DNA of 64,000 bases. It comes from Sporomusa malonica (GTDB taxonomy: Bacteria; Bacillota; Negativicutes; Sporomusales; Sporomusaceae). The stretch is from contig NZ_FWXI01000002.1 in NCBI RefSeq assembly GCF_900176355.1, forward strand, positions 279,073 through 343,072. The letters are read 5' to 3'. The position numbers and the translations under genes are program-made. This document shows, piece by piece, positions 1 to 64,000 of the stretch. The notes beneath the pieces are model-generated. The model made no database searches. It was not told the DNA's origin and worked only from the letters and a program-made list of their open reading frames with translations. Numbering within the stretch: position 1 is the stretch's first letter; every line of letters begins with the position of its first letter.

Positions 1-1
1 T

Positions 2-886
2 CCACTGGGTAAAATTTCGTTAGTACAGGTGACTAAATCTGGCCTTGCAGTCACAGCTGGGCCTAACAAGAGCTCTGAAGTCAGGGCGTTAGCTCAGCTC
101 TTCCGGGAAACAGGGCCAGGTGTTATGATTTTTGACGGTGCGTTAAACCGCATTGCACCTATGGTCGAGACTGATGGTTTTGTTTTGGCCACTGGGGCGG
201 CCCGCACCCCTGATATCCCGCGTTTGGCCGAGGAGACCGAGCTAGTCTGGCGTATCGCCAGTTTACCCACAGTGCCCAAGGCGGCGCGAATTGCCAAATA
301 TCCACCAGTAGTGATTACCCTAATTGATAAAGAGCTAACTGAGCTAAAAAGCTGGCCAGCCGCGTCGCTGATTGGTGAATTTGAGGCGCAAGAACTGGCA
401 GACGGCTTGGCTGCCATAGTGGTACCGCCTGACAGTTATCTCTACATTCCAGGCATTATCAGTGAGCAGGCACTCTTAGTGCTATGCGCTTATTTTCAAC
501 AATACAACTGGCCAATATTTCTCACATTTGCTGATCCGATCAAACTATTAGTTTCAAGCAACCCGGTCGCGTATTACACACTCCTGGATAAGATTTTTGC
601 AGCAGGAGGTTATGTCGGGGTCGTTAAACGCGTGCCACTTCTGGCTGTAACCCTAAATCCCTTCTATCCCGAATATCGCTTTGACTCCAAGACCTATCAA
701 CCAGCCTTCGTTGACTTCATGCGATTGCAACTGCTGGTGCAGAAAAATATTCAGGCACCTGTCTATAATGTTGTCAAGCAAGGTGCGAAAAGCCTTGTTG
801 ATAACATCCTAGCTGGCGCGCGCCGTTGGGAAGGGCCGTCAACAATGTACTTTAATAAAGAAAACACGGCTTGCGCCGAGCCTTAG
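2..886 (+). CDS. KamB-like protein, 5' end outside window
   Basis: The reading frame is open from the first bases of the window, so this is the C-terminal part of a longer gene. The GTG at 29 is internal, not the start. The visible part begins PLGKISLVQV, then a segment ending in VTAGP, then VMIFDGALNR and GFVLATGAA. That order of motifs (PLG..., GP, DGAL.R, LATGA) is what I remember of KamB-type proteins, which sit beside lysine 5,6-aminomutase and are annotated as reactivase subunits. The N-terminal P-loop expected for that family would lie upstream of the window. No aminomutase gene is visible here, so the function in this organism is open. The assignment is from memory of the family and is moderate to weak. 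Confidence 0.5.
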   Translation, partial: PLGKISLVQVTKSGLAVTAGPNKSSEVRALAQLFRETGPGVMIFDGALNRIAPMVETDGFVLATGAARTPDIPRLAEETELVWRIASLPTVPKAARIAKYPPVVITLIDKELTELKSWPAASLIGEFEAQELADGLAAIVVPPDSYLYIPGIISEQALLVLCAYFQQYNWPIFLTFADPIKLLVSSNPVAYYTLLDKIFAAGGYVGVVKRVPLLAVTLNPFYPEYRFDSKTYQPAFVDFMRLQLLVQKNIQAPVYNVVKQGAKSLVDNILAGARRWEGPSTMYFNKENTACAEP

Positions 887-988
887 CGAAAGCGGAAGCC
901 GATGTTGCCCTTATCCAGACGGAAAGTTATACTTTCTTACAGGACAAGTAACTTTTCTGTCCACCTACTTGTAAAACTTCCCTAAAGG

Positions 989-1017
989 TTGATGGATAGG
1001 CTATAGTTTGTTATAAT
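989..1017 (+). promoter_or_regulatory. Sigma-A-type promoter
   Basis: TTGATG at 989-994 and TATAAT at 1012-1017 are separated by 17 bases. The pair sits 38 bases upstream of the start codon of the secreted-protein gene at 1055. A short hairpin (AGGCG/CGCCT, 1024-1036) lies between the predicted start point and the ribosome binding site. Confidence 0.6.
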
Positions 1018-1054
1018 TGCCTGGAGGCGTTACGCCTGTTAGGAGGTATGCTTT

Positions 1055-2140
1055 TTGTTAGATTGGTTTCGTCAGGCAAGTGTGGCCGTCGCGGTCACAG
1101 TTGCTGTTAGTATTGTTTCAGACCCTCAGATTGCGCTTGCCAAGCCCGGTTTTCCGGCAAATACCAATATTTACAGTATCGCCGAACTGCCTGTTACTAA
1201 AACCGAGCAGGCTGGTAAGTTGCTGCTTTCCGACAGCCCTGAGATGGTACCAGATGACGGTATTATGTATCAAGACACCGTAAGCGGGGATGTCCGGCTG
1301 TTTTTCCACCATGTCAACGCGACTAAGGAGCTAAAAAAGATTGTAGTGCTGCTTGTAAACGAATCAGACACTGCAGCTGATGTTGTTGTCAATCAGTATG
1401 GCTTGGGTGGACCTAGCTTGGATTATCTGGCTGTTGGGAAATTGGCTCAGTTAAATTACCTGAACCAAGAAGAAGTAGAACTAATTGAGGTGCCAGCCGG
1501 CGGTACCGCGCTCCTTGAACCGGTGCTTAATCAAACTGTTATTGCGCCAGATGCACTGGTTAATGGCATTTATGATTTCCACACTAAAACCCCGGTAAGA
1601 GTTGTTACAATGATGCTGCCGGTTGAGGCCGACCCAGCTGAATTTGTTAAGCTGGCCAGGGTGCTGCCTGCCGACAGTCAGCGGCTGAGGGGAACTTTTC
1701 CTGGCAGGGATCGCCTGATTGTACCAAACGAGGCGTATCATTCGGTTAATCAAGGCGTAGTTGCCATTACGCTGGCCGACCACAAGCTTGACACCTATGT
1801 TTCTGGTATTGATGCCACCGATGGCTCGGCAACGCTTAACTATGGTAACTATGGTGTTATGTACAAGGTGTTTCTCCCGACAGCATTTGAACAAAAATAC
1901 GCTGTCTACCTTAATCCCCGTGGCGGGGAATATGCTGGCGCACTAAAAGTGAAATACCGCCACCAGCAGGAAACGACAATTGGCACCCCGGCAGATAAGC
2001 TGTTTTTCGGCAGCAAGACTGTCAAAGATGTGGCCCATATCGGTGACTATGCGGGTGGTCAATCACTGTGGCTGACCTTTTCACCGCCTGGTGCGTCCAA
2101 CCTGCCAGTTAAAATTATTTTGGCCCCTGCAGCAAAGTAA
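1055..2140 (+). CDS. Secreted protein of unknown function
   Basis: A 361-aa protein starting at TTG, chosen because AGGAGGT (1041-1047) sits 7 bases upstream. Residues 1-29 form a signal peptide: short basic start (FRQ), a hydrophobic run and an ALA-K cleavage site. The mature part is beta-rich and contains no cysteine or metal-binding signature that I recognise. It has the look of conserved exported proteins whose N-terminal half is a copper-amine-oxidase-independent beta domain, but I cannot name a family. It has its own promoter and is followed by an inverted repeat rather than another gene on the same transcript. Function is unknown. Confidence 0.75.
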   Translation: MLDWFRQASVAVAVTVAVSIVSDPQIALAKPGFPANTNIYSIAELPVTKTEQAGKLLLSDSPEMVPDDGIMYQDTVSGDVRLFFHHVNATKELKKIVVLLVNESDTAADVVVNQYGLGGPSLDYLAVGKLAQLNYLNQEEVELIEVPAGGTALLEPVLNQTVIAPDALVNGIYDFHTKTPVRVVTMMLPVEADPAEFVKLARVLPADSQRLRGTFPGRDRLIVPNEAYHSVNQGVVAITLADHKLDTYVSGIDATDGSATLNYGNYGVMYKVFLPTAFEQKYAVYLNPRGGEYAGALKVKYRHQQETTIGTPADKLFFGSKTVKDVAHIGDYAGGQSLWLTFSPPGASNLPVKIILAPAAK

Positions 2141-2147
2141 GGTAAAA

Positions 2148-2227
2148 TGCCAAGGGGACGGTTCTTTTGACATTGCCAAGGGGACGGTTCTTTTGACATT
2201 AATGTCAGAAGAACCGTCCCCTTGACA
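2148..2227. repeat. GGGACGGTT-type repeat, two direct copies and one inverted
   Basis: A 26-bp unit containing CAAGGGGACGGTTCTTTTGA occurs at 2148-2173 and again, without a gap, at 2174-2199. A reverse-complement copy with one mismatch follows at about 2202-2224. The second and third copies can form a stem of about 23 bp with an almost zero-length loop. There is no T run, so it is not a normal intrinsic terminator. Related GGGACGG hairpins occur in the island (38271-38313), so this is probably a dispersed intergenic repeat. Confidence 0.8.
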
Positions 2228-2251
2228 CAGTGAGGCAATCTTGTTTTTCTA

Positions 2252-2280
2252 TTGCTTCCTGCCGCCAAAAAGGCTAAAAT
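2252..2280 (+). promoter_or_regulatory. Candidate promoter of scfA
   Basis: TTGCTT at 2252-2257 and TAAAAT at 2275-2280 are separated by 17 bases and lie about 50 bases upstream of the SCIFF peptide gene. The match to consensus is moderate. Confidence 0.4.
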
Positions 2281-2331
2281 AGTATAGTAACAGTTTAACT
2301 ACATATTGTGTATGCAAGGAGGGAATTGAAT

Positions 2332-2472
2332 ATGAAAAAGCATGTTGTGACGATTAATAAAGCTTCGCTGGCTCAAACTGTACATACTGGCGGTTGTGGG
2401 GAGTGCCAGGCATCCTGTCAGTCGGCCTGCAAGACTTCCTGCACTGTCGGCAATCAGGTCTGCCAGAAGTAG
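2332..2472 (+). CDS. scfA: SCIFF ranthipeptide precursor
   Basis: A 46-aa peptide with ribosome binding site AAGGAGGG at 2316-2323. It carries six cysteines at residues 22, 25, 29, 33, 37 and 44, and its C-terminal part reads CQASCQSACKTSCTVGNQ, the diagnostic core of the SCIFF family (six cysteines in forty-five residues). SCIFF peptides are precursors in which a radical SAM enzyme makes thioether bridges to non-alpha carbons (ranthipeptides). The maturase gene follows at 2736. The peptide is very conserved in Clostridia, and its biological role is not settled. It lies below the usual ORF length cut-off and is easily missed. A strong terminator follows directly, so precursor mRNA should exceed maturase mRNA. 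Confidence 0.95.
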   Translation: MKKHVVTINKASLAQTVHTGGCGECQASCQSACKTSCTVGNQVCQK

Positions 2473-2485
2473 GCCACGGTTGCTC

Positions 2486-2517
2486 AGCCCCTTGCTCAAC
2501 AAGGGGCTTAATTTTTT
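2486..2517 (+). terminator. Intrinsic terminator/attenuator after scfA
   Basis: AGCCCCTTG (2486-2494) pairs perfectly with CAAGGGGCT (2500-2508) around a 5-base loop, and is followed by TAATTTTTT. It lies 13 bases after the scfA stop and before scfB, so it probably sets the peptide to enzyme ratio. Confidence 0.85.
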
Positions 2518-2523
2518 CGAAAG

Positions 2524-2714
2524 GCGACTACGTAGAAACGCCCATCTGCTTCGTTGCTCCTCAAAACGTTTGCTTGCGTACGACTTGTACGCGGCGCTGC
2601 ACGTTTTTCTCGGGCGGCCCGTACAGTTTGCGTATACTTATCTACGATAAGCATGGAGCGTTGTAGGTAATATTGCAATCAGAACGTCGCAGCTGAACGT
2701 TTCTACGCAGTCGC
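2524..2714. mobile_element. MITE-like element with 17-bp terminal inverted repeats
   Basis: GCGACTACGTAGAAACG at 2524-2540 matches CGTTTCTACGCAGTCGC at 2698-2714 as an inverted repeat with one mismatch, which bounds a 191-bp non-coding unit. Inside is a GCGTACGACTTGTACGC palindrome (2576-2592). The ORFs crossing it are short and unlike proteins. Its size, ends and lack of coding capacity fit a miniature inverted-repeat element inserted between scfA and scfB. Copies elsewhere in the genome would confirm this. Confidence 0.55.
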
Positions 2715-2735
2715 TGGTCAGAAAGGAAATACTTA

Positions 2736-4094
2736 ATGCAAGTTCATAAATTTTATTTAAACGGTTTATATATTGTTCTGGATATTAATAGCGGTGCCGT
2801 GCATATTGTTGACAATTTGGTGTATGATATATTGGATATTTTTAACGGCGCTAACGATGACGAGGTTATTGCCTCGCTTAAAGATAAACATGATCAAGCA
2901 GCCGTCAGTGAGGCATTGACTGAGCTTAAAGAGCTGATGAAGGCTGGACAGTTGTTTGCACCTGAATTGACTGTGCCGATAACCTTTAGCGATAAACCAC
3001 TGGTTAAATCGCTTTGTCTGCATGTTGCCCATGACTGTAATCTGCGCTGTGGCTACTGCTTTGCCGGAACAGGCGATTTCGGTCAGACCCGCGGCCTTAT
3101 GCCTAAGGAGATTGGTGAGAAGGCTGTTGACTTTATTATTGAAAACAGTGGGCAGCGCCGTAACTGCGAATTAGACTTTTTCGGCGGCGAGCCGCTGTTA
3201 AATATGGATACTGTCCGTCATGTTGTCAGCTATGTCAGAAAACGCGAGACCGAAACAGGAAAAGTGTTTAAGCTGACACTGACTACTAATGCGGTATTAC
3301 TTTCTAACCACACTATTGAGTATTTAAATGCTAATAACATCAGTCTGGTACTTAGTCTGGATGGCCGGCCAGAGACGCATGACCGTATGCGCCCTTGTGT
3401 TAATGGCAGTGGCAGCTATGATCAGGCGGTTGCGCGGTGTAAACAGGTATCTGAATCCCGTAGCGATCAGAATTACTACCTGCGCGGCACCTTTACGGCT
3501 TATAATCTTGATTTTGCCGCCGATGTGCTGTCAATGGCTGACCAGGGTTTTAGCCAGCTGTCAGTTGAGCCGGTTGTGGCGAAAGACGCGGATTACGCTT
3601 TAACCGAAGACCACCTGCCAGAGTTATACCGCCAATATGAGTTGTTGGCTGAGGAATATCTGCAGCGTAAGCTGGCTGGCAAAGGATTTGATTTTTTCCA
3701 CTTCAACCTGGATTTGAGCAATGGTCCCTGTGTCGCCAAGCGCCTGAGTGGCTGTGGTGCCGGACATGAATATTTTGCCGTAACGCCTGAGGGCGATTTG
3801 TACCCCTGCCATCAGTTTGTCGGACGGGATGAATACAACCTGGGGAATATCTATGAAGGTGTTAAAAACAAGGAGCTGCCAATAAAATTCCGTGAGGCCC
3901 ATGTACTGAATAAACCGGCTTGCCGTGAATGCTGGGCTAGGTTTTACTGCAGCGGCGGCTGCCACGCTAATGCCGATTTGTTTCACAATGACCTGCATCA
4001 GCCGTATGAGCTAGGCTGTGAACTGCAGAAAAAGCGTCTGGAGTGTGCCATCATGATCCAGGCCAAGCTGGCTATTGCAAATCAGGGAAAGTGA
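2736..4094 (+). CDS. scfB: SCIFF maturase, radical SAM/SPASM enzyme
   Basis: A 452-aa enzyme with the radical SAM cluster motif CNLRCGYC at about residues 104-111 (the CxxxCxxC that binds the SAM-cleaving 4Fe-4S cluster), a GGEP motif (about 152-155) and a C-terminal SPASM region with CGAGHEYFAV, YPCH, CRECWARFYCSGGC and a late GC. The SPASM cysteines bind auxiliary Fe-S clusters. The N-terminal ~90 residues (HKFYLNGLYIVLDINSGAVH) fit a RiPP recognition element that holds the precursor leader. The enzyme should form thioether bridges in ScfA. The ribosome binding site is GAAAGGAAA (2721-2729). It is 41 bases from hypF, so the maturase and hyp genes may be cotranscribed. Confidence 0.93.
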   Translation: MQVHKFYLNGLYIVLDINSGAVHIVDNLVYDILDIFNGANDDEVIASLKDKHDQAAVSEALTELKELMKAGQLFAPELTVPITFSDKPLVKSLCLHVAHDCNLRCGYCFAGTGDFGQTRGLMPKEIGEKAVDFIIENSGQRRNCELDFFGGEPLLNMDTVRHVVSYVRKRETETGKVFKLTLTTNAVLLSNHTIEYLNANNISLVLSLDGRPETHDRMRPCVNGSGSYDQAVARCKQVSESRSDQNYYLRGTFTAYNLDFAADVLSMADQGFSQLSVEPVVAKDADYALTEDHLPELYRQYELLAEEYLQRKLAGKGFDFFHFNLDLSNGPCVAKRLSGCGAGHEYFAVTPEGDLYPCHQFVGRDEYNLGNIYEGVKNKELPIKFREAHVLNKPACRECWARFYCSGGCHANADLFHNDLHQPYELGCELQKKRLECAIMIQAKLAIANQGK

Positions 4095-4119
4095 GTCGCG
4101 GAACCGTTCCTTGACTCAC
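4091..4119 (+). other. Hairpin across the scfB stop codon
   Basis: GTGAGTC (4091-4097) pairs with GACTCAC (4113-4119), and GGAAC with GTTCC inside it. There is no T tract, so it is more likely an RNA-stability or processing hairpin than a terminator. Confidence 0.4.
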
Positions 4120-4135
4120 GTTAAGGAGTCGCTTT

Positions 4136-6406
4136 ATGACTTGTACAGCAATCCATATTCATATAACCGGTATCGTCCAAGGGGTGGGTTTCCGCCCCTT
4201 TGTCTATAACCTGGCAGAGCGGTATGGGGTAAGCGGCTGGGTGTCTAATAATGCCAGTGGTGTTGATATTGAGGTTGAGGGCGCTCAAACTAGTATTGCT
4301 GGCTTTGTGGCAGCGCTCAAAAGCCAGCCGCCGCCTTTGGCTGTTATTGAGGCCCTCACTATCACTCACTGTGAGCCCTCTGGGTATGATGGCTTTCGCA
4401 TCAAGCCGAGTGTTGAAGGTGAGCATAAGACAGCGCTTATTTCGCCTGATGTTGCCACCTGCGTGAACTGCAGGAAAGAACTCTTACAGCCAAGCGACCG
4501 GCGTTACCGTTACCCTTTTATCAACTGTACGGACTGCGGGCCGCGTTATACCATTATTGAGGATGTTCCCTATGACCGGAAGGCCACAACCATGCGAGAG
4601 TTTGTTATGTGTCCGTCCTGCCAAAGCGAATATGACCATCCTGCTAACCGGCGTTTTCATGCCCAGCCCAACGCCTGCCCGGTATGCGGCCCATCTTACC
4701 GCCTAACGGATATGACAGGGCAGCCGGTAGACAACCAAGAGCAGGATGTGTTTGATACAGCAAGAAAGCTGATAGCAAGCGGCGCGATCCTTGCCATCAA
4801 AGGCATTGGCGGCTATCACCTGGCAGTTAACGCCAGAGATACTAGGGCAGTAGAGCAGCTAAGAGGCCGAAAAGTCCGGGAAGATAAACCGTTTGCTCTC
4901 ATGGCCGGCAGTCTGCAGGCGATCAAAGCTCAGTGCAGGGTGTCAGCTGCTGAAGAACAGCTGCTTGACAGCGCGGCCCAACCCATTGTGCTGTTGGCGA
5001 AAGGCGCAGAATACAGTCTGGCTGATGGCATAGCGCCAGGTAATCCATATGTCGGTGTCATGCTGCCCTATACCCCTCTGCACTACCTACTGCTTGGCGA
5101 AGAGGATATCTGGGTTATGACCAGTGGCAATAGTAGTGATGAGCCTATTGCTTACCAGGACGACGATGCTGCCATAAGGCTTAAGGGTATTGCTGACTAT
5201 TATCTTGTACACAACCGGGAGATTTACTGCCAGGCCGATGACTCAGTGGTAAGAACAGTTTTTGATTTGCCGTATTTTATCCGCCGCAGCCGCGGCTATG
5301 TTCCGGTGCCGATCAATTTGCGGCAGGGATTGCCGCCAGTACTGGCCGTGGGCGGTGAACTAAAAAACACCTTTTGCCTGACAAGAGGCAAGCAGGCTTT
5401 TATGAGCGCACACACCGGTGATCTCGAAAATTTAGCCACCTATGAGTCCTACCTTGCGGCGATTGAGCATTTCAAAAAACTCCTCCATGTCACGCCCCAG
5501 GTTGTCGCCTGTGATCTGCATCCAGAGTATCTATCTACCAAGTATGCTGCGTCATTGCCCTTGCCGCGAGTGGCTGTTCAGCATCATCATGCCCATATTG
5601 CTGCTGTTATGGCTGAGCATCATCTGACTGAACCCGTGATCGGCATAGCCTTTGACGGTACAGGCTACGGAACGGACGGTACCCTCTGGGGCGGTGAATT
5701 TCTAGTGGCTGACTTATCCGGCTTCCGGCGGTTTGGGCATCTGGCCTATATGCCGCTGCCAGGCGGGGCGAAAGCCATTAAAGAGCCATGGCGGCTGGCC
5801 GCTTGGCTGCTGAAGGAGCTGTACGGACAGGAGTTTATCAATATGAATATACCGGTTGTGCACCAACTGCCTAAAGGCTGGGAGCTTGTGCTTGCTGCTG
5901 CTGAAAAAGGCATCAACACACCGCTGTCATCCGGGGCAGGCAGGCTGTTTGACACCGCTGCTGCGCTACTGGGGATCCGGCAGAGTATCCATTACGAAGG
6001 CCAGGCAGCTGTCGAACTTGAGCTGGCTGCTCAGGGGGCTCAAGGCCAGGTGCTGCCTTATGTGATCACCGAGACGGATGGTGCATGGATTCTTGACTTT
6101 AAGCCGGTATTTGCCGCCATGTGCCAGTCAATGATCAAGAGCACGGCTGTACCACAGCTTGCTGCCGATTTTCATACCACCTTGGCGGTTGCTGCCTGCG
6201 AAATTGTGTTTAAAATCAGCAAAGTCAGCGGCCTCAAGCAGGTAGTTTTGAGTGGTGGTGTTTTCCAAAACATTACCTTGCTAACCAAAGTTGTCGGAAT
6301 GCTCAAACAAAACAACCTCGAAATATATCTTCACCGGCAGACGCCGCCTAATGACGGCGGCCTGGCGCTCGGCCAGGCCATTATTGCTGGGGAAAGGAGC
6401 CGGTAA
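4136..6406 (+). CDS. hypF: Carbamoyltransferase HypF
   Basis: A 756-aa protein of normal HypF length. In order it shows an acylphosphatase-like domain (residues 1-90, GIVQGVGFRPF), two zinc fingers (CVNC...CTDC and CPSC...CPVC, about 108-185), a YrdC-like domain that makes carbamoyl-adenylate (about 200-385, with KGIGGYHL and SGN), and a Kae1-like domain with HHHAH (about 484) that transfers carbamoyl to HypE. It uses carbamoyl phosphate and ATP to start making the cyanide ligands of the [NiFe] hydrogenase active site. The ATG has AAGGAG 7 bases upstream. It heads a tight hypFCDE operon; hypA and hypB are not in the window. Confidence 0.97.
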   Translation: MTCTAIHIHITGIVQGVGFRPFVYNLAERYGVSGWVSNNASGVDIEVEGAQTSIAGFVAALKSQPPPLAVIEALTITHCEPSGYDGFRIKPSVEGEHKTALISPDVATCVNCRKELLQPSDRRYRYPFINCTDCGPRYTIIEDVPYDRKATTMREFVMCPSCQSEYDHPANRRFHAQPNACPVCGPSYRLTDMTGQPVDNQEQDVFDTARKLIASGAILAIKGIGGYHLAVNARDTRAVEQLRGRKVREDKPFALMAGSLQAIKAQCRVSAAEEQLLDSAAQPIVLLAKGAEYSLADGIAPGNPYVGVMLPYTPLHYLLLGEEDIWVMTSGNSSDEPIAYQDDDAAIRLKGIADYYLVHNREIYCQADDSVVRTVFDLPYFIRRSRGYVPVPINLRQGLPPVLAVGGELKNTFCLTRGKQAFMSAHTGDLENLATYESYLAAIEHFKKLLHVTPQVVACDLHPEYLSTKYAASLPLPRVAVQHHHAHIAAVMAEHHLTEPVIGIAFDGTGYGTDGTLWGGEFLVADLSGFRRFGHLAYMPLPGGAKAIKEPWRLAAWLLKELYGQEFINMNIPVVHQLPKGWELVLAAAEKGINTPLSSGAGRLFDTAAALLGIRQSIHYEGQAAVELELAAQGAQGQVLPYVITETDGAWILDFKPVFAAMCQSMIKSTAVPQLAADFHTTLAVAACEIVFKISKVSGLKQVVLSGGVFQNITLLTKVVGMLKQNNLEIYLHRQTPPNDGGLALGQAIIAGERSR

Positions 6407-6408
6407 TT

Positions 6409-6636
6409 ATGTGTTTGGCTGTTCCTGCCAAAATTATTGAACGCACAGAGTTTATGGCCACTGTCGATATCGGAGGCGTAACCCGCCAGGTCAGCATGAT
6501 GCTGTTGCCTGAGGCCGCGGTGGGTGATTATGTGCTCATCCATGCCGGGTTTGCCATTCAGGCCATTGATGAAGAAGAAGCCCAGCAGACGCTGGCACTG
6601 TTTAAGGAGCTTGAGCAATATGCGGCTGACAACTGA
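6409..6636 (+). CDS. hypC: Hydrogenase maturation chaperone HypC
   Basis: A 75-aa protein beginning MCLAVPAKI, the HypC/HupF signature. Cys2, exposed after removal of the initiator Met, holds the iron with HypD and carries the Fe(CN)2CO unit to the hydrogenase large subunit. The gene begins 2 bases after the hypF stop and its end overlaps hypD by 17 bases, so the proteins are translationally coupled. GAAAGGAGC inside the end of hypF is the ribosome binding site. Confidence 0.96.
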   Translation: MCLAVPAKIIERTEFMATVDIGGVTRQVSMMLLPEAAVGDYVLIHAGFAIQAIDEEEAQQTLALFKELEQYAADN

Positions 6637-7717
6637 GGAGACGGCCCGCGCAGCCCGCTTTTTCGCTGAGGGCATACACCGGCTGGCCAGCCGCCCTGTA
6701 CGTCTGATGGAGGTATGCGGCACCCACACAGTATCCATCTTCCGTGCCGGTATCCGCCAGCTATTGCCGCCAACCGTCGAGCTGGTCAGCGGCCCGGGGT
6801 GTCCGGTGTGTGTTACGCCTAATGAATACCTGGACACGGCCATTGCCTATAGCCGTTGTTCTGATATCATTATTACTACCTTTGGTGATATGCTCAAAGT
6901 GCCAGGGTCTGACTCAAGTTTAATGGCTGAAAAAGCCAAGGGCGCTGATATCCGCATTGTTTACTCGCCACTCGAGAGTTTAACAATTGCCCGGGAAAAC
7001 CCTAATAAAAAAATAGTTTTTTTAGCAGTTGGCTTTGAAACAACAGCACCGACGGCAGCTGCCACTGTACTACAGGCTGAGCAGCAGGGGATCACCAACT
7101 TTTTTGTTTTGTCAGCCCACAAACTGGTGCCGCCGGCGCTCAAGGCCATCTTAGCCGAACCGAAAACAAAGGTTGATGGTTTTTTGCTGCCAGGACACAC
7201 GGTGACGATCAGTGGCCTGGAGCCCTATTACTTTGTTACCCAAGAACACGCCATCCCTGCCGTTGTTACTGGATTTGAGGCACTTGATATTTTGCAGGGG
7301 GTCTACTTGCTCTTAGAACAGATTAGTACCGGTAAGGCTGAGCTTGTTAACCAGTACCGGCGGGTAGTAAAACCAGAGGGTAACCCAGCAGCCAGGAGAA
7401 TTCTCGACAAGGTGTATCAGCCTGATAACGCAGTGTGGCGTGGGTTTGGCGTTATTGCCGGTTCTGGCCTTGCCTTAACGGCAGTCTACCAGCGTTTTGA
7501 TGCCAAAGCGGCGCTGCCGCTGGGGAAGGTAGAGTCACGGGAACCGGCAGGCTGCCGTTGTGGTGAAGTACTGCGCGGCCTTATTATGCCGGCTGACTGC
7601 CCGCATTTCGGACTAAGCTGCACGCCTGAGCAGCCCGTAGGGGCGTGCATGGTCTCGGTAGAGGGAGCCTGTGCCGCCTGGTATAAATATGGGCAAGGAC
7701 GGTGGAGTTATGCATAA
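6620..7717 (+). CDS. hypD: Hydrogenase maturation protein HypD
   Basis: A 365-aa protein starting MRLTTEETARAARF at the ATG at 6620. The frame is open upstream to 6524, but that region lies inside hypC and lacks HypD similarity; AAGGAG at 6604-6609 supports 6620. It has the HypD motifs MEVCGTHT, GPGCPVCVTP, GFETTAPT and the C-terminal cysteine set CRCGEVL...CPHFGLSCTPE that binds a 4Fe-4S cluster. HypD is the scaffold on which HypE delivers cyanide to iron held with HypC. It overlaps hypC by 17 bases and hypE by 8. Confidence 0.96.
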   Translation: MRLTTEETARAARFFAEGIHRLASRPVRLMEVCGTHTVSIFRAGIRQLLPPTVELVSGPGCPVCVTPNEYLDTAIAYSRCSDIIITTFGDMLKVPGSDSSLMAEKAKGADIRIVYSPLESLTIARENPNKKIVFLAVGFETTAPTAAATVLQAEQQGITNFFVLSAHKLVPPALKAILAEPKTKVDGFLLPGHTVTISGLEPYYFVTQEHAIPAVVTGFEALDILQGVYLLLEQISTGKAELVNQYRRVVKPEGNPAARRILDKVYQPDNAVWRGFGVIAGSGLALTAVYQRFDAKAALPLGKVESREPAGCRCGEVLRGLIMPADCPHFGLSCTPEQPVGACMVSVEGACAAWYKYGQGRWSYA

Positions 7718-8726
7718 CCGGGAAGAGCGTATATTGCTTGGCCATGGCAGTGGCGGGCGTCTTAGTCATGACTTGATTAAAAACATTATGCTGCCTGCCT
7801 TTGCTAATTCAGCGCTGGCTGAGCTTCATGATGGGGCGCGTTTGGCTATCGGTGGTACTCAACTGGCATTTACAACTGACAGTTATGTCGTTAAACCCCG
7901 TTTTTTTCCTGGCGGTGACATCGGTAAGTTAGCCGTGTGCGGCACAGTCAACGATTTAGCCATGTGTGGCGCCCGACCGTTATACTTAAGTGCTGGGTTT
8001 ATCCTGGAAGAGGGGCTGCCTGTTGCTGAACTCAAGCACATAGTCGCATCCATGCGGGAAACAGCCTTAGCAGCCGGGGTAGACATTGTCACCGGCGATA
8101 CCAAAGTGGTGGAAAAAGGGGCTGTTGACGGCATCTATATCAACACAGCCGGGATTGGCATAATGCTGCCCCGGGTCGATATTACGGCTAAGCGGGTTAA
8201 ACCAGGTCAGGATATCATTGTCAGTGGACCTCTCGGCGATCATGCCGTTGCCGTCATGAGTGAGCGTCACGGTTTGACACTGCCTGAAAGGGTTATTAGC
8301 GACTGCGCCCCCCTCAATAAGCTAATCGAGGCTATGTTGGCAGAAGTACCGCAAATCGCCATGCTGCGTGACCCTACGCGAGGGGGGCTAGCGACTACTT
8401 TGAATGAGATTGCGGCTGATGCCGGGGTAGGCATGATTTTAGAAGAAAGCCTCATGCCTGTACGCCCGGAAGTACTGGCTGTCTGTGAAATACTGGGATT
8501 TGATCCTTTGTACCTTGCGAATGAAGGAAAAGTCATTGCCATTGTCGAAAAAGAATATAGTGAAAAAGTTCTGACTATAATGAAGCAACATGAGTTTTCT
8601 GCCGCTGCCCGGATTATTGGTACAGTGACAAATCAGGCAGCTGGCCAGGTAGCACTAAGGACTACCGTGGGTGGACTTCGCTTGTTAGATATGCTGTCAG
8701 GTGAGCAATTACCACGCATCTGCTAA
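7710..8726 (+). CDS. hypE: Carbamoyl dehydratase HypE
   Basis: A 338-aa protein of the PurM/ThiL-like AIR synthase fold. It shows LGHGSGGRLSHDLI near the start, FTTDSYVVKP, GGDIGKLAVCGTVNDLAMCGARP and the required C-terminal PRIC. The final cysteine takes the carbamoyl group from HypF and is dehydrated with ATP to thiocyanate, the cyanide donor. The start chosen is ATG 7710, which overlaps the hypD stop and has GGTGGAG upstream; ATG 7689 in the same frame is less likely. It is the last gene of the hyp operon. Confidence 0.96.
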   Translation: MHNREERILLGHGSGGRLSHDLIKNIMLPAFANSALAELHDGARLAIGGTQLAFTTDSYVVKPRFFPGGDIGKLAVCGTVNDLAMCGARPLYLSAGFILEEGLPVAELKHIVASMRETALAAGVDIVTGDTKVVEKGAVDGIYINTAGIGIMLPRVDITAKRVKPGQDIIVSGPLGDHAVAVMSERHGLTLPERVISDCAPLNKLIEAMLAEVPQIAMLRDPTRGGLATTLNEIAADAGVGMILEESLMPVRPEVLAVCEILGFDPLYLANEGKVIAIVEKEYSEKVLTIMKQHEFSAAARIIGTVTNQAAGQVALRTTVGGLRLLDMLSGEQLPRIC

Positions 8727-8794
8727 CATATTTTCTAACAGCTTGTCATAGGATTATGTAAGATGGTCATCGGATAAAAGCTAGGGGGAGGTTA

Positions 8795-10228
8795 ATGGGT
8801 GTGCAATTAGAATACGGACTTAAATTGGAAACAACACAGAAATTGATTATGACCCCCCAGCTGCGCCAGGCAATTGCCATTCTGCAGCTTCCATCGATGG
8901 AATTGGCGTCGCTGGTGGAAAAAGAACTGCTAGAGAATCCTGTGCTTGAGGCTGACGCCGACGAGAGCGGGAACGAAAAGGATAATAGTGATGAGGCGGG
9001 TTCTTTGACAGAGTCGGCAACCATAGAGTACGACAATCCGCCTGAAGCTGATGGCTGGATTGAATATTTGCTTGGCAGCGGTACCCAGATGTCTGGCGCA
9101 AATCAAACGGGGACGTCTGAAACAGCACCAGGGCGGGAAGTGGCTGATGCTCAGGCTGTATCGCTGCAAGATTATCTTGAAATGCAGCTGCATTTTGCTG
9201 TATTTGAGGCTGGTCACTTGAATGTTGGCAGATATCTAATTGGCTGTATTGACGATAATGGCTATTTATGTGGCACAATCAATGAAGCAGCCGCCCAGCT
9301 TGGGGTAGCTGAGGCCGTTGTGAACGATGTCCTCGGAATTATTCAAACCTTTGATCCGATCGGGGTGGGCGCCTGCAGCCTGCAGGAATGCCTCCTTATT
9401 CAACTAAAGCAAAAAACGCCAGAGCTTAGCCCGGAAATTGGCCTGGCTGAGGCTATTATTAATGGATACCTTGACCAAGTGGCCTGCGCCCGCTACAAAC
9501 AGATTGCAGAAAAGCTGCATTGTACGGCCCATGAGGTCCAGCAGGCTGTTGATCTAATCCGCACGCTTGACCCTAAACCAGGTCAGGCCTTCGGGGGCGG
9601 TCAGCCTGGATATATCACGCCTGACGTTACGATTGAGCGGCTGAACGATGCGTATGTTATCCATATAAATGACAACCATGTTCCACAATTATCAATTAAT
9701 CCTTATTACCGCCAGATTATTCGGGATGCTGACAGTGATGCCCGCAAATATGTTGAAGGCCGGATAAATGCTGCTGTCTGGCTGATAAAAAGTATTGAAC
9801 AGCGACGCCGCACGTTATACAATGTGACGGAGGCTATTGTTGGTCTGCAGCGCGGGTTCTTCGACCATGGCCCCAAGTTTCTGCGGCCGTTGACGTTGAA
9901 AAAAGTCGCCGAGCAAATTGGGGTTCATGAATCAACAGTCAGTCGGGCTACTGCAAATAAGTATGCGTCCACTCCGCATGGAGTATTTGGCTTGCATACC
10001 TTTTTTACCGCAGGCCTCCAGAGTACTGGTGGCGAAGATGTATCAGCCAGTCGGGTAAAACAAGAGATAAAAGAGCTTGTTACTGCCGAAAATCAGACAC
10101 AGCCTTTAAGCGACCAGGCGTTAAGTGATCTGCTTAATGGCAAGGGAATCATGGTTTCACGCCGGACAGTGGCAAAATATCGCGAAGAACTGGGAATTCC
10201 TGCATCAAGTAGGCGGAAAAGGCATTAA
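8795..10228 (+). CDS. rpoN: RNA polymerase sigma-54 factor
   Basis: A 477-aa protein with the usual three regions. Region I is glutamine-rich (LETTQKLIMTPQLRQAIAILQ) and binds activator and core. An acidic linker of about residues 50-105 follows. The core-binding and DNA-binding domains come next, with a helix-turn-helix near KKVAEQIGVHESTVSR and the RpoN box SRRTVAKYREELGIP close to the C-terminus, which reads the -24 element. Genes it serves need an AAA+ activator; none is obvious in this window. The region ahead has a GGGGGAGG ribosome binding site at 8784-8791. A strong terminator follows. Confidence 0.96.
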   Translation: MGVQLEYGLKLETTQKLIMTPQLRQAIAILQLPSMELASLVEKELLENPVLEADADESGNEKDNSDEAGSLTESATIEYDNPPEADGWIEYLLGSGTQMSGANQTGTSETAPGREVADAQAVSLQDYLEMQLHFAVFEAGHLNVGRYLIGCIDDNGYLCGTINEAAAQLGVAEAVVNDVLGIIQTFDPIGVGACSLQECLLIQLKQKTPELSPEIGLAEAIINGYLDQVACARYKQIAEKLHCTAHEVQQAVDLIRTLDPKPGQAFGGGQPGYITPDVTIERLNDAYVIHINDNHVPQLSINPYYRQIIRDADSDARKYVEGRINAAVWLIKSIEQRRRTLYNVTEAIVGLQRGFFDHGPKFLRPLTLKKVAEQIGVHESTVSRATANKYASTPHGVFGLHTFFTAGLQSTGGEDVSASRVKQEIKELVTAENQTQPLSDQALSDLLNGKGIMVSRRTVAKYREELGIPASSRRKRH

Positions 10229-10244
10229 TCTAGTACTATACTTG

Positions 10245-10285
10245 AGATCTCTGAAGGAGCCTAGGCTCTTTTAGAGATCTTTATT
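10245..10285 (+). terminator. Intrinsic terminator after rpoN
   Basis: AGATCTCT (10245-10252) pairs with AGAGATCT (10273-10280), and the inner GAGCC/GGCTC extends the stem. A short TTATT follows. It separates rpoN from the glp genes. Confidence 0.75.
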
Positions 10286-10393
10286 ATGAGCAATATATTA
10301 CCGTTAAATGGAAGTAATTAAATAAATTGGGGAAAGGTATATTGGAACGTATGGCGAATAAGGAATTAAAGACTATTTGAAGGTAGTGATTGA

Positions 10394-10960
10394 ATGGCAC
10401 AAAACAATATTATCAGGTTGTTAAGTGATGGTCATATCATACCGGCGCCTCGTAATTATGAGGATTTTAAATATGCCCTTTCCCATTCTTCAAGCCCCAG
10501 CGTCAGCTTGCTGTTTGGTGATATCAACATTCTACCTGAACTTTTAGCACAAGCGCGTGAACATAAAAAGCGGGTTTTGGTTCACCTCGATTTATTGGGA
10601 GGTGTTGGCAAAGATAAAGCCGGTATTCTATTCTTGGTACGAATGGGTGTTGCGGCTATTATCACCACCAAGCCGCAACTAGGTAAAATTGCCAGGGAGG
10701 CAGGAATGATTGTTATCCATCGGCTGTTTATGATGGATTCGGAAGCTATTAAAACAGGTGTAAACCTTCTCAAGGGCTACAAGCCTGATGCACTTGAACT
10801 ACTGCCGGCCTCTGTTCCATCTAGTGTAATTACTGAATTAGCCGATCTAACGGGGTTACCGATCCTAGGCGGCGGACTGATGCACACCAAAGAAGAGGTA
10901 CAACAGGCCATTAACAGCGGACTTACTGCAGTAAGTGCCAGTAAACGCGAACTATGGTAG
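10394..10960 (+). CDS. glpP: Glycerol-3-phosphate responsive antiterminator GlpP
   Basis: A 188-aa protein of the GlpP family (LFGDINILPELL, VHLDLLGGVGKDKAGILFL, LPASVPSSVITEL, GLPILGGGLMHTKEEV). In Bacillus subtilis GlpP binds glycerol 3-phosphate and then the leader mRNAs of glpFK and glpD, which prevents early termination. It lies directly before glpF-glpK-glpABC here, which fits that role. The fold is a small TIM-like barrel. It is unusual only in its RNA targets, which I suggest are the shared motif at 11072-11090 and 13613-13630. Confidence 0.93.
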   Translation: MAQNNIIRLLSDGHIIPAPRNYEDFKYALSHSSSPSVSLLFGDINILPELLAQAREHKKRVLVHLDLLGGVGKDKAGILFLVRMGVAAIITTKPQLGKIAREAGMIVIHRLFMMDSEAIKTGVNLLKGYKPDALELLPASVPSSVITELADLTGLPILGGGLMHTKEEVQQAINSGLTAVSASKRELW

Positions 10961-11071
10961 TGTTATTATAATGAGAATTGTATGTGAAAATAATAATTTT
11001 CAAACAATTGAAAAATTAGCAGGAATTATTCATGTAGGGTAGAATATGTATTACTATAAGAATATAGGGAC

Positions 11072-11090
11072 AGAGATAAAAGAGAAGTCC
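11072..11090 (+). promoter_or_regulatory. Candidate GlpP target in the glpF leader
   Basis: The 299-base gap between glpP and glpF has no gene. It contains AGAGATAAAAGAGAAGTCC, which recurs almost unchanged (AGAGATGAAGAGAAGTCC) at 13613-13630 ahead of glpA. No clear complementary arm was found downstream in this first leader. The role as a GlpP-bound element is an inference from position and repetition. Confidence 0.4.
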
Positions 11091-11259
11091 GAATTTTTCG
11101 CCGGAGCTATTGTAGTAGTAGTCTATGGGCGTTTAATTTGGGCTTTTATTTTTATGTGTTCCTAAGGAGGGGGATAGCTGACAATCGCAAAAGGTTGAAT
11201 ACCGGGGGTTGTTATTAGAAAATTCTGCATATTTAGAGAAAAAGAGGAGGGTATTATTT

Positions 11260-13556
<2,297 letters not shown>

Positions 13557-13612
13557 AAACCAAACTGTTAAAACGCTGCGAAACTACTAGACAATGTTGA
13601 TATATTGGACTT

Positions 13613-13678
13613 AGAGATGAAGAGAAGTCCTTCTTGCGCCAGTTAGCGGCCCAAGGGGACTTCTCTATCCTTTTTTTA
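13613..13678 (+). terminator. glpA leader: shared motif plus intrinsic terminator
   Basis: AGAGAAGTCC (13621-13630) pairs perfectly with GGACTTCTCT (13657-13666), followed by ATCC and seven Ts. The 5' arm is part of the motif AGAGATGAAGAGAAGTCC, also present in the glpF leader. The arrangement fits an intrinsic terminator between glpK and glpA that an RNA-binding antiterminator (GlpP) could open by occupying the 5' arm. Confidence 0.75.
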
Positions 13679-13755
13679 CCCTTAATTTTCGGAGACTGGC
13701 TAGAATTGTCATGTCGGCGGTGGACAGCCAGCTTTCCCCAAAGGAGTATATAAAT

Positions 13756-15366
13756 ATGCAAGCTACTGTAGTGGTCATCGGCGGCGGGGCAACCGGGGTC
13801 GGCATTCTTCGGGACTTGTCCATGCGCGGGATAAAAACCATATTAGTTGAACAAAAGGACTTAGCTTATGGCACAAGCTCGCGGTTTCATGGGCTTTTGC
13901 ATAGTGGCGGCCGGTATGCGGTCAAAGATGCCGAATCGGCACAAGAATGTATTGAAGAAAACATGATTTTACGTAAAATCGCCCGGCATTCTGTCGAAGA
14001 GACTGAGGGGTTCTTTGTTAGATTGCCTGAAGATGATGAGGCTTTTGAAGCTTCCTGGGTAGCAGCCTGTGCCAAAGTGAACATTCCCGCCATTCCTATA
14101 ACCCCAGCTGAAGCCAAGCGCCTCGAGCCACAGCTTACCAGCAGGGCGGTCTCAGCCTATCGTGTGCCTGACTCGGCTGTCGATGGTTTCAGATTGGTAT
14201 GGCAAAATGTCATATCTGCCCGGAAATACGGGGGTCAGGCTTTGACATATACTGAAGTAACCGCTATTGACCATGTAAATAATCAGGTAGTAGGAGTTAA
14301 GGTCAAAAACACGTTAACAGGTCAGACCGACTCAATTGCCTGCGATTATATTGTAAATGCTGCAGGCTCGTGGGTGGGTCAAGTGGCTCATTTAGCTGGG
14401 ATTGAGGTTAATGTTAAACCTGACAGGGGTGTGCTGATTGCCTTTAATCACCGGTTTACCAGCCGGATAGTCAATCGTCTGCGGCCACCGTCAGATGGCG
14501 ATATCTTTGTGCCACATGGCTCAATTACCATTTTGGGCACAACTTCATCGCCTGCATCCCGACCAGATGATACCATCCCCCGTACGGCTGAGGTAGCAGA
14601 ACTCTTAAAAATCGGCCAGCCGTTATTTGAGGATATCTATAACTACCGTATTCTTCGGACCTTTGCCGGAACGCGTCCACTCTATAGTGCTGATCCTGGT
14701 GCGGCCGGCAGAGCGGCATCCCGTAACTTTACTATTATTGACCACGAAAAAGACGGACTGAAGGGCATGGCGACAATTGTCGGCGGCAAACTGACAACCT
14801 ATCGTCTCATGGCCGAAAAGATGGCAGATAAAGTCTGTGCCAAGCTTGACGTCAAAGCTGAATGCCGGACTGCAATTGAGCCTATGATTGACGATGCACC
14901 GGCAGCAGATATCCAAGCGGCAAAGCAGTTTTTTCCAGCCTATACTGTCAACCGGGCTGCTTCACGGCTTGGTCCCAAGCTGGCTGAAGTTGTTAAATCA
15001 ATGGAAGCCAATCCGGCTAAACGTCAGCTACTCTGTGAGTGTGAAATGGTTACACTGGCTGAGGTCGAAGCCATGGCAGCAGACGATACAAGCTACAGCC
15101 TTGAGGATGTACGACGCAAAACGCGCATGGGGATGGGAACCTGCCAGGGTGCCTTCTGTGGCTTCCGCACGGTAGGCGTGGTGGCAGCCAATGATTTGAT
15201 TACAGGCAAGGATGCGCCTAAGCTTGTGGAAGATTTTCTAGAAGCACGCTGGAACGGTATTCGTCCGGTGCTTTGGGGCAATCAGCTGCGAGAGGCCGAG
15301 CTCATGCGCGGTATCTACGCAGCCGCATTAAATATAGATGGAGCGGTTAATCATGAGAACAAGTGA
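13756..15366 (+). CDS. glpA: Anaerobic glycerol-3-phosphate dehydrogenase subunit A
   Basis: A 536-aa flavoprotein. The FAD-binding GxGxxG region is at the N-terminus (VVVIGGGATGVGILRDL), followed by the DAO fold of glycerol-3-phosphate dehydrogenase (SSRFHGLLHSGGRYAV) and a C-terminal BFD-like domain with CECE and CQGAFC cysteines, as in GlpA. It oxidises glycerol 3-phosphate to dihydroxyacetone phosphate. ATG 13756 follows AAGGAG (13741-13746), whereas ATG 13711 lacks a ribosome binding site. It overlaps glpB by 14 bases. Electrons should pass via GlpB and GlpC to the quinone pool. Confidence 0.95.
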   Translation: MQATVVVIGGGATGVGILRDLSMRGIKTILVEQKDLAYGTSSRFHGLLHSGGRYAVKDAESAQECIEENMILRKIARHSVEETEGFFVRLPEDDEAFEASWVAACAKVNIPAIPITPAEAKRLEPQLTSRAVSAYRVPDSAVDGFRLVWQNVISARKYGGQALTYTEVTAIDHVNNQVVGVKVKNTLTGQTDSIACDYIVNAAGSWVGQVAHLAGIEVNVKPDRGVLIAFNHRFTSRIVNRLRPPSDGDIFVPHGSITILGTTSSPASRPDDTIPRTAEVAELLKIGQPLFEDIYNYRILRTFAGTRPLYSADPGAAGRAASRNFTIIDHEKDGLKGMATIVGGKLTTYRLMAEKMADKVCAKLDVKAECRTAIEPMIDDAPAADIQAAKQFFPAYTVNRAASRLGPKLAEVVKSMEANPAKRQLLCECEMVTLAEVEAMAADDTSYSLEDVRRKTRMGMGTCQGAFCGFRTVGVVAANDLITGKDAPKLVEDFLEARWNGIRPVLWGNQLREAELMRGIYAAALNIDGAVNHENK

Positions 15367-16597
15367 TGTTATTGTTATTGGTGGTGGCCTGGCCGGTTTG
15401 ACAGCGGCGATTGTCGCTGCCGGGCGGGGTAAAGAGGTAACGCTTATGACCTCCGGCGCTGGCACACTGGCCATTGGCGGCGGTACAATTGATATGCTGG
15501 GATATCTTGAGGACAATACAACCGTGTACAGCCCCCGTGACGGCCTTGGCCGATTGGCTGAAGATCACCCCTATAGCAAGGTCGGCAGTCAGGTAATGGA
15601 AGACGCAGTGCAGTTTTTTCTTACGATGTGTAAAGAAGAAGGTTTTGCTTATACCGGCAGCATGGACAGCACCCAATGGCTGCCTACGGCGGTAGGGACC
15701 TTAAAACCTAGCTGCCTGGTGCCGCTGACCATGGATATTAGTCTGCTCAAAGCGGCCAACCATGTGGTAGTAGCTGGTTTCTCCAGGCTTAAAGACTACT
15801 TTCCTGAGCTTGTTATCAAGGGGTTAAGCAAGCTTCCCGGCTATCAGAAAGAGTATGAAAAAGTCGTAATTGAGACTGGTTTTACCGGTGGGCGGGATGT
15901 AACAACCCTTGACATTGCCAGATGGTTAGATACGGCAGCAGGCCAGCAGGCATGCTATGAGCAACTGGGTAAACATATTAAACCTGGAAGTGTTGTAATT
16001 ATTCCACCTGTCTTGGGCTCTCGTCCCAATTATGATGTGAGGAATAAGCTGGAACAAGCGCTTAGCTGTAAGTTTGTTGAAACCGTCATTATGCCGACCG
16101 CTATTACCGGTCTCAGACTGCGCGCCATGCTCTTAAACCGGGCCAAGAAATTAGGCGTTAAGATTATGGAGCAGGCACATGCTGCCTGGGCTGTAAAGGA
16201 CGGCAGCCGTGTCATGTCTGTTGTCACAAGCAATATCGACCGTGAACGTGCCTACAGTACGCAGGCGGTAATTTTGGCCACAGGCGGTTTTTTCGGCGGC
16301 GGTATTGTAGCAGATCCTGACACTGTACATGAGGCTGTTTTGCAGCTGCCGGTAGAGGCTCCAACTGACAGGGAAGAGTGGGGCACGCTTAAGTTGTTTA
16401 GTGGCGCCGCCCAACCCTTTGCTAAAATTGGTATTAAAGTAGATTCCAGCCTGCGGCCAGTAGACGCGCAAGGCAAGGTGCTGTTAGAGAATGTATATAT
16501 TGCTGGCCGAAACCTGGCAGGGTACGACTATTGCCTGGAAAAGTCAGGCAATGGGGTTGCGTTGGTGACAGGTTACAAAGCTGGTTTAACCTGTTAG
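15353..16597 (+). CDS. glpB: Anaerobic glycerol-3-phosphate dehydrogenase subunit B
   Basis: A 414-aa flavoprotein with an N-terminal dinucleotide-binding motif (VIVIGGGLAGLTAAIVAAGRG) and the end block NVYIAGRNLAGYDYCLEKSG typical of GlpB. It binds the second flavin of the GlpABC complex. ATG 15353 lies inside the end of glpA with GGAG upstream, which suggests translational coupling. The family is about 420 residues, so it is complete. Confidence 0.94.
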   Translation: MRTSDVIVIGGGLAGLTAAIVAAGRGKEVTLMTSGAGTLAIGGGTIDMLGYLEDNTTVYSPRDGLGRLAEDHPYSKVGSQVMEDAVQFFLTMCKEEGFAYTGSMDSTQWLPTAVGTLKPSCLVPLTMDISLLKAANHVVVAGFSRLKDYFPELVIKGLSKLPGYQKEYEKVVIETGFTGGRDVTTLDIARWLDTAAGQQACYEQLGKHIKPGSVVIIPPVLGSRPNYDVRNKLEQALSCKFVETVIMPTAITGLRLRAMLLNRAKKLGVKIMEQAHAAWAVKDGSRVMSVVTSNIDRERAYSTQAVILATGGFFGGGIVADPDTVHEAVLQLPVEAPTDREEWGTLKLFSGAAQPFAKIGIKVDSSLRPVDAQGKVLLENVYIAGRNLAGYDYCLEKSGNGVALVTGYKAGLTC

Positions 16598-16636
16598 TAA
16601 ACAGTCTTACTTTAATTATATATGGAGAGAAAACAT

Positions 16637-17830
16637 ATGAAAAAACATCATTATAACCCAGATAGTTGCACGACTTGCACTGCCTGTGTTGTGCATTGTC
16701 CAGTTACTCAAGCCGTACGGGAGTTCAGGGGCCCTAAGCTTGCCGGTCCGGCTGGTGAACGTTTCCGGCTATCAGAAGATGACTATGATGCTGCGCTGGA
16801 ATACTGCTCCAACTGTAAAAACTGCGACATTAGCTGTCCATCAAGGGTGCCGATCTCTACGCTCAATATGAAGGCGAAAGCTAAGTATTATAAAACACAT
16901 AAACAGTCGCTCCGGGACTGGATTTTGTCCCATGGCGAACAAATGGCCAAGATGGCCAGTATGACACCAGGCCTAGCCAATATGGGTATGAACAATTTTC
17001 TGAGCCGGGCAATCATGAAAAGAGTTGGAATTTCAGACAAAGCACCGCTGCCTGCCTATGCTTCTGAACCCTTCATAAAGCAGTTCAAAAAAATCAAGCA
17101 GCAGTCGTTTGCCAATAAAGTGGTTTTTTATCCAGGCTGTTTTATTAGCTTTAATCAACCTGAGGTTGGACTTGATGTTGTAGCTGTCCTTCAGGCCAAT
17201 CAGTTTGAGGTCATTGTTCCGGAGGAGGCCGTGTGCTGTGGTTCGCCGCTGGTAGTCAACGGTTTTATGGATGAGGCAGAAGCCAATGCCCGTAAGAATG
17301 TGGCTATTTTAAAGAAATATGTTGAACTGGGATATTCCGTGATTACAGCCTGTACCAGCTGTGGACTGATGCTTAAGCAAGAATATCAGGAATTATTCGA
17401 GATCAACGAGCAAGAGCGTGTTGCTGCCCGGATTTATGATATCTCGGAATTTTTGCTGGAACTCTATGACGAAGGACGGCTGAATACCAATTTTGTCAAG
17501 CAAGCAGGCCGTTACTTGTATCATGCGCCTTGTCACCTCAGGGTTCAGGGGATTGGCAGACCCGGTCTGGAGCTTGTTAAGATGCTTCCTGGTATTGAGG
17601 TAACAGACGCTGACGCCGGATGCTGCGGCATTTCAGGTAACTATGGCTTTAAAGATGACAAATATGATATTGCTATGTCGGTTGGCAGTAATCTTTTTGA
17701 AACCATTAAAGCCAGCGGTGTGACTTCGGTGTTATCAGAATGCGGTACCTGCCGGCTGCAAATCGCACATGGGGCCAAGGTCAAGACTGCTCACCCTATT
17801 ACGATAGTGCGTAAAGCATATGGAATTTAA
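16637..17830 (+). CDS. glpC: Anaerobic glycerol-3-phosphate dehydrogenase subunit C
   Basis: A 397-aa iron-sulfur protein. Two 4Fe-4S motifs lie at the N-terminus (CTTCTACVVHCP and CSNCKNCDISCP), followed by two CCG domains (GCFISFNQPEVG...CCGSP and HAPCHLRVQG...CCGISGNYGF), as in GlpC and heterodisulfide reductase B-type subunits. It anchors GlpAB to the membrane and passes electrons to menaquinone. ATG 16637 has GGAGAG 7 bases upstream; ATG 16622 would add five residues and overlap that site. It ends 34 bases before the chemoreceptor gene. Confidence 0.95.
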   Translation: MKKHHYNPDSCTTCTACVVHCPVTQAVREFRGPKLAGPAGERFRLSEDDYDAALEYCSNCKNCDISCPSRVPISTLNMKAKAKYYKTHKQSLRDWILSHGEQMAKMASMTPGLANMGMNNFLSRAIMKRVGISDKAPLPAYASEPFIKQFKKIKQQSFANKVVFYPGCFISFNQPEVGLDVVAVLQANQFEVIVPEEAVCCGSPLVVNGFMDEAEANARKNVAILKKYVELGYSVITACTSCGLMLKQEYQELFEINEQERVAARIYDISEFLLELYDEGRLNTNFVKQAGRYLYHAPCHLRVQGIGRPGLELVKMLPGIEVTDADAGCCGISGNYGFKDDKYDIAMSVGSNLFETIKASGVTSVLSECGTCRLQIAHGAKVKTAHPITIVRKAYGI

Positions 17831-17864
17831 TAAAATACATGTGTAAGTGAATGGGAGAGAACGT

Positions 17865-19691
17865 ATGGAGAAGCGGCGAAATTGGATTGCCCGGCTTGCA
17901 GCTGGTATTTTTCCTCAATCAGGGAACTCGGCAGAACGAAGCCGAGAGGGCGGAGTAATCCCGCCTAAACTAAAGCCTGAAGCATGTGTAGGCGCTGATT
18001 CCATTGATATGTTTGGGATGGCAGGCGATCTAGCCTTCATATCACAGCAGTTGGTATGGGAGATGGAACAAAGTAGAGCGGCATTAAAAAAACTGGGAGA
18101 GTTGTCTGGGGCAGTAACCAGAGAAACCGAGAGCAATGCTAGTAATACTCAAGAAACGGCTGCAGGGATAGAGGAAGTCGCAGCTGCTGCTGGGGTTGTA
18201 TCCAATTCGTCGCGAGATGTTCTTATTCAATGTATGGATTCTCTGAAGCTAGCTGTCAAAAGCCAAGAAGAATTTCTTAAGGTCACCAATAGTATGATGG
18301 AAGTTGCTCAAGCCGTTGAGGGGGCGGCGCGTTCTGTGGAAGACCTGAACGCCGCCTCACTGCGGATTAGTGAGTTTACAGGTAAGATTCAGGGAATTGC
18401 CAGCCAGACCAATCTCCTTGCGCTCAATGCGACAATCGAGGCTGCACGGGCTGGTGAACATGGGCGAGGTTTCGCAGTTGTGGCGCAGGAGGTAGGAAAG
18501 CTTGCCAGTGAAAGCGCGCAAATCACACAGGAAGTAGATTCAGTTATTGTTGATATTACCAGTCAGACTAAACAGGTAACCTTAACAATGTTGGCAGGGC
18601 GGGATAAACTGGCAGGAATTGAGGGGATGGCCCGAAATTCTACTCAATCGATGCAGGCCATTGTAGAAAATATTACCGGTATTAGAAAAACAGTAGAACG
18701 ATTGTGCCAATTATCCGAAAGCCAAAACCAAACAACCGAGCAAATAGCGACTGCAGTTGACGTAATTGGTGCGGCTACTGTAGAAATTGCGGCAAATGCC
18801 CAGTCAATGCAGACCAGCGTGAATGCGCAGCAGGAAAACCTGGAACAGGTTTTCGGCCACGCCAGAGCCATGACGATAATGTCTGATAAACTCCAAGAAG
18901 TGGCTGTTTTATTTAAGTCATCGCAGGAAATAGTATTTGGTGTAAATCCGTTTACTGTACCGCAAATCATTCGGGATACGTATGTGCCGATTCTCGAACA
19001 TGTGGCGCAAAATATAGGCCTGAAGGCGCGGGTTATCATTGTGTCTGACTATGATGCCCTTGGCCGGGCTATGCTTAATGGCACGGTAGATGTTGGCTGG
19101 TTTTCACCATTTGCTTACGTTTCTGCCAAGAAAGCAGGCAACTTGATTCCAATAGTCACTCCTATTGTCAATAACAGTTCATCCTATACTGGGTTGATCG
19201 TTGCGTCAAAAGACAGAGGATATACAAGTATTGATGCGCTAAAGGGGAAAAAATTTGCCTTTGTTGACCGGCAGTCAGCATCCGGATATGTATACCCTCG
19301 CGCACTTCTTGTCCAAAACGGCAAGACACCGGAGAAGTTTTTCCAAGAAACGGTATTTTTAGGTAGTCATAACCGGGTCATCGAGGGTGTTCTGGATGGT
19401 ATTGCTGACGGTGGTGCAACTTACTCTGAAGCCCTTGAGATAGGCAGAAGCAGAGGTCTTCAGGTTGAACGATTGACGATACTGGCACAAACAGAACCTA
19501 TCCCCAAAGATGCTATCGCCGGTCGACCTGGGCTGGCACCCGGACTACCGGAAAAGTTAATGCAGTCATTCATAACTATTACAGATAAAAACATACAATA
19601 TAGAACGCTGCTTGCCAGAACAAATATTAACGGGTTCACAATCGCGCATGACGAAGCTTACGAGGTCGTCCGAAAAGTAGCTCGCAATTAG
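17865..19691 (+). CDS. Cytoplasmic chemoreceptor fused to a PhnD-like binding domain
   Basis: A 608-aa protein with no membrane segment or signal peptide. Residues of about 60-340 form a methyl-accepting coiled coil with the conserved hairpin tip [20 protein letters not shown] (about 183-202) that contacts CheA and CheW. Residues of about 355-590 match the PhnD/SsuA-type phosphate-phosphonate binding fold ([45 protein letters not shown]). PhnD domains normally bind ligands outside the cell; here one is C-terminal and cytoplasmic. It could sense an internal metabolite. It lies between glpC and pyk, 16 bases from pyk, so the ligand may be a phosphorylated glycolytic compound, which is only a guess. 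ATG 17865 has GGGAGAG upstream. Confidence 0.88.
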
Positions 19692-19706
19692 GAACGGAGG
19701 AATTAT

Positions 19707-21467
19707 ATGCAAAAAAAGACTAAAATTATTTGCACTGTTGGCCCAAGTACCGATAAACCAGGTGTATTGGAACAAATGATTCAGGCTGGCATGAATGTCG
19801 CCAGATTTAACTTTTCTCACGGTTCACATGAGGAACATGCCAGGCGTATTGCCATGGTGCGGGAGGCTTCCCGGGCAGTAGGCATACCAGTGGCTATCAT
19901 GCTGGATAATAAAGGACCGGAAATGCGGCTAGGGCTATTTGAAGAGGGTAAGGTGTTTTTAGCAAAAGGCCAAGCCTTCACGCTGACGACCCGGGAGATA
20001 TTAGGAAATGCTCATTTAGCTTCGGTAAATCATAAACTACTGCACACCGAAATATCTCCCGGTGATGTTATTTTGCTCTCTGACGGGCTAATTAGTTTGG
20101 TTGTTGAAACTGTTTCCGGCCAAGATATTGTAACAACTGTTCAAAACAGCGGCCCCATTTCTGACCGGAAACGGGTGGCTGTACCTGGTGTGTATGTGAA
20201 ACTGCCTTTATTATCAGAGCAGGATGTGGCAGACATTCGGTTTGGGATCACGCAGGGAATCGATTTTATCGCCGCTTCCTTTGTTCAGCGGGCCAGTGAT
20301 ATACTATCGATTCGCAAGCTGCTGGAAGACGCCGGGGTGCAGGGTGATATAGAGATTATCGCCAAGATTGAAAATGCCGAAGGGGTTATGCGTCTTGATG
20401 AGATAATCAAGGTGACAGACGGTGTTATGGTAGCCAGAGGCGATCTCGGTGTGGAAATTCCGGTAGAGGATGTCCCCTTGGTACAAAAGCAGATGATTGA
20501 GAAATGTAACAAGGCAGGTAAACCAGTAATAACGGCAACCCAAATGCTAGAGTCCATGCTGACAAATCCACGTCCTACCCGCGCTGAGGCCAGTGACATT
20601 GCCAATGCGATTCTGGATGGTTCTGACGCGATTATGTTGAGCGGCGAAACGGCTTCAGGTCAGTATCCGCTTGAGGCTGTGCAGACTATGGCAAGGCTGG
20701 CCCTGCGTACCGAGCAGTCGCTGCAGTATGATCAATTACTGCTAGCCAAAGGGGTTGGGCAGAATAAAACAACTACTGAGGCCATTTGTCATGCCAGCGC
20801 TCAGGTAGCTCATGTGTTAGGCGCGTCTGCCATTCTTACCTCTACCCAGACAGGTTATTCTGCCAGAATGGTTTCTAAGTATCGGCCAAAATCAACGATA
20901 CTGGCAGTTACCCCCAGTGAAAAAACACTGCGTCGCTCGCTGCTGTATTGGGGTGTTTATCCTGTGCTTGGCCCATATTCGCAAAATACTGATGAAATGG
21001 TTGCTAACGCCGTAGGCGGTGCCCTATCTACAGGTATAGTCAAGGAAGGCGATCTGGTTGTTATTACCGCTGGCGTTCCTTTGGGCGCGTCAGGAACGAC
21101 TAACTTAATCAGGGTTCATGTTGTGGGCGATATTCTGCTGCGGGGATCAGGCATTGGTCAGACGGCGGCAACTGGTAAAGTCTGCGTAGCCAAGTCGTTA
21201 AAAGATGTAACAACAAAATTTCAACCTGGTGATGTTTTAGTAGTAAAAGCGGTTGATGAGGAAACGGCAGTTTATGCGGCCAAGGCGGCAGCCATTGTGG
21301 CTGAAGAAGGCGGGCTTACTTCCCAGGCAGCCATTGTCGGCATCTGTTCCGGTATCCCTGTCATCGTCGGCGCTGATGGCGCTACCGAGCGCCTGACAGA
21401 GGGGACTGTGGTTACGGTCGACGCAGCGCGAGGCATTATATTTAGCGGCGAGATAAACGCGAGATAA
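19707..21467 (+). CDS. pyk: Pyruvate kinase with C-terminal PEP-utilising domain
   Basis: A 586-aa protein, longer than the ~470-aa core enzyme. The core runs from TKIICTVGPSTDKP through MVARGDLGVEIP and KPVITATQMLESM to about residue 475. The extra ~105 residues (GQTAATGKVCVAKSL...EEGGLTSQAAIVGICSGIPVIVGADGA) are the swivelling PEP-utiliser mobile domain found at the end of many Bacillales and Clostridia pyruvate kinases. The catalytic TSH-type His is not needed for the core reaction. It converts PEP and ADP to pyruvate and ATP. It is only 16 bases after the chemoreceptor and separate from the cggR operon. Confidence 0.96.
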   Translation: MQKKTKIICTVGPSTDKPGVLEQMIQAGMNVARFNFSHGSHEEHARRIAMVREASRAVGIPVAIMLDNKGPEMRLGLFEEGKVFLAKGQAFTLTTREILGNAHLASVNHKLLHTEISPGDVILLSDGLISLVVETVSGQDIVTTVQNSGPISDRKRVAVPGVYVKLPLLSEQDVADIRFGITQGIDFIAASFVQRASDILSIRKLLEDAGVQGDIEIIAKIENAEGVMRLDEIIKVTDGVMVARGDLGVEIPVEDVPLVQKQMIEKCNKAGKPVITATQMLESMLTNPRPTRAEASDIANAILDGSDAIMLSGETASGQYPLEAVQTMARLALRTEQSLQYDQLLLAKGVGQNKTTTEAICHASAQVAHVLGASAILTSTQTGYSARMVSKYRPKSTILAVTPSEKTLRRSLLYWGVYPVLGPYSQNTDEMVANAVGGALSTGIVKEGDLVVITAGVPLGASGTTNLIRVHVVGDILLRGSGIGQTAATGKVCVAKSLKDVTTKFQPGDVLVVKAVDEETAVYAAKAAAIVAEEGGLTSQAAIVGICSGIPVIVGADGATERLTEGTVVTVDAARGIIFSGEINAR

Positions 21468-21500
21468 TAAAGTTGGTTGATATTTGTTAAACAGGCAGGA

Positions 21501-21529
21501 TTTTCATGATGACCAGCGAACACTATAAA
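21501..21529 (+). promoter_or_regulatory. Candidate promoter of the cggR-gapA operon
   Basis: TTTTCA (21501-21506) and TATAAA (21524-21529) are 17 bases apart. The predicted start point lies about 20 bases upstream of the CggR operator, as in Bacillus subtilis, where the repressor blocks elongation. The match to consensus is modest. Confidence 0.45.
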
Positions 21530-21555
21530 ATGAAAAAGGTTTATTATTACCATAA

Positions 21556-21591
21556 CGGGACATAATATGTTCAGGTGGGACACATTAAAGC
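21556..21591 (+). promoter_or_regulatory. CggR operator upstream of cggR
   Basis: The sequence reads CGGGAC-N6-TGTT-N4-TGGGAC. The Bacillus subtilis CggR operator is CGGGAC-N6-TGTC-N4-CGGGAC-N6-TGTC. Three of the four half-elements are present with exact spacing, with one change each in the second and third; the last TGTC is not conserved. This places the operon under its own first gene product, with fructose 1,6-bisphosphate as the expected inducer. Confidence 0.75.
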
Positions 21592-21607
21592 CCGAAGGGG
21601 ATTTACA

Positions 21608-23663
<2,056 letters not shown>

Positions 23664-23676
23664 TTCTTAACCATGC

Positions 23677-23709
23677 GAAGCAATCTCAGACAGTGTTTGA
23701 GGTTGCTTC
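23677..23709 (+). other. Intercistronic stem-loop between gapA and pgk
   Basis: GAAGCAATCTCA (23677-23688) pairs with TGAGGTTGCTTC (23698-23709) with one G-T pair. CTCTCTCT follows instead of a T run, so it may be a weak attenuator or an mRNA-stabilising structure at the 3' end of gapA. Confidence 0.55.
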
Positions 23710-23744
23710 CTCTCTCTAATCTCTAAGAGCTGGAGGTATTGTGC

Positions 23745-24932
23745 GTGAATAAAAAAAGTTTAAATGATATCTGGGTGTCAAACAAAAAGGTTTTGGTACG
23801 GGTAGACTATAACGTACCTATGGATAAAGAGGGCAACATCACCGATGATACCCGGATCCGGGCTACCATCCCTACACTGGAGTTTTTACTGGCCAAGAAT
23901 GCTGCTGTTATTTTGGTCAGCCATCTGGGTCGTCCCAAGGGCAAAGTAGCGCCTGAGTTTTCGCTCAAGCCTGTTGCCCAAAGACTATCCCAACTCCTGT
24001 ATGGGCGTGAAATTCAGTTTGCGTCTGACTGCGTGGGGCCTGAAGCCAGGAAGATGGCGGCTGTACTTGGCGCTGGCCAGATTCTCATGCTGGAAAATCT
24101 GCGCTTTCATGCTGAAGAAGAAAAAAATGATCCTGAATTTGCCAAGCAGCTTGCTGGGCTGGCCGATCTTATGGTTAACGACGCCTTTGGTGTCTCTCAC
24201 CGGGCCCATGCCTCAGTGCATGGCATAACCAAATACATACCGGCCGTATCCGGTTTCCTTATGGATAAAGAACTGCTGTTCTTAGGCCAGGCTGTTACCG
24301 ACCCAACGCGTCCGTTTGTTGCTATTATCGGTGGCGCTAAAGTTTCTGACAAAATCGGAGTTATTGAAAACTTGTTAAATAAAGTGGATACCCTCATCAT
24401 TGGCGGCGGAATGGCCAATACCTTCCTTGCTGCTCAAGGCTATCAAACTGGTAAATCGTTGGTGGAAGCTGACAAATTAGAATTAGCAAAAGAACTTATG
24501 GCAGCAGCTAAAACCAAGGGTGTCAACCTGCTGTTACCAGAAGATGTGGTTGTGGCTGACAAATTTGCTGCCGATGCAGACCGGAAAACAGTTGCCGCTG
24601 AAGAAATCCCGGCTGAGTGGATGGCCCTTGATATTGGTCCGGTCAGTGCTGCGAAATTTGCACAGGCATTAAACGACGCAAAAACAGTGGTATGGAATGG
24701 CCCGATGGGTGTATTCGAGTTTGACGCTTTTGCTGTTGGCACTGAAGCGGTTGCCAAAGCAGTAGCCGCATCAGGTGCTAAGAGTATTGTCGGCGGCGGC
24801 GACTCGGTGGCCGCACTGGAGAAACTCAAACTTGCTGGCCAGATTACGCACATCTCGACAGGTGGCGGTGCGTCGCTGGAGTTTTTAGAAGGAAAAGAAC
24901 TGCCAGGCATTATGGCGCTGGCTGATAAATAA
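23745..24932 (+). CDS. pgk: Phosphoglycerate kinase
   Basis: A 395-aa single-domain-pair enzyme with [43 protein letters not shown] and [10 protein letters not shown]. It transfers phosphate from 1,3-bisphosphoglycerate to ADP. The start is GTG 23745, 8 bases after GGAGGT; the TTG at 23739 would be too close to that site. It lies between gapA and tpiA. Confidence 0.97.
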
Positions 24933-24954
24933 ACAAAAGTAAGGAGTGGAGAAT

Positions 24955-25707
24955 ATGCGCAAGCCCATTATTGCCGGTAACTGGAAGATGCATAAAACAG
25001 CTAAAGAAGGCGTTACACTTGTGCAAGAAATAAACGCGCTAACCAATGCTGTAGAAGGCGTGGAAATTGTTATTTGCCCGCCTTTCACAGCTTTAGCTGC
25101 CACAGCTGGCGCAGTAGCCGGGACCAATATTGGTTTGGGCGCTCAAAACATGCACTGGGAAGATAAAGGTGCTTTTACCGGTGAGATTGCCCCAGGCATG
25201 TTGAAAGACATTGGCTGCACTCATGTCATTATTGGCCATTCTGAGCGTCGTCAATACTTTGCTGAAACTGACCAAACGGTTAATAATAAAGTCAAAGCCG
25301 CCTTCAAAGCCGGTCTCGCTCCTATCATGTGTGTGGGCGAAACCCTAGCTGAACGCGAAGCCAATGCAACAGAAAAGGTTGTCGGGGTGCAGGTGAAAGG
25401 CGGTATGGATGGTCTTACTGCCGAGCAAGTAGCCAGCCTGGTTATTGCCTATGAGCCGGTTTGGGCGATTGGAACAGGGCGCACGGCTTCGGCTGAGGAT
25501 GCGAACGCTGTTTGCGCTTTCATCCGCAGTACGGTAGCCAATATGTTCGGGCAAACCGCCGCAGATCAGGTCCGTATCCAATATGGCGGCAGTGTCAAGC
25601 CTGACAATGTTGTTGAGCTAATGGCCAAACCTGATATCGACGGTGCGTTAGTAGGGGGAGCCAGCCTGGAAGCCGATTCCTTTAGCAAGTTGGTAATGTT
25701 TAAATAA
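24955..25707 (+). CDS. tpiA: Triosephosphate isomerase
   Basis: A 250-aa TIM barrel with GNWKMHKT (Lys about 13), GHSERRQYF (His about 95) and YEPVWAIGTG (catalytic Glu about 167), then the phosphate loop YGGSVKPDN. It interconverts dihydroxyacetone phosphate and glyceraldehyde 3-phosphate, and so joins GlpABC output to this operon. ATG 24955 has AAGGAG at 24941-24946. Confidence 0.97.
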   Translation: MRKPIIAGNWKMHKTAKEGVTLVQEINALTNAVEGVEIVICPPFTALAATAGAVAGTNIGLGAQNMHWEDKGAFTGEIAPGMLKDIGCTHVIIGHSERRQYFAETDQTVNNKVKAAFKAGLAPIMCVGETLAEREANATEKVVGVQVKGGMDGLTAEQVASLVIAYEPVWAIGTGRTASAEDANAVCAFIRSTVANMFGQTAADQVRIQYGGSVKPDNVVELMAKPDIDGALVGGASLEADSFSKLVMFK

Positions 25708-25725
25708 CCACAAGGAGATAAAACT

Positions 25726-28565
<2,840 letters not shown>

Positions 28566-28592
28566 AGTTCGCGCCGGAAGGAGGTGAACTAA

Positions 28593-28829
28593 ATGCCGAA
28601 GGGATATTTGCTTAGATGCAGTGACTGTGGTTATTTGTACCAATGTGAGCATGAGTTGATAGAATGCTTAAATAAGAATGTCTGTGAACACTGCGGCAGT
28701 TCTGATATGGAAGTAATCCAGCAAGATGAAGGCAGATTTGGCTGTACCAGTCGCCTAAATACACATGTTGTTAATACCGCATCCTATGTTGACCATCCCA
28801 AACCGGTTCAAACCTCCCCGAAGGCGTAA
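28593..28829 (+). CDS. Small zinc-ribbon protein, last gene of the glycolytic operon
   Basis: A 78-aa protein with two CxxC pairs (CSDCGYLYQC and CEHCGSSD, residues 9-35), which fit a single zinc ribbon. The C-terminal half has no recognisable fold. It has a strong ribosome binding site (GGAAGGAGGTGA) and lies 27 bases after eno, before the operon terminator, so it should be co-expressed with glycolysis. I do not recognise a named family, and the function is unknown. Confidence 0.75.
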   Translation: MPKGYLLRCSDCGYLYQCEHELIECLNKNVCEHCGSSDMEVIQQDEGRFGCTSRLNTHVVNTASYVDHPKPVQTSPKA

Positions 28830-28843
28830 AAAAAGAAAACTTA

Positions 28844-28879
28844 AAACAGCCGGATTTCATTCGGCTGTTTATTTTTTTT
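28844..28879 (+). terminator. Terminator of the cggR-gapA-eno operon
   Basis: AAACAGCCG (28844-28852) pairs with CGGCTGTTT (28862-28870), followed by ATTTTTTTT. It lies 15 bases after the zinc-ribbon gene. Confidence 0.9.
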
Positions 28880-28931
28880 ACTAAAAGGGAAAAATATGTA
28901 TAGTAAATATGTGAAAATATTGACTAAATAA

Positions 28932-28961
28932 TTGTCAAGAGTCATTTAAGTATGTTAGAAT
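28932..28961 (+). promoter_or_regulatory. Candidate promoter of secG
   Basis: TTGTCA (28932-28937) and TAGAAT (28956-28961) are 18 bases apart, 70 bases upstream of the secG start. Confidence 0.5.
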
Positions 28962-29030
28962 ATTGTAAGGCCTTGGCAAACACTATTGTAGCAAGGGATA
29001 ATGGTATCAGTCGTGGGGGGTGTAAGGAAA

Positions 29031-29261
29031 GTGATAACAGGGCTGATGATTTTGGAGGCAGTACTTTCAATTGCATTAATTGTAGCTGTAGTGCTGCAGT
29101 CAGGTAAGAGTGCCGGTTTGTCAGGTTCAATTGCCGGAGGGGCCGAATCTATTTTCGGCGGCAAGCGTAAAGGACTTGATGAAATTCTGGCAAAGGCAAC
29201 AATTATCATTGCAGCATTGTTCGGAGCCGTAACATTGGCTTTGGCCAAATTGATGCAGTAG
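29031..29261 (+). CDS. secG: Preprotein translocase subunit SecG
   Basis: A 76-aa protein with two membrane helices (residues 1-22 and about 53-74) around the cytoplasmic loop LQSGKSAGLSGSIAGGAES, the SecG signature. It helps SecYEG with SecA-driven export. The GTG at 29031 gives the normal family length; the frame also allows ATG 29001 (86 aa) but without a good ribosome binding site. secG-est-rnr-smpB-ssrA is a common Firmicute gene order, here with hppA between. Confidence 0.9.
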   Translation: MITGLMILEAVLSIALIVAVVLQSGKSAGLSGSIAGGAESIFGGKRKGLDEILAKATIIIAALFGAVTLALAKLMQ

Positions 29262-29343
29262 GGCACTAACCTCAATAGCTGGATGTTCTCCAGCATATTG
29301 GGGTATTTTTCAGGTTTTCTAGCTCAAAGGAGGAAAGTAAATA

Positions 29344-31350
29344 ATGGATTTATTGTACATTGCGCCAGTTGCAGGTCTTGTGGCGCTGGCATTTGCCGGT
29401 TATCTGATGTCTAGCGTTTTAAAGGAAAGCCCTGGCAACGCCAAAATGCAGGAAATTTCTCAGGCAATTTTTGAAGGTGCTATGGCCTTCCTCAATCGCC
29501 AGTACAAAACGCTCATTCCGTTTACTATTGTTATCTTTTTTGTTTTATTCTTTGTTGATGGTTACAAGTTGGCCGTGTCTTTCCTGGTAGGCGCTATAAG
29601 CTCAGCAATTGCCGGGTATGTGGGCATGACTGCCACTACTAAATCTAACGCCCGTACTACCGAAGCTGCCCGAACCAGCCTTAACAAAGCTCTCGGCGTT
29701 TCTTTCCGCGCTGGCGCGGTAATGGGTATGTCGGTTGCTGGTCTTGGTCTCTTGGGTGTATCTGGATTATACATAGTCTTCGGCGATCCTGTTGTTATTA
29801 ATAGTTTTGCTTTTGGCGCTAGTGCCATTGCATTTTTTGCCCGTGTTGGCGGCGGTATTTTTACCAAGGCTGCTGACGTCGGTGCTGACCTTGTAGGTAA
29901 AGTTGAAGCAGGCATCCCTGAGGATGATCCCCGTAATCCGGCTGTTATTGCTGACAATGTTGGCGACAACGTTGGTGATACTGCAGGCATGGGTGCTGAC
30001 CTATTCGAATCATATGCAGCTACTGCTATTGCTGCTATGCTTATCGGACAAACTGTTTTCCCGGGGAATATCAATGGTGTACTATTCCCGCTTGTAATTG
30101 GTGCAGCTGGTATTTTTGCCTCTATTATTAGCACTTTCTTGGTTAGAACCAGTGAAGATGGCGATCCTTTGGCTGCTCTAAATAGAGGTATTTGGGGAAC
30201 CAATATTCTTGTCGCTATTTCTACCTATGCTATCGCCAGTGTAATGCTTCCAGGAAAAGCTGTAGGCATTACGATTGCAGTTATTTCGGGTCTAGCTGTT
30301 AACGTACTTGTTGGTATGATTACAGAATATTACACTGCTAATAATAAGCCGCCTACTCAGCATATTGCTGATGCCTCGCAAACTGGTCCGGCTACCAATG
30401 TTATTGCCGGTATCGCTCTTGGTCTAAGAAGTACCGGTCTGCCAATGCTGGTATTTGCTGTTGCCATCTGGGTTGCCTATGGCCAGGCGGGCATTTATGG
30501 TATTGCCATGGCTGCAATGGGTATGCTGTGCACTGCCGGTATGGTTGTTGCTGTTGACTCTTTTGGTCCTGTTGCCGACAACGCTGGCGGGATTGCCGAA
30601 ATGGCTGATCTTGGTCCTGAGGTTCGTAAAACCACGGACAAACTGGATGCTGTCGGTAATACTACTGCTGCCATTGCTAAAGGTTTTGCTATTGGTTCGG
30701 CTGCGCTTACTGCACTGGCTCTGTTCACCGCTTTCGGAGAAGAGATTGCAAAAAACCCTAAGCTGTCTGGTCTAGTCGTTAACGGTCATCTGGTGATCAA
30801 TCTGACCGAACCAGGTGTAATTATCGGTATTTTCCTTGGTGCAACCCTGCCGTTCCTGGTCTGCGCATTCACTATGGAAGCTGTAGGTAAAGCTGCGTTT
30901 GAAATGATCGCTGAGGTTCGCCGTCAGTTCCGCGAAATCCCTGGCATTATGGAAGGCACTGGTCGTCCTGACTATGCTAGTTGTGTTGATATTAGTACTA
31001 AGGCGGCTATCCGCGAAATGATGCTGCCTGGTATCTTTGCCGTAGGTGCACCTATCCTTGTAGGTTTTGTGCTTGGCGCGAAAGCTCTTGCTGGTTTCCT
31101 GGCTGGTGCTACTGCCGCCGGCGTACTCTTAGCCTTGTTCATGTCTAACGCTGGTGGCGCTTGGGACAATGCTAAAAAATGGATTGAGACTGGAAAATAT
31201 GGCGGCAAAGGCACCCCGACCCATGCTGCCGCTGTTATCGGCGATACTGTCGGCGACCCGTTCAAGGACACTTCAGGTCCGGCCATGAACCCGCTGATTA
31301 AAGTTGCCGGTACTATCTCGCTCATCATTGCTCCGCTTCTTTTCTTCTAA
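29344..31350 (+). CDS. hppA: Membrane-bound cation-pumping pyrophosphatase
   Basis: A 668-aa integral membrane protein with about 16 hydrophobic segments. The substrate motifs are [20 protein letters not shown], the [11 protein letters not shown] cluster and [14 protein letters not shown]. It hydrolyses pyrophosphate and pumps H+ or Na+. At the site that decides potassium need it reads GNTTAA, and the Ala there marks the K+-dependent subfamily (K+-independent enzymes have Lys). Whether it pumps H+ or Na+ cannot be told safely by eye. It lies 82 bases after secG and ends in its own terminator. AAAGGAGGAAAG is the ribosome binding site. Confidence 0.96.
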
Positions 31351-31366
31351 ATCATTAACGTTTAGT

Positions 31367-31398
31367 AAACGCCAAGCTATTTTAGCTTGGCGTTTTGT
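31367..31398 (+). terminator. Terminator of hppA
   Basis: AAACGCCAAGCTA (31367-31379) pairs perfectly with TAGCTTGGCGTTT (31383-31395), followed by TGTTATT. The stem itself supplies most of the T run. Confidence 0.9.
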
Positions 31399-31423
31399 TA
31401 TTGGTGGCAGATAATGGTATAAT
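31395..31423 (+). promoter_or_regulatory. Promoter of the est-rnr operon
   Basis: TTGTTA (31395-31400) and TATAAT (31418-31423) are 17 bases apart. The -35 element overlaps the tail of the hppA terminator. It serves the esterase, hotdog and rnr genes. Confidence 0.65.
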
Positions 31424-31456
31424 AATTATATTACTTAAACATTGGGGGAATTTTAC

Positions 31457-32188
31457 TTGGCTGTAATGCCGGGAGCTGAGCCTTTTTTTCTGCCTGGCGG
31501 TCAAAACGGTGTACTCTTAGTACATGGTTTTACCGGCGCACCGTCTGAGATGCGCCTTGCGGGGGAATACTTAAATAATCTGGGCTATACTGTATTTGCT
31601 CCACGACTACCAGGGCACGGAACGACACCGGAAGAAATGGCGAAAACTGCATGGCCGCACTGGTATGGCAACGTCGAAGACGGCTATCACCTGTTAACCG
31701 GAGTATGCAGTACTGTCTCGGCGGTAGGTTTGTCTATGGGTGGCCTCTTAACACTTAAGCTGGCCAGTGAATATCCAATCAGACGGCTGGCTGTAATTAG
31801 TGCCCCCATTTACATTGCGAATAAGCGAATAAAATTGCTGCCACTGTACCGGATATTTACCAACTTTGTTCCTAAAACGCGCAAACGCCTGCCAGATCGA
31901 GGCGAAGACTACTCGATTACTTATGAGGTCACACCGCTCAGCAGCTTGTCCAGCCTGATTAACCTGATTAAGCATGTTGATGCACTCCTGCCGTCAGTCA
32001 CAGTGCCCACACTTGTTATTCAATCAAGAAAAGAACACACTGTCGAACCGGAAAGCGCCCAGTATATCTATGATAAGCTGGGAAGCTCGGAGAAACAACT
32101 TATGTGGCTTAATAAGTCAGGGCATATTGTCACTCTTGACATAGAACGTGAAGCTGTTTTCGAGAAGATCGGCCAATTCCTGGCTTAG
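31457..32188 (+). CDS. est: Carboxylesterase / monoacylglycerol lipase-like hydrolase
   Basis: A 243-aa alpha/beta hydrolase. It shows the oxyanion-hole HGF of LLVHGFTGAPSEM, the nucleophile elbow GLSMGG (Ser about residue 93), and Asp and His near the C-terminus (HTVEPESA, SGHIVTLDIERE). This is the Est30-type family found next to rnr in Firmicutes. The natural substrate is unknown; medium-chain acyl esters are likely. TTG 31457 follows GGGGGAA by 8 bases, whereas the longer TTG 31442 has no ribosome binding site. Confidence 0.88.
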   Translation: MAVMPGAEPFFLPGGQNGVLLVHGFTGAPSEMRLAGEYLNNLGYTVFAPRLPGHGTTPEEMAKTAWPHWYGNVEDGYHLLTGVCSTVSAVGLSMGGLLTLKLASEYPIRRLAVISAPIYIANKRIKLLPLYRIFTNFVPKTRKRLPDRGEDYSITYEVTPLSSLSSLINLIKHVDALLPSVTVPTLVIQSRKEHTVEPESAQYIYDKLGSSEKQLMWLNKSGHIVTLDIEREAVFEKIGQFLA

Positions 32189-32209
32189 AAAATTGAATGA
32201 GGTGCATTG

Positions 32210-32605
32210 ATGAACGAGAGCAACCAATGGTGTTTTGCCTGTGGCCCACATAATCCAATTGGACTTAAACTCACCTTTATCGAGGAAGATAATACATATA
32301 TCACAACCTTTATTCCTGGTCCTGAACATCAGGGCTATGACGGTATAGTGCATGGCGGCCTGGTAAGTACGCTGTTAGATGAGATCATGGCCCGTTACCT
32401 GTATGCCAAAGGGCTAAGTGCTGTCACTGCCAAGCTGGAAGTACGATTCCGCCATCCCACCCCAATTGGACAAGAATTGACGGTCAGCGGATGGATTACC
32501 GGCCAACGGGGAAAAATGTATGAACTAGCCGGTAAAATTACTTTGCCGGACGGAACGGTAACGGCTGAAGGAAAGGCGACAGTTGCCATAAAAGGAGATG
32601 AGTAA
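32210..32605 (+). CDS. PaaI-type hotdog thioesterase
   Basis: A 131-aa single hotdog domain. It begins WCFACGPHNPIGLKL, a signature of this subgroup, and has HGGLVSTLLDEIMA (about residues 46-59) with the catalytic region, then AKLEVRFRHPTPIGQEL. Such enzymes hydrolyse acyl-CoA thioesters; the acyl chain is unknown. Its ATG follows TGAGGTG. Its stop overlaps the ribosome binding region of rnr, so the two are co-translated. Confidence 0.85.
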   Translation: MNESNQWCFACGPHNPIGLKLTFIEEDNTYITTFIPGPEHQGYDGIVHGGLVSTLLDEIMARYLYAKGLSAVTAKLEVRFRHPTPIGQELTVSGWITGQRGKMYELAGKITLPDGTVTAEGKATVAIKGDE

Positions 32606-32606
32606 T

Positions 32607-34877
32607 ATGGACTTGGCTGAAAGAATACTTGAGTTCATGAGGGAAGAAGCCTATAAACCGCTCACTGCTGAGGATCTGGCTGATGGGCTAAATATTCGCG
32701 GTAAAGAGTTAGAAGATTTTTGGCAGATATTGGACAAGCTTGAGGCCACTGCTGCTATCATAAAAACCCGCTATGGAAAATACGGGGTGCCTGGCCTTAT
32801 GAACTTGGTTGTGGGCAAGTTTTCCGCAACAACCAAGGGTTTTGGCTTTATTCTACCGGAGAATCAAGAACTTGAAGATGTTTTCATCCCGCCTGACGCG
32901 ATTGGCGGCGCCATGCATGGTGACAGAGTTGTGGCCCGTATGCACCGGAAGCATATGTCTGGGAAAGCTGTTGAGGGTGAGATCATCCGGGTAGTTAGCC
33001 GGGCTAATACCAAGGTTGTGGGAACGTTTGAAGCAAGCCGTAATTTTGGTTTTGTTCTGCCTGATGATCGCAGGATTGGCCGGGATATCTTCATATCCAA
33101 AGAAGAGTTTAACGGGGCTAAAACAGGCTCAAAGGTTGTTGTGGAAATTATCGAGTGGCCCCAAAAGCAAAAAAGCGCAGAAGGCCGGATTATCGAGGTG
33201 CTGGGTAGTCGGGGCGACCCGGGGATTGAGATACTATCTATTATCAAAAAACATAACTTGCCTACAGAATTCCCGCCAGAAGTTGAACAGGCTGCTGATC
33301 GTGTTAAGACAACAATCAGTGATGAGGATTTATTAGGACGACGCGACCTCAGGGAACTTAACCTTGTCACAATTGACGGTGACGATGCCAAAGACTTAGA
33401 TGATGCTGTGTATGTAGAACGCCTCAAAAACGGGCGCTATCTGCTGAATGTAAGCATTGCTGATGTCAGCCACTATGTGCGGGAGAACACGCCACTAGAC
33501 AACGAGGCCAGAGCTAGAGGTACTAGCGTTTACCTAGTTGATCGGGTACTGCCGATGCTGCCGCCCCGATTGTCAAACGGCATTTGCAGCCTGAATGCAG
33601 GTGAAGACCGGTTGGCGCTGTCAGCACAGATGGAGATTGACGGGCGTGGCCAAGTAGTAAACCATGAAATATTCCCAAGTGTCATCAGGGTCAAAACCCG
33701 ACTGACATACAATATTGTGCGGCAAATTGTCGCTGATCATGATGAGGCCTTGAGGGACAAGTATGCTGATTTGGTCGCGCCGTTAGAAGAGATGGAGCGG
33801 CTATGCAGGATTTTGCGTGATCGCCGTATGCGCCGGGGAGCTATTGATTTTGATTTCCCGGAAATTAAAGTCAAGCTGGATGACCAAGGCCGGCCGATCG
33901 CCATAGAAAAAAGGATTCGCAGTATTGCCGAATCCATCATTGAAGAATTTATGCTTGTCGCCAATGAGACAGTTGCTGAGCATATGCACTGGCTGGGTGT
34001 TCCGTCCATGTTCAGAGTACATGAAGAACCTGACGAAGAGAAAATGGCTAGGCTTAACGTATTGCTTAGTAATTTCGGTCAGCACATACCCAAGACCCAA
34101 GAAATTCAGCCAATGGCGTTGCAACGAGTATTAAGTAAGATTGCCGGACAACCAGAAGAACGCATTATTAGCACCGTAATGCTGCGTTCACTAAAACAGG
34201 CCCGCTATGATGCCGAAAATCTCGGACATTTTGGCCTGGCAGCCACCTATTATACTCACTTTACCTCGCCAATCAGGCGTTATCCGGACTTGATTGTCCA
34301 TCGAATTATTCGTGAAACCTTCTCTGCTGGCGATATATCAGCCAAGCGCAGCCAAAAACTATCTGTCATGTTGCCTGAAATTGCCTTGCATTCTTCTGAG
34401 CGGGAGCGGGCGGCTGCTGAAGCCGAACGGGCAACCGTTGATCTGAAAAAGGTTGAGTATATGGCCCAATTTGTTGGTCAGGAATTTGACGGCATCATCA
34501 GCGGAGTCACAGCCTTTGGATTTTTTGTTGAGATCAGTAATGGCATTGAAGGTTTAGTCCGTGTATCGAGTATGGATGATGATTATTATCAGTATGTGGA
34601 AGAACAATATTCCTTGATCGGGGAGCGTACCAGCAAGGTTTACCGGCTGGGCGACAATGTCAAGATTATCGTCGCCAAAGTTAATCCGGCTGAACGAACC
34701 ATTGACTATGTGCTCTCAATTGAAGGTAAACCTTTAAAGTCTGTTACAGATCAAGCAGATGACAACAGGCGCAGCAAGTCTGGAGTAGGGCGAAGTGCTG
34801 GTAAAGCAGCAGTTAAGGCCAAAAAGAAACCTTCTACTGTCGCCAGGCCCAAGAAGCCCAGAGTGCCGAAGATATAA
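32607..34877 (+). CDS. rnr: Ribonuclease R
   Basis: A 756-aa 3'-to-5' exoribonuclease. In order: a winged helix (1-65), two cold-shock domains (about 66-210), the RNB catalytic domain with TIDGDDAKDLDDAVYVE and its four metal-binding Asp residues (about 250-580), the S1 domain (GQEFDGIISGVTAFGFFVEI, about 625-710) and a basic Lys/Arg tail. It degrades structured RNA and, with tmRNA-SmpB, mRNA from stalled ribosomes. ATG 32607 lies 9 bases after AAAGGAG. smpB and ssrA follow, which fits trans-translation. Confidence 0.96.
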   Translation: MDLAERILEFMREEAYKPLTAEDLADGLNIRGKELEDFWQILDKLEATAAIIKTRYGKYGVPGLMNLVVGKFSATTKGFGFILPENQELEDVFIPPDAIGGAMHGDRVVARMHRKHMSGKAVEGEIIRVVSRANTKVVGTFEASRNFGFVLPDDRRIGRDIFISKEEFNGAKTGSKVVVEIIEWPQKQKSAEGRIIEVLGSRGDPGIEILSIIKKHNLPTEFPPEVEQAADRVKTTISDEDLLGRRDLRELNLVTIDGDDAKDLDDAVYVERLKNGRYLLNVSIADVSHYVRENTPLDNEARARGTSVYLVDRVLPMLPPRLSNGICSLNAGEDRLALSAQMEIDGRGQVVNHEIFPSVIRVKTRLTYNIVRQIVADHDEALRDKYADLVAPLEEMERLCRILRDRRMRRGAIDFDFPEIKVKLDDQGRPIAIEKRIRSIAESIIEEFMLVANETVAEHMHWLGVPSMFRVHEEPDEEKMARLNVLLSNFGQHIPKTQEIQPMALQRVLSKIAGQPEERIISTVMLRSLKQARYDAENLGHFGLAATYYTHFTSPIRRYPDLIVHRIIRETFSAGDISAKRSQKLSVMLPEIALHSSERERAAAEAERATVDLKKVEYMAQFVGQEFDGIISGVTAFGFFVEISNGIEGLVRVSSMDDDYYQYVEEQYSLIGERTSKVYRLGDNVKIIVAKVNPAERTIDYVLSIEGKPLKSVTDQADDNRRSKSGVGRSAGKAAVKAKKKPSTVARPKKPRVPKI

Positions 34878-34915
34878 CGTACCAATCTAACCTCGCCTGT
34901 TTGGAAGCAAACCAA

Positions 34916-34944
34916 TTGACGTATGACGGCAGATCATATACAAT
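34916..34944 (+). promoter_or_regulatory. Promoter of smpB
   Basis: TTGACG (34916-34921) and TACAAT (34939-34944) are 17 bases apart, 40 bases upstream of smpB. Confidence 0.65.
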
Positions 34945-34984
34945 AGTTATGCATATCAAGCAGGATTCTAAGAGGTGAGAAGCA

Positions 34985-35455
34985 GTGAGCAAGGAAACAG
35001 GCATAAAAATAGCGGCGGAAAACCGGAAGGCCCGCCACGATTATCATATACATGAGACCTATGAGGCCGGAATTGCGCTTACCGGCACTGAAGTAAAATC
35101 ACTCCGGGCCGGTAAGGCAAACCTAAAAGATTCCTATGCCAGGATTGATAATGCCGAACTCATGCTGCACAACATGCATATCAGTCCCTATGAGCAAGGC
35201 AACCGATTTAACCACGAACCGCTGCGTACCCGCAAGCTCTTGATGCATCGGTATGAAATAAACAAGTTAATTGGCAAGACCAAAGAAAAAGGGTATACTC
35301 TGGTGCCGCTAAAACTATACTTTACTAAAGGCAAAGTCAAGGTTGAACTAGGACTAGCTACTGGTAAGCATACTTATGATAAACGCCAGGATCTTGCCGA
35401 TAAGGATGCCAAAAGGGATATGGAGCGGGCATTACGCGACAGGCAAAAGGAGTAA
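34985..35455 (+). CDS. smpB: SsrA-binding protein SmpB
   Basis: A 156-aa basic OB-fold protein ([38 protein letters not shown]-type [35 protein letters not shown]) with a lysine-rich C-terminal tail that enters the decoding centre. It brings tmRNA to stalled ribosomes. GTG start with AAGAGGTGAG upstream. It is 3 bases from the end of the convergent transporter gene, and ssrA lies 1.1 kb downstream. Confidence 0.97.
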
Positions 35456-35458
35456 ACT

Positions 35459-36355
35459 CTAACCTTCAGCGACCTCGCTTTTCCCCGCCCAGAGCTGTAA
35501 AATCAATATACCGCCAAGTATTAGAACGCCGCCGCCCACTTGCAGCGGCGTTATCTTTTCATTAAGCAGGGCAACTGAGAGCAGCACTGTCATGACTGGT
35601 TCCAGAGTACTGATAATAGAAGCATTTGTGGCACCAATATGAATCATACCTGCAAAAAAGCCCATAATACCAATAATAGTTGGCAGTAGTGCAATGCCAA
35701 TAATAGCTAACCAGCCTTGTAATGACAGGTTCAAAATCAGCGTGCCTGTCACTGTCCCAACCAGGATAAAGATGGCAGCGGCTGAGGCACAGACATAGGT
35801 GGTAGTAACCATAGGATTAACATTTTTCAAAAACCTGTTGCCTACGACAATGTAAACCGAATAGACGAAAGCCGCACCCAGACCAAAAACAAGGCCCAGC
35901 ATACTCAGATTGTCGAAGGATACGCCAAGAACAAGAAACAAGCCGGAAAAGCAGATCGCCAGTGCCAAGCCTTTTTGCCAGGTATATTGCTCATCACCTA
36001 GCCCAAAAGACAGCACACTGACAAGTGCTGGATAGGTGTAGAGCAGCATAGCGGCCAACGATGCAGGCAGATGTTTTAGGGATGAGGCAAATAGCAGTGA
36101 CATAGCGCCATAACCGATGCCGCCCATGAAAAACAACTGCTTCATGAGGTTTCTATCAATAGCCAGTGAAATACCGCGCATTCTCAGAATTAATGCCAGG
36201 CAAATTGCTGCGATGACAAACCGCCCAGCCAGAATAGTAATAATATTGGCCCCGGCGGCGTAGGCAAATTTAATAAAAATGGCTAAAGTGGCAAATCCGG
36301 CAGCCGATGCTGCGACCAGCAGCGCCCCGGTGTGTTGTTGTTTCAATTCAATCAC
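35459..36355 (-). CDS. DMT-family (EamA) transporter
   Basis: A 298-aa membrane protein with ten hydrophobic segments and two EamA repeats. Features include FATLAIFIKFAYAAG, LYTYPALVSVLSFGLG at the end of repeat one and GATNASIISTLEPVMTVLLS with the conserved Glu-Pro in repeat two. It is likely an exporter of a small metabolite or amino acid; the substrate is unknown. On this strand AAGGGA abuts the GTG at 36355, so the TTG at 36346 may be the true start. It is transcribed against smpB and diverges from ssrA. Confidence 0.88.
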   Translation of the reverse strand: MIELKQQHTGALLVAASAAGFATLAIFIKFAYAAGANIITILAGRFVIAAICLALILRMRGISLAIDRNLMKQLFFMGGIGYGAMSLLFASSLKHLPASLAAMLLYTYPALVSVLSFGLGDEQYTWQKGLALAICFSGLFLVLGVSFDNLSMLGLVFGLGAAFVYSVYIVVGNRFLKNVNPMVTTTYVCASAAAIFILVGTVTGTLILNLSLQGWLAIIGIALLPTIIGIMGFFAGMIHIGATNASIISTLEPVMTVLLSVALLNEKITPLQVGGGVLILGGILILQLWAGKSEVAEG

Positions 36356-36429
36356 TCCCTTAGCCCCAATATATTCGGCGATGGCTTAAGTATCTCCTGT
36401 GCAGCGTATAAAAATGGTAAAACTTTAAT

Positions 36430-36458
36430 TTGGCTGAAATCAATCTTTATGATATAAT
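36430..36458 (+). promoter_or_regulatory. Candidate promoter of ssrA
   Basis: TTGGCT (36430-36435) and TATAAT (36453-36458) are 17 bases apart. A weaker pair, TTGAAG (36468) and TGTAAT (36492), lies nearer the mature 5' end. Either fits a precursor that RNase P trims. Confidence 0.5.
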
Positions 36459-36521
36459 AAATTAATATTGAAGTGTATATAGTGTTTGCAGTGTAATTAA
36501 GACATGCCATCCCCATTATAC

Positions 36522-36868
36522 GGGGGCGTACTGGTTTCGACAGGGGTAGTTATGGTATGGGTAGCGAGCCGGGGTTCCATCAGCCCGTCAACACGGTGGA
36601 CCTAAAGTAAAAGCAAACAACGAATACGCTTTAGCAGCTTAATGCTAACGTTCTACCTACGCACTCCCGCGGCCTAGGATAGGACGTCACTTAGTGGGAT
36701 ACCTGAGGCTCAATTCTCGGAGAGCCGACTGGAAAACTTTATCGAGATAGTGCTTGAGCAGCCTGTCTGTGGGCGGCAAAAGCGCAAAATTTAAATCACC
36801 GACTGCGCTCGGAGAAGCCTATGCAGTAATGCTTTTGGACAGGAGTTCGATTCTCCTCGCCTCCACCA
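36522..36868 (+). ncRNA. ssrA: tmRNA
   Basis: A 347-base tmRNA. The 5' end GGGGGCGTACTGGTTTCGAC and the 3' end, with a T-arm (GGAGTTCGATTCTCC) and CGCCTCCACCA, form the tRNA-like domain; GGGGGCG pairs with CGCCTCC. The tag open frame at 36613-36642 encodes ANNEYALAA then TAA. This is the partner of SmpB in ribosome rescue. An intact CCA end is encoded. Its 3' end is the insertion site of the island that follows. Confidence 0.97.
36857..36868 (+). repeat. Left attachment site (attL) of the ssrA island
   Basis: TCGCCTCCACCA, the last 12 bases of tmRNA, recurs exactly at 54794-54805 in the same orientation. tmRNA 3' ends are common integration sites for tyrosine-recombinase islands, which restore the gene end on insertion. 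Confidence 0.8.
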
Positions 36869-36879
36869 GTTGAATATCC

Positions 36880-36934
36880 CCTCCACCATTGATATAATAT
36901 AGATATATTATATCAATGGTGGAGGTTTTGTTTT
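36880..36934 (+). terminator. 20-bp hairpin after ssrA that includes an SD sequence
   Basis: The stem runs from 36880-36899 to 36906-36925 with perfect pairing and a 6-base loop, followed by TTTTGTTTTA. It can end ssrA transcription. The right arm contains GGTGGAGG, the ribosome binding site of the HNH gene at 36937, so read-through mRNA would have that site closed. The left arm CCTCCACCA echoes the tmRNA end. Confidence 0.8.
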
Positions 36935-36936
36935 AT

Positions 36937-37434
36937 ATGAAAATCATATGTCACCTATGTGGCAATGAATTTGAAAAACCGGATAAAGAAGTGAGAAGAC
37001 AGCAAAAAGAAGGCCGGGAGTATTTTTTTTGTAGCCGTAGTTGCACTGGTATTTATGCCAATAAAATTAGGCATAACACACCTGAAGATGGACTGAAACC
37101 CCACCAACGCAGAACCAAGAAAATTCAACAATTGCTCGGAGAAAAATTAAGCACAGCTAAATCAAAACTGAACAAACTCTTGATGTTTGAACTGGCAAAA
37201 AAGTGCAATATGGATAGCTGTTATCGCTGCGGCGAAAAAATTGACGACATTACCGATTTTACCATCGATCATAAAGAGTCCTGGTTGCTGGGCGATGATC
37301 CTGCGCAGCTCTTTTATGATATGGATAATATTGCTTTTAGTCATGCCCGGTGCAACTATGAGGCCGGAACCAAGACATTTGTAAGCAACTATAAGAATGG
37401 GGTTAAGGAAGATATGGAGTTATATGTGTACTAG
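36937..37434 (+). CDS. Zinc-finger HNH endonuclease-like protein
   Basis: A 165-aa protein. The N-terminal part has CHLCGNEF...FCSRSC, a zinc-ribbon pair (residues 5-36). The C-terminal part has CYRCGEKI, then TIDHKESWLL and the conserved FSHARCN (about 95-150), an HNH nuclease fold with structural cysteines. ATG 36937 is 10 bases after GGAGG. It may be a homing-type or restriction-type nuclease; no partner methylase is present. It lies between the tmRNA end and a second copy of the island-end repeat (37481-37504), so it may be its own small insertion. Confidence 0.8.
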   Translation: MKIICHLCGNEFEKPDKEVRRQQKEGREYFFCSRSCTGIYANKIRHNTPEDGLKPHQRRTKKIQQLLGEKLSTAKSKLNKLLMFELAKKCNMDSCYRCGEKIDDITDFTIDHKESWLLGDDPAQLFYDMDNIAFSHARCNYEAGTKTFVSNYKNGVKEDMELYVY

Positions 37435-37480
37435 ATGAGAAACCACGCGATAATGGAGTGGGTGTCAGTTAATTTATAAG

Positions 37481-37504
37481 GTGGATTTGTAAGGTCGCGG
37501 ATCG
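37481..37504 (+). repeat. Copy of the island right-end sequence
   Basis: A 24-base segment with core AAGGYCGCGGATCG matches 54773-54796 at 22 of 24 positions. At the right copy it is followed directly by the tmRNA-end repeat; here that part is replaced by GTGGGCAA. It could be a decayed junction between two tandem insertions. Confidence 0.75.
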
Positions 37505-37519
37505 GTGGGCAATTTAAGA

Positions 37520-37603
37520 ATGCTTAAAGCGAAACATAACTTATCAATTTGGCAGCTTGAAAGACTTACAGGTGTTAGTTGTGGTATTATTTTAAAAATA
37601 TAA
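37520..37603 (+). pseudogene. Helix-turn-helix fragment
   Basis: A 27-codon frame, MLKAKHNLSIWQLERLTGV followed by 8 residues. The first helix and turn resemble the N-terminus of Xre/Cro-type repressors (LSIWQLERLTGVS). There is no ribosome binding site of note, and it stops far short of a full domain. It is probably the remnant of a regulator. A GTGTCA/TGACAC hairpin follows at 37606-37630. Confidence 0.35.
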
Positions 37604-37679
37604 AAGTGTCAATAACCCTGTCCCTGACACTGTCCGAATATGGTAAGATACTGACGACAACATAAGGAAGGAAGCGAGT

Positions 37680-38217
37680 ATGAAAAAGTCGAGAATGTCG
37701 AAACTGAGACATGCAAGGAAACTGATAATTCCAGAGGACTTTGAGCCGCGCCTGCCTAATGACTATGATGAGACGTTCCTGAATGGATATTTCCACTTTA
37801 ACGTTGAACAACTTCTTGCCTATGTGGCTGAGCACAAGAATGAGTTTTTGCAAGTCTCGGTTGTCGTATCTGATTGGCATAAAGACGACAGCCCTGATGA
37901 TGAGTACGTCGAACTAGCGGATTTGAAACGGCCTTGCTGAGATTGCCCCTGACAAGCTTGAATATTATCCTGACATCACCCCTACGGATTGGAAAGCACG
38001 GGGCTACAACCTTATTGACGGTCATCATCGCATTGAGAAAGCGTACCGGCATGGCGTGGAGCATCTCCCGGCATACATACTCCCCATGGAGCATCACGTT
38101 GGCTTCATCTTCAAAGGATACAAAGAGTACGCTAATTACTGGAACGGCAAATTGCTCAACTACGAGGACGACATGAAACGCCGCCAGCGCATTACTGAAT
38201 TGACCTCAGAATCTTAA
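37680..38217 (+). pseudogene. ParB-like nuclease-domain protein, frameshifted
   Basis: The first frame (37680-37940, 86 codons) stops at TGA after VELADLKRPC. From about 37930 a second frame (+1) continues GLAEIAPDKLEYYPDITPTD and holds the ParB-type motif NLIDGHHRIEKAYRHGVEHLPAY, then ends at 38217. Together they make one protein of about 178 residues. ParB-domain proteins of this size act as nucleases or CTPases in phage and plasmid modules. The gene follows AAGGAAGG. It looks inactivated by a single-base change; a sequencing error cannot be excluded. Confidence 0.7.
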
Positions 38218-38243
38218 CATGCTGTTGGCTCACTCAGCTCCGC

Positions 38244-38313
38244 GGAAGACGTGGAAGACGTGGAAGACGTGGGGACGGTGGTGCTGTCTTTATGCAGACA
38301 CAACCACCGTCCC
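38244..38313 (+). repeat. Triple 9-bp tandem repeat and GGGACGG hairpin at the intron insertion site
   Basis: GGAAGACGT is repeated three times (38244-38270). It is followed by GGGGACGGTGGT (38271-38282) and its complement ACCACCGTCCC (38303-38313), a hairpin like the GGGACGG repeat at 2148-2227. The group II intron begins right after the right arm, as expected for introns that insert behind stem-loops. Confidence 0.7.
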
Positions 38314-40190
38314 GTGCGCCAAGAAGCGCACGGAGTATAGCGGGTGAGAATCCCGCCTGAGAAGGCCTAGCCAGTCACTCAGTATCCAGCCTTGGGACTG
38401 AAGCGGTAACGCCAGGTCTAAGCGTAGGCAAGAAAGGTAGTAGGCCGAAAGCACAAGCTGAAGATGTAGAACCCCGAAATGGTTGATAATGGGAAAGGTT
38501 GATGTATGGGACGAGCAGAAGACAACACTGAGTCTAGCGAAGAAGGCGAGTTAGACGCGGCGCCCCGGGGTCGAAGGTCTTGGCATGCTACACATTGTTA
38601 CTCCGTGTGAACTTGGGAGACCCTGCCGCCCTCCAAAGGAGTATGGCGGACAAGTTGAAGACGAGGAAGTCAAATAGTCGGTAGGGAGTCGGATTACGTC
38701 ATAGTACTGATGAGTCGGGGTAATGCTCGCAGAAGGAAGGGCGTAACATAGCAGTGCCCTTGAAAAGGGAAACAATGCTGCACTGGAGGCAGAGAAACCA
38801 TTGAGAACTAAACTAACAAGGATAGCCGAACTAGCCAAACAACGACCGAGAATCAAATTACAAACCTTGATACATGTTATTGACGAAGAAAGCCTGAAGG
38901 TTGCTCATAGCTGTATGCAAATGAATAAAGCAACAGGTATTGACGCTATAACAAAAGAAGAATATGGTGAAAAGTTAGAGGAAAACCTAACAGACCTACT
39001 GGACAGAATGAAGCGGCAGGGGTACAAGCCGCAACCCGTAAAAAGAGTCTGCATACCGAAAGCCGATGGTAAGAAGCGACCGCTGGGAATACCGGCATAC
39101 GAAGACAAGTTGGTGCAGAAAGTTCTAAATGAAATACTGACAGCAATTTACGAGGAGGAATTCCTAGAGTGCTCCTATGGTTTTAGACCAGGGAAGAGTT
39201 GTCACGATGCACTGAAAGAACTCGCCAACATAGTGATAACCAAAAAGGTCAACTATGTAGTGGACGCAGATATCAAAGGATTTTTCGATAACGTCAGTCA
39301 TAGCTGGATGATGAAGTTCCTGCAAGAGCGAATTGAAGATCGTAATCTACTTCGGCTGATACAAAGATTTCTAAAAGCCGGGGTGATAGAGGCTGGAATT
39401 GAGTACGAGACCGATAAAGGAACGCCGCAGGGAGGAATCATCTCCCCCACATTAGCAAATGTGTATCTGCACTATGTGTTGGATTTATGGTTCACGGTGA
39501 AGATTAAAAAGGAGAGCAGGGGTGAAGCATATCTGGTCAGATATGCTGATGATTTTGTGTGCTTCTTTCAATATCAAACAGATGCAGAAAGCTTCTATGG
39601 GAAACTGATAGACAGACTGAAGAAATTCAATCTGGAGATAGCCAAAGAGAAAACGAAAGTAATAGAATTTGGGCGATTTTCCGCAGATAATCGCGCAAGG
39701 CGAGAAGAAAGCAAACCGAATACATTCGACTTTCTAGGATTTACTCACTACTGCAGTAAGAGTAAAACTGGCAAATTTCGTGTTAAAAGAAAAACCAGTA
39801 GGAAGAAAATGAAAGCAAAACTAAAGGACTTTACTAAGTGGCTACACAATAACATGCATACTGAGGTAGGAGAATTAATCAAGCAGGTAAATGCTAAGTT
39901 GGTCGGGCATTTCCGCTACTATGGAGTGACGGATAACAGTAAAGGAATTAATACATATAGATATCGCATACGGCGTAAGCTGTTTGAAGTCCTTAATCGC
40001 AGAAGCCAGAAGAAGAGTCTAACTTGGGAAGGTTTTATAAAGCTGGAAAACCGGTTCCCTTTGGCTAAAGCGAGAACCTATGTAAATATCTATGGTTAGA
40101 TGCGAATGCTGATATGAAGAGCCGGATGCCTTAATAGGGCAAGTCCGGTTCTGTGAGGGTTGCGTGCCGTGAGGTGCGCTTCTACTCGAC
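38314..40190 (+). mobile_element. Group II intron with reverse transcriptase
   Basis: The 5' end GTGCGCC at 38314 starts a structured leader of about 490 bases (domains I-III). The reverse transcriptase ORF occupies domain IV. Domain V is at 40119-40151 (GAGCCGGATGCC...GGCAAGTCCGGTTC), followed by domain VI and a 3' end near TCTACTCGAC (40190). The 5' boundary follows a stem-loop. The 3' boundary is the less certain one. Confidence 0.85.
38801..40099 (+). CDS. ltrA: Group II intron reverse transcriptase/maturase
   Basis: A 432-aa protein with RT motifs in order: MNKATGIDAIT, IPKADGKKRPLGIP, YGFRPGKSCHDAL, DADIKGFFDNV, GTPQGGIISPTLANVYLHYV, RYADDFVCF (catalytic YADD, about residues 239-245) and FLGFTHYC. 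A C-terminal maturase (X) domain follows (GHFRYYGVTDN). No HNH endonuclease domain is present. It would copy the intron RNA into DNA and aid splicing. TTG 38801 lies 11 bases after GGAGG. The conserved residues are present, so it looks functional. Confidence 0.93.
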   Translation: MRTKLTRIAELAKQRPRIKLQTLIHVIDEESLKVAHSCMQMNKATGIDAITKEEYGEKLEENLTDLLDRMKRQGYKPQPVKRVCIPKADGKKRPLGIPAYEDKLVQKVLNEILTAIYEEEFLECSYGFRPGKSCHDALKELANIVITKKVNYVVDADIKGFFDNVSHSWMMKFLQERIEDRNLLRLIQRFLKAGVIEAGIEYETDKGTPQGGIISPTLANVYLHYVLDLWFTVKIKKESRGEAYLVRYADDFVCFFQYQTDAESFYGKLIDRLKKFNLEIAKEKTKVIEFGRFSADNRARREESKPNTFDFLGFTHYCSKSKTGKFRVKRKTSRKKMKAKLKDFTKWLHNNMHTEVGELIKQVNAKLVGHFRYYGVTDNSKGINTYRYRIRRKLFEVLNRRSQKKSLTWEGFIKLENRFPLAKARTYVNIYG

Positions 40191-40450
40191 CTGTAAGATA
40201 TAGTACAGAAGGGTTATCCATCTGGGAGTACAAAATCTCCGAACAATCAGTTTTGTGTATAATGGGATGGAAGGATATGAATGTAACTGTCCCAGGGAAG
40301 ATTTTTCTATACCCATCACGCTGACAATTCATCCATTTCCAAAGCATTTACGTTTTAGCTGGTTGGGAGTCTATTCCCGCTTCACGTGCAAGGCTGTGAT
40401 CTTTGACGATGGAATGGATAATCCTTCGGACTAATTCTTAGGAGGTCTCT
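40191..40450 (+). ncRNA. Upstream non-coding end of the IS110 element, candidate bridge RNA
   Basis: The 260 bases between the intron and the transposase have no gene. IS110-group elements encode a structured guide (bridge/seek) RNA in the end 5' of the transposase. Short inverted segments are visible here (TTCGGA and TCCGAA at 40433 and 40240 in the outer parts). A fold and a comparison of copies would be needed. The exact element boundary is not visible, because this family lacks terminal inverted repeats. Confidence 0.35.
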
Positions 40451-41719
40451 ATGTTGATTAGTCGTCCTGCTATCGGTATTGATGTTGCTAAAGACTTTTG
40501 TGTTTATGCTGCTGTTTCTCCTAACGGTACAATTTTATTGAATCCATTTAAAGCCCTAAACACTAAAAAGGGGCTTTCTTTCGCTTTAGGAGAAATAAAA
40601 AAAGTGGAAGACGCGTTTGGTAGTAAACCGGCAATTGTCCTAGAATCGACAGGTCACTTCTCTCAACGCATTGTCCACTTTTTTTTGAAACAGGAGCTTG
40701 ATGTCTTCCTCATCAATCCCCTTATTTCACATTCTATCAAAAATTCATCTGTAAGAAAAGTAAAGACCGACCAAGTTGACGCAGTTGATTTAGCCAAATT
40801 GTTCTTTACCCAAGATTTACACAACACCTATATGCCAAGCGAGGTATTAGCAAATTTAAAAACATTATCGAGAACTAGATTTCAATTAGTAGAACAACGT
40901 GCTGGTATTTTGAATCAACTCATTGCCGCAATTGAGCAAGTTGCACCTTTGTTCCCCAAAGTCTTCGAGCCATCATCTTTAACAGCTCTCACTCTACTAA
41001 CTCAGTTTCCAGCTCCTGCGGAATGGTCAAAGACTTCCAACCATAAAGCGATAATAGAAATGTTAGAAACCCTGCCGCGACGCGGCAAAGACTATGCCCA
41101 TAAAAAATATGAAGCCTTATTGGATTGTGCCAAAGATGCCGAATTTACTGGTATTCAGATGTCAGCCAATTTTAGTGTTATACAAATTTATGCTAGCAAT
41201 ATACGATTCATGGATGCCCAAATTAAAGCCATTGATGGTGAAATTAATAAATGGGCAGAACAACTTCCTGAAATCGCATTGCTTAAAAGCATACCTGGTA
41301 TAGGTGAAACATTGGCACCGCTTATTGTGGGAGAAGTAGGCGATATCATGCGATTTACCAATGCCAAACAGCTTGTAGCTTATTGTGGAATTGATCCATC
41401 TGTGCGCCAGTCCGGGAAGTTTGTTGGTACCAGAAACAAGGTGACAAAAAGAGGTTCTCCTTTCTTACGACGAGCATTATATGTTGCCGCAACAACTGCT
41501 ATTCGCAAAAGTCCTAACGGGTCGCTCGTAAATTCAGTCATCTACGAATATTACAAAAAGAAAATTGAGTCAAAACCTAAAAAGCAAGCACTAGGTGCAG
41601 TTATGAATAAGCTTCTACGAATTATTTTTTCTGTCCTAAAAAACAAACAGCCTTTTTGTTTAATTACTCCCGAACAGCAAGTTGCGCTGTATCAAGCCAG
41701 CAGAAAAAAGGCAGCGTAA
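40451..41719 (+). CDS. IS110-family transposase
   Basis: A 422-aa protein. The N-terminal RuvC-like DEDD domain shows AIGIDVAKDFCVY (Asp about 10), LESTGHFSQ (Glu) and KTDQVDAVDLAKL (the DxxD pair). The C-terminal transposase_20 domain shows LKSIPGIGETLAPLIVGEV, YCGIDPSVRQSG and the Ser region of GSPFLRRALY. Such enzymes move the element without inverted repeats, guided by an RNA from the 5' non-coding end. TAGGAGG lies 7 bases before the ATG. The frame is intact. Confidence 0.93.
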   Translation: MLISRPAIGIDVAKDFCVYAAVSPNGTILLNPFKALNTKKGLSFALGEIKKVEDAFGSKPAIVLESTGHFSQRIVHFFLKQELDVFLINPLISHSIKNSSVRKVKTDQVDAVDLAKLFFTQDLHNTYMPSEVLANLKTLSRTRFQLVEQRAGILNQLIAAIEQVAPLFPKVFEPSSLTALTLLTQFPAPAEWSKTSNHKAIIEMLETLPRRGKDYAHKKYEALLDCAKDAEFTGIQMSANFSVIQIYASNIRFMDAQIKAIDGEINKWAEQLPEIALLKSIPGIGETLAPLIVGEVGDIMRFTNAKQLVAYCGIDPSVRQSGKFVGTRNKVTKRGSPFLRRALYVAATTAIRKSPNGSLVNSVIYEYYKKKIESKPKKQALGAVMNKLLRIIFSVLKNKQPFCLITPEQQVALYQASRKKAA

Positions 41720-42140
41720 ACTCGGCTAAAAACTGAATATTAGCATGTCCTTATTAAATAATGTTCACATTTTTTGAAGGTTTGTTTGCTATACCCTTTT
41801 TTAGTACAAGTTTTTTTAGTTTTAGGACTTGACTTCACTTAGCTGGTCTGCGTCCATCCCGTCCCCACGTCCATCCAGTAAAAATGAAAGCCGTAAAAAT
41901 GGGGCACAGAGAAATGCTAAACCGGGCCAGCGAAAGCCTACGAGGGATAAGGTTGGGCGACCGGCGTAACTAGCTACTTGTCTGCTTAAAAGTATTCTTT
42001 GTAATTCAAATTTTTATCATTAAGTTCATCGTCGCAAGAGGACTTTACACGGTTATCTAGAAGTTGTGAAAGTAGTTCAGCATAAAGGATTTGTAGAATC
42101 AAAATGGTAGTTGTTAAAGTAACAAAGCTGAGGTAGTGGT
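41720..42140. other. Intergenic stretch after the IS110 transposase
   Basis: About 420 bases without a convincing gene. The first 100 are AT-rich and probably hold the 3' end of the IS. CCGTCCCCACGTCC near 41858 is complementary to GACGTGGGGACGG at 38266-38278, so the intron and IS may have landed inside one GGGACGG-type repeat. A 29-codon frame at 41886-41972 resembles nothing I know. Confidence 0.4.
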
Positions 42141-42854
42141 ATGCGAATTGTTGACCGGATATTGGCAATTTCCGATATTCATGGCGAAAACCAAAGATTG
42201 CAGTCTCTGTTAAAACAAACTCAATATGATCCGGCAAGGGATTTACTGGTTATCTGTGGCGATATGATAGACCGCGGAACAGAAAACCTGGATGTGCTGA
42301 AAACTTGCCTAATGCTTCAGGAGCAGGGCGCGGTGCTTTTAAAGGGGAACCATGAACAATTCTTGGAGCAGAGTGTAATCGAAATGCTTGAATCCGATTC
42401 ATGGCGGACAAAGCCATCAGAGAACTTATATAATTGGGTGAAATATAACGGTGGTGTAACTATGTTTGAGGAAATAGAAAACTTAGCACCCAGTAAACTA
42501 GCAGAGATTCTGCAGTTTGTAAAAAGTTTGCCGTTATATTTTTCAACAGGTAATTTCCTGTTTACCCACGCGGGAGCTAATACGAGAAAGCCTATCGAAA
42601 AAAACACCGAAGATGAATTGGTTTGGATGGAGGATCGCTTTCCTTATTGTCCGGCGTACAAAGGAAAGGTGCTTGTTTTTGGCCATCTGCCCACCTGGCA
42701 TCTTTATCGATACGATAAGAAATTCAAAAAAACAAATGCCCGGATCTGGTTTGACCAAGAGTACCGGGACAAAATAGGCATTGACTGCGGCGGTTGTTTT
42801 GGTGGACGGCTGGCGGCTTTAGAATTGCCAAGTTACCAGGAATTTTATGCTTAA
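42141..42854 (+). CDS. PPP-family serine/threonine phosphatase-like metallophosphoesterase
   Basis: A 237-aa protein with the PPP motifs ISDIHGE (residues about 10-16), GDMIDRG (about 40-46) and LKGNHEQF (about 73-80), then FTHAG and FGHLPT. This is the PrpA/ApaH-like group that dephosphorylates proteins or dinucleoside polyphosphates with two metal ions. It is the first of three phosphatase-fold genes in the island (with 42954 and 43888). The substrate is unknown. No kinase is adjacent. Confidence 0.88.
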   Translation: MRIVDRILAISDIHGENQRLQSLLKQTQYDPARDLLVICGDMIDRGTENLDVLKTCLMLQEQGAVLLKGNHEQFLEQSVIEMLESDSWRTKPSENLYNWVKYNGGVTMFEEIENLAPSKLAEILQFVKSLPLYFSTGNFLFTHAGANTRKPIEKNTEDELVWMEDRFPYCPAYKGKVLVFGHLPTWHLYRYDKKFKKTNARIWFDQEYRDKIGIDCGGCFGGRLAALELPSYQEFYA

Positions 42855-42953
42855 GGGTACTTCCAGGAACTTTTATAGCTGATCTGAACCCAAACCTGAA
42901 AGGTCTTGTTTAGTGATACTAGTTTGAAAAAAATTAGGTATACGGAGTGAGCT

Positions 42954-43520
42954 ATGAAGAAAATCTGGTTAATTCGTCACGGCGAGAGTGTGGCAAATGC
43001 CGGGGCTGCTACGGATAATCATGTAACGATACCATTATCCGAGAACGGTCATAAGCAAGCCAGGGAAATAAGTCAAAGCATACCCTGGGTACCGGATCTG
43101 ATCATAACTTCCCCTTTTTTACGCACGCAAGAAACGGCAGCTTACACGATAAAACTGTATCCGGATGTACCGGTTACGGTTTGGGACATCCAAGAATTTA
43201 CCTACCTTGCACCGGCTTCCTGCGTAGGGACTACCGCTGCTGAACGTAGCGAGAGGGTAAATGCGTATTGGCAACGGCTTGACCCTGACTATATAGACGG
43301 CCAAGATGCAGAAAGTTTTGCCATGCTGCTATCGCGGGCCAGAATGACTATTGACCGCTTACAGCGTCTGGACGAAAGATTTATCGTCATGTTTACTCAT
43401 GCGCAGTTTATTCGCGCCATGACGCTTTTAAAAGATAATCAAGAGCAGGATGTAACATATCTCATGGGCCGATTCAGAGCGTTACCTAAGTACGGGAATT
43501 GCGAAGTGGTTGTATGGTAG
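42954..43520 (+). CDS. Histidine phosphatase family protein
   Basis: A 188-aa protein of the phosphoglycerate-mutase-like fold. It shows the catalytic RHGE of IWLIRHGESVANAG (His about 9), the loop SPFLRTQETA and the second His in FTHAQF. A phospho-His intermediate is expected; the substrate is unknown. The ATG follows CGGAGTGAG. Its last bases overlap the next gene by 7. Confidence 0.87.
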   Translation: MKKIWLIRHGESVANAGAATDNHVTIPLSENGHKQAREISQSIPWVPDLIITSPFLRTQETAAYTIKLYPDVPVTVWDIQEFTYLAPASCVGTTAAERSERVNAYWQRLDPDYIDGQDAESFAMLLSRARMTIDRLQRLDERFIVMFTHAQFIRAMTLLKDNQEQDVTYLMGRFRALPKYGNCEVVVW

Positions 43521-43846
43521 AACATAAAATGAGTAAAGTAGAACGGATTGAAGAAGCAACTCATTGGCTGTCTAAAGAAAATAATGCAAAGGCCCGGGTG
43601 AAAAAGTACACGGCTTACAAGCTCTTTGCAATGCCGGACTCTTTTTTTGGATCGGATGACGAAGAATATTGGATTATGGATGATGATGGCAATGCTTCTA
43701 TGGCTTTTTTAGTAGTAAAAGGAGTTTTTTTAAAGCATAGTTATGATTTCATTCTTAAACTTACCGAAAAGGAATTTTCAAATATGAGCGTAGAAGCAAA
43801 ACGCCAGTTTTCTTATACATTCGATAAAAATTTATGGAGTGAGTAA
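43514..43846 (+). CDS. Hypothetical protein in the phosphatase cluster
   Basis: A 110-aa soluble protein starting at the ATG that overlaps the histidine phosphatase stop; ATG 43529 is an alternative. It begins with a lysine-rich helix and has an acidic centre (GSDDEEYWIMDDDGN). No family is recognised. The overlap suggests it is translated with the histidine phosphatase and may act with it. Confidence 0.6.
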   Translation: MVEHKMSKVERIEEATHWLSKENNAKARVKKYTAYKLFAMPDSFFGSDDEEYWIMDDDGNASMAFLVVKGVFLKHSYDFILKLTEKEFSNMSVEAKRQFSYTFDKNLWSE

Positions 43847-43887
43847 ATAAGCGAATTTTCATACTTGCTCTGAATGGGAGAATTGTA

Positions 43888-45006
43888 ATGATTTATATAA
43901 CCGGGGATTTGCATGGAGATATTGACAAGGCCAAATTAACTACGAAATATTTCCCGGTGCAAAGGGAATTAACGAAGAATGATTATGTCATAATTGCTGG
44001 CGACTTTGGCTGTATTTGGTCAGGCGGCAAACAGGATGAATGGCTTTTGGATTGGCTGGAAAGCAAGAATTTCACAACACTTTTTGTAGACGGCAACCAC
44101 GAAAACTTTGATCTTTTGAATCAATTCCCTATCACGGAATGGAACGGTGGTAAAACACACCAAATAAGACCGTTCATCTTTCATTTAATGCGAGGACAGG
44201 TGTTTACAATTGAAGGGAAAAAAATATTCACATTTGGCGGCGCTGAATCAGTAGATAAACAATTCCGAAAGGAATTCATTTCGTGGTGGAGAGAGGAAGT
44301 ACCTAACCAGCACGAATTTGAAGAAGGTATTAAAAACCTCGAAAAACATGATATGACCGTGGACTATGTAATAACACATACTGCGCCTAAAGATATAATA
44401 GGTCAGCTTGATAGCTTTTTTGGAGATAGAATCAATGATTCTACCAGTGAAATGCTAAACTACTTTATGAAAAGCATTAGGTTTAAACACTGGTTTTTCG
44501 GTCATTTTCATACAAACAAAACCATAGGTAAGTTTACAGTGTTGAATAATAGATTAGTGGTATTGCAAGAAGAAGTAATCATGTCAAAAGACCCGGAGCC
44601 GCGAGATTGGAAAATAGAAAAATATAGGAGTAAATTTAAGGTAGCCTACCCGAATATAAAACAGCCGACATATGAGGAAGTTGGAGCGCTAATTGATCGA
44701 TGGGATAGAGAAGGTAGACATATAACCTACCCATTGGCGGGGCTGAACTGGAACGAACTCGAATGGCAAAAAGAGTATAAAAGAAAAAAAGAATTTAAGA
44801 TATTAGCTGAAAAAATCATAAATCACCAAGCCCATGGAGAAGAAATTTTTATGGCCTGCGGCAGTGGTGAGAAATGTCCTAAAAGTGATAATTGTAAGTG
44901 CTGGAAGCTTTATCAATACATGCTGGAGAATGAGATATTAGGCCACACTTGCATGTTATATAAACCTGAAAACTGTGAGGAATTTAGGCCGTATGGAGAT
45001 AAATAA
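43888..45006 (+). CDS. Metallophosphoesterase with cysteine-rich C-terminus
   Basis: A 372-aa protein. Residues 1-210 form a calcineurin-like phosphoesterase with TGDLHGD, AGDFGC, VDGNHENFDLL, ITHTAP and FGHFHTN (metal ligands present). Residues of about 310-372 carry cysteines (CGSGEKC, CKCWKLY, CMLY, CEEF) of unknown fold, possibly a metal site. Its role in the island is unknown. The GAGAAT ribosome binding region is weak. A terminator follows at 45128. Confidence 0.82.
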   Translation: MIYITGDLHGDIDKAKLTTKYFPVQRELTKNDYVIIAGDFGCIWSGGKQDEWLLDWLESKNFTTLFVDGNHENFDLLNQFPITEWNGGKTHQIRPFIFHLMRGQVFTIEGKKIFTFGGAESVDKQFRKEFISWWREEVPNQHEFEEGIKNLEKHDMTVDYVITHTAPKDIIGQLDSFFGDRINDSTSEMLNYFMKSIRFKHWFFGHFHTNKTIGKFTVLNNRLVVLQEEVIMSKDPEPRDWKIEKYRSKFKVAYPNIKQPTYEEVGALIDRWDREGRHITYPLAGLNWNELEWQKEYKRKKEFKILAEKIINHQAHGEEIFMACGSGEKCPKSDNCKCWKLYQYMLENEILGHTCMLYKPENCEEFRPYGDK

Positions 45007-45127
45007 GTATCCATGTGGTGACACGGGGTGTTGGTAATGGGTCTTAGTCTTGTACTGCTTATTTTTTAAAAAAATTAAGAAGCAGATATTTTGGTTTATA
45101 TGGCAGGATAAAGTCGAAAAGATACAG

Positions 45128-45173
45128 AAAAATAACCATAGTTTACTATTAGAGTAAATTATGGTTATTTTTA
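45128..45173 (+). terminator. Terminator of the phosphatase cluster
   Basis: AAAAATAACCATAGTTTACT (45128-45147) pairs with AGTAAATTATGGTTATTTTT (45153-45172) with one mismatch and a 5-base loop. It is AT-rich and could work in both directions. Confidence 0.8.
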
Positions 45174-45280
45174 CATATGCGAGGTTATCGGACTCGACAA
45201 ATTGAAAAGGGAAATAAACCAGTAGAAAGATAGTGGTGCTGACGTTCCTTAGAACTCTAAGGGTTTTGGAGGTTATGATA

Positions 45281-46393
45281 TTGTCATTAGATATATTTAC
45301 TTTAGCTAAAGGCTTAAAAGAAGAAGATTGTAATTCGAAGCTTTTGAATTTGATTAATCAGAACTTTATGATGTTTAATGAACGCAGTATTTTACTTAAA
45401 TGGACTAAAGATTTTATAGATCGCGATGGAAAAATAATTAATGAATTTCAGACCACATTCCATTCAAGCTTTTGGGAGTTTTATTTGAATGCCTATTTTC
45501 GCCAACATAACTACGTTCTTGATTGGACACACATTAAACCGGATTTTTTGATTACAAAGCCTTATATGATTTGTATTGAAGCTGTCGTTGCGAATATTAA
45601 ACTAAATGGTATTTCTGAAAGTCAGCGGAATCTTGAAGATCTGTTGTCTATGCTTAGTCCGCCATGGCTTCAGCAAGATTTTACTAAAATGGTGGATGAG
45701 GCAATTGTTCGCTATTCAAATGCCATTAGCAGTAAATATTTGAAATACAAAAAAGAATACTCTAAATGTGATTGGGTGAAACCTTTTTGCCCATTTGTTA
45801 TAGCAATGGCTTCATATGATCAAATTAACTATGGTAGAGAATATATTTATCCTATGATGGCATTGTTATACGGGTTGTACTATAATCCTGAGGAAAGGAG
45901 CTATTTTCCAAAAGCTACAATAAAGAAACCTGGTACAACAGCAGATATTGCATTAAATCTTTTTGCCAACCTAGAATTTAACCAGGTATCTGCTATCATT
46001 TTTTCATGCACAACAACTATTGGTAAGTTGACTTCTCTTGCAATTTCTGAGGGGCGGTCATCATTAAACCAAGTTTATATAATTAGGGAAAATCTCTTCG
46101 ATAATGGTCCGCGATATCAGCTGCAAATTGTTAGTGAAGAAAGTCCTGAATTATTGTCAGATGGAATATTCATTTTTCACAATCCAAATGCCATCAACCC
46201 ACTCGATAATGACGCTTTCCCGGATGCAACCCATTTTTTTTATGAAGAGGATGATTTTAATATTGCTGGAGTAATACCACCACTAGTTTCGAGGCTTAAT
46301 ACTTCAAAAATTTTTGTGCCAGCATTAAGTCCTCTAATTTCAGAATATTTAAGACAATATAATGATGCAACTATTGACGAATTTTATAAATGA
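45281..46393 (+). CDS. Hypothetical protein, possible PD-(D/E)XK-like fold
   Basis: A 370-aa soluble protein of unknown family. Around residues 75-95 it reads HIKPDFLITKPYMICIEAVV, a Pro-Asp then a Glu after a hydrophobic strand, which recalls the PD...E of restriction-like nucleases. The usual Lys after the Glu is replaced by Ala-Val, so the suggestion is weak. ATG 45275 is two bases after GGAGG, so TTG 45281, eight bases after it, is preferred. The gene ends 85 bases before the STAND gene and could be its partner. Confidence 0.6.
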   Translation: MSLDIFTLAKGLKEEDCNSKLLNLINQNFMMFNERSILLKWTKDFIDRDGKIINEFQTTFHSSFWEFYLNAYFRQHNYVLDWTHIKPDFLITKPYMICIEAVVANIKLNGISESQRNLEDLLSMLSPPWLQQDFTKMVDEAIVRYSNAISSKYLKYKKEYSKCDWVKPFCPFVIAMASYDQINYGREYIYPMMALLYGLYYNPEERSYFPKATIKKPGTTADIALNLFANLEFNQVSAIIFSCTTTIGKLTSLAISEGRSSLNQVYIIRENLFDNGPRYQLQIVSEESPELLSDGIFIFHNPNAINPLDNDAFPDATHFFYEEDDFNIAGVIPPLVSRLNTSKIFVPALSPLISEYLRQYNDATIDEFYK

Positions 46394-46478
46394 ACTAAAA
46401 AATGATTTGGGGATACGGATAAGAAAAGATGGCTATATAATCTTATGCCCCGAAATGTAATGGGAGTGAGTGTTAATA

Positions 46479-49301
46479 GTGAGCAATCAGTACTTAGCAA
46501 CGCCGATATTAGACAAAAATCAACTTGCTCGAATTGAAGCCGTCCATAAGGGCTTTTTGTATCAGCATTTGTATGCCGCCGCTTGCCTTCTATTGGCCCC
46601 AAATTCAGGTGTTACGTCCATCGTTGTCGAGAGAGACGAGGATGTTGAAGTGGTTTTCAGCAACCAGCGAATTTACATTCAAGTTAAGACGCGTTCAAGC
46701 CCCTTGAAATATAGCGATATCGACGGCGCTATTCAGCGCTTTGAACTGCTACGCATTGAACACCAGAACGGAGTAAGATCAGGTTCGGCTAAATTTGTTG
46801 TTGTTTCCAATATTGAACCCGGTGAAGCATTGCTAGAGCGCATAAGCCAACCGGCCTGGCCGGGTGATGTACAGATAGTCTGGCCGGATAGCATCTCCGA
46901 CAGTCTCGATGATAGGTTGCCTATGCCATGGAAAAACATTTCAGATGCCTTTGCGAAGTGTGCTGAATTAGCTGCAACGATTCCATATGGTATGCTTGCT
47001 CCAGAAACACTTGTAGGGAAACTAGCGTGGCTAGTAATGCTAGCGGCGGCAGGGAATTCGCCGCGTGAAGACCATTCTTTTCAAATAAATGAACTTTCCC
47101 AGATTTTTGAGCAGATGGTTGTCCAGTTGCAGGATTTCCCAGATCCGCCGGCGGTATACCGGACTCAGGCCGATGAGCCGCCACTTGTAACCGAGGATAG
47201 GATTAGAATTATTACCGGCTACTCAGGTTCTGGGAAGACATCGTGGGTTTCTCAGGCAGCAACGTTTACGACGAGTACCATCACATACATGGATGTCAAA
47301 GATACGCCGGGACCGGCTCTAGCGTCTGCACTGGCCCGCGAACTTGCCGCACGTCTCTTTGGCAATAAAGGTGGCCATCTTGGCGAAGTGCTTCTGCCTG
47401 GAGCTTCAGGCTTGGAAACGCTTCATGCGATCGACATACGTTTAATGACTAGTGGAGAAGCAGTCACCGTTGTTCTAGATAATGCTCACCACTTGCCACC
47501 AGCAGACATTCGGGCTGTCATCCAACAAAGTAGTTTGCTAAAGTTCATACTTATCTGTCAGCCCGGCCGTAATGTCTTTGAACTTGAGACAATCCTGTCA
47601 ATCATGGCGGAACCCTTGCACGGATGGGCAACTGATACTATTGCTTCAGAGGTTGCTTTCCAAGGGTGTCGAGGCGATTTCGCGGCATGCCAGCGTCTAT
47701 TGGAGCTAACGGCTGGATTACCGCTCTACGTTCAAAACGCTATAGCCATTACGGCAAGAGAATATGAAGGCTCTCTTACACGTTTTTGTTCCGAACTGGA
47801 GGCAAAGACACATGCGGTGGAAACGGCACAGGAAATCATCCTTGCTCGCGTTTATGATGGCTTTTCAGATGTAATCCGTGATGTGATTGGTGTTCTTAGC
47901 CTTTCGGATATTCCTTTAGAACGAAATGAAGCATCAGAAATGCTGGCGAAAATATTCGGTCTTGAGGACAGAGTTGTCGCCGCGCTCTTTCGGCAGCTTA
48001 GATCAACGGGCTCAATTGAGACTTTTGGCGGCAATCGGTTTAAGGTTCACGATGCGATGCGTCTTTTAGGGCAGTCACACCTCGACACACTTGGCAAGGA
48101 ATTTGTTCGCAAAGCACAAGACGTTCTCAAGGGGCTCGTCTTTGCTTCATTGCGACGACACTTGGAAATGCCAAAGTTTTCATTTTACCTCCGCATGCTT
48201 ATGGCAACTGGAGATATAAAGCCTCTTATCCAATTGGCAACGGATGAGTTTTTTCACGAACTTGGTGTTAATCCAGAGATCATGATGTTTCTTGAAAAAG
48301 CTGCTTCTTCTAAAGAGACAGGACCCAAAGATCACTTCTGGGTGCTAGATGCTCTCGTGTTTGCGGACATGAAGCAAGGAAATTCTCAAATAGCTTTAGA
48401 ACGGCTTGAAGAGATGAGACAACTGCTCAAGGAACATAATCTTGGAGTCGATGAACGCCTAGCTCTAGCAATGAAACGGATGAACGTCTTGGCCCGCGAG
48501 GGCAAAGCTAAGCAGATCGAAGCCGCTATGTCAGATATTTTAGAGTTACTCCCAGAGAACCCAGTTCATCAAAGGATATTTAGATACAATACCGCTCATG
48601 CGCTCTATGACCTTGGGCATTACGAAGCGGCCATCAAAGAAACGCATAGTTTGATACGGGAATATTACGATCTTCTCGGAATCACCCCAGAGGATATCTT
48701 TGGGTTGAATCCTGACAAGATTTGGCCGCTTCTCAAGAAAGATAAGGATATTACAGATAACCTAAAGCATTTGGCAGATTGCCTTGATCTTAATGCTACA
48801 GCAATGAATTGCGTCGGAAGGATTTCTCCCCTTGGGCGCCTCCATGCTATGAAGTTCTACGCCATGGCAGGTGCACCAGATTCCCTCATCCGGGTAGGAC
48901 AGGAAGTTGTCGATGAGTTTATTCGTCGAAATGATTTCATTGGAGCAAGGGAAGTTCTTGAGACGAATCTTTTGCCCAATGTTCTACAGTTAAAGATGAG
49001 TGCAAGGATTATTCCTGTTCGAAGCCAATATGCGGTTGTTCTTGCATATTGTGACGATTTCGACGCGGCAGATGCTGAAATGGCTCGATTGAAGCCGTAT
49101 GAGGCTGGTCTTAATGAACTTGGGAAATTGGAGCTGCGGAATCAACGCAAGGCAATTGAGGAGATGCGTCAGAATGGTCCTCCAAAGTGGCGAATCCCGA
49201 GCACGCCAGAAATTAATTCGATAGGGAACGCGAAAATAGGGCGAAACGCTCAATGTCCATGCGGTTCAGGCAAGAAATTCAAAAAATGCCATGGACGATA
49301 A
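46479..49301 (+). CDS. Nuclease-STAND NTPase-SEC-C protein, Avs-like defence candidate
   Basis: A 940-aa protein. The N-terminus (about 25-75) has VERDEDVEVVF and IYIQVKTR, the pattern of DUF4297/Cap4-type PD-(D/E)XK nucleases. An NTPase follows with Walker A GYSGSGKTSW (about 245-254) and a Walker B-like VVLDNAHH (about 331), then a winged-helix region. Helical repeats span about 560-900, and the last residues are CPCGSGKKFKKCHG, a zinc-binding SEC-C motif. Nuclease plus STAND plus repeat sensor is the layout of antiviral STAND (Avs) proteins, but a SEC-C tail is unusual. The GTG at 46479 has GGGAG upstream. The function is inferred, not shown. Confidence 0.75.
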   Translation: MSNQYLATPILDKNQLARIEAVHKGFLYQHLYAAACLLLAPNSGVTSIVVERDEDVEVVFSNQRIYIQVKTRSSPLKYSDIDGAIQRFELLRIEHQNGVRSGSAKFVVVSNIEPGEALLERISQPAWPGDVQIVWPDSISDSLDDRLPMPWKNISDAFAKCAELAATIPYGMLAPETLVGKLAWLVMLAAAGNSPREDHSFQINELSQIFEQMVVQLQDFPDPPAVYRTQADEPPLVTEDRIRIITGYSGSGKTSWVSQAATFTTSTITYMDVKDTPGPALASALARELAARLFGNKGGHLGEVLLPGASGLETLHAIDIRLMTSGEAVTVVLDNAHHLPPADIRAVIQQSSLLKFILICQPGRNVFELETILSIMAEPLHGWATDTIASEVAFQGCRGDFAACQRLLELTAGLPLYVQNAIAITAREYEGSLTRFCSELEAKTHAVETAQEIILARVYDGFSDVIRDVIGVLSLSDIPLERNEASEMLAKIFGLEDRVVAALFRQLRSTGSIETFGGNRFKVHDAMRLLGQSHLDTLGKEFVRKAQDVLKGLVFASLRRHLEMPKFSFYLRMLMATGDIKPLIQLATDEFFHELGVNPEIMMFLEKAASSKETGPKDHFWVLDALVFADMKQGNSQIALERLEEMRQLLKEHNLGVDERLALAMKRMNVLAREGKAKQIEAAMSDILELLPENPVHQRIFRYNTAHALYDLGHYEAAIKETHSLIREYYDLLGITPEDIFGLNPDKIWPLLKKDKDITDNLKHLADCLDLNATAMNCVGRISPLGRLHAMKFYAMAGAPDSLIRVGQEVVDEFIRRNDFIGAREVLETNLLPNVLQLKMSARIIPVRSQYAVVLAYCDDFDAADAEMARLKPYEAGLNELGKLELRNQRKAIEEMRQNGPPKWRIPSTPEINSIGNAKIGRNAQCPCGSGKKFKKCHGR

Positions 49302-49463
49302 CCTAAATAGACGGTTTATAAAGGCGAAAATAAAGCCGGTACGTGTTCAAGCTGCGCGCCAAGCCGTTATTGTTTGCAAGATGGGCTGTTTTGCCTGCTT
49401 TGGATTAAATTCCTCGGGTAATTAGCCACAGGACTGGAATGACATCAAGAAAGGGCCAAATCA

Positions 49464-50240
49464 ATGTTAGCTACATTTATAATTGATGCATACAAAAAAT
49501 CTGAATCTAAAGAGATTGCGACCATATTATCAAAATCTTGTGATGCTACTACTTGTTGTGAATGGTCTTCTGCAGGTGTCTACAGTTTTTGGGATTACTA
49601 CACGCACGAAGTATTATATATTGGCCTAGCTGTTGACTTGGCAGATCGATTTAAACAACATAATGGAATAATCCCAGCAAGAGATAATTCATGTAAAAAG
49701 CTTTATATAGATGAGTATTTCTCTCATAAAGAAAAGCTGGGATATACCATTTTTGTGCAGTCGTCTTTATCTCAACCAATTACAAGAAAAAATAGAGGTG
49801 AGATTACTGACGAGGATATATCGTATGATTTAGTAAATATGCGCGCTGCTGAAGATAGGGAAGATATCAAAGTAGTTGAAGGAACAATGATTGAGGCATA
49901 TAGAAGAAGACACGGGCGTAAGCCGAAGTGGAATAAAAGAAGAGGATCAAGATATGGAACTAATAATGTTAGGACTAATAGTTATGAATTGATTGAGTGT
50001 ATAACAAAGATGGAACCCCATCCATTGGTATCAAAGTCTACTTTTCGAGAACTTGAAACTAACCCAACATTCGAGAGATACGAACAGCTATTACATGCTT
50101 TACGTGTTAACATGCTTTATATGGGTATGGACCTTCATACAGCCTTAAATGTTGTTCTTAAGAATGGAAATCCAATGCTGGAAGAACAATATAAAGAATT
50201 GGCCCATAGTGGATATATGAGAAAACATCTAATTCTATAA
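49464..50240 (+). CDS. GIY-YIG nuclease-domain protein
   Basis: A 258-aa protein. Residues of about 37-70 give AGVYSFWDYYTHEVLYIGLA then RFKQH, the GIY-YIG core with the metal-site Arg region. The Glu expected further on may be in VEGTMIEAYRRRHGRKPKWN (about 139-158), a motif shared by short GIY-YIG proteins. The rest is helical and unassigned. It follows the STAND gene by 162 bases and may belong to the defence block. No partner is identified. Confidence 0.75.
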   Translation: MLATFIIDAYKKSESKEIATILSKSCDATTCCEWSSAGVYSFWDYYTHEVLYIGLAVDLADRFKQHNGIIPARDNSCKKLYIDEYFSHKEKLGYTIFVQSSLSQPITRKNRGEITDEDISYDLVNMRAAEDREDIKVVEGTMIEAYRRRHGRKPKWNKRRGSRYGTNNVRTNSYELIECITKMEPHPLVSKSTFRELETNPTFERYEQLLHALRVNMLYMGMDLHTALNVVLKNGNPMLEEQYKELAHSGYMRKHLIL

Positions 50241-50646
50241 GGATGAAGTTAAAGTTATTTCATAGAGGGATTCACAATACTTAGTAAATAAGTTCGTCTA
50301 TATGATTTGACTCCAGGCGAAGTTATATATGTTCCTGATACCAATGCAGTGTAATTTGGAAAATTCGTTTTTGGAAGGAAGATAAATTATGCTGATTTTA
50401 TTGCCAATAGTTCGTAAGGTCGCATAAACTGGGAATTTTTTTCTTTTCTGTGACTGATATGTGTTAGATAAAAATGCTATATGAGACAATCGCTGTTACG
50501 AAAAGTTAGAGTCTCAACGCTCATACTTTATCTTGGTTATTTTCTATATAATTACGTAATGAAAAAATGCGATGGATTACATAGGGATAGTTTATGCTAT
50601 GTTATGGTGAAAGGATCGAGTTAATGTTGTTTTGGAGGCGAAAGAA
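50241..50646. other. Intergenic stretch between the GIY-YIG and PHP-ATPase genes
   Basis: About 400 AT-rich bases with no gene longer than 14 codons that has coding character. TATAAT at about 50546 could be a -10 element for the next gene, but no good -35 lies at the right distance. I see nothing else in it. Confidence 0.3.
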
Positions 50647-53328
50647 ATGGCTATTACTTTCGAAGATCTGATAAGGGTTGATAATGGTGCACGTTTTTTT
50701 ACTGCAGACCTCCATATTCATTCCTATGGTGCATCTGAATGCGTTGGCGATGTGGGGATGACAGTAGAAACTATTATCGAACAAGCTTTAACACATAACA
50801 TTTCAATAATTGCAATAACCGATCATAATACAGATAAAAATTTAGAGGCTGCAATGAAGTGCGCTCAACATTATTTGGGGCGGATTCTGGTTATTCCTGG
50901 TGTCGAAGTAAGCACGGCACATGGACATCTATTAGTGTACTTTTCGCCTGAAAACTGGGAAAATGTACGAACGTTTTTGGCGAGAATTGAAATTGTTGGA
51001 AAATTGGGAAGCAGGGATAGTCATACGACGAAATCAATGACCGATGTAATTCGACAGGCGGAAATGATGGATGGCGTATGTATTGCAGCTCATATTGACA
51101 GGGTAAAAACTGGCTTTGAGATATTAGATTCAGGCTATCCTAGTTGGAAGAAAGATATTATTATGAGTCCAGGATTATATGGATTAGAAGTAGATAATTC
51201 GGAGAACTTAGGCTGGTATTCGCCAGAAGATGAAAAATCTGCAAATGGAGCGGAAAGACGAAAACTCGCCGATAACCGGGCATCTGTACTAACGGGAAGA
51301 CCATTATTAGCGCATGTGCAAGGTTCAGATGCTCATTCAATAAAACAATTTAGTGAAAACTGCGCTAAACGTAATTTAACCAGAATTAAGATGAACGAGT
51401 TAGATTTTAATGCATTTAGGACGTCATTGGTTGATGCAGAAGCCCGTATTAGAGCAACTGCGTCACTTCCTATTGCCGTTCCAAGAGTTCGGGGAATTTA
51501 TATAAATGGTGGTTTTCTGGATCAAGAAAATTATCACTTTAGTGATAATCTTAATTGCTTTATAGGCGGAAGAGGAGCTGGTAAATCTACCGCTATTCGT
51601 AGTTTAGTATATGGATTAGGAATGAAAGGTGAATTCGCTGAATGTGATAACTGTCCCGATGAAATAGTTGTCTATTGTGAAGATGCTAATGGCATCATTT
51701 ATCGTTACGAGCGTATTAGGGGGAGTGTCCCCAATGTGAGGGCACGGGAGGATGGGCAGATACAAAATGTGCCTGTTGACGTTTTTCCAGTTGAATATTA
51801 TGGTCAAGGTGATTTAGCCGAAGTAGCCAAAGATCCATTAGCTAACCCAATATTGTTGCAACAGTTTTTAGACCAACATCTACATATCAAAGACCTTCTA
51901 GAAAGACAGAAGGAAATTCTGAGGCTTTTGAGGCAAAATAGTGCACAGCTAATTCCTATTGAAAATTTATTTTTCCAGATTCCAGGGAAAGCGCAAATTA
52001 TCGCCGAGATTGACAAGAAACTTCAGATTGCCGAGACAGGGAAACTCAGAGAGATAGCCGCCCAGCAAATAGAATTAGGTGCGGAGAAGGGGCTACGTAA
52101 TGAATTGATGGCAATAGCTGAATTTTATGATAGAGGCATGTCTGTTACTAACTTTTTGAGGAACTATCACGATATTGCAAATGGATTAAAGGCGAACTAT
52201 CAAGGCGAGTCTACTGAACCTTATTTCAAAGATGTGGAAAAAAGTATTGACGAAACAAATCAGTATTTGAATCACAAGCAATCTGAGATTAATTCTTACT
52301 TTAAAACTGTTTCTATGAAAATTAGCGAGTCGTTGAAAAAAGTCGATGAAGTGATTGTAAATAGGCAACAAATAATAAATGGCCAGATGGCCCCGCTAAA
52401 GGAACAAGGTCTTTCCGGCAGCATTCAAGAGTTGCAGCAGCTTATTACTCGAAAGAATATTGTAATGACGGAGATTGGCAAAATAAATGGGCAAAAAAGC
52501 ACGCTTGAAACTTTGCACATTCAACGTACTGAACTACATAGCGAACTTAAACAAATACGAAATGAGATTATAAAGAAAAGAAAAAGTCAACTTAAAGTAA
52601 TTAATAAAGGCCTAGGAAGGACGATTACTGACTATACAGTTTTTCTCTGTTACGAAGATAGCGGTATTATTGATGAATTTAAAGAGTTTTTTTTAAAGGC
52701 AATGAAAGGATCATACTTCCAGGAGGAAGTAGCAATAAAAGTATGTCAAAAATTATTACCAGAGGAGCTTGCTGTTTTCATTAAGCAGAAAAATGCGAGA
52801 CAAATAGCAGAGTTGGCAGATATTTCTGAGCAATGGGCCACTGAGATATGTAATCGGATGTGCTCATTGACTGATCTATTTGAGCTGGAATTAATTTGGA
52901 AGCCGTCTTGTCCGATAATCAACTTAAAAACAAAAGGGGCTATACCGAAAGAAATTCATGTAAATCAGTTGTCAGATGGGCAGAAACATACGATTCTATT
53001 AACAATTGCTATGCTTGCGGATTCTAAATTGCCACTGATTATTGATCAACCCGAGGATGATCTGGATAATGCATTTATTTCGGCAAGTGTTGTCACTACA
53101 CTGAGGGCTATTAAAGAACGACGACAGGTTATAGTGGTAACTCATAACGCCAACATTGCTGTTTTAGGTGATGCCGAGTTAATCTTACCAATGAATCGTA
53201 TGAATGACAAAGGGATTGTAACCGACAGAGGATCAATTGATCGATCTGAAACACGAAACGAGGTAATGAGAATCTTGGAGGGCGGAGATATTGCCTTTAA
53301 ACGCCGGAAAGAAATATACGGGCATTAG
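50647..53328 (+). CDS. PHP-domain SMC-type ATPase (TrlF-like)
   Basis: An 893-aa protein. Residues of about 18-260 form a PHP phosphoesterase with DLHIHSYGASE, ITDHNT and HGHLLVYF, which hold the metal ligands. Residues 300-893 form an SMC/Rad50-like ATPase: Walker A IGGRGAGKSTAIRS (about 304-317), a long coiled coil (about 430-700), the signature LSDGQKHT (about 776) and Walker B LPLIIDQPEDDLDN (about 795-808). This architecture is annotated TrlF or PHP-ATPase and is often on mobile islands. A nucleic-acid or nucleotide phosphoesterase driven by ATP is the likely type of activity. The ATG at 50647 lies 9 bases after GGAGG. Confidence 0.85.
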   Translation: MAITFEDLIRVDNGARFFTADLHIHSYGASECVGDVGMTVETIIEQALTHNISIIAITDHNTDKNLEAAMKCAQHYLGRILVIPGVEVSTAHGHLLVYFSPENWENVRTFLARIEIVGKLGSRDSHTTKSMTDVIRQAEMMDGVCIAAHIDRVKTGFEILDSGYPSWKKDIIMSPGLYGLEVDNSENLGWYSPEDEKSANGAERRKLADNRASVLTGRPLLAHVQGSDAHSIKQFSENCAKRNLTRIKMNELDFNAFRTSLVDAEARIRATASLPIAVPRVRGIYINGGFLDQENYHFSDNLNCFIGGRGAGKSTAIRSLVYGLGMKGEFAECDNCPDEIVVYCEDANGIIYRYERIRGSVPNVRAREDGQIQNVPVDVFPVEYYGQGDLAEVAKDPLANPILLQQFLDQHLHIKDLLERQKEILRLLRQNSAQLIPIENLFFQIPGKAQIIAEIDKKLQIAETGKLREIAAQQIELGAEKGLRNELMAIAEFYDRGMSVTNFLRNYHDIANGLKANYQGESTEPYFKDVEKSIDETNQYLNHKQSEINSYFKTVSMKISESLKKVDEVIVNRQQIINGQMAPLKEQGLSGSIQELQQLITRKNIVMTEIGKINGQKSTLETLHIQRTELHSELKQIRNEIIKKRKSQLKVINKGLGRTITDYTVFLCYEDSGIIDEFKEFFLKAMKGSYFQEEVAIKVCQKLLPEELAVFIKQKNARQIAELADISEQWATEICNRMCSLTDLFELELIWKPSCPIINLKTKGAIPKEIHVNQLSDGQKHTILLTIAMLADSKLPLIIDQPEDDLDNAFISASVVTTLRAIKERRQVIVVTHNANIAVLGDAELILPMNRMNDKGIVTDRGSIDRSETRNEVMRILEGGDIAFKRRKEIYGH

Positions 53329-53488
53329 CCTCTTTTATTTTTCTATCCACTAAGCGTTATCTTTGATATCGTACACACATGGGAGAGTATAGCAAAAAAT
53401 AACGAACGAACTCATCAATTATTATAATATAGTAAAATATATAAAAGAAAATTTGCGAGTTTCACAATAATTAATAAGAGGATAAAAT

Positions 53489-54622
53489 ATGCAATCATTA
53501 TTATGCAAATGTAATACATATATGGTATTAAAGCAGATTGATTATAACTATAAAAAATATATATTTAAAAATACTCAAGTTTTAGAATGTCCAAAGTGTA
53601 AAACACAATATTTACCTCAAATTTCCAAACTTGCTTGTGAAAAATTGATAAGTATGGAAAAAAACGCACGTGGATTTGATTTTGGAAGGTTTATAGCCAT
53701 GTTATTTAAAGATAAGTTTGTTACTACCGATGTTGAATTTATATATGATAGAAATGATTATTATTTTATTCCAGGTTTACGGAGAGAATGGAACATTGGC
53801 TTTTTAACACCGGTTTTTTTTAATATAGAAGTTTTGTTAAAATATTGTTACCATCCAAGTTATTCATTAGAATTAGGAGCCGATACATATGGGAATATTT
53901 ATAAAGGTTCGGATCATCTAATCTCTTTTGGAATAAATCGCAATGGGAAAGTACTTATGTGGCTTGGGGATATAGCAAAACTAGATATTAATGAGCAACA
54001 TTATTTATGTTCAGAGAATATACATTCGGATCACGATATTGCATCTGAATTTTATGAGGGGCAGATAGAAACAAATTGGGCTGAGCCGTCGAAGGAAAAA
54101 AGTTTGTTCCAAAAAAGAACAACTTTACATGAAATAATATTAAAAAAGTTTTCTTTTAATTTAACTCAATTAGAGCCAGAAACAATTAAAACCGCTGCAA
54201 GTATATTTAGACCTATAGTATCAAGTAATACCGCTTTTACAAGTGTTATTATTCCAATGAACAAAATTTTTGTAGAATCTATTAATAATAAGCAAATTAA
54301 ACAAGACTTAAAAGAATTTGAGGATTTAAAATTAGATAAAGTTGGGAGTATAAAATTACTCCAATATTGGATTGAAAAAAGAATAGATGGAGATGCATCT
54401 AAAATTGTAGCTCCTCTATTTATACTTTACGATCTTAGAGTTTCTTTCGCACATTTACAATCGGAAGAAACGCAAGAAAAATTATTTGCATTTTCATGTG
54501 AAAGATTAGGATTGAATAAAGATTGTAGAGACTATATCCAAATATATGATGTATTGATCAATAAGCTACATGAAATGTATGATTCTATTATTAATTTAGT
54601 AGAAAACGCTTATCTATCCTGA
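53489..54622 (+). CDS. AT-rich hypothetical protein with N-terminal zinc ribbon
   Basis: A 377-aa protein. The start has CKC then CPKCKTQYLP (residues 6-37), a zinc-ribbon like that of YgiT-type or MqsA-type proteins, but the rest does not match them. The C-terminal 100 residues are helical (KLFAFSCERLGLN...INKLHEMYDSIINL). The gene is clearly more AT-rich than its neighbours, a sign of recent transfer. It is the last gene before the right island junction. No function is assigned. Confidence 0.6.
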   Translation: MQSLLCKCNTYMVLKQIDYNYKKYIFKNTQVLECPKCKTQYLPQISKLACEKLISMEKNARGFDFGRFIAMLFKDKFVTTDVEFIYDRNDYYFIPGLRREWNIGFLTPVFFNIEVLLKYCYHPSYSLELGADTYGNIYKGSDHLISFGINRNGKVLMWLGDIAKLDINEQHYLCSENIHSDHDIASEFYEGQIETNWAEPSKEKSLFQKRTTLHEIILKKFSFNLTQLEPETIKTAASIFRPIVSSNTAFTSVIIPMNKIFVESINNKQIKQDLKEFEDLKLDKVGSIKLLQYWIEKRIDGDASKIVAPLFILYDLRVSFAHLQSEETQEKLFAFSCERLGLNKDCRDYIQIYDVLINKLHEMYDSIINLVENAYLS

Positions 54623-54772
54623 GAAAGTAGCGATGACTTTTGACAAGATCTCGCATGTCTGGGTATCATTTTCGTAGAGTCGAAGAAGTGTTTTCTTTTC
54701 ATACCTTATGTTAACTCGATGTACGTTGAGTGTGTAGTAAAGAATTAATATATTTCAACAGCTTCACAAAAA

Positions 54773-54805
54773 GTGGATTTGCAAGGCCGCGGATCGCCTC
54801 CACCA
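54773..54805 (+). repeat. Right attachment site (attR) of the ssrA island
   Basis: The 24-base end sequence (54773-54796; core AAGGCCGCGGATCG) runs straight into TCGCCTCCACCA (54794-54805), an exact copy of the tmRNA 3' end at 36857-36868. Immediately after it lies a terminator hairpin that would suit the original ssrA gene. Together these mark the right junction of a 17.9-kb insertion. Confidence 0.82.
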
Positions 54806-54824
54806 AAACAATAGTTACAGTTCA

Positions 54825-54853
54825 AGCCCGCTGATTTGGCGGGCTGTCGTTTG
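54825..54853 (+). terminator. Displaced ssrA terminator
   Basis: AGCCCGC (54825-54831) pairs with GCGGGCT (54839-54845), followed by GTCGTTTG. It lies 20 bases after the attR copy of the tmRNA end, the place expected for the original ssrA terminator before insertion. The T run is weak. Confidence 0.65.
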
Positions 54854-54888
54854 AATTGTATTGAACCCTATAGAATCTAAGGATTCTT

Positions 54889-55123
54889 GGCAACCTTATG
54901 CTTATTAAAGGTACTTACGGCAAATATATGCTTAAACTATAAAGAGTGGATATTATTGCTAATTCAAGTATTTGCGCGGATTTGTAGACATTTCTGGTGG
55001 CAAACTTATGGTTAAAAAGCGGCAAAGATATGCTTAAAGTCACATATATATGTAACTTTAAGCATAAGCTTGCCGAAACGGCAAACTTATGCTTAATTTT
55101 TTGTGTGACAAACTTATGCTTAA
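54889..55123. repeat. Seven iteron-like 17-bp repeats
   Basis: Copies of GGCAAACTTATGCTTAA lie at 54889, 54919, 54999, 55021, 55080 and 55107, with one inverted copy at 55058-55074. Most have zero to three changes. Gaps are irregular (22 to 80 bases between starts), so it is not CRISPR. Such arrays bind a protein: a replication initiator, or a transposase at the end of a Tn7/Mu-like element. No matching gene is next to it. Confidence 0.8.
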
Positions 55124-55582
55124 ATATCTGTTGTGTATAAAAATCAGTTAGTTTGTTGCGTTAAGTCTGATAATAACTAATTCTTTAAATAGATAAATTG
55201 GGAATTTTTGCGGAGTAGCGGTATCCTAAGTTTATCTATATGCATTTATGCAGTTGAAAAAGTAATTATTGATGTAGTATGGCAATGATTTTAATAATGA
55301 GTGGAACGTCACAAAAGTGTAATTGATTGTTTTAGCGATAAAAAGTTTGTACCAGCGTGTTTCAGGATATAGATAAATAGAATGTAAAAAATTAAAGCTC
55401 AGCCTTAGTTCGCACTCTTTTTGAGGTTACATTCTAATTAGATGGTATTTAGGCTATGGAAAGTAATAAGGATTCGAGTTGTCAAAATGGTTATTCTGAC
55501 AACTATTCAACAAGTTATTCCTATTCTATAAATGGCTTAGAGGGGGAAGAAATTAAAAAATTATCTATCTCTTTGTCTTAGC
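55124..55582. other. AT-rich intergenic stretch
   Basis: Nothing convincing was found. A 41-codon frame at 55457-55582 (MESNKDSSCQNGYSDNYSTS...) has no ribosome binding site of note and no recognisable fold. Confidence 0.3.
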
Positions 55583-55794
55583 ACGGTTTGTAGTGCTTTT
55601 GCTGGAGGCTTTGCAATAGGCTCGGCATATGAAATTCCATTTGAGATAAGGATAAATTAGCGGATTTCATCTTGTTGTCTGAAGATGAAATAAAGGAAGG
55701 CATTTATCTGGCAATGTTCCACACTCATAATTTAGCAGAAGGCGCGGGCGCGTCAACGATAATGGCAGCTAAAAAAATCAGAATTTTATATTAA
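55583..55794 (+). pseudogene. Threonine dehydratase C-terminal remnant, frameshifted
   Basis: One frame from 55583 reads FAGGFAIGSAYEIPFEI. At about 55645 the reading moves to another frame (-1 or +2), DKLADFILLSEDEIKEGIYL, then HNLAEGAGASTIMAAKK and TAA at 55794. FAIGSAYEIPFEI and HNLAEGAG are signatures of the PLP-dependent threonine/serine dehydratase family near its catalytic C-terminus. The N-terminal two-thirds of the gene is gone. It is a decayed relic just outside the island. Confidence 0.75.
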
Positions 55795-55821
55795 GATAAC
55801 AAAAAAACAATAATAATTGAC

Positions 55822-55857
55822 AAAAAAACCAAAGTTGAAAAGCTTTGGCTTTTTTAT
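55822..55857. terminator. Terminator before pduL
   Basis: CCAAAG (55829-55834) pairs with CTTTGG (55843-55848), flanked by seven As and followed by CTTTTTTATT. It could end transcription in both directions. Confidence 0.75.
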
Positions 55858-55953
55858 TAGCAAAATTCCCTAAATAAATTGCAATGAAGTGAATGAAGGA
55901 TAATTTAGAAAGCAGTATCATGTCATATAAAAGAAGTAAAGGAGGGACAAAAA

Positions 55954-56529
55954 ATAAGTAAGACAGTTAGCGTCGGTATTTCGGCACGGCATGTTCATTT
56001 GTCACGGATACATCTGGATATCTTATTTGGTCCTGGCTATCAGCTCCATCCATACAAGTATGTTTATCAGCCTGGTCAATACGCTGCAGAAGAAACCGTC
56101 GATTTGGTAACGCCTAAAGCCACTTTTAATAATGTGAGAGTATTGGGACCGGAACGGGAGCAGACGCAAGTTGAGATTTCTATCACCGATGCAATCAAGC
56201 TCGGCCTTAACGTGCCTGTGCGGGACTCTGGTGACATTAAGGGATCACCGGGAATTACTTTGATTGGTCCTAATGGTTTGGTAGTTATAGAGAAAGGGGT
56301 AATTGCTGCTTGGCGTCATATTCATATGAATTTGGTCGATGCATCTGAATTAAGTGTCAAAGACCGCGACTTTGTTCGCGTACAATGTGGTGGTGAAATT
56401 AGGCCGATTATTTTAGAAAAAGTACTGGTCCGAGTACATGATAGCTTTGTCTTAGAAATGCATATTGATACAGATGAGGCAAATGCAGCTATGATTGCCA
56501 ACGGCGATTTACTAAAGATTATGGAATGA
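55954..56529 (+). CDS. pduL: PduL-type phosphate acyltransferase, apparent AUA start
   Basis: A 191-aa enzyme read from ATA 55954, 7 bases after GGAGGG. No ATG, GTG or TTG lies in frame between the upstream stop (55906) and TTG 55999. The TTG would remove VGISARHVHLS, which holds the zinc-binding His-x-His, so the start must be upstream. Later motifs are LGPEREQTQVEIS, RDSGDIKGSPGI and the second metal pair in WRHIHM. PduL moves an acyl group between CoA and phosphate. With KorDABC and Buk next to it, it should convert acyl-CoA to acyl phosphate. It is not obviously linked to a microcompartment: no shell genes are seen. Confidence 0.88.
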   Translation: MSKTVSVGISARHVHLSRIHLDILFGPGYQLHPYKYVYQPGQYAAEETVDLVTPKATFNNVRVLGPEREQTQVEISITDAIKLGLNVPVRDSGDIKGSPGITLIGPNGLVVIEKGVIAAWRHIHMNLVDASELSVKDRDFVRVQCGGEIRPIILEKVLVRVHDSFVLEMHIDTDEANAAMIANGDLLKIME

Positions 56530-56559
56530 TGGCCTTATTTATTTATGGGGGGATGAAGT

Positions 56560-56763
56560 ATGGCAAGACTGGTTTTTCAAGAGGAAAGGTGTAAGGGGTG
56601 TGAATTATGCAAGGATGCATGTCCTAAAGGTATTATTGTTATGGCGGAGCGGTTTAATGAAAAGGGGTACCATCCGGCAGTTTGTTCTGACGCGGAAAAA
56701 TGTGTAGGGTGCGCGATTTGTGCAAAGGCATGTCCTGATATAGTTATCGAAATTATGGAGTAA
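56560..56763 (+). CDS. korD: 2-oxoacid:ferredoxin oxidoreductase, delta (ferredoxin-type) subunit
   Basis: A 67-aa protein with two 4Fe-4S motifs (CKGCELCKDACP and CVGCAICAKACP). It is the small electron-transfer subunit of four-subunit 2-oxoacid oxidoreductases. It comes first in the korDABC order with GGGGGGATGAAG as its ribosome binding site. Confidence 0.9.
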   Translation: MARLVFQEERCKGCELCKDACPKGIIVMAERFNEKGYHPAVCSDAEKCVGCAICAKACPDIVIEIME

Positions 56764-56768
56764 GGGAA

Positions 56769-57845
56769 GTGGAACATTTGTTAGAAAAGCAATTGATGAA
56801 AGGTAATGAAGCAATTGGTGAAGCTGCAGTAATTGCCGGGTGCAGGTATTATTTTGGTTATCCTATCACACCTCAATCTGAGTTAATTGAATATATGGCC
56901 AGGCGTCTTCCGGCAGTCGGGGGTACGTTTCTTCAAGCGGAAAGTGAGATTGCTGCTATTAATATGGTCTATGGCGCTGCTGGTGCTGGAGCCAGGGTTA
57001 TGACTTCTTCATCAAGTCCTGGCGTAAGTTTAAAACAAGAGGGAATTTCCTATATAGCGGCAGGTGAATTGCCTTGTGTGATTGTCAACATCATGCGGGG
57101 TGGACCTGGACTAGGTGGCATCCAGCCGGGACAAGCCGATTATTTTCAGGCCACCAAAGGCGGCGGGCACGGTGATTATCACTGTATCGTAGTTGCGCCA
57201 AGCAGTGTACAGGAAATGACAGATTTAACTATACACGCGTTTAACTTAGCTGATCAATATCGTAATCCAGTTATGATTTTAGGTGATGGTGCTCTCGGTC
57301 AAATGATAGAACCGGTCACATTTCTTGATATTCCGCAATTTACGGCTGATAAGTCGTGGGCTACAACCGGGATGGGAGAACGCAATAAGCCAAACAGTAT
57401 TAATACACTATATCTTGAGCCTGAAACACTAGAACAGGTTAATACAAAATTGCAGCACAAGTACCAAGTCATAGAGCAGCAAGAAGTACGTTGGGAAACC
57501 AGCTATACTGACGATGCTGATTTAATACTTGTTGCTTACGGAATTACTTCGCGTATTGCAACTTCAGCAGTAGAAATGGCTAGGGCTGCCGGACATAAAG
57601 TGGGTTTGTTTCGCCCGATTACCCTTTGGCCGTTTCCTAAACAAGCGTTAGCCGATATAGTGGCAAAAGCATCGGCTGTCTTAACAGTAGAACTTAGTGC
57701 CGGACAGATGGTGGAAGATGTAAATCTTGCAATCAAGTGCTCGAAACCCGTATATTTCCATGGCCGCACCGGTGGCATGATGATGAGCTCTCGGGATATC
57801 TATGAAAAAATAGTAGACATACTTGTAGCTGGGAGAGGTGAGTAA
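56769..57845 (+). CDS. korA: 2-oxoacid:ferredoxin oxidoreductase, alpha subunit
   Basis: A 358-aa protein (GNEAIGEAAVIAGCRYYFGYPITPQSEL, ASSSSPGVSLKQEGISYIAAGELPCVIVN-type motifs, TSRIATSAVEMAR). It binds part of the TPP site with KorB. The subunit split (alpha, beta, gamma, delta as separate genes) marks a KOR/VOR-type enzyme rather than single-chain pyruvate oxidoreductase. The preferred 2-oxoacid (2-oxoglutarate or branched chain) cannot be told from this alone. GTG start, 5 bases after korD; it overlaps korB by 8 bases. Confidence 0.9.
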   Translation: MEHLLEKQLMKGNEAIGEAAVIAGCRYYFGYPITPQSELIEYMARRLPAVGGTFLQAESEIAAINMVYGAAGAGARVMTSSSSPGVSLKQEGISYIAAGELPCVIVNIMRGGPGLGGIQPGQADYFQATKGGGHGDYHCIVVAPSSVQEMTDLTIHAFNLADQYRNPVMILGDGALGQMIEPVTFLDIPQFTADKSWATTGMGERNKPNSINTLYLEPETLEQVNTKLQHKYQVIEQQEVRWETSYTDDADLILVAYGITSRIATSAVEMARAAGHKVGLFRPITLWPFPKQALADIVAKASAVLTVELSAGQMVEDVNLAIKCSKPVYFHGRTGGMMMSSRDIYEKIVDILVAGRGE

Positions 57846-58596
57846 AGTGGAAGGTAAAGTGTTTACGAGACCACAAGCTCTGACAGATGCAGCAACACAT
57901 TACTGTCCTGGTTGCCAGCATGGTTTGGTTCATCGTTTGGTAGCAGAAGTAATTGATGAATTATCTATTAAAAAAAAGACAATTGGTGTAGTACCTGTTG
58001 GCTGTTCTGTAATGGCTGATCAATATTTTAATGTTGATGTTCAGCAAGCTGCACACGGACGGGCACCTGCAGTAGCAACCGGGATTAAACGAGTACACCC
58101 TGATTGTGTGGTATTCTCGTATCAAGGGGATGGTGACATTGCAGCTATCGGCATGGCAGAAATTGTACATGCTGCCGCACGCGGTGAGCAGATAACGACG
58201 ATATTTGTCAATAACGCTATATATGGGATGACAGGTGGACAAATGGCACCTACGACGCTGGTAAATCAAGTTACGGCTACATCACCAACTGGTCGCCAGT
58301 TAGAAACAGCTGGTTACCCTATCCGGCTTGCGGAAATGCTAGCCACCCTGGATGGCGCAAAATACATTGCCCGCGTTTCGGTAAATGACCCTGTCAATAT
58401 GAATAAAGCCAAGGATGCAATTAGAGCTGCTTTCAAGACGCAAATTCGTGGTGATGGTTTTGCCATGGTAGAAGTCTTGGCTACGTGCCCGACTAATTGG
58501 GGGGTATCGCCTGTCGATGCCAAACAGTGGCTAAAAGAAAACATGCTTCCGCAATTCCCGCTTGGAGTCTATAAAAATAGTGGGGTGGAACAATAA
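57838..58596 (+). CDS. korB: 2-oxoacid:ferredoxin oxidoreductase, beta subunit (TPP)
   Basis: A 252-aa subunit. YCPGCQHGLVHRL with the cysteine pair, GVVPVGCSVM, FSYQGDGDIAAIG and VNNAIYGMTGGQMAPTT form the TPP-Mg and Fe-S site. It takes the 2-oxoacid, releases CO2 and passes two electrons to ferredoxin. GTG start inside the end of korA; its TAA overlaps the korC ATG by one base. Confidence 0.91.
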   Translation: MSKVEGKVFTRPQALTDAATHYCPGCQHGLVHRLVAEVIDELSIKKKTIGVVPVGCSVMADQYFNVDVQQAAHGRAPAVATGIKRVHPDCVVFSYQGDGDIAAIGMAEIVHAAARGEQITTIFVNNAIYGMTGGQMAPTTLVNQVTATSPTGRQLETAGYPIRLAEMLATLDGAKYIARVSVNDPVNMNKAKDAIRAAFKTQIRGDGFAMVEVLATCPTNWGVSPVDAKQWLKENMLPQFPLGVYKNSGVEQ

Positions 58597-59165
58597 TGAG
58601 ACATGAAATAATTATGTCCGGATTTGGCGGGCAAGGGGTTATGGTTATGGGTCAGCTTCTGACTCAGGCTGGGATGATGGAAAACAAAAATGTATCATGG
58701 ATGCCATCCTATGGTCCAGAGATGCGAGGCGGAACGGCCAATTGCTCTGTAATCATTTCCGATGAAAAAGTTGGTGAACCTACTGTGAGTGAACCATCGG
58801 CTGCAATAATAATGAACTCACCGTCACTGGACAAATTTGAACCGATACTAAAGTCCAATGGAATTATGATTATTAATAGTTCTCTTGTTGATAAAGCAGC
58901 GGAGCGCAAAGATATTCAGGACTATTGTGTACCGATAAACGATATTGCCAATGAACTAGGGAGCATTAAGATGATCAATATGGTTGCTTTGGGGGCATTG
59001 TTGGCTGCTACAGGTATCGTGGCAAATGAATCGCTAATTCAAGCGTTTGCTAAAAAGTTTATATCTAAACCCAAGCTTGTATCTGTAAATGTTGAGGCCT
59101 TTAGCAGGGGCTATGAGTTTGTGGTGAAGAGTAAGAATGATCGAAAGAGTAAGTGCCAAGGTTAG
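58596..59165 (+). CDS. korC: 2-oxoacid:ferredoxin oxidoreductase, gamma subunit
   Basis: A 189-aa subunit (MSGFGGQGVMVMGQLLTQAGM, WMPSYGPEMRGGTANCSVIISDE) that belongs to the POR/KOR gamma family. It completes the enzyme with KorDAB. Translation is coupled to korB by a TAATG overlap. It ends 19 bases before buk. Confidence 0.91.
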   Translation: MRHEIIMSGFGGQGVMVMGQLLTQAGMMENKNVSWMPSYGPEMRGGTANCSVIISDEKVGEPTVSEPSAAIIMNSPSLDKFEPILKSNGIMIINSSLVDKAAERKDIQDYCVPINDIANELGSIKMINMVALGALLAATGIVANESLIQAFAKKFISKPKLVSVNVEAFSRGYEFVVKSKNDRKSKCQG

Positions 59166-59184
59166 TGAGAAGGGGAATATGGCG

Positions 59185-60255
59185 ATGGCGTATACGATTT
59201 TAACGATAAACCCCGGATCTACTTCAACTAAAATCGGCGTTTATAACGATGCAGTTGAGTTCTGGAGTGAAAAAATCATTCATGATACAGGTGAACTAAG
59301 TAGATTTGCCTCAGTAAACGCACAATACCAGCATCGTCTGGATAAAATTAAGGAAAAACTCCGGCACAGTGGTGTGGGGCTAAGCGAATTTGATGCTTTT
59401 GTTGCTAGGGGTGGTTTATTAAAACCGGTAATGGGTGGAACCTATGCAATTAATGAGGGCATGTTGGCTGATTTGAGGGAGTCAAGGTATGGCACCCATG
59501 CCTCTAATCTGGGAGCGTTATTGGCACAGAGTTTAGCTATGGAAATGCATAAGCCAGCTTTTATCGTGGATCCAGTCGTGGTAGATGAATTGAAGCCTGT
59601 CGCTCGTATTACAGGCCGACCGGAGATAAAAAAACGCAGCATTTTTCATGCGCTCAATCAAAAAGCAATTGCGCATAGGTTAGCAAACCAGGTTAACCGT
59701 CCGTATGAAGAGCTTACTTTGATTGTGGCTCATTTAGGTGGGGGTATTTCTGTTGGGTGCCATAATAAGGGGCGTGTTATTGAAGTTAATAACTCATTAG
59801 ATGGCGAGGGGCCGTTTTCGCCGGAGCGGGCAGGAACGGTGCAGGCTGCGCAATTTGCCGAGTTATTATTCACACTCAACCTAGATAGAGAGCGGGTAAC
59901 AAAGCTGCTTGCTGGGCAGGGGGGGCTTGTGGCTCACTTGGGAACTAACGATGTGCGGGAGGTTGAAAATCGCATAACAGCTGGTGACGATGAGGTAAAG
60001 CTTATATATGATGCCATGATTTATCAGATCGCACGCTTTATTGCAGCTGCAGCTGTTCCCGTCAGTGGCTGTGTCGATTACATTGCTATTACTGGTGGTA
60101 TGGCCCATTCAGAATATATTATAAAAGAACTGACTGAGTATATTTCCTTCATTGCACCCGTTAAGATTTTTCCAGGTGAAGATGAACTTAAAGCACTGGC
60201 CGAAGGAGCACTCCGGGTGTTACGGGGGGATGAAGAATGTCGGGAGTACATATAG
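59185..60255 (+). CDS. buk: Butyrate kinase
   Basis: A 356-aa ASKHA-fold acetokinase. TILTINPGSTSTKIGVY, LGALLAQSLA, VDPVVVDELKPVARITG, HLGGGISVGCH and GGMAHSEYI are all visible, as in butyrate and branched-chain fatty acid kinases. It makes ATP from acyl phosphate. ATG 59185 follows AAGGGG by 9 bases; ATG 59179 is closer and less likely. Last gene of the pduL-korDABC-buk set, so the enzymes together recover one ATP per 2-oxoacid. Confidence 0.93.
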   Translation: MAYTILTINPGSTSTKIGVYNDAVEFWSEKIIHDTGELSRFASVNAQYQHRLDKIKEKLRHSGVGLSEFDAFVARGGLLKPVMGGTYAINEGMLADLRESRYGTHASNLGALLAQSLAMEMHKPAFIVDPVVVDELKPVARITGRPEIKKRSIFHALNQKAIAHRLANQVNRPYEELTLIVAHLGGGISVGCHNKGRVIEVNNSLDGEGPFSPERAGTVQAAQFAELLFTLNLDRERVTKLLAGQGGLVAHLGTNDVREVENRITAGDDEVKLIYDAMIYQIARFIAAAAVPVSGCVDYIAITGGMAHSEYIIKELTEYISFIAPVKIFPGEDELKALAEGALRVLRGDEECREYI

Positions 60256-60283
60256 TACTATAACAGACTAAAGCTGAATACTT

Positions 60284-60317
60284 AGTAGGGCATCGGTATT
60301 TATACTGGTGCCCTACT
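60284..60317 (+). terminator. Hairpin after buk
   Basis: AGTAGGGCATCGGT (60284-60297) pairs with ACTGGTGCCCTACT (60304-60317) with two mismatches. A short TACTTTC follows, so its strength is moderate. Confidence 0.6.
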
Positions 60318-60520
60318 TACTTTCAGGATGTTTTGGATCTCTTTGGTGGGATAAGTTAGCATATATGTAAAATACTTATTTTAATGTACGAATTTTGAAG
60401 GAATGTGAAAATTTATATTGAAAAATAGATAATACGATCTCAAAAGCGAAAGCTGTTCAGCATGGATGAACATAGGCGAAGATTTTGTAACCATCAGCAA
60501 GAAGGGGGTGGTATCCGGAG

Positions 60521-62095
60521 ATGACAGAAATTAGTCAACTTGGAAAACAGCAATTGTTTGAATGGGGCTCTATTCTCTGGTTTGTTGAACCCGGCAATCT
60601 GGATGTTGAGCGAATGAGCGTTGGCCTTGTAACTTTTAAGCCTAACACGATACAAGAGGAGCATCTTCATTTCGGGGATGAGCAAGTCATATATGTTGTT
60701 TCCGGCAATGGTAAGCAGATTATTGACGGAAATTCTTGTACACTAAAGACGGGGGATATCAGGCATATGTCTCCCTATACACGGCACAAGGTGTTTAATG
60801 ATTCAACAGAAGAACTGAAATTACTCATCGTCTATACTCCCTCCAAATTTCAAAGGTTATTGTCTCAGCCAATCGAATCAGCCAGTTTTATTGATAGCAG
60901 CGATATTAGAACTTTTCTTGATTTTGAAATAATCGCGGGGTTGCTAAATAGATTATCCGAGGCATTAGGACTTAGTCTGGCTATTCTTGATACCGCTGGT
61001 GAGTTTATTATTAAAACCGACAACTACCCTGAATTTTGCTGTTTACTCCATGAGGCCAGTTTTGGTAGCCACTGCCGCCAACGCATTCAAAAAGTATTTG
61101 CGGAAATTGAGGACATCGGAAAAACACATTTATTCTTATGTTGTAACGATATTGCCAGTATTATAATACCAATTCTAAGCGGAAAGTCGGTTAACGGATA
61201 TATCAAATGTGGGGAAGTATTTTTAACAAAACCAGACAGTGAGCGCATGCTATGTTCACTCCGTGAGGTAGCGGCTATGTATCAATTGCCGTCCGACATT
61301 GTTTTGAATAGTGCCTTAGCAATCAGAACTGAGCCCAAAAGCCGGCTGTATGCGGCGGCTGAGGCTACTTTCGCCATAGCCAACTGCATTGCCGAGATGA
61401 CAAGCACGGCATTACGACAAAAAGAATTAGACAATAGCCAGCTTTCGCTGATTAAGGAACAGATGGCAACTGCAAAGCTAGAAAAGGCGCTGCAAGAGTC
61501 TGATTTAAAATTGCTGCAATCTCAAATTAACCCGCATTTCTTATTCAACACACTTAATACGATTGCCCATCTTGCATATATTGACGGAACTGAGAAGGTA
61601 GCCAAACTTGTTTGGAGCTTGGCTGATTTACTGCGATTTACTTTGCATAAACCGGAACAGCTAATTCCGTTTCATGAGGAAATGAGGATGCTTAATAGTT
61701 TCCTGGATATTCAGCAAGCACGGTTTGGTAAACATCTCAATATCATTATGGACATTGAACAAGGTCTTGATAAGGTGTTTGTTCCTGGAATGTTATTTCA
61801 ACCGCTGCTTGAAAATGCTATCATTCATGGAATTGAGTTAAATACACAACCGGGGCTGATTAAGGTAACTATAAAACGCCGAGGGGATAAACTATGCTGC
61901 CGTATCGAGGATAACGGCACTGGCTTTGATCCTCAAGCCATAGGGAGAAAAAAGCAAGGTATCGGCATAAACAGTGTTAAGAATCGTTTGAAGTATTACT
62001 ATAATGATGAATATGAGTTTGTTCTTACAAGTCAGCCGGGGAAAGGCACTGTTGTTGAGCTCGTTTTTCCGATAGGTGGTAATGAAAATGCATGA
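60521..62095 (+). CDS. Sensor histidine kinase with cupin and PocR domains
   Basis: A 524-aa soluble kinase without membrane segments. Residues of about 30-105 form a cupin (EEHLHFGDEQVIYVVSGNGK, HxH metal region). Residues of about 130-290 form a PocR-like ligand-binding domain (LNRLSEALGLSLAILDTAGEFI). A LytS/YesM-type kinase core follows: SQINPHFLFNTLNTIAHLAY with the phospho-acceptor His (about 338), and an HATPase domain with LLENAIIHGIE and GIGINSVKNRL. It should sense a small cytoplasmic metabolite and phosphorylate the AraC-type regulator next door. Its neighbour operon, pduL-korDABC-buk, is the likely target. Confidence 0.88.
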   Translation: MTEISQLGKQQLFEWGSILWFVEPGNLDVERMSVGLVTFKPNTIQEEHLHFGDEQVIYVVSGNGKQIIDGNSCTLKTGDIRHMSPYTRHKVFNDSTEELKLLIVYTPSKFQRLLSQPIESASFIDSSDIRTFLDFEIIAGLLNRLSEALGLSLAILDTAGEFIIKTDNYPEFCCLLHEASFGSHCRQRIQKVFAEIEDIGKTHLFLCCNDIASIIIPILSGKSVNGYIKCGEVFLTKPDSERMLCSLREVAAMYQLPSDIVLNSALAIRTEPKSRLYAAAEATFAIANCIAEMTSTALRQKELDNSQLSLIKEQMATAKLEKALQESDLKLLQSQINPHFLFNTLNTIAHLAYIDGTEKVAKLVWSLADLLRFTLHKPEQLIPFHEEMRMLNSFLDIQQARFGKHLNIIMDIEQGLDKVFVPGMLFQPLLENAIIHGIELNTQPGLIKVTIKRRGDKLCCRIEDNGTGFDPQAIGRKKQGIGINSVKNRLKYYYNDEYEFVLTSQPGKGTVVELVFPIGGNENA

Positions 62096-62837
62096 TATTA
62101 GAGTATTAGTGGCAGACGATGAGTCCACAGTCAGAACATTCATCCAAACTGTCATCAATAAAGAAAAAATGCCTGTGTCTGCTTTTGCAGAAGCTGAAAA
62201 CGGGGTGGATGCCGTAAGAATTGCTCGTGATTTTAAGCCAGACTTGGTTTTTCTCGATATACGAATGCCTGGCTTAGATGGAATCCAGGTGGCTGAGATT
62301 CTATTAGCTGATGAATCTAAGGCAAATGTTGTTATTGTATCGGCGTACAATGAGTTTGAGTATGCCAGAGCAGCCTTTAAGGCTGGGGTCGACGATTACA
62401 TTCTGAAACCGATAAGACCTGAAGAAGTAATGGAAGTAATCAAAAAAACTGCTGAAAAATGTGAAATGGTTTGTGGGAATGATACCAATCAGCTTTCTAT
62501 CAAAACACCGACTCTTGTTAAGGCAGTAATTGATTATGTTGAAGAGAATGTAAGCAGACAACTGCAATTGCGAGATATTGCACGGGCTGTCTTTGTAAGT
62601 CCTTGCCATCTTAGCCGAACATTCAAATACTTAACAGGACAATCCATAGTGGATTATATCCAGGAGCAACGATTAGTAAAGGCGAGTGAGCTGCTAACCA
62701 CAACTGATTTTTCAATAACGGAAGTAGCTGGCCGGGTAGGCTTTAATGATGCAGCCTACTTTGCAACCTGTTTTAAAAATAAAATAGGTACTACACCAAT
62801 GCAGTACCGGAAAATACAAGAAATTAAAAATAAATAG
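62082..62837 (+). CDS. Response regulator with AraC-type DNA-binding domain
   Basis: A 251-aa regulator. The receiver domain covers residues 1-125 (VLVADDEST, LVFLDIRMPGLDG with the phospho-Asp near 57, the Lys of YILKPIRPEE). The C-terminal 100 residues hold two helix-turn-helix motifs (LRDIARAVFVSPCHLSRTFKY and ITEVAGRVGFNDAAYFATCFK) of the AraC family. ATG 62082 or 62088 both overlap the kinase stop and are coupled to it. YesN-like pairs of this type control sugar or carboxylic-acid genes. A good terminator follows. Confidence 0.9.
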   Translation: MKMHDIRVLVADDESTVRTFIQTVINKEKMPVSAFAEAENGVDAVRIARDFKPDLVFLDIRMPGLDGIQVAEILLADESKANVVIVSAYNEFEYARAAFKAGVDDYILKPIRPEEVMEVIKKTAEKCEMVCGNDTNQLSIKTPTLVKAVIDYVEENVSRQLQLRDIARAVFVSPCHLSRTFKYLTGQSIVDYIQEQRLVKASELLTTTDFSITEVAGRVGFNDAAYFATCFKNKIGTTPMQYRKIQEIKNK

Positions 62838-62848
62838 CAATAAAATGA

Positions 62849-62882
62849 ACAATACAGATACAATGGCTGTATTGTTTTTTTT
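62849..62882 (+). terminator. Terminator after the response regulator
   Basis: ACAATACAG (62849-62857) pairs with CTGTATTGT (62867-62875), followed by a run of eight Ts. Confidence 0.9.
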
Positions 62883-62983
62883 GTTCGCATGATATTAAAT
62901 ACTTTAGACAACTTACTAAATGATTAATTTAATAAAACTATTTATCATAAAATTAAATCTATTTAAAGGGAGAGGATTTATAA

Positions 62984-64000
62984 ATGCGCAGTGATATTGT
63001 AAAAAAAGGATCAACACGGGCTGCTCATCGTTCTTTGTTTTACGCAATGGGTTATACTCCTGGTGATTTGAAGAAGCCGCTAATTGGTATTGTTAACGCT
63101 TTTAACGAAATAATCCCCGGACATTTTCATTTGCGTGACATTGCCGATGCAGTAAAACTAGGAGTGGCTGCGGCCGGTGGCACTCCGGTAGAATTCCCGG
63201 CAATTGGTATTTGCGATGGAATTGCTATGGGCCATGACGGGATGAAGTATCCTTTGCCCAGCCGGGAATTAATTGCCGACTCCATCGAAGCTATGGCAAC
63301 AGGGCATGGGTTTGACGGTCTGGTGCTTATCCCTAACTGCGATAAAATTGTTCCTGGTATGCTGATGGCCGCTGCACGGGTAAATATTCCTGCGATTGTA
63401 GTTAGCGGTGGTCCTATGATGGCAGGCCGTTACAAGGGACGTGATGTGAGTGTTAGTACCATGTTCGAGGCGGCTGGGCTTTATGAAGCCGGAAAAATAA
63501 CAACTGAAGAACTTGATAGTATGGAAAAATCCGCTTGCCCAGGTTGTGGTTCTTGCGCCGGTCTATTTACTGCCAATACTATGAACTGCCTTACTGAGGC
63601 ATTAGGTATGGGTTTGCCAGGTAATGGCACAATACCGGCCGCTCAATTTGGTGCCCGCCGCATGCTGGCCAAAACAGCGGGACAAACGATTGTTGATTTG
63701 ATAGAAAAAGATATAAAACCCCGTGATATTATGACCAAAAAAGCATTTGCCAATGCCATTGCAGTAGATATGGGGATAGGCGGTTCATCCAATACTGTTT
63801 TACATTTACCGGCAATTGCTTATGAGGCTGGAATTGAATTACCACTCGAACTGTTTGATACAATAAGCGGTAAAACCCCGTATATTACCAAACTTAGTCC
63901 TGGCGGTACCCACCATATTCAGGATCTTAATGAAGCCGGTGGTATATCTGCTGTTATGAAGGAACTTGACAAACTTGGACTTATTCATACCGATGTAATC
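62984..64000 (+). CDS. ilvD: Dihydroxy-acid dehydratase, 3' end outside window
   Basis: The first 339 codons of an IlvD/Edd-family enzyme; the frame runs off the window. It reads [20 protein letters not shown] at the start, then [26 protein letters not shown] and [19 protein letters not shown], where the cysteines bind the Fe-S cluster. It dehydrates 2,3-dihydroxy acids to 2-oxoacids in branched-chain amino acid synthesis. AAAGGGAGAGG lies upstream of the ATG. It follows the two-component pair by 146 bases and may start an ilv operon that supplies 2-oxoisovalerate, a plausible substrate of KorDABC. Confidence 0.95.

Follow-up and report, generated by a model that had tools for sequence, protein, structure and literature searches.

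Tn7-like transposons are known, and it is also known that the branch with fused TnsA and TnsB homes to tRNA genes, which serve as its attachment sites (PMC11406308). For CyCAST, insertion takes place 30–33 nt past tRNA-Leu (PMC10293859). In Tn7 itself, one end contains three sites and the opposite end four (PMC8649781), and its att site lies beyond the right end (PMC11406308). In Dehalococcoides, tandem islands are located downstream of ssrA, with tmRNA 3′-end copies as their boundaries; they carry CcrB-like serine recombinases, which are thought to act at this repeat (PMC3146451). Neither tmRNA nor ssrA is named among attachment sites in PMC10293859, PMC8649781 or PMC11406308, and a full-text literature search gave no such site among the matches listed; the scope of that search did not include the relevant cyanobacterial survey (PMC9881144). 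What appears to be new in the present analysis is a family of Tn7-like elements that very probably home to tmRNA, of which the locus described here is a decayed instance.

Organization of the repeat array and the neighbouring island

The window, that is the whole 64-kb stretch of DNA that was analysed (G000:C17:279073-343072), belongs to a genome of 5.19 Mb in 66 contigs. Between positions 54889 and 55123 it contains seven copies of the 17-mer GGCAAACTTATGCTTAA, six direct and one inverted, with 0–2 mismatches each (for start positions see Table 1). This confirms the first-pass annotation of the sequence, which had listed seven 17-bp copies in 235 bases and had ruled out a CRISPR array; the latter holds as well, given the start spacings of 30, 80, 22, 37, 22 and 27 and the inversion of one copy. 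When up to three mismatches were allowed, the window yielded seven matches compared with a mean of 0.52 and a maximum of 3 in 100 dinucleotide shuffles, none of which (0/100) reached seven. The scores for the end architectures described below were 51 for the three-site and 37 for the four-site arrangement; when the window was shuffled 60 times with dinucleotide content preserved, no position scored above 36 and 29, respectively. A chance origin of the repeats is excluded. An Rfam search of the array showed no family. Searching the whole genome for the 17-mer, as had been proposed, revealed a three-copy cluster on contig C47 (5676-5744) and palindromic pairs at C17:349105 and C27:330695. All remaining matches were singles at control level; those on C36 and C59 were set aside because they occurred at the level of the reversed-pattern control.

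The copies do not form a single array, as had been assumed, and fall into two units, copies 1–4 in direct orientation and copies 5–7 in the order −,+,+, whose termini are 6 bp apart. We are confident that the seven repeats represent the right end of one Tn7-like element abutting the left end of another. At this locus the right-type and the left-type end face outward, not inward around one element. With one end from each of two elements pointing outward in this way, a single target duplication around 54880-55140 is not to be expected. The right junction of the island, beyond which the array had been placed, is the four-site end itself (55044). Together, L1 and L2 make up a palindrome of 39 bp (fold −21.9 kcal/mol, z −6.2), behind which comes a run of T. 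Partner ends were found for neither of the two elements, and the other end of the second is absent from the contig.

The island from ssrA to the array contains an HNH gene, a group II intron, an IS110 element, two metallophosphoesterases, a histidine phosphatase and defence-type genes. Most probably, and as part of the explanation as a whole, the 18 kb of island left of the array are the cargo of the element that owned the four-site end. The order of genes in the cargo block is collinear with that of the genes right after tnsC in the element of a relative, G031.

Just before the array, a copy of the tmRNA 3′ end is followed by a terminator-like hairpin. Repeats of the tmRNA 3′ end occur in many copies in Negativicutes genomes, where they mark tandem islands behind ssrA, and elsewhere they are also the target for three-site ends. 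The hairpin is kept beside the four-site end in C47 (L012) and in G003 (L061), and the order of att copy, hairpin and site seen in the window is repeated in L061. At L061:3071-6300 (G003:C20), a different Tn7-like system (TnsC/TniB, TnsD/TniQ) with repeats TTTGCCAACTTTATTTTTA adjoins this window-like sequence. The system, with TnsC and TnsD at the same att region, at first looked like the owner of the ends but was rejected, since it has TTTGCCAACTTTATTTTTA as its end repeats; the other tns loci examined at that stage had no 17-mer cluster nearby either.

Some further features of the ssrA region were recorded. An HNH-type gene with a preceding CCTCCACC..GGTGGAGG hairpin lies directly behind ssrA in the window (36916-37434) and in L094, L090 and L104 of the genus. 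Short gene cassettes arranged in arrays were seen behind ssrA at L072:9271-19428, L079:5017-15325, L010:6043 and positions 37480 and 54775 of the window, with up to seven cassettes in about 10 kb and no obvious integrase close by. Each cassette ends with GGTGGATTTGCAAGGTCGCGGATCGCCTCCACCA, behind which there is often TGCAAATCC, repeating its start in inverted form, and then a terminator of the tmRNA type; these arrays look like a system belonging to the ssrA islands that is integron-like or works by accretion. To the right of the array, between the three-site end and a PduL-type gene, a dehydratase-like C-terminal remnant (HNLAEGAGASTIMAAKK, about 55660-55791) is indeed present and frameshifted; the idea that it was collateral damage is not borne out, as nothing links its decay to the transposon.

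Table 1. Features of the window, with positions counted from its first base.
Feature	Position	Strand	Basis or remark
ssrA (tmRNA gene)	36522..36868	+	ARAGORN; Rfam RF00023, E 2e-78
Cargo block	42141..45006	+	Pfam, BLASTP; three genes
Metallophosphoesterase	42141-42854	+	64% identical to gene just after tnsC in G031
Histidine phosphatase	42954-43520	+	64% identical to gene just after tnsC in G031
Metallophosphoesterase with C-terminal domain	43888-45006	+	63% over 65 aa to G031 match
Defence-type cargo	45233..54622	+	PADLOC and Pfam matches
PD-T7-5-like protein	45233-46393	+	PADLOC E 3e-70
Cap4-nuclease/AAA/SEC-C protein	46470-49301	+	PADLOC/Pfam
PHP/SMC-like Ppl-related protein	50632-53328	+	PADLOC E 1e-33
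DUF7479-like protein	53489-54622	+	PADLOC/Pfam
Copy of tmRNA 3′ end, GGATTTGCAAGGCCGCGGATCGCCTCCACCA	54775..54805	+	just before array; class-wide repeat
Terminator-like hairpin	54825..54845	+	fold −19.2 kcal/mol, z −4.1; between att copy and four-site end
Four-site (right-type) end	54889-55044	+	ends AAAGTCACA; element presumably to the left (the island)
Site R4, four-site end	54889..54905	+	spacing match in G005, G061
Site R3, four-site end	54919..54935	+	spacing match in G005, G061
Site R2, four-site end	54999..55015	+	spacing match in G005, G061
Site R1 and terminus AAAGTCACA	55021..55044	+	last base 55044; terminus identical in L012, L062
Spacer TATATA between termini	55045..55050	.	six bases, about the size of a 5-bp target duplication
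Three-site (left-type) end	55051-55123		starts TGTAAC, sites −,+,+; element presumably lay to the right
Terminus TGTAAC and site L1	55051..55074	+	17-mer on minus strand at 55058-55074
Site L2	55080..55096	+	orientation opposite to L1; forms palindrome with L1
Site L3	55107..55123	+	third site of three-site end

Related ends and their transposition genes in other genomes

The end units were compared across 12 genomes of the family, then across 60 and then 150 relatives, together with 26 tmRNA flanks. A public genome collection was scanned with the terminal pattern; matches were mostly due to chance, and only loci with the full architecture were used. Both end architectures reappear nearly base for base in Negativicutes, in Bacilli and in one cyanobacterium. 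The four-site direct unit, ending GTCACA, was found again in C47, in G005:C33 and, in diverged form, twice in G061 (Pelosinus). Measured from the TGTGAC terminus, its sites lie at 9, 31, 111 and 141 bp in the window, G005:C33 and both G061 ends, at 9, 32, 95 and 125 bp in G031, and at 9, 32, 98, 129 and 9, 33, 100, 131 bp in the cyanobacterium. With this motif, no more than one or two outer sites of this end are recognised in the two Bacilli. The three-site unit (−,+,+) recurs with a TGTRA-type terminus; site 1 points inward, sites 2 and 3 are inverted and the spacings are approximately 20 and 27 bp. Its third site is recognisable in 20 of the 24 units collected.

Such ends are found together with tns genes in several genomes (G031, with TnsAB-TnsC-TniQ, and also G152, G151 and G150). 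The G031 transposase is a single protein with the Pfam domains TnsA-N, rve and Mu-transpos_C, and TniB and TniQ are encoded next to it. TnsAB, TnsC/TniB and TniQ/TnsD are located between the ends in G031, G152 and G151, the cyanobacterial contigs with matching ends carry TnsAB and TnsC only, and the gene order in Bacilli is TnsD, TnsAB, TnsC and a second TniQ. With the full-architecture filter, matching ends were detected in Lentibacillus, two Oceanobacillus species and a Prochloraceae MAG, and all of these genomes encode a fused TnsA-TnsB.

Where tns genes are present, the termini of the elements are TGT..ACA and site arrays exist at both ends. The G031 element (32 kb) is inserted inside the hairpin behind ssrA and has the target duplication ATAGA; that of O. 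jordanicus (G152, 36.7 kb) has TGTGT, and that of Lentibacillus (G151), whose two ends are on different contigs, has TTGTG. The proposal of the first-pass annotation that the repeats are ends of a Tn7- or Mu-like transposon is supported, because matching ends flank fused TnsA-TnsB, TnsC/TniB and TniQ elsewhere, with 5-bp duplications; the transposase and ATPase genes with the same repeats at their ends, for which it had suggested a search, do exist in other genomes (G031, G152, G151). In G005:C56, a three-site unit splits a tmRNA-type terminator, with AAACCCGCGAA before and TGTGATT after the junction. A shortened four-site-type unit 17.7 kb away adjoins the other terminator half, with GTCAC before and GCGAATTTCGCGGG after the junction, and the two units share the five bases GCGAA. 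The split terminator and the common GCGAA are thus a signature of transposon ends. A fragment of an ISL3-family transposase beside the G005:C56 end was discarded as a candidate, since it was not found near other ends. The Prochloraceae MAG contains short elements of about 4.8 kb with matching ends and TnsAB (L316, L318); for these two elements no target duplication was visible, and no tRNA or tmRNA was found on their contigs.

The TnsAB of G031 matched the TnsAB chain of PDB entry 9bw1 over almost the full length (E 2e-299) and its TniQ matched the TnsD of 8v32/9bw1 (E 2e-72), entries which we take to represent the type I-B2 system PmcCAST. No CRISPR-Cas genes were recognised on reading through the ORFs of the element regions, including that of G031. 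Taken within the overall explanation, it is very likely that the family belongs to the fused-TnsAB, TnsD-guided branch of Tn7-like elements.

Probable homing to tmRNA and fate of the ends

In 12 of the 17 ends with recognisable sequence, the three-site terminus was 27–29 bp from the CCA, either that of ssrA itself or that of a 3′-end copy. The distance amounted to 31 bp in G011 and to 19–26 bp in ends whose sequence is degenerate or whose terminus is uncertain; for one G006 end (L063), the att copy was approximately 116 bp away. This measure is not applicable in the window, as the four-site end sits between the att copy and the three-site end. Intact tmRNA genes adjoin ends in G031, G152, G153, G011, G013 and G014. 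The sequence at the insertion point varies from case to case, so that it is the distance which is fixed and not the target sequence. A fixed distance with a varying target is the behaviour of TnsD-guided insertion, and we infer that TnsD reads the tmRNA 3′ end. In G014 (Lucifera butyrica), two tandem three-site ends (L065:9651 and 10032) were observed 381 bp apart right behind ssrA; no four-site end was recognised between them.

In C47, the four-site end is followed by the C-terminal part of an HNH gene like that behind the ssrA of the window, and in G031 the matching half of the post-ssrA hairpin lies beyond the four-site end. This suggests that the ssrA-HNH site is an old insertion point. 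At position +28 after ssrA the window has an intact hairpin and then the HNH gene, and a three-site end belonging to the island was not found near ssrA.

Neither TniQ, nor Mu-transpos_C or a Mu-type transposase, nor a relative of TnsAB was found in the whole genome at the sensitivity used, and tblastn detected no tns remnant in the 64-kb window. The earlier observation that the array has no associated gene can accordingly be extended to the entire genome at this sensitivity. The locus thus consists of orphan ends and is not a complete element, and its function has to be deduced from relatives because no transposase gene survives in this genome. TnsAB is likewise missing from most relatives in which a three-site end stands alone (G011, G013, G014, G023 and others), which indicates that many copies are relics. 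The ends in the window are probably inert relics as well, possibly mobilisable in trans.

In the mechanism that we propose, the repeats would be putative binding sites of a TnsB-type transposase in two Tn7-like ends. TnsD, a member of the TniQ family, would recognise the 3′ end of the tmRNA gene or its copy, and TnsC would carry the signal from TnsD. TnsAB, which presumably binds the 17-mer sites, would then pair the ends and insert the element about 28 bp past the CCA, leaving a 5-bp duplication and the three-site end nearest the tmRNA gene. The unit at 55051-55123 would be the end of a second, older element formerly located at the right. A later insertion at the same spot may have placed the newcomer with its four-site end against the resident's three-site end, the two being separated by one target duplication; tandem insertion at one point would lead to the observed junction of right end, 6 bp and left end. 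The tns genes and partner ends would since have been lost from this genome. We infer such a history of tandem insertion, against which it counts that the spacer is 6 bp long and a duplication of 5 bp would be expected.

As far as can be judged from the sequence, a right end, a few base pairs and a left end would also be the junction of a circle or tandem dimer, and the Tn7-like ends might thus have come together by tandem dimerization or head-to-tail rearrangement of one element. This seems rather unlikely, as the two termini differ (GTCACA versus TGTAAC) and left-type ends are common as singles at other ssrA loci.

The hairpin formed by sites 1 and 2 deserves separate consideration. Tentatively, tmRNA may be the dedicated attachment gene of a Tn7-like branch across Negativicutes and Bacilli, and the three-site hairpin may replace the ssrA terminator that insertion splits in some hosts and may have been kept in this role by the host long after loss of the transposon. 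Another reading takes the 39-bp palindrome simply as an intrinsic terminator that is conserved for ssrA or its islands, which would make the other copies by-products. The palindrome can form a hairpin of −21.9 kcal/mol with a T run and is situated within approximately 160 bp after ssrA in G011, G013 and G023; moreover, sites 1 and 2 match in 13–14 of 15 bases in these genomes and in G020:C13, and site 3 is decayed there. However, four direct sites, a third site at fixed spacing, TGT/ACA termini and target duplications are left unexplained by a terminator, and the end in Bacilli sits after an intact ssrA terminator. Over 20 ends, site 1 was about as similar to site 2 as to site 3 (means 12.45 versus 12.1 of 15; Wilcoxon p 0.49). 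Hence, retention as ssrA terminator is a guess, and hairpin-specific selection is not supported by site identity over all ends. A terminator in the place of transposon ends is very improbable, and as the full explanation it is refuted. Covariance-model matches of the palindrome with a GAAGC..GCTTC stem were ordinary terminators and were removed by hand from their context. Ordinary intergenic terminators with the stem AGAAGCATAAGCTTGCC..GGCAAGCTTATGCTTCT that resemble the palindrome were seen at L151, L076, L070 and L156.

The repeats might also be arm-type sites (attP arms) belonging to an ssrA-island integrase of the tyrosine or serine type, since they adjoin the tmRNA 3′-end copies that mark tandem ssrA islands and since islands with 3′-end direct repeats are known from Dehalococcoides (PMC3146451). 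We rejected integrase arms, which have hardly any probability: PF00589 genes do not track the unit and are missing near it in most loci, ends like these flank tns genes with 5-bp duplications, and insertion 28 bp past the CCA is outside the repeated core. An array to which a replication initiator (iterons) or a regulator (operators) binds would be in line with seven repeats within 235 bp and can practically be dismissed, given the few other genomic loci, the linkage of the ends to tns genes elsewhere and the lack of a conserved neighbour gene; each genome has other genes next to the unit, which also speaks against a conserved promoter of a nearby gene, the contrary case named in the first-pass annotation.

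Comparison with described systems

With the repeats read as the ends of two Tn7-like elements, the tmRNA gene joins the attachment sites of TnsD-guided Tn7-like transposons. The signature of three and four sites allows decayed or tns-less elements to be recognised, and the family partly explains the hotspot of defence islands behind ssrA in these bacteria. It also provides natural variants for learning how TnsD reads tRNA-like 3′ ends, which is relevant to programmable DNA insertion tools.

Compared with the Dehalococcoides islands, the window has the same kind of boundary, copies of the tmRNA 3′ end such as that at 54775-54805. The 17-mer ends differ from these recombinase islands by their Tn7-like mechanism, although the same gene and its copies are the target. 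With Tn7, the tmRNA family has in common the three and four sites, the TGT/ACA termini, the 5-bp duplication and insertion just downstream of a conserved gene. In contrast to Tn7, TnsA and TnsB of the family are fused, the target is tmRNA instead of glmS, and it is the three-site end, not the right end, that faces the target gene. The left end of Tn7 also differs from the three-site end, in which sites 2 and 3 are inverted relative to site 1. The type I-B2 CAST (PmcCAST, Tn7744) and type I-D CASTs share the fused TnsA-TnsB and a homologous TnsD with the G031 element. Both these CASTs and the tmRNA family insert downstream of an RNA gene, approximately 30 bp from its 3′ end; the CASTs attach at tRNA, whereas the tmRNA family attaches at ssrA, and the copy in the window comprises the ends only.
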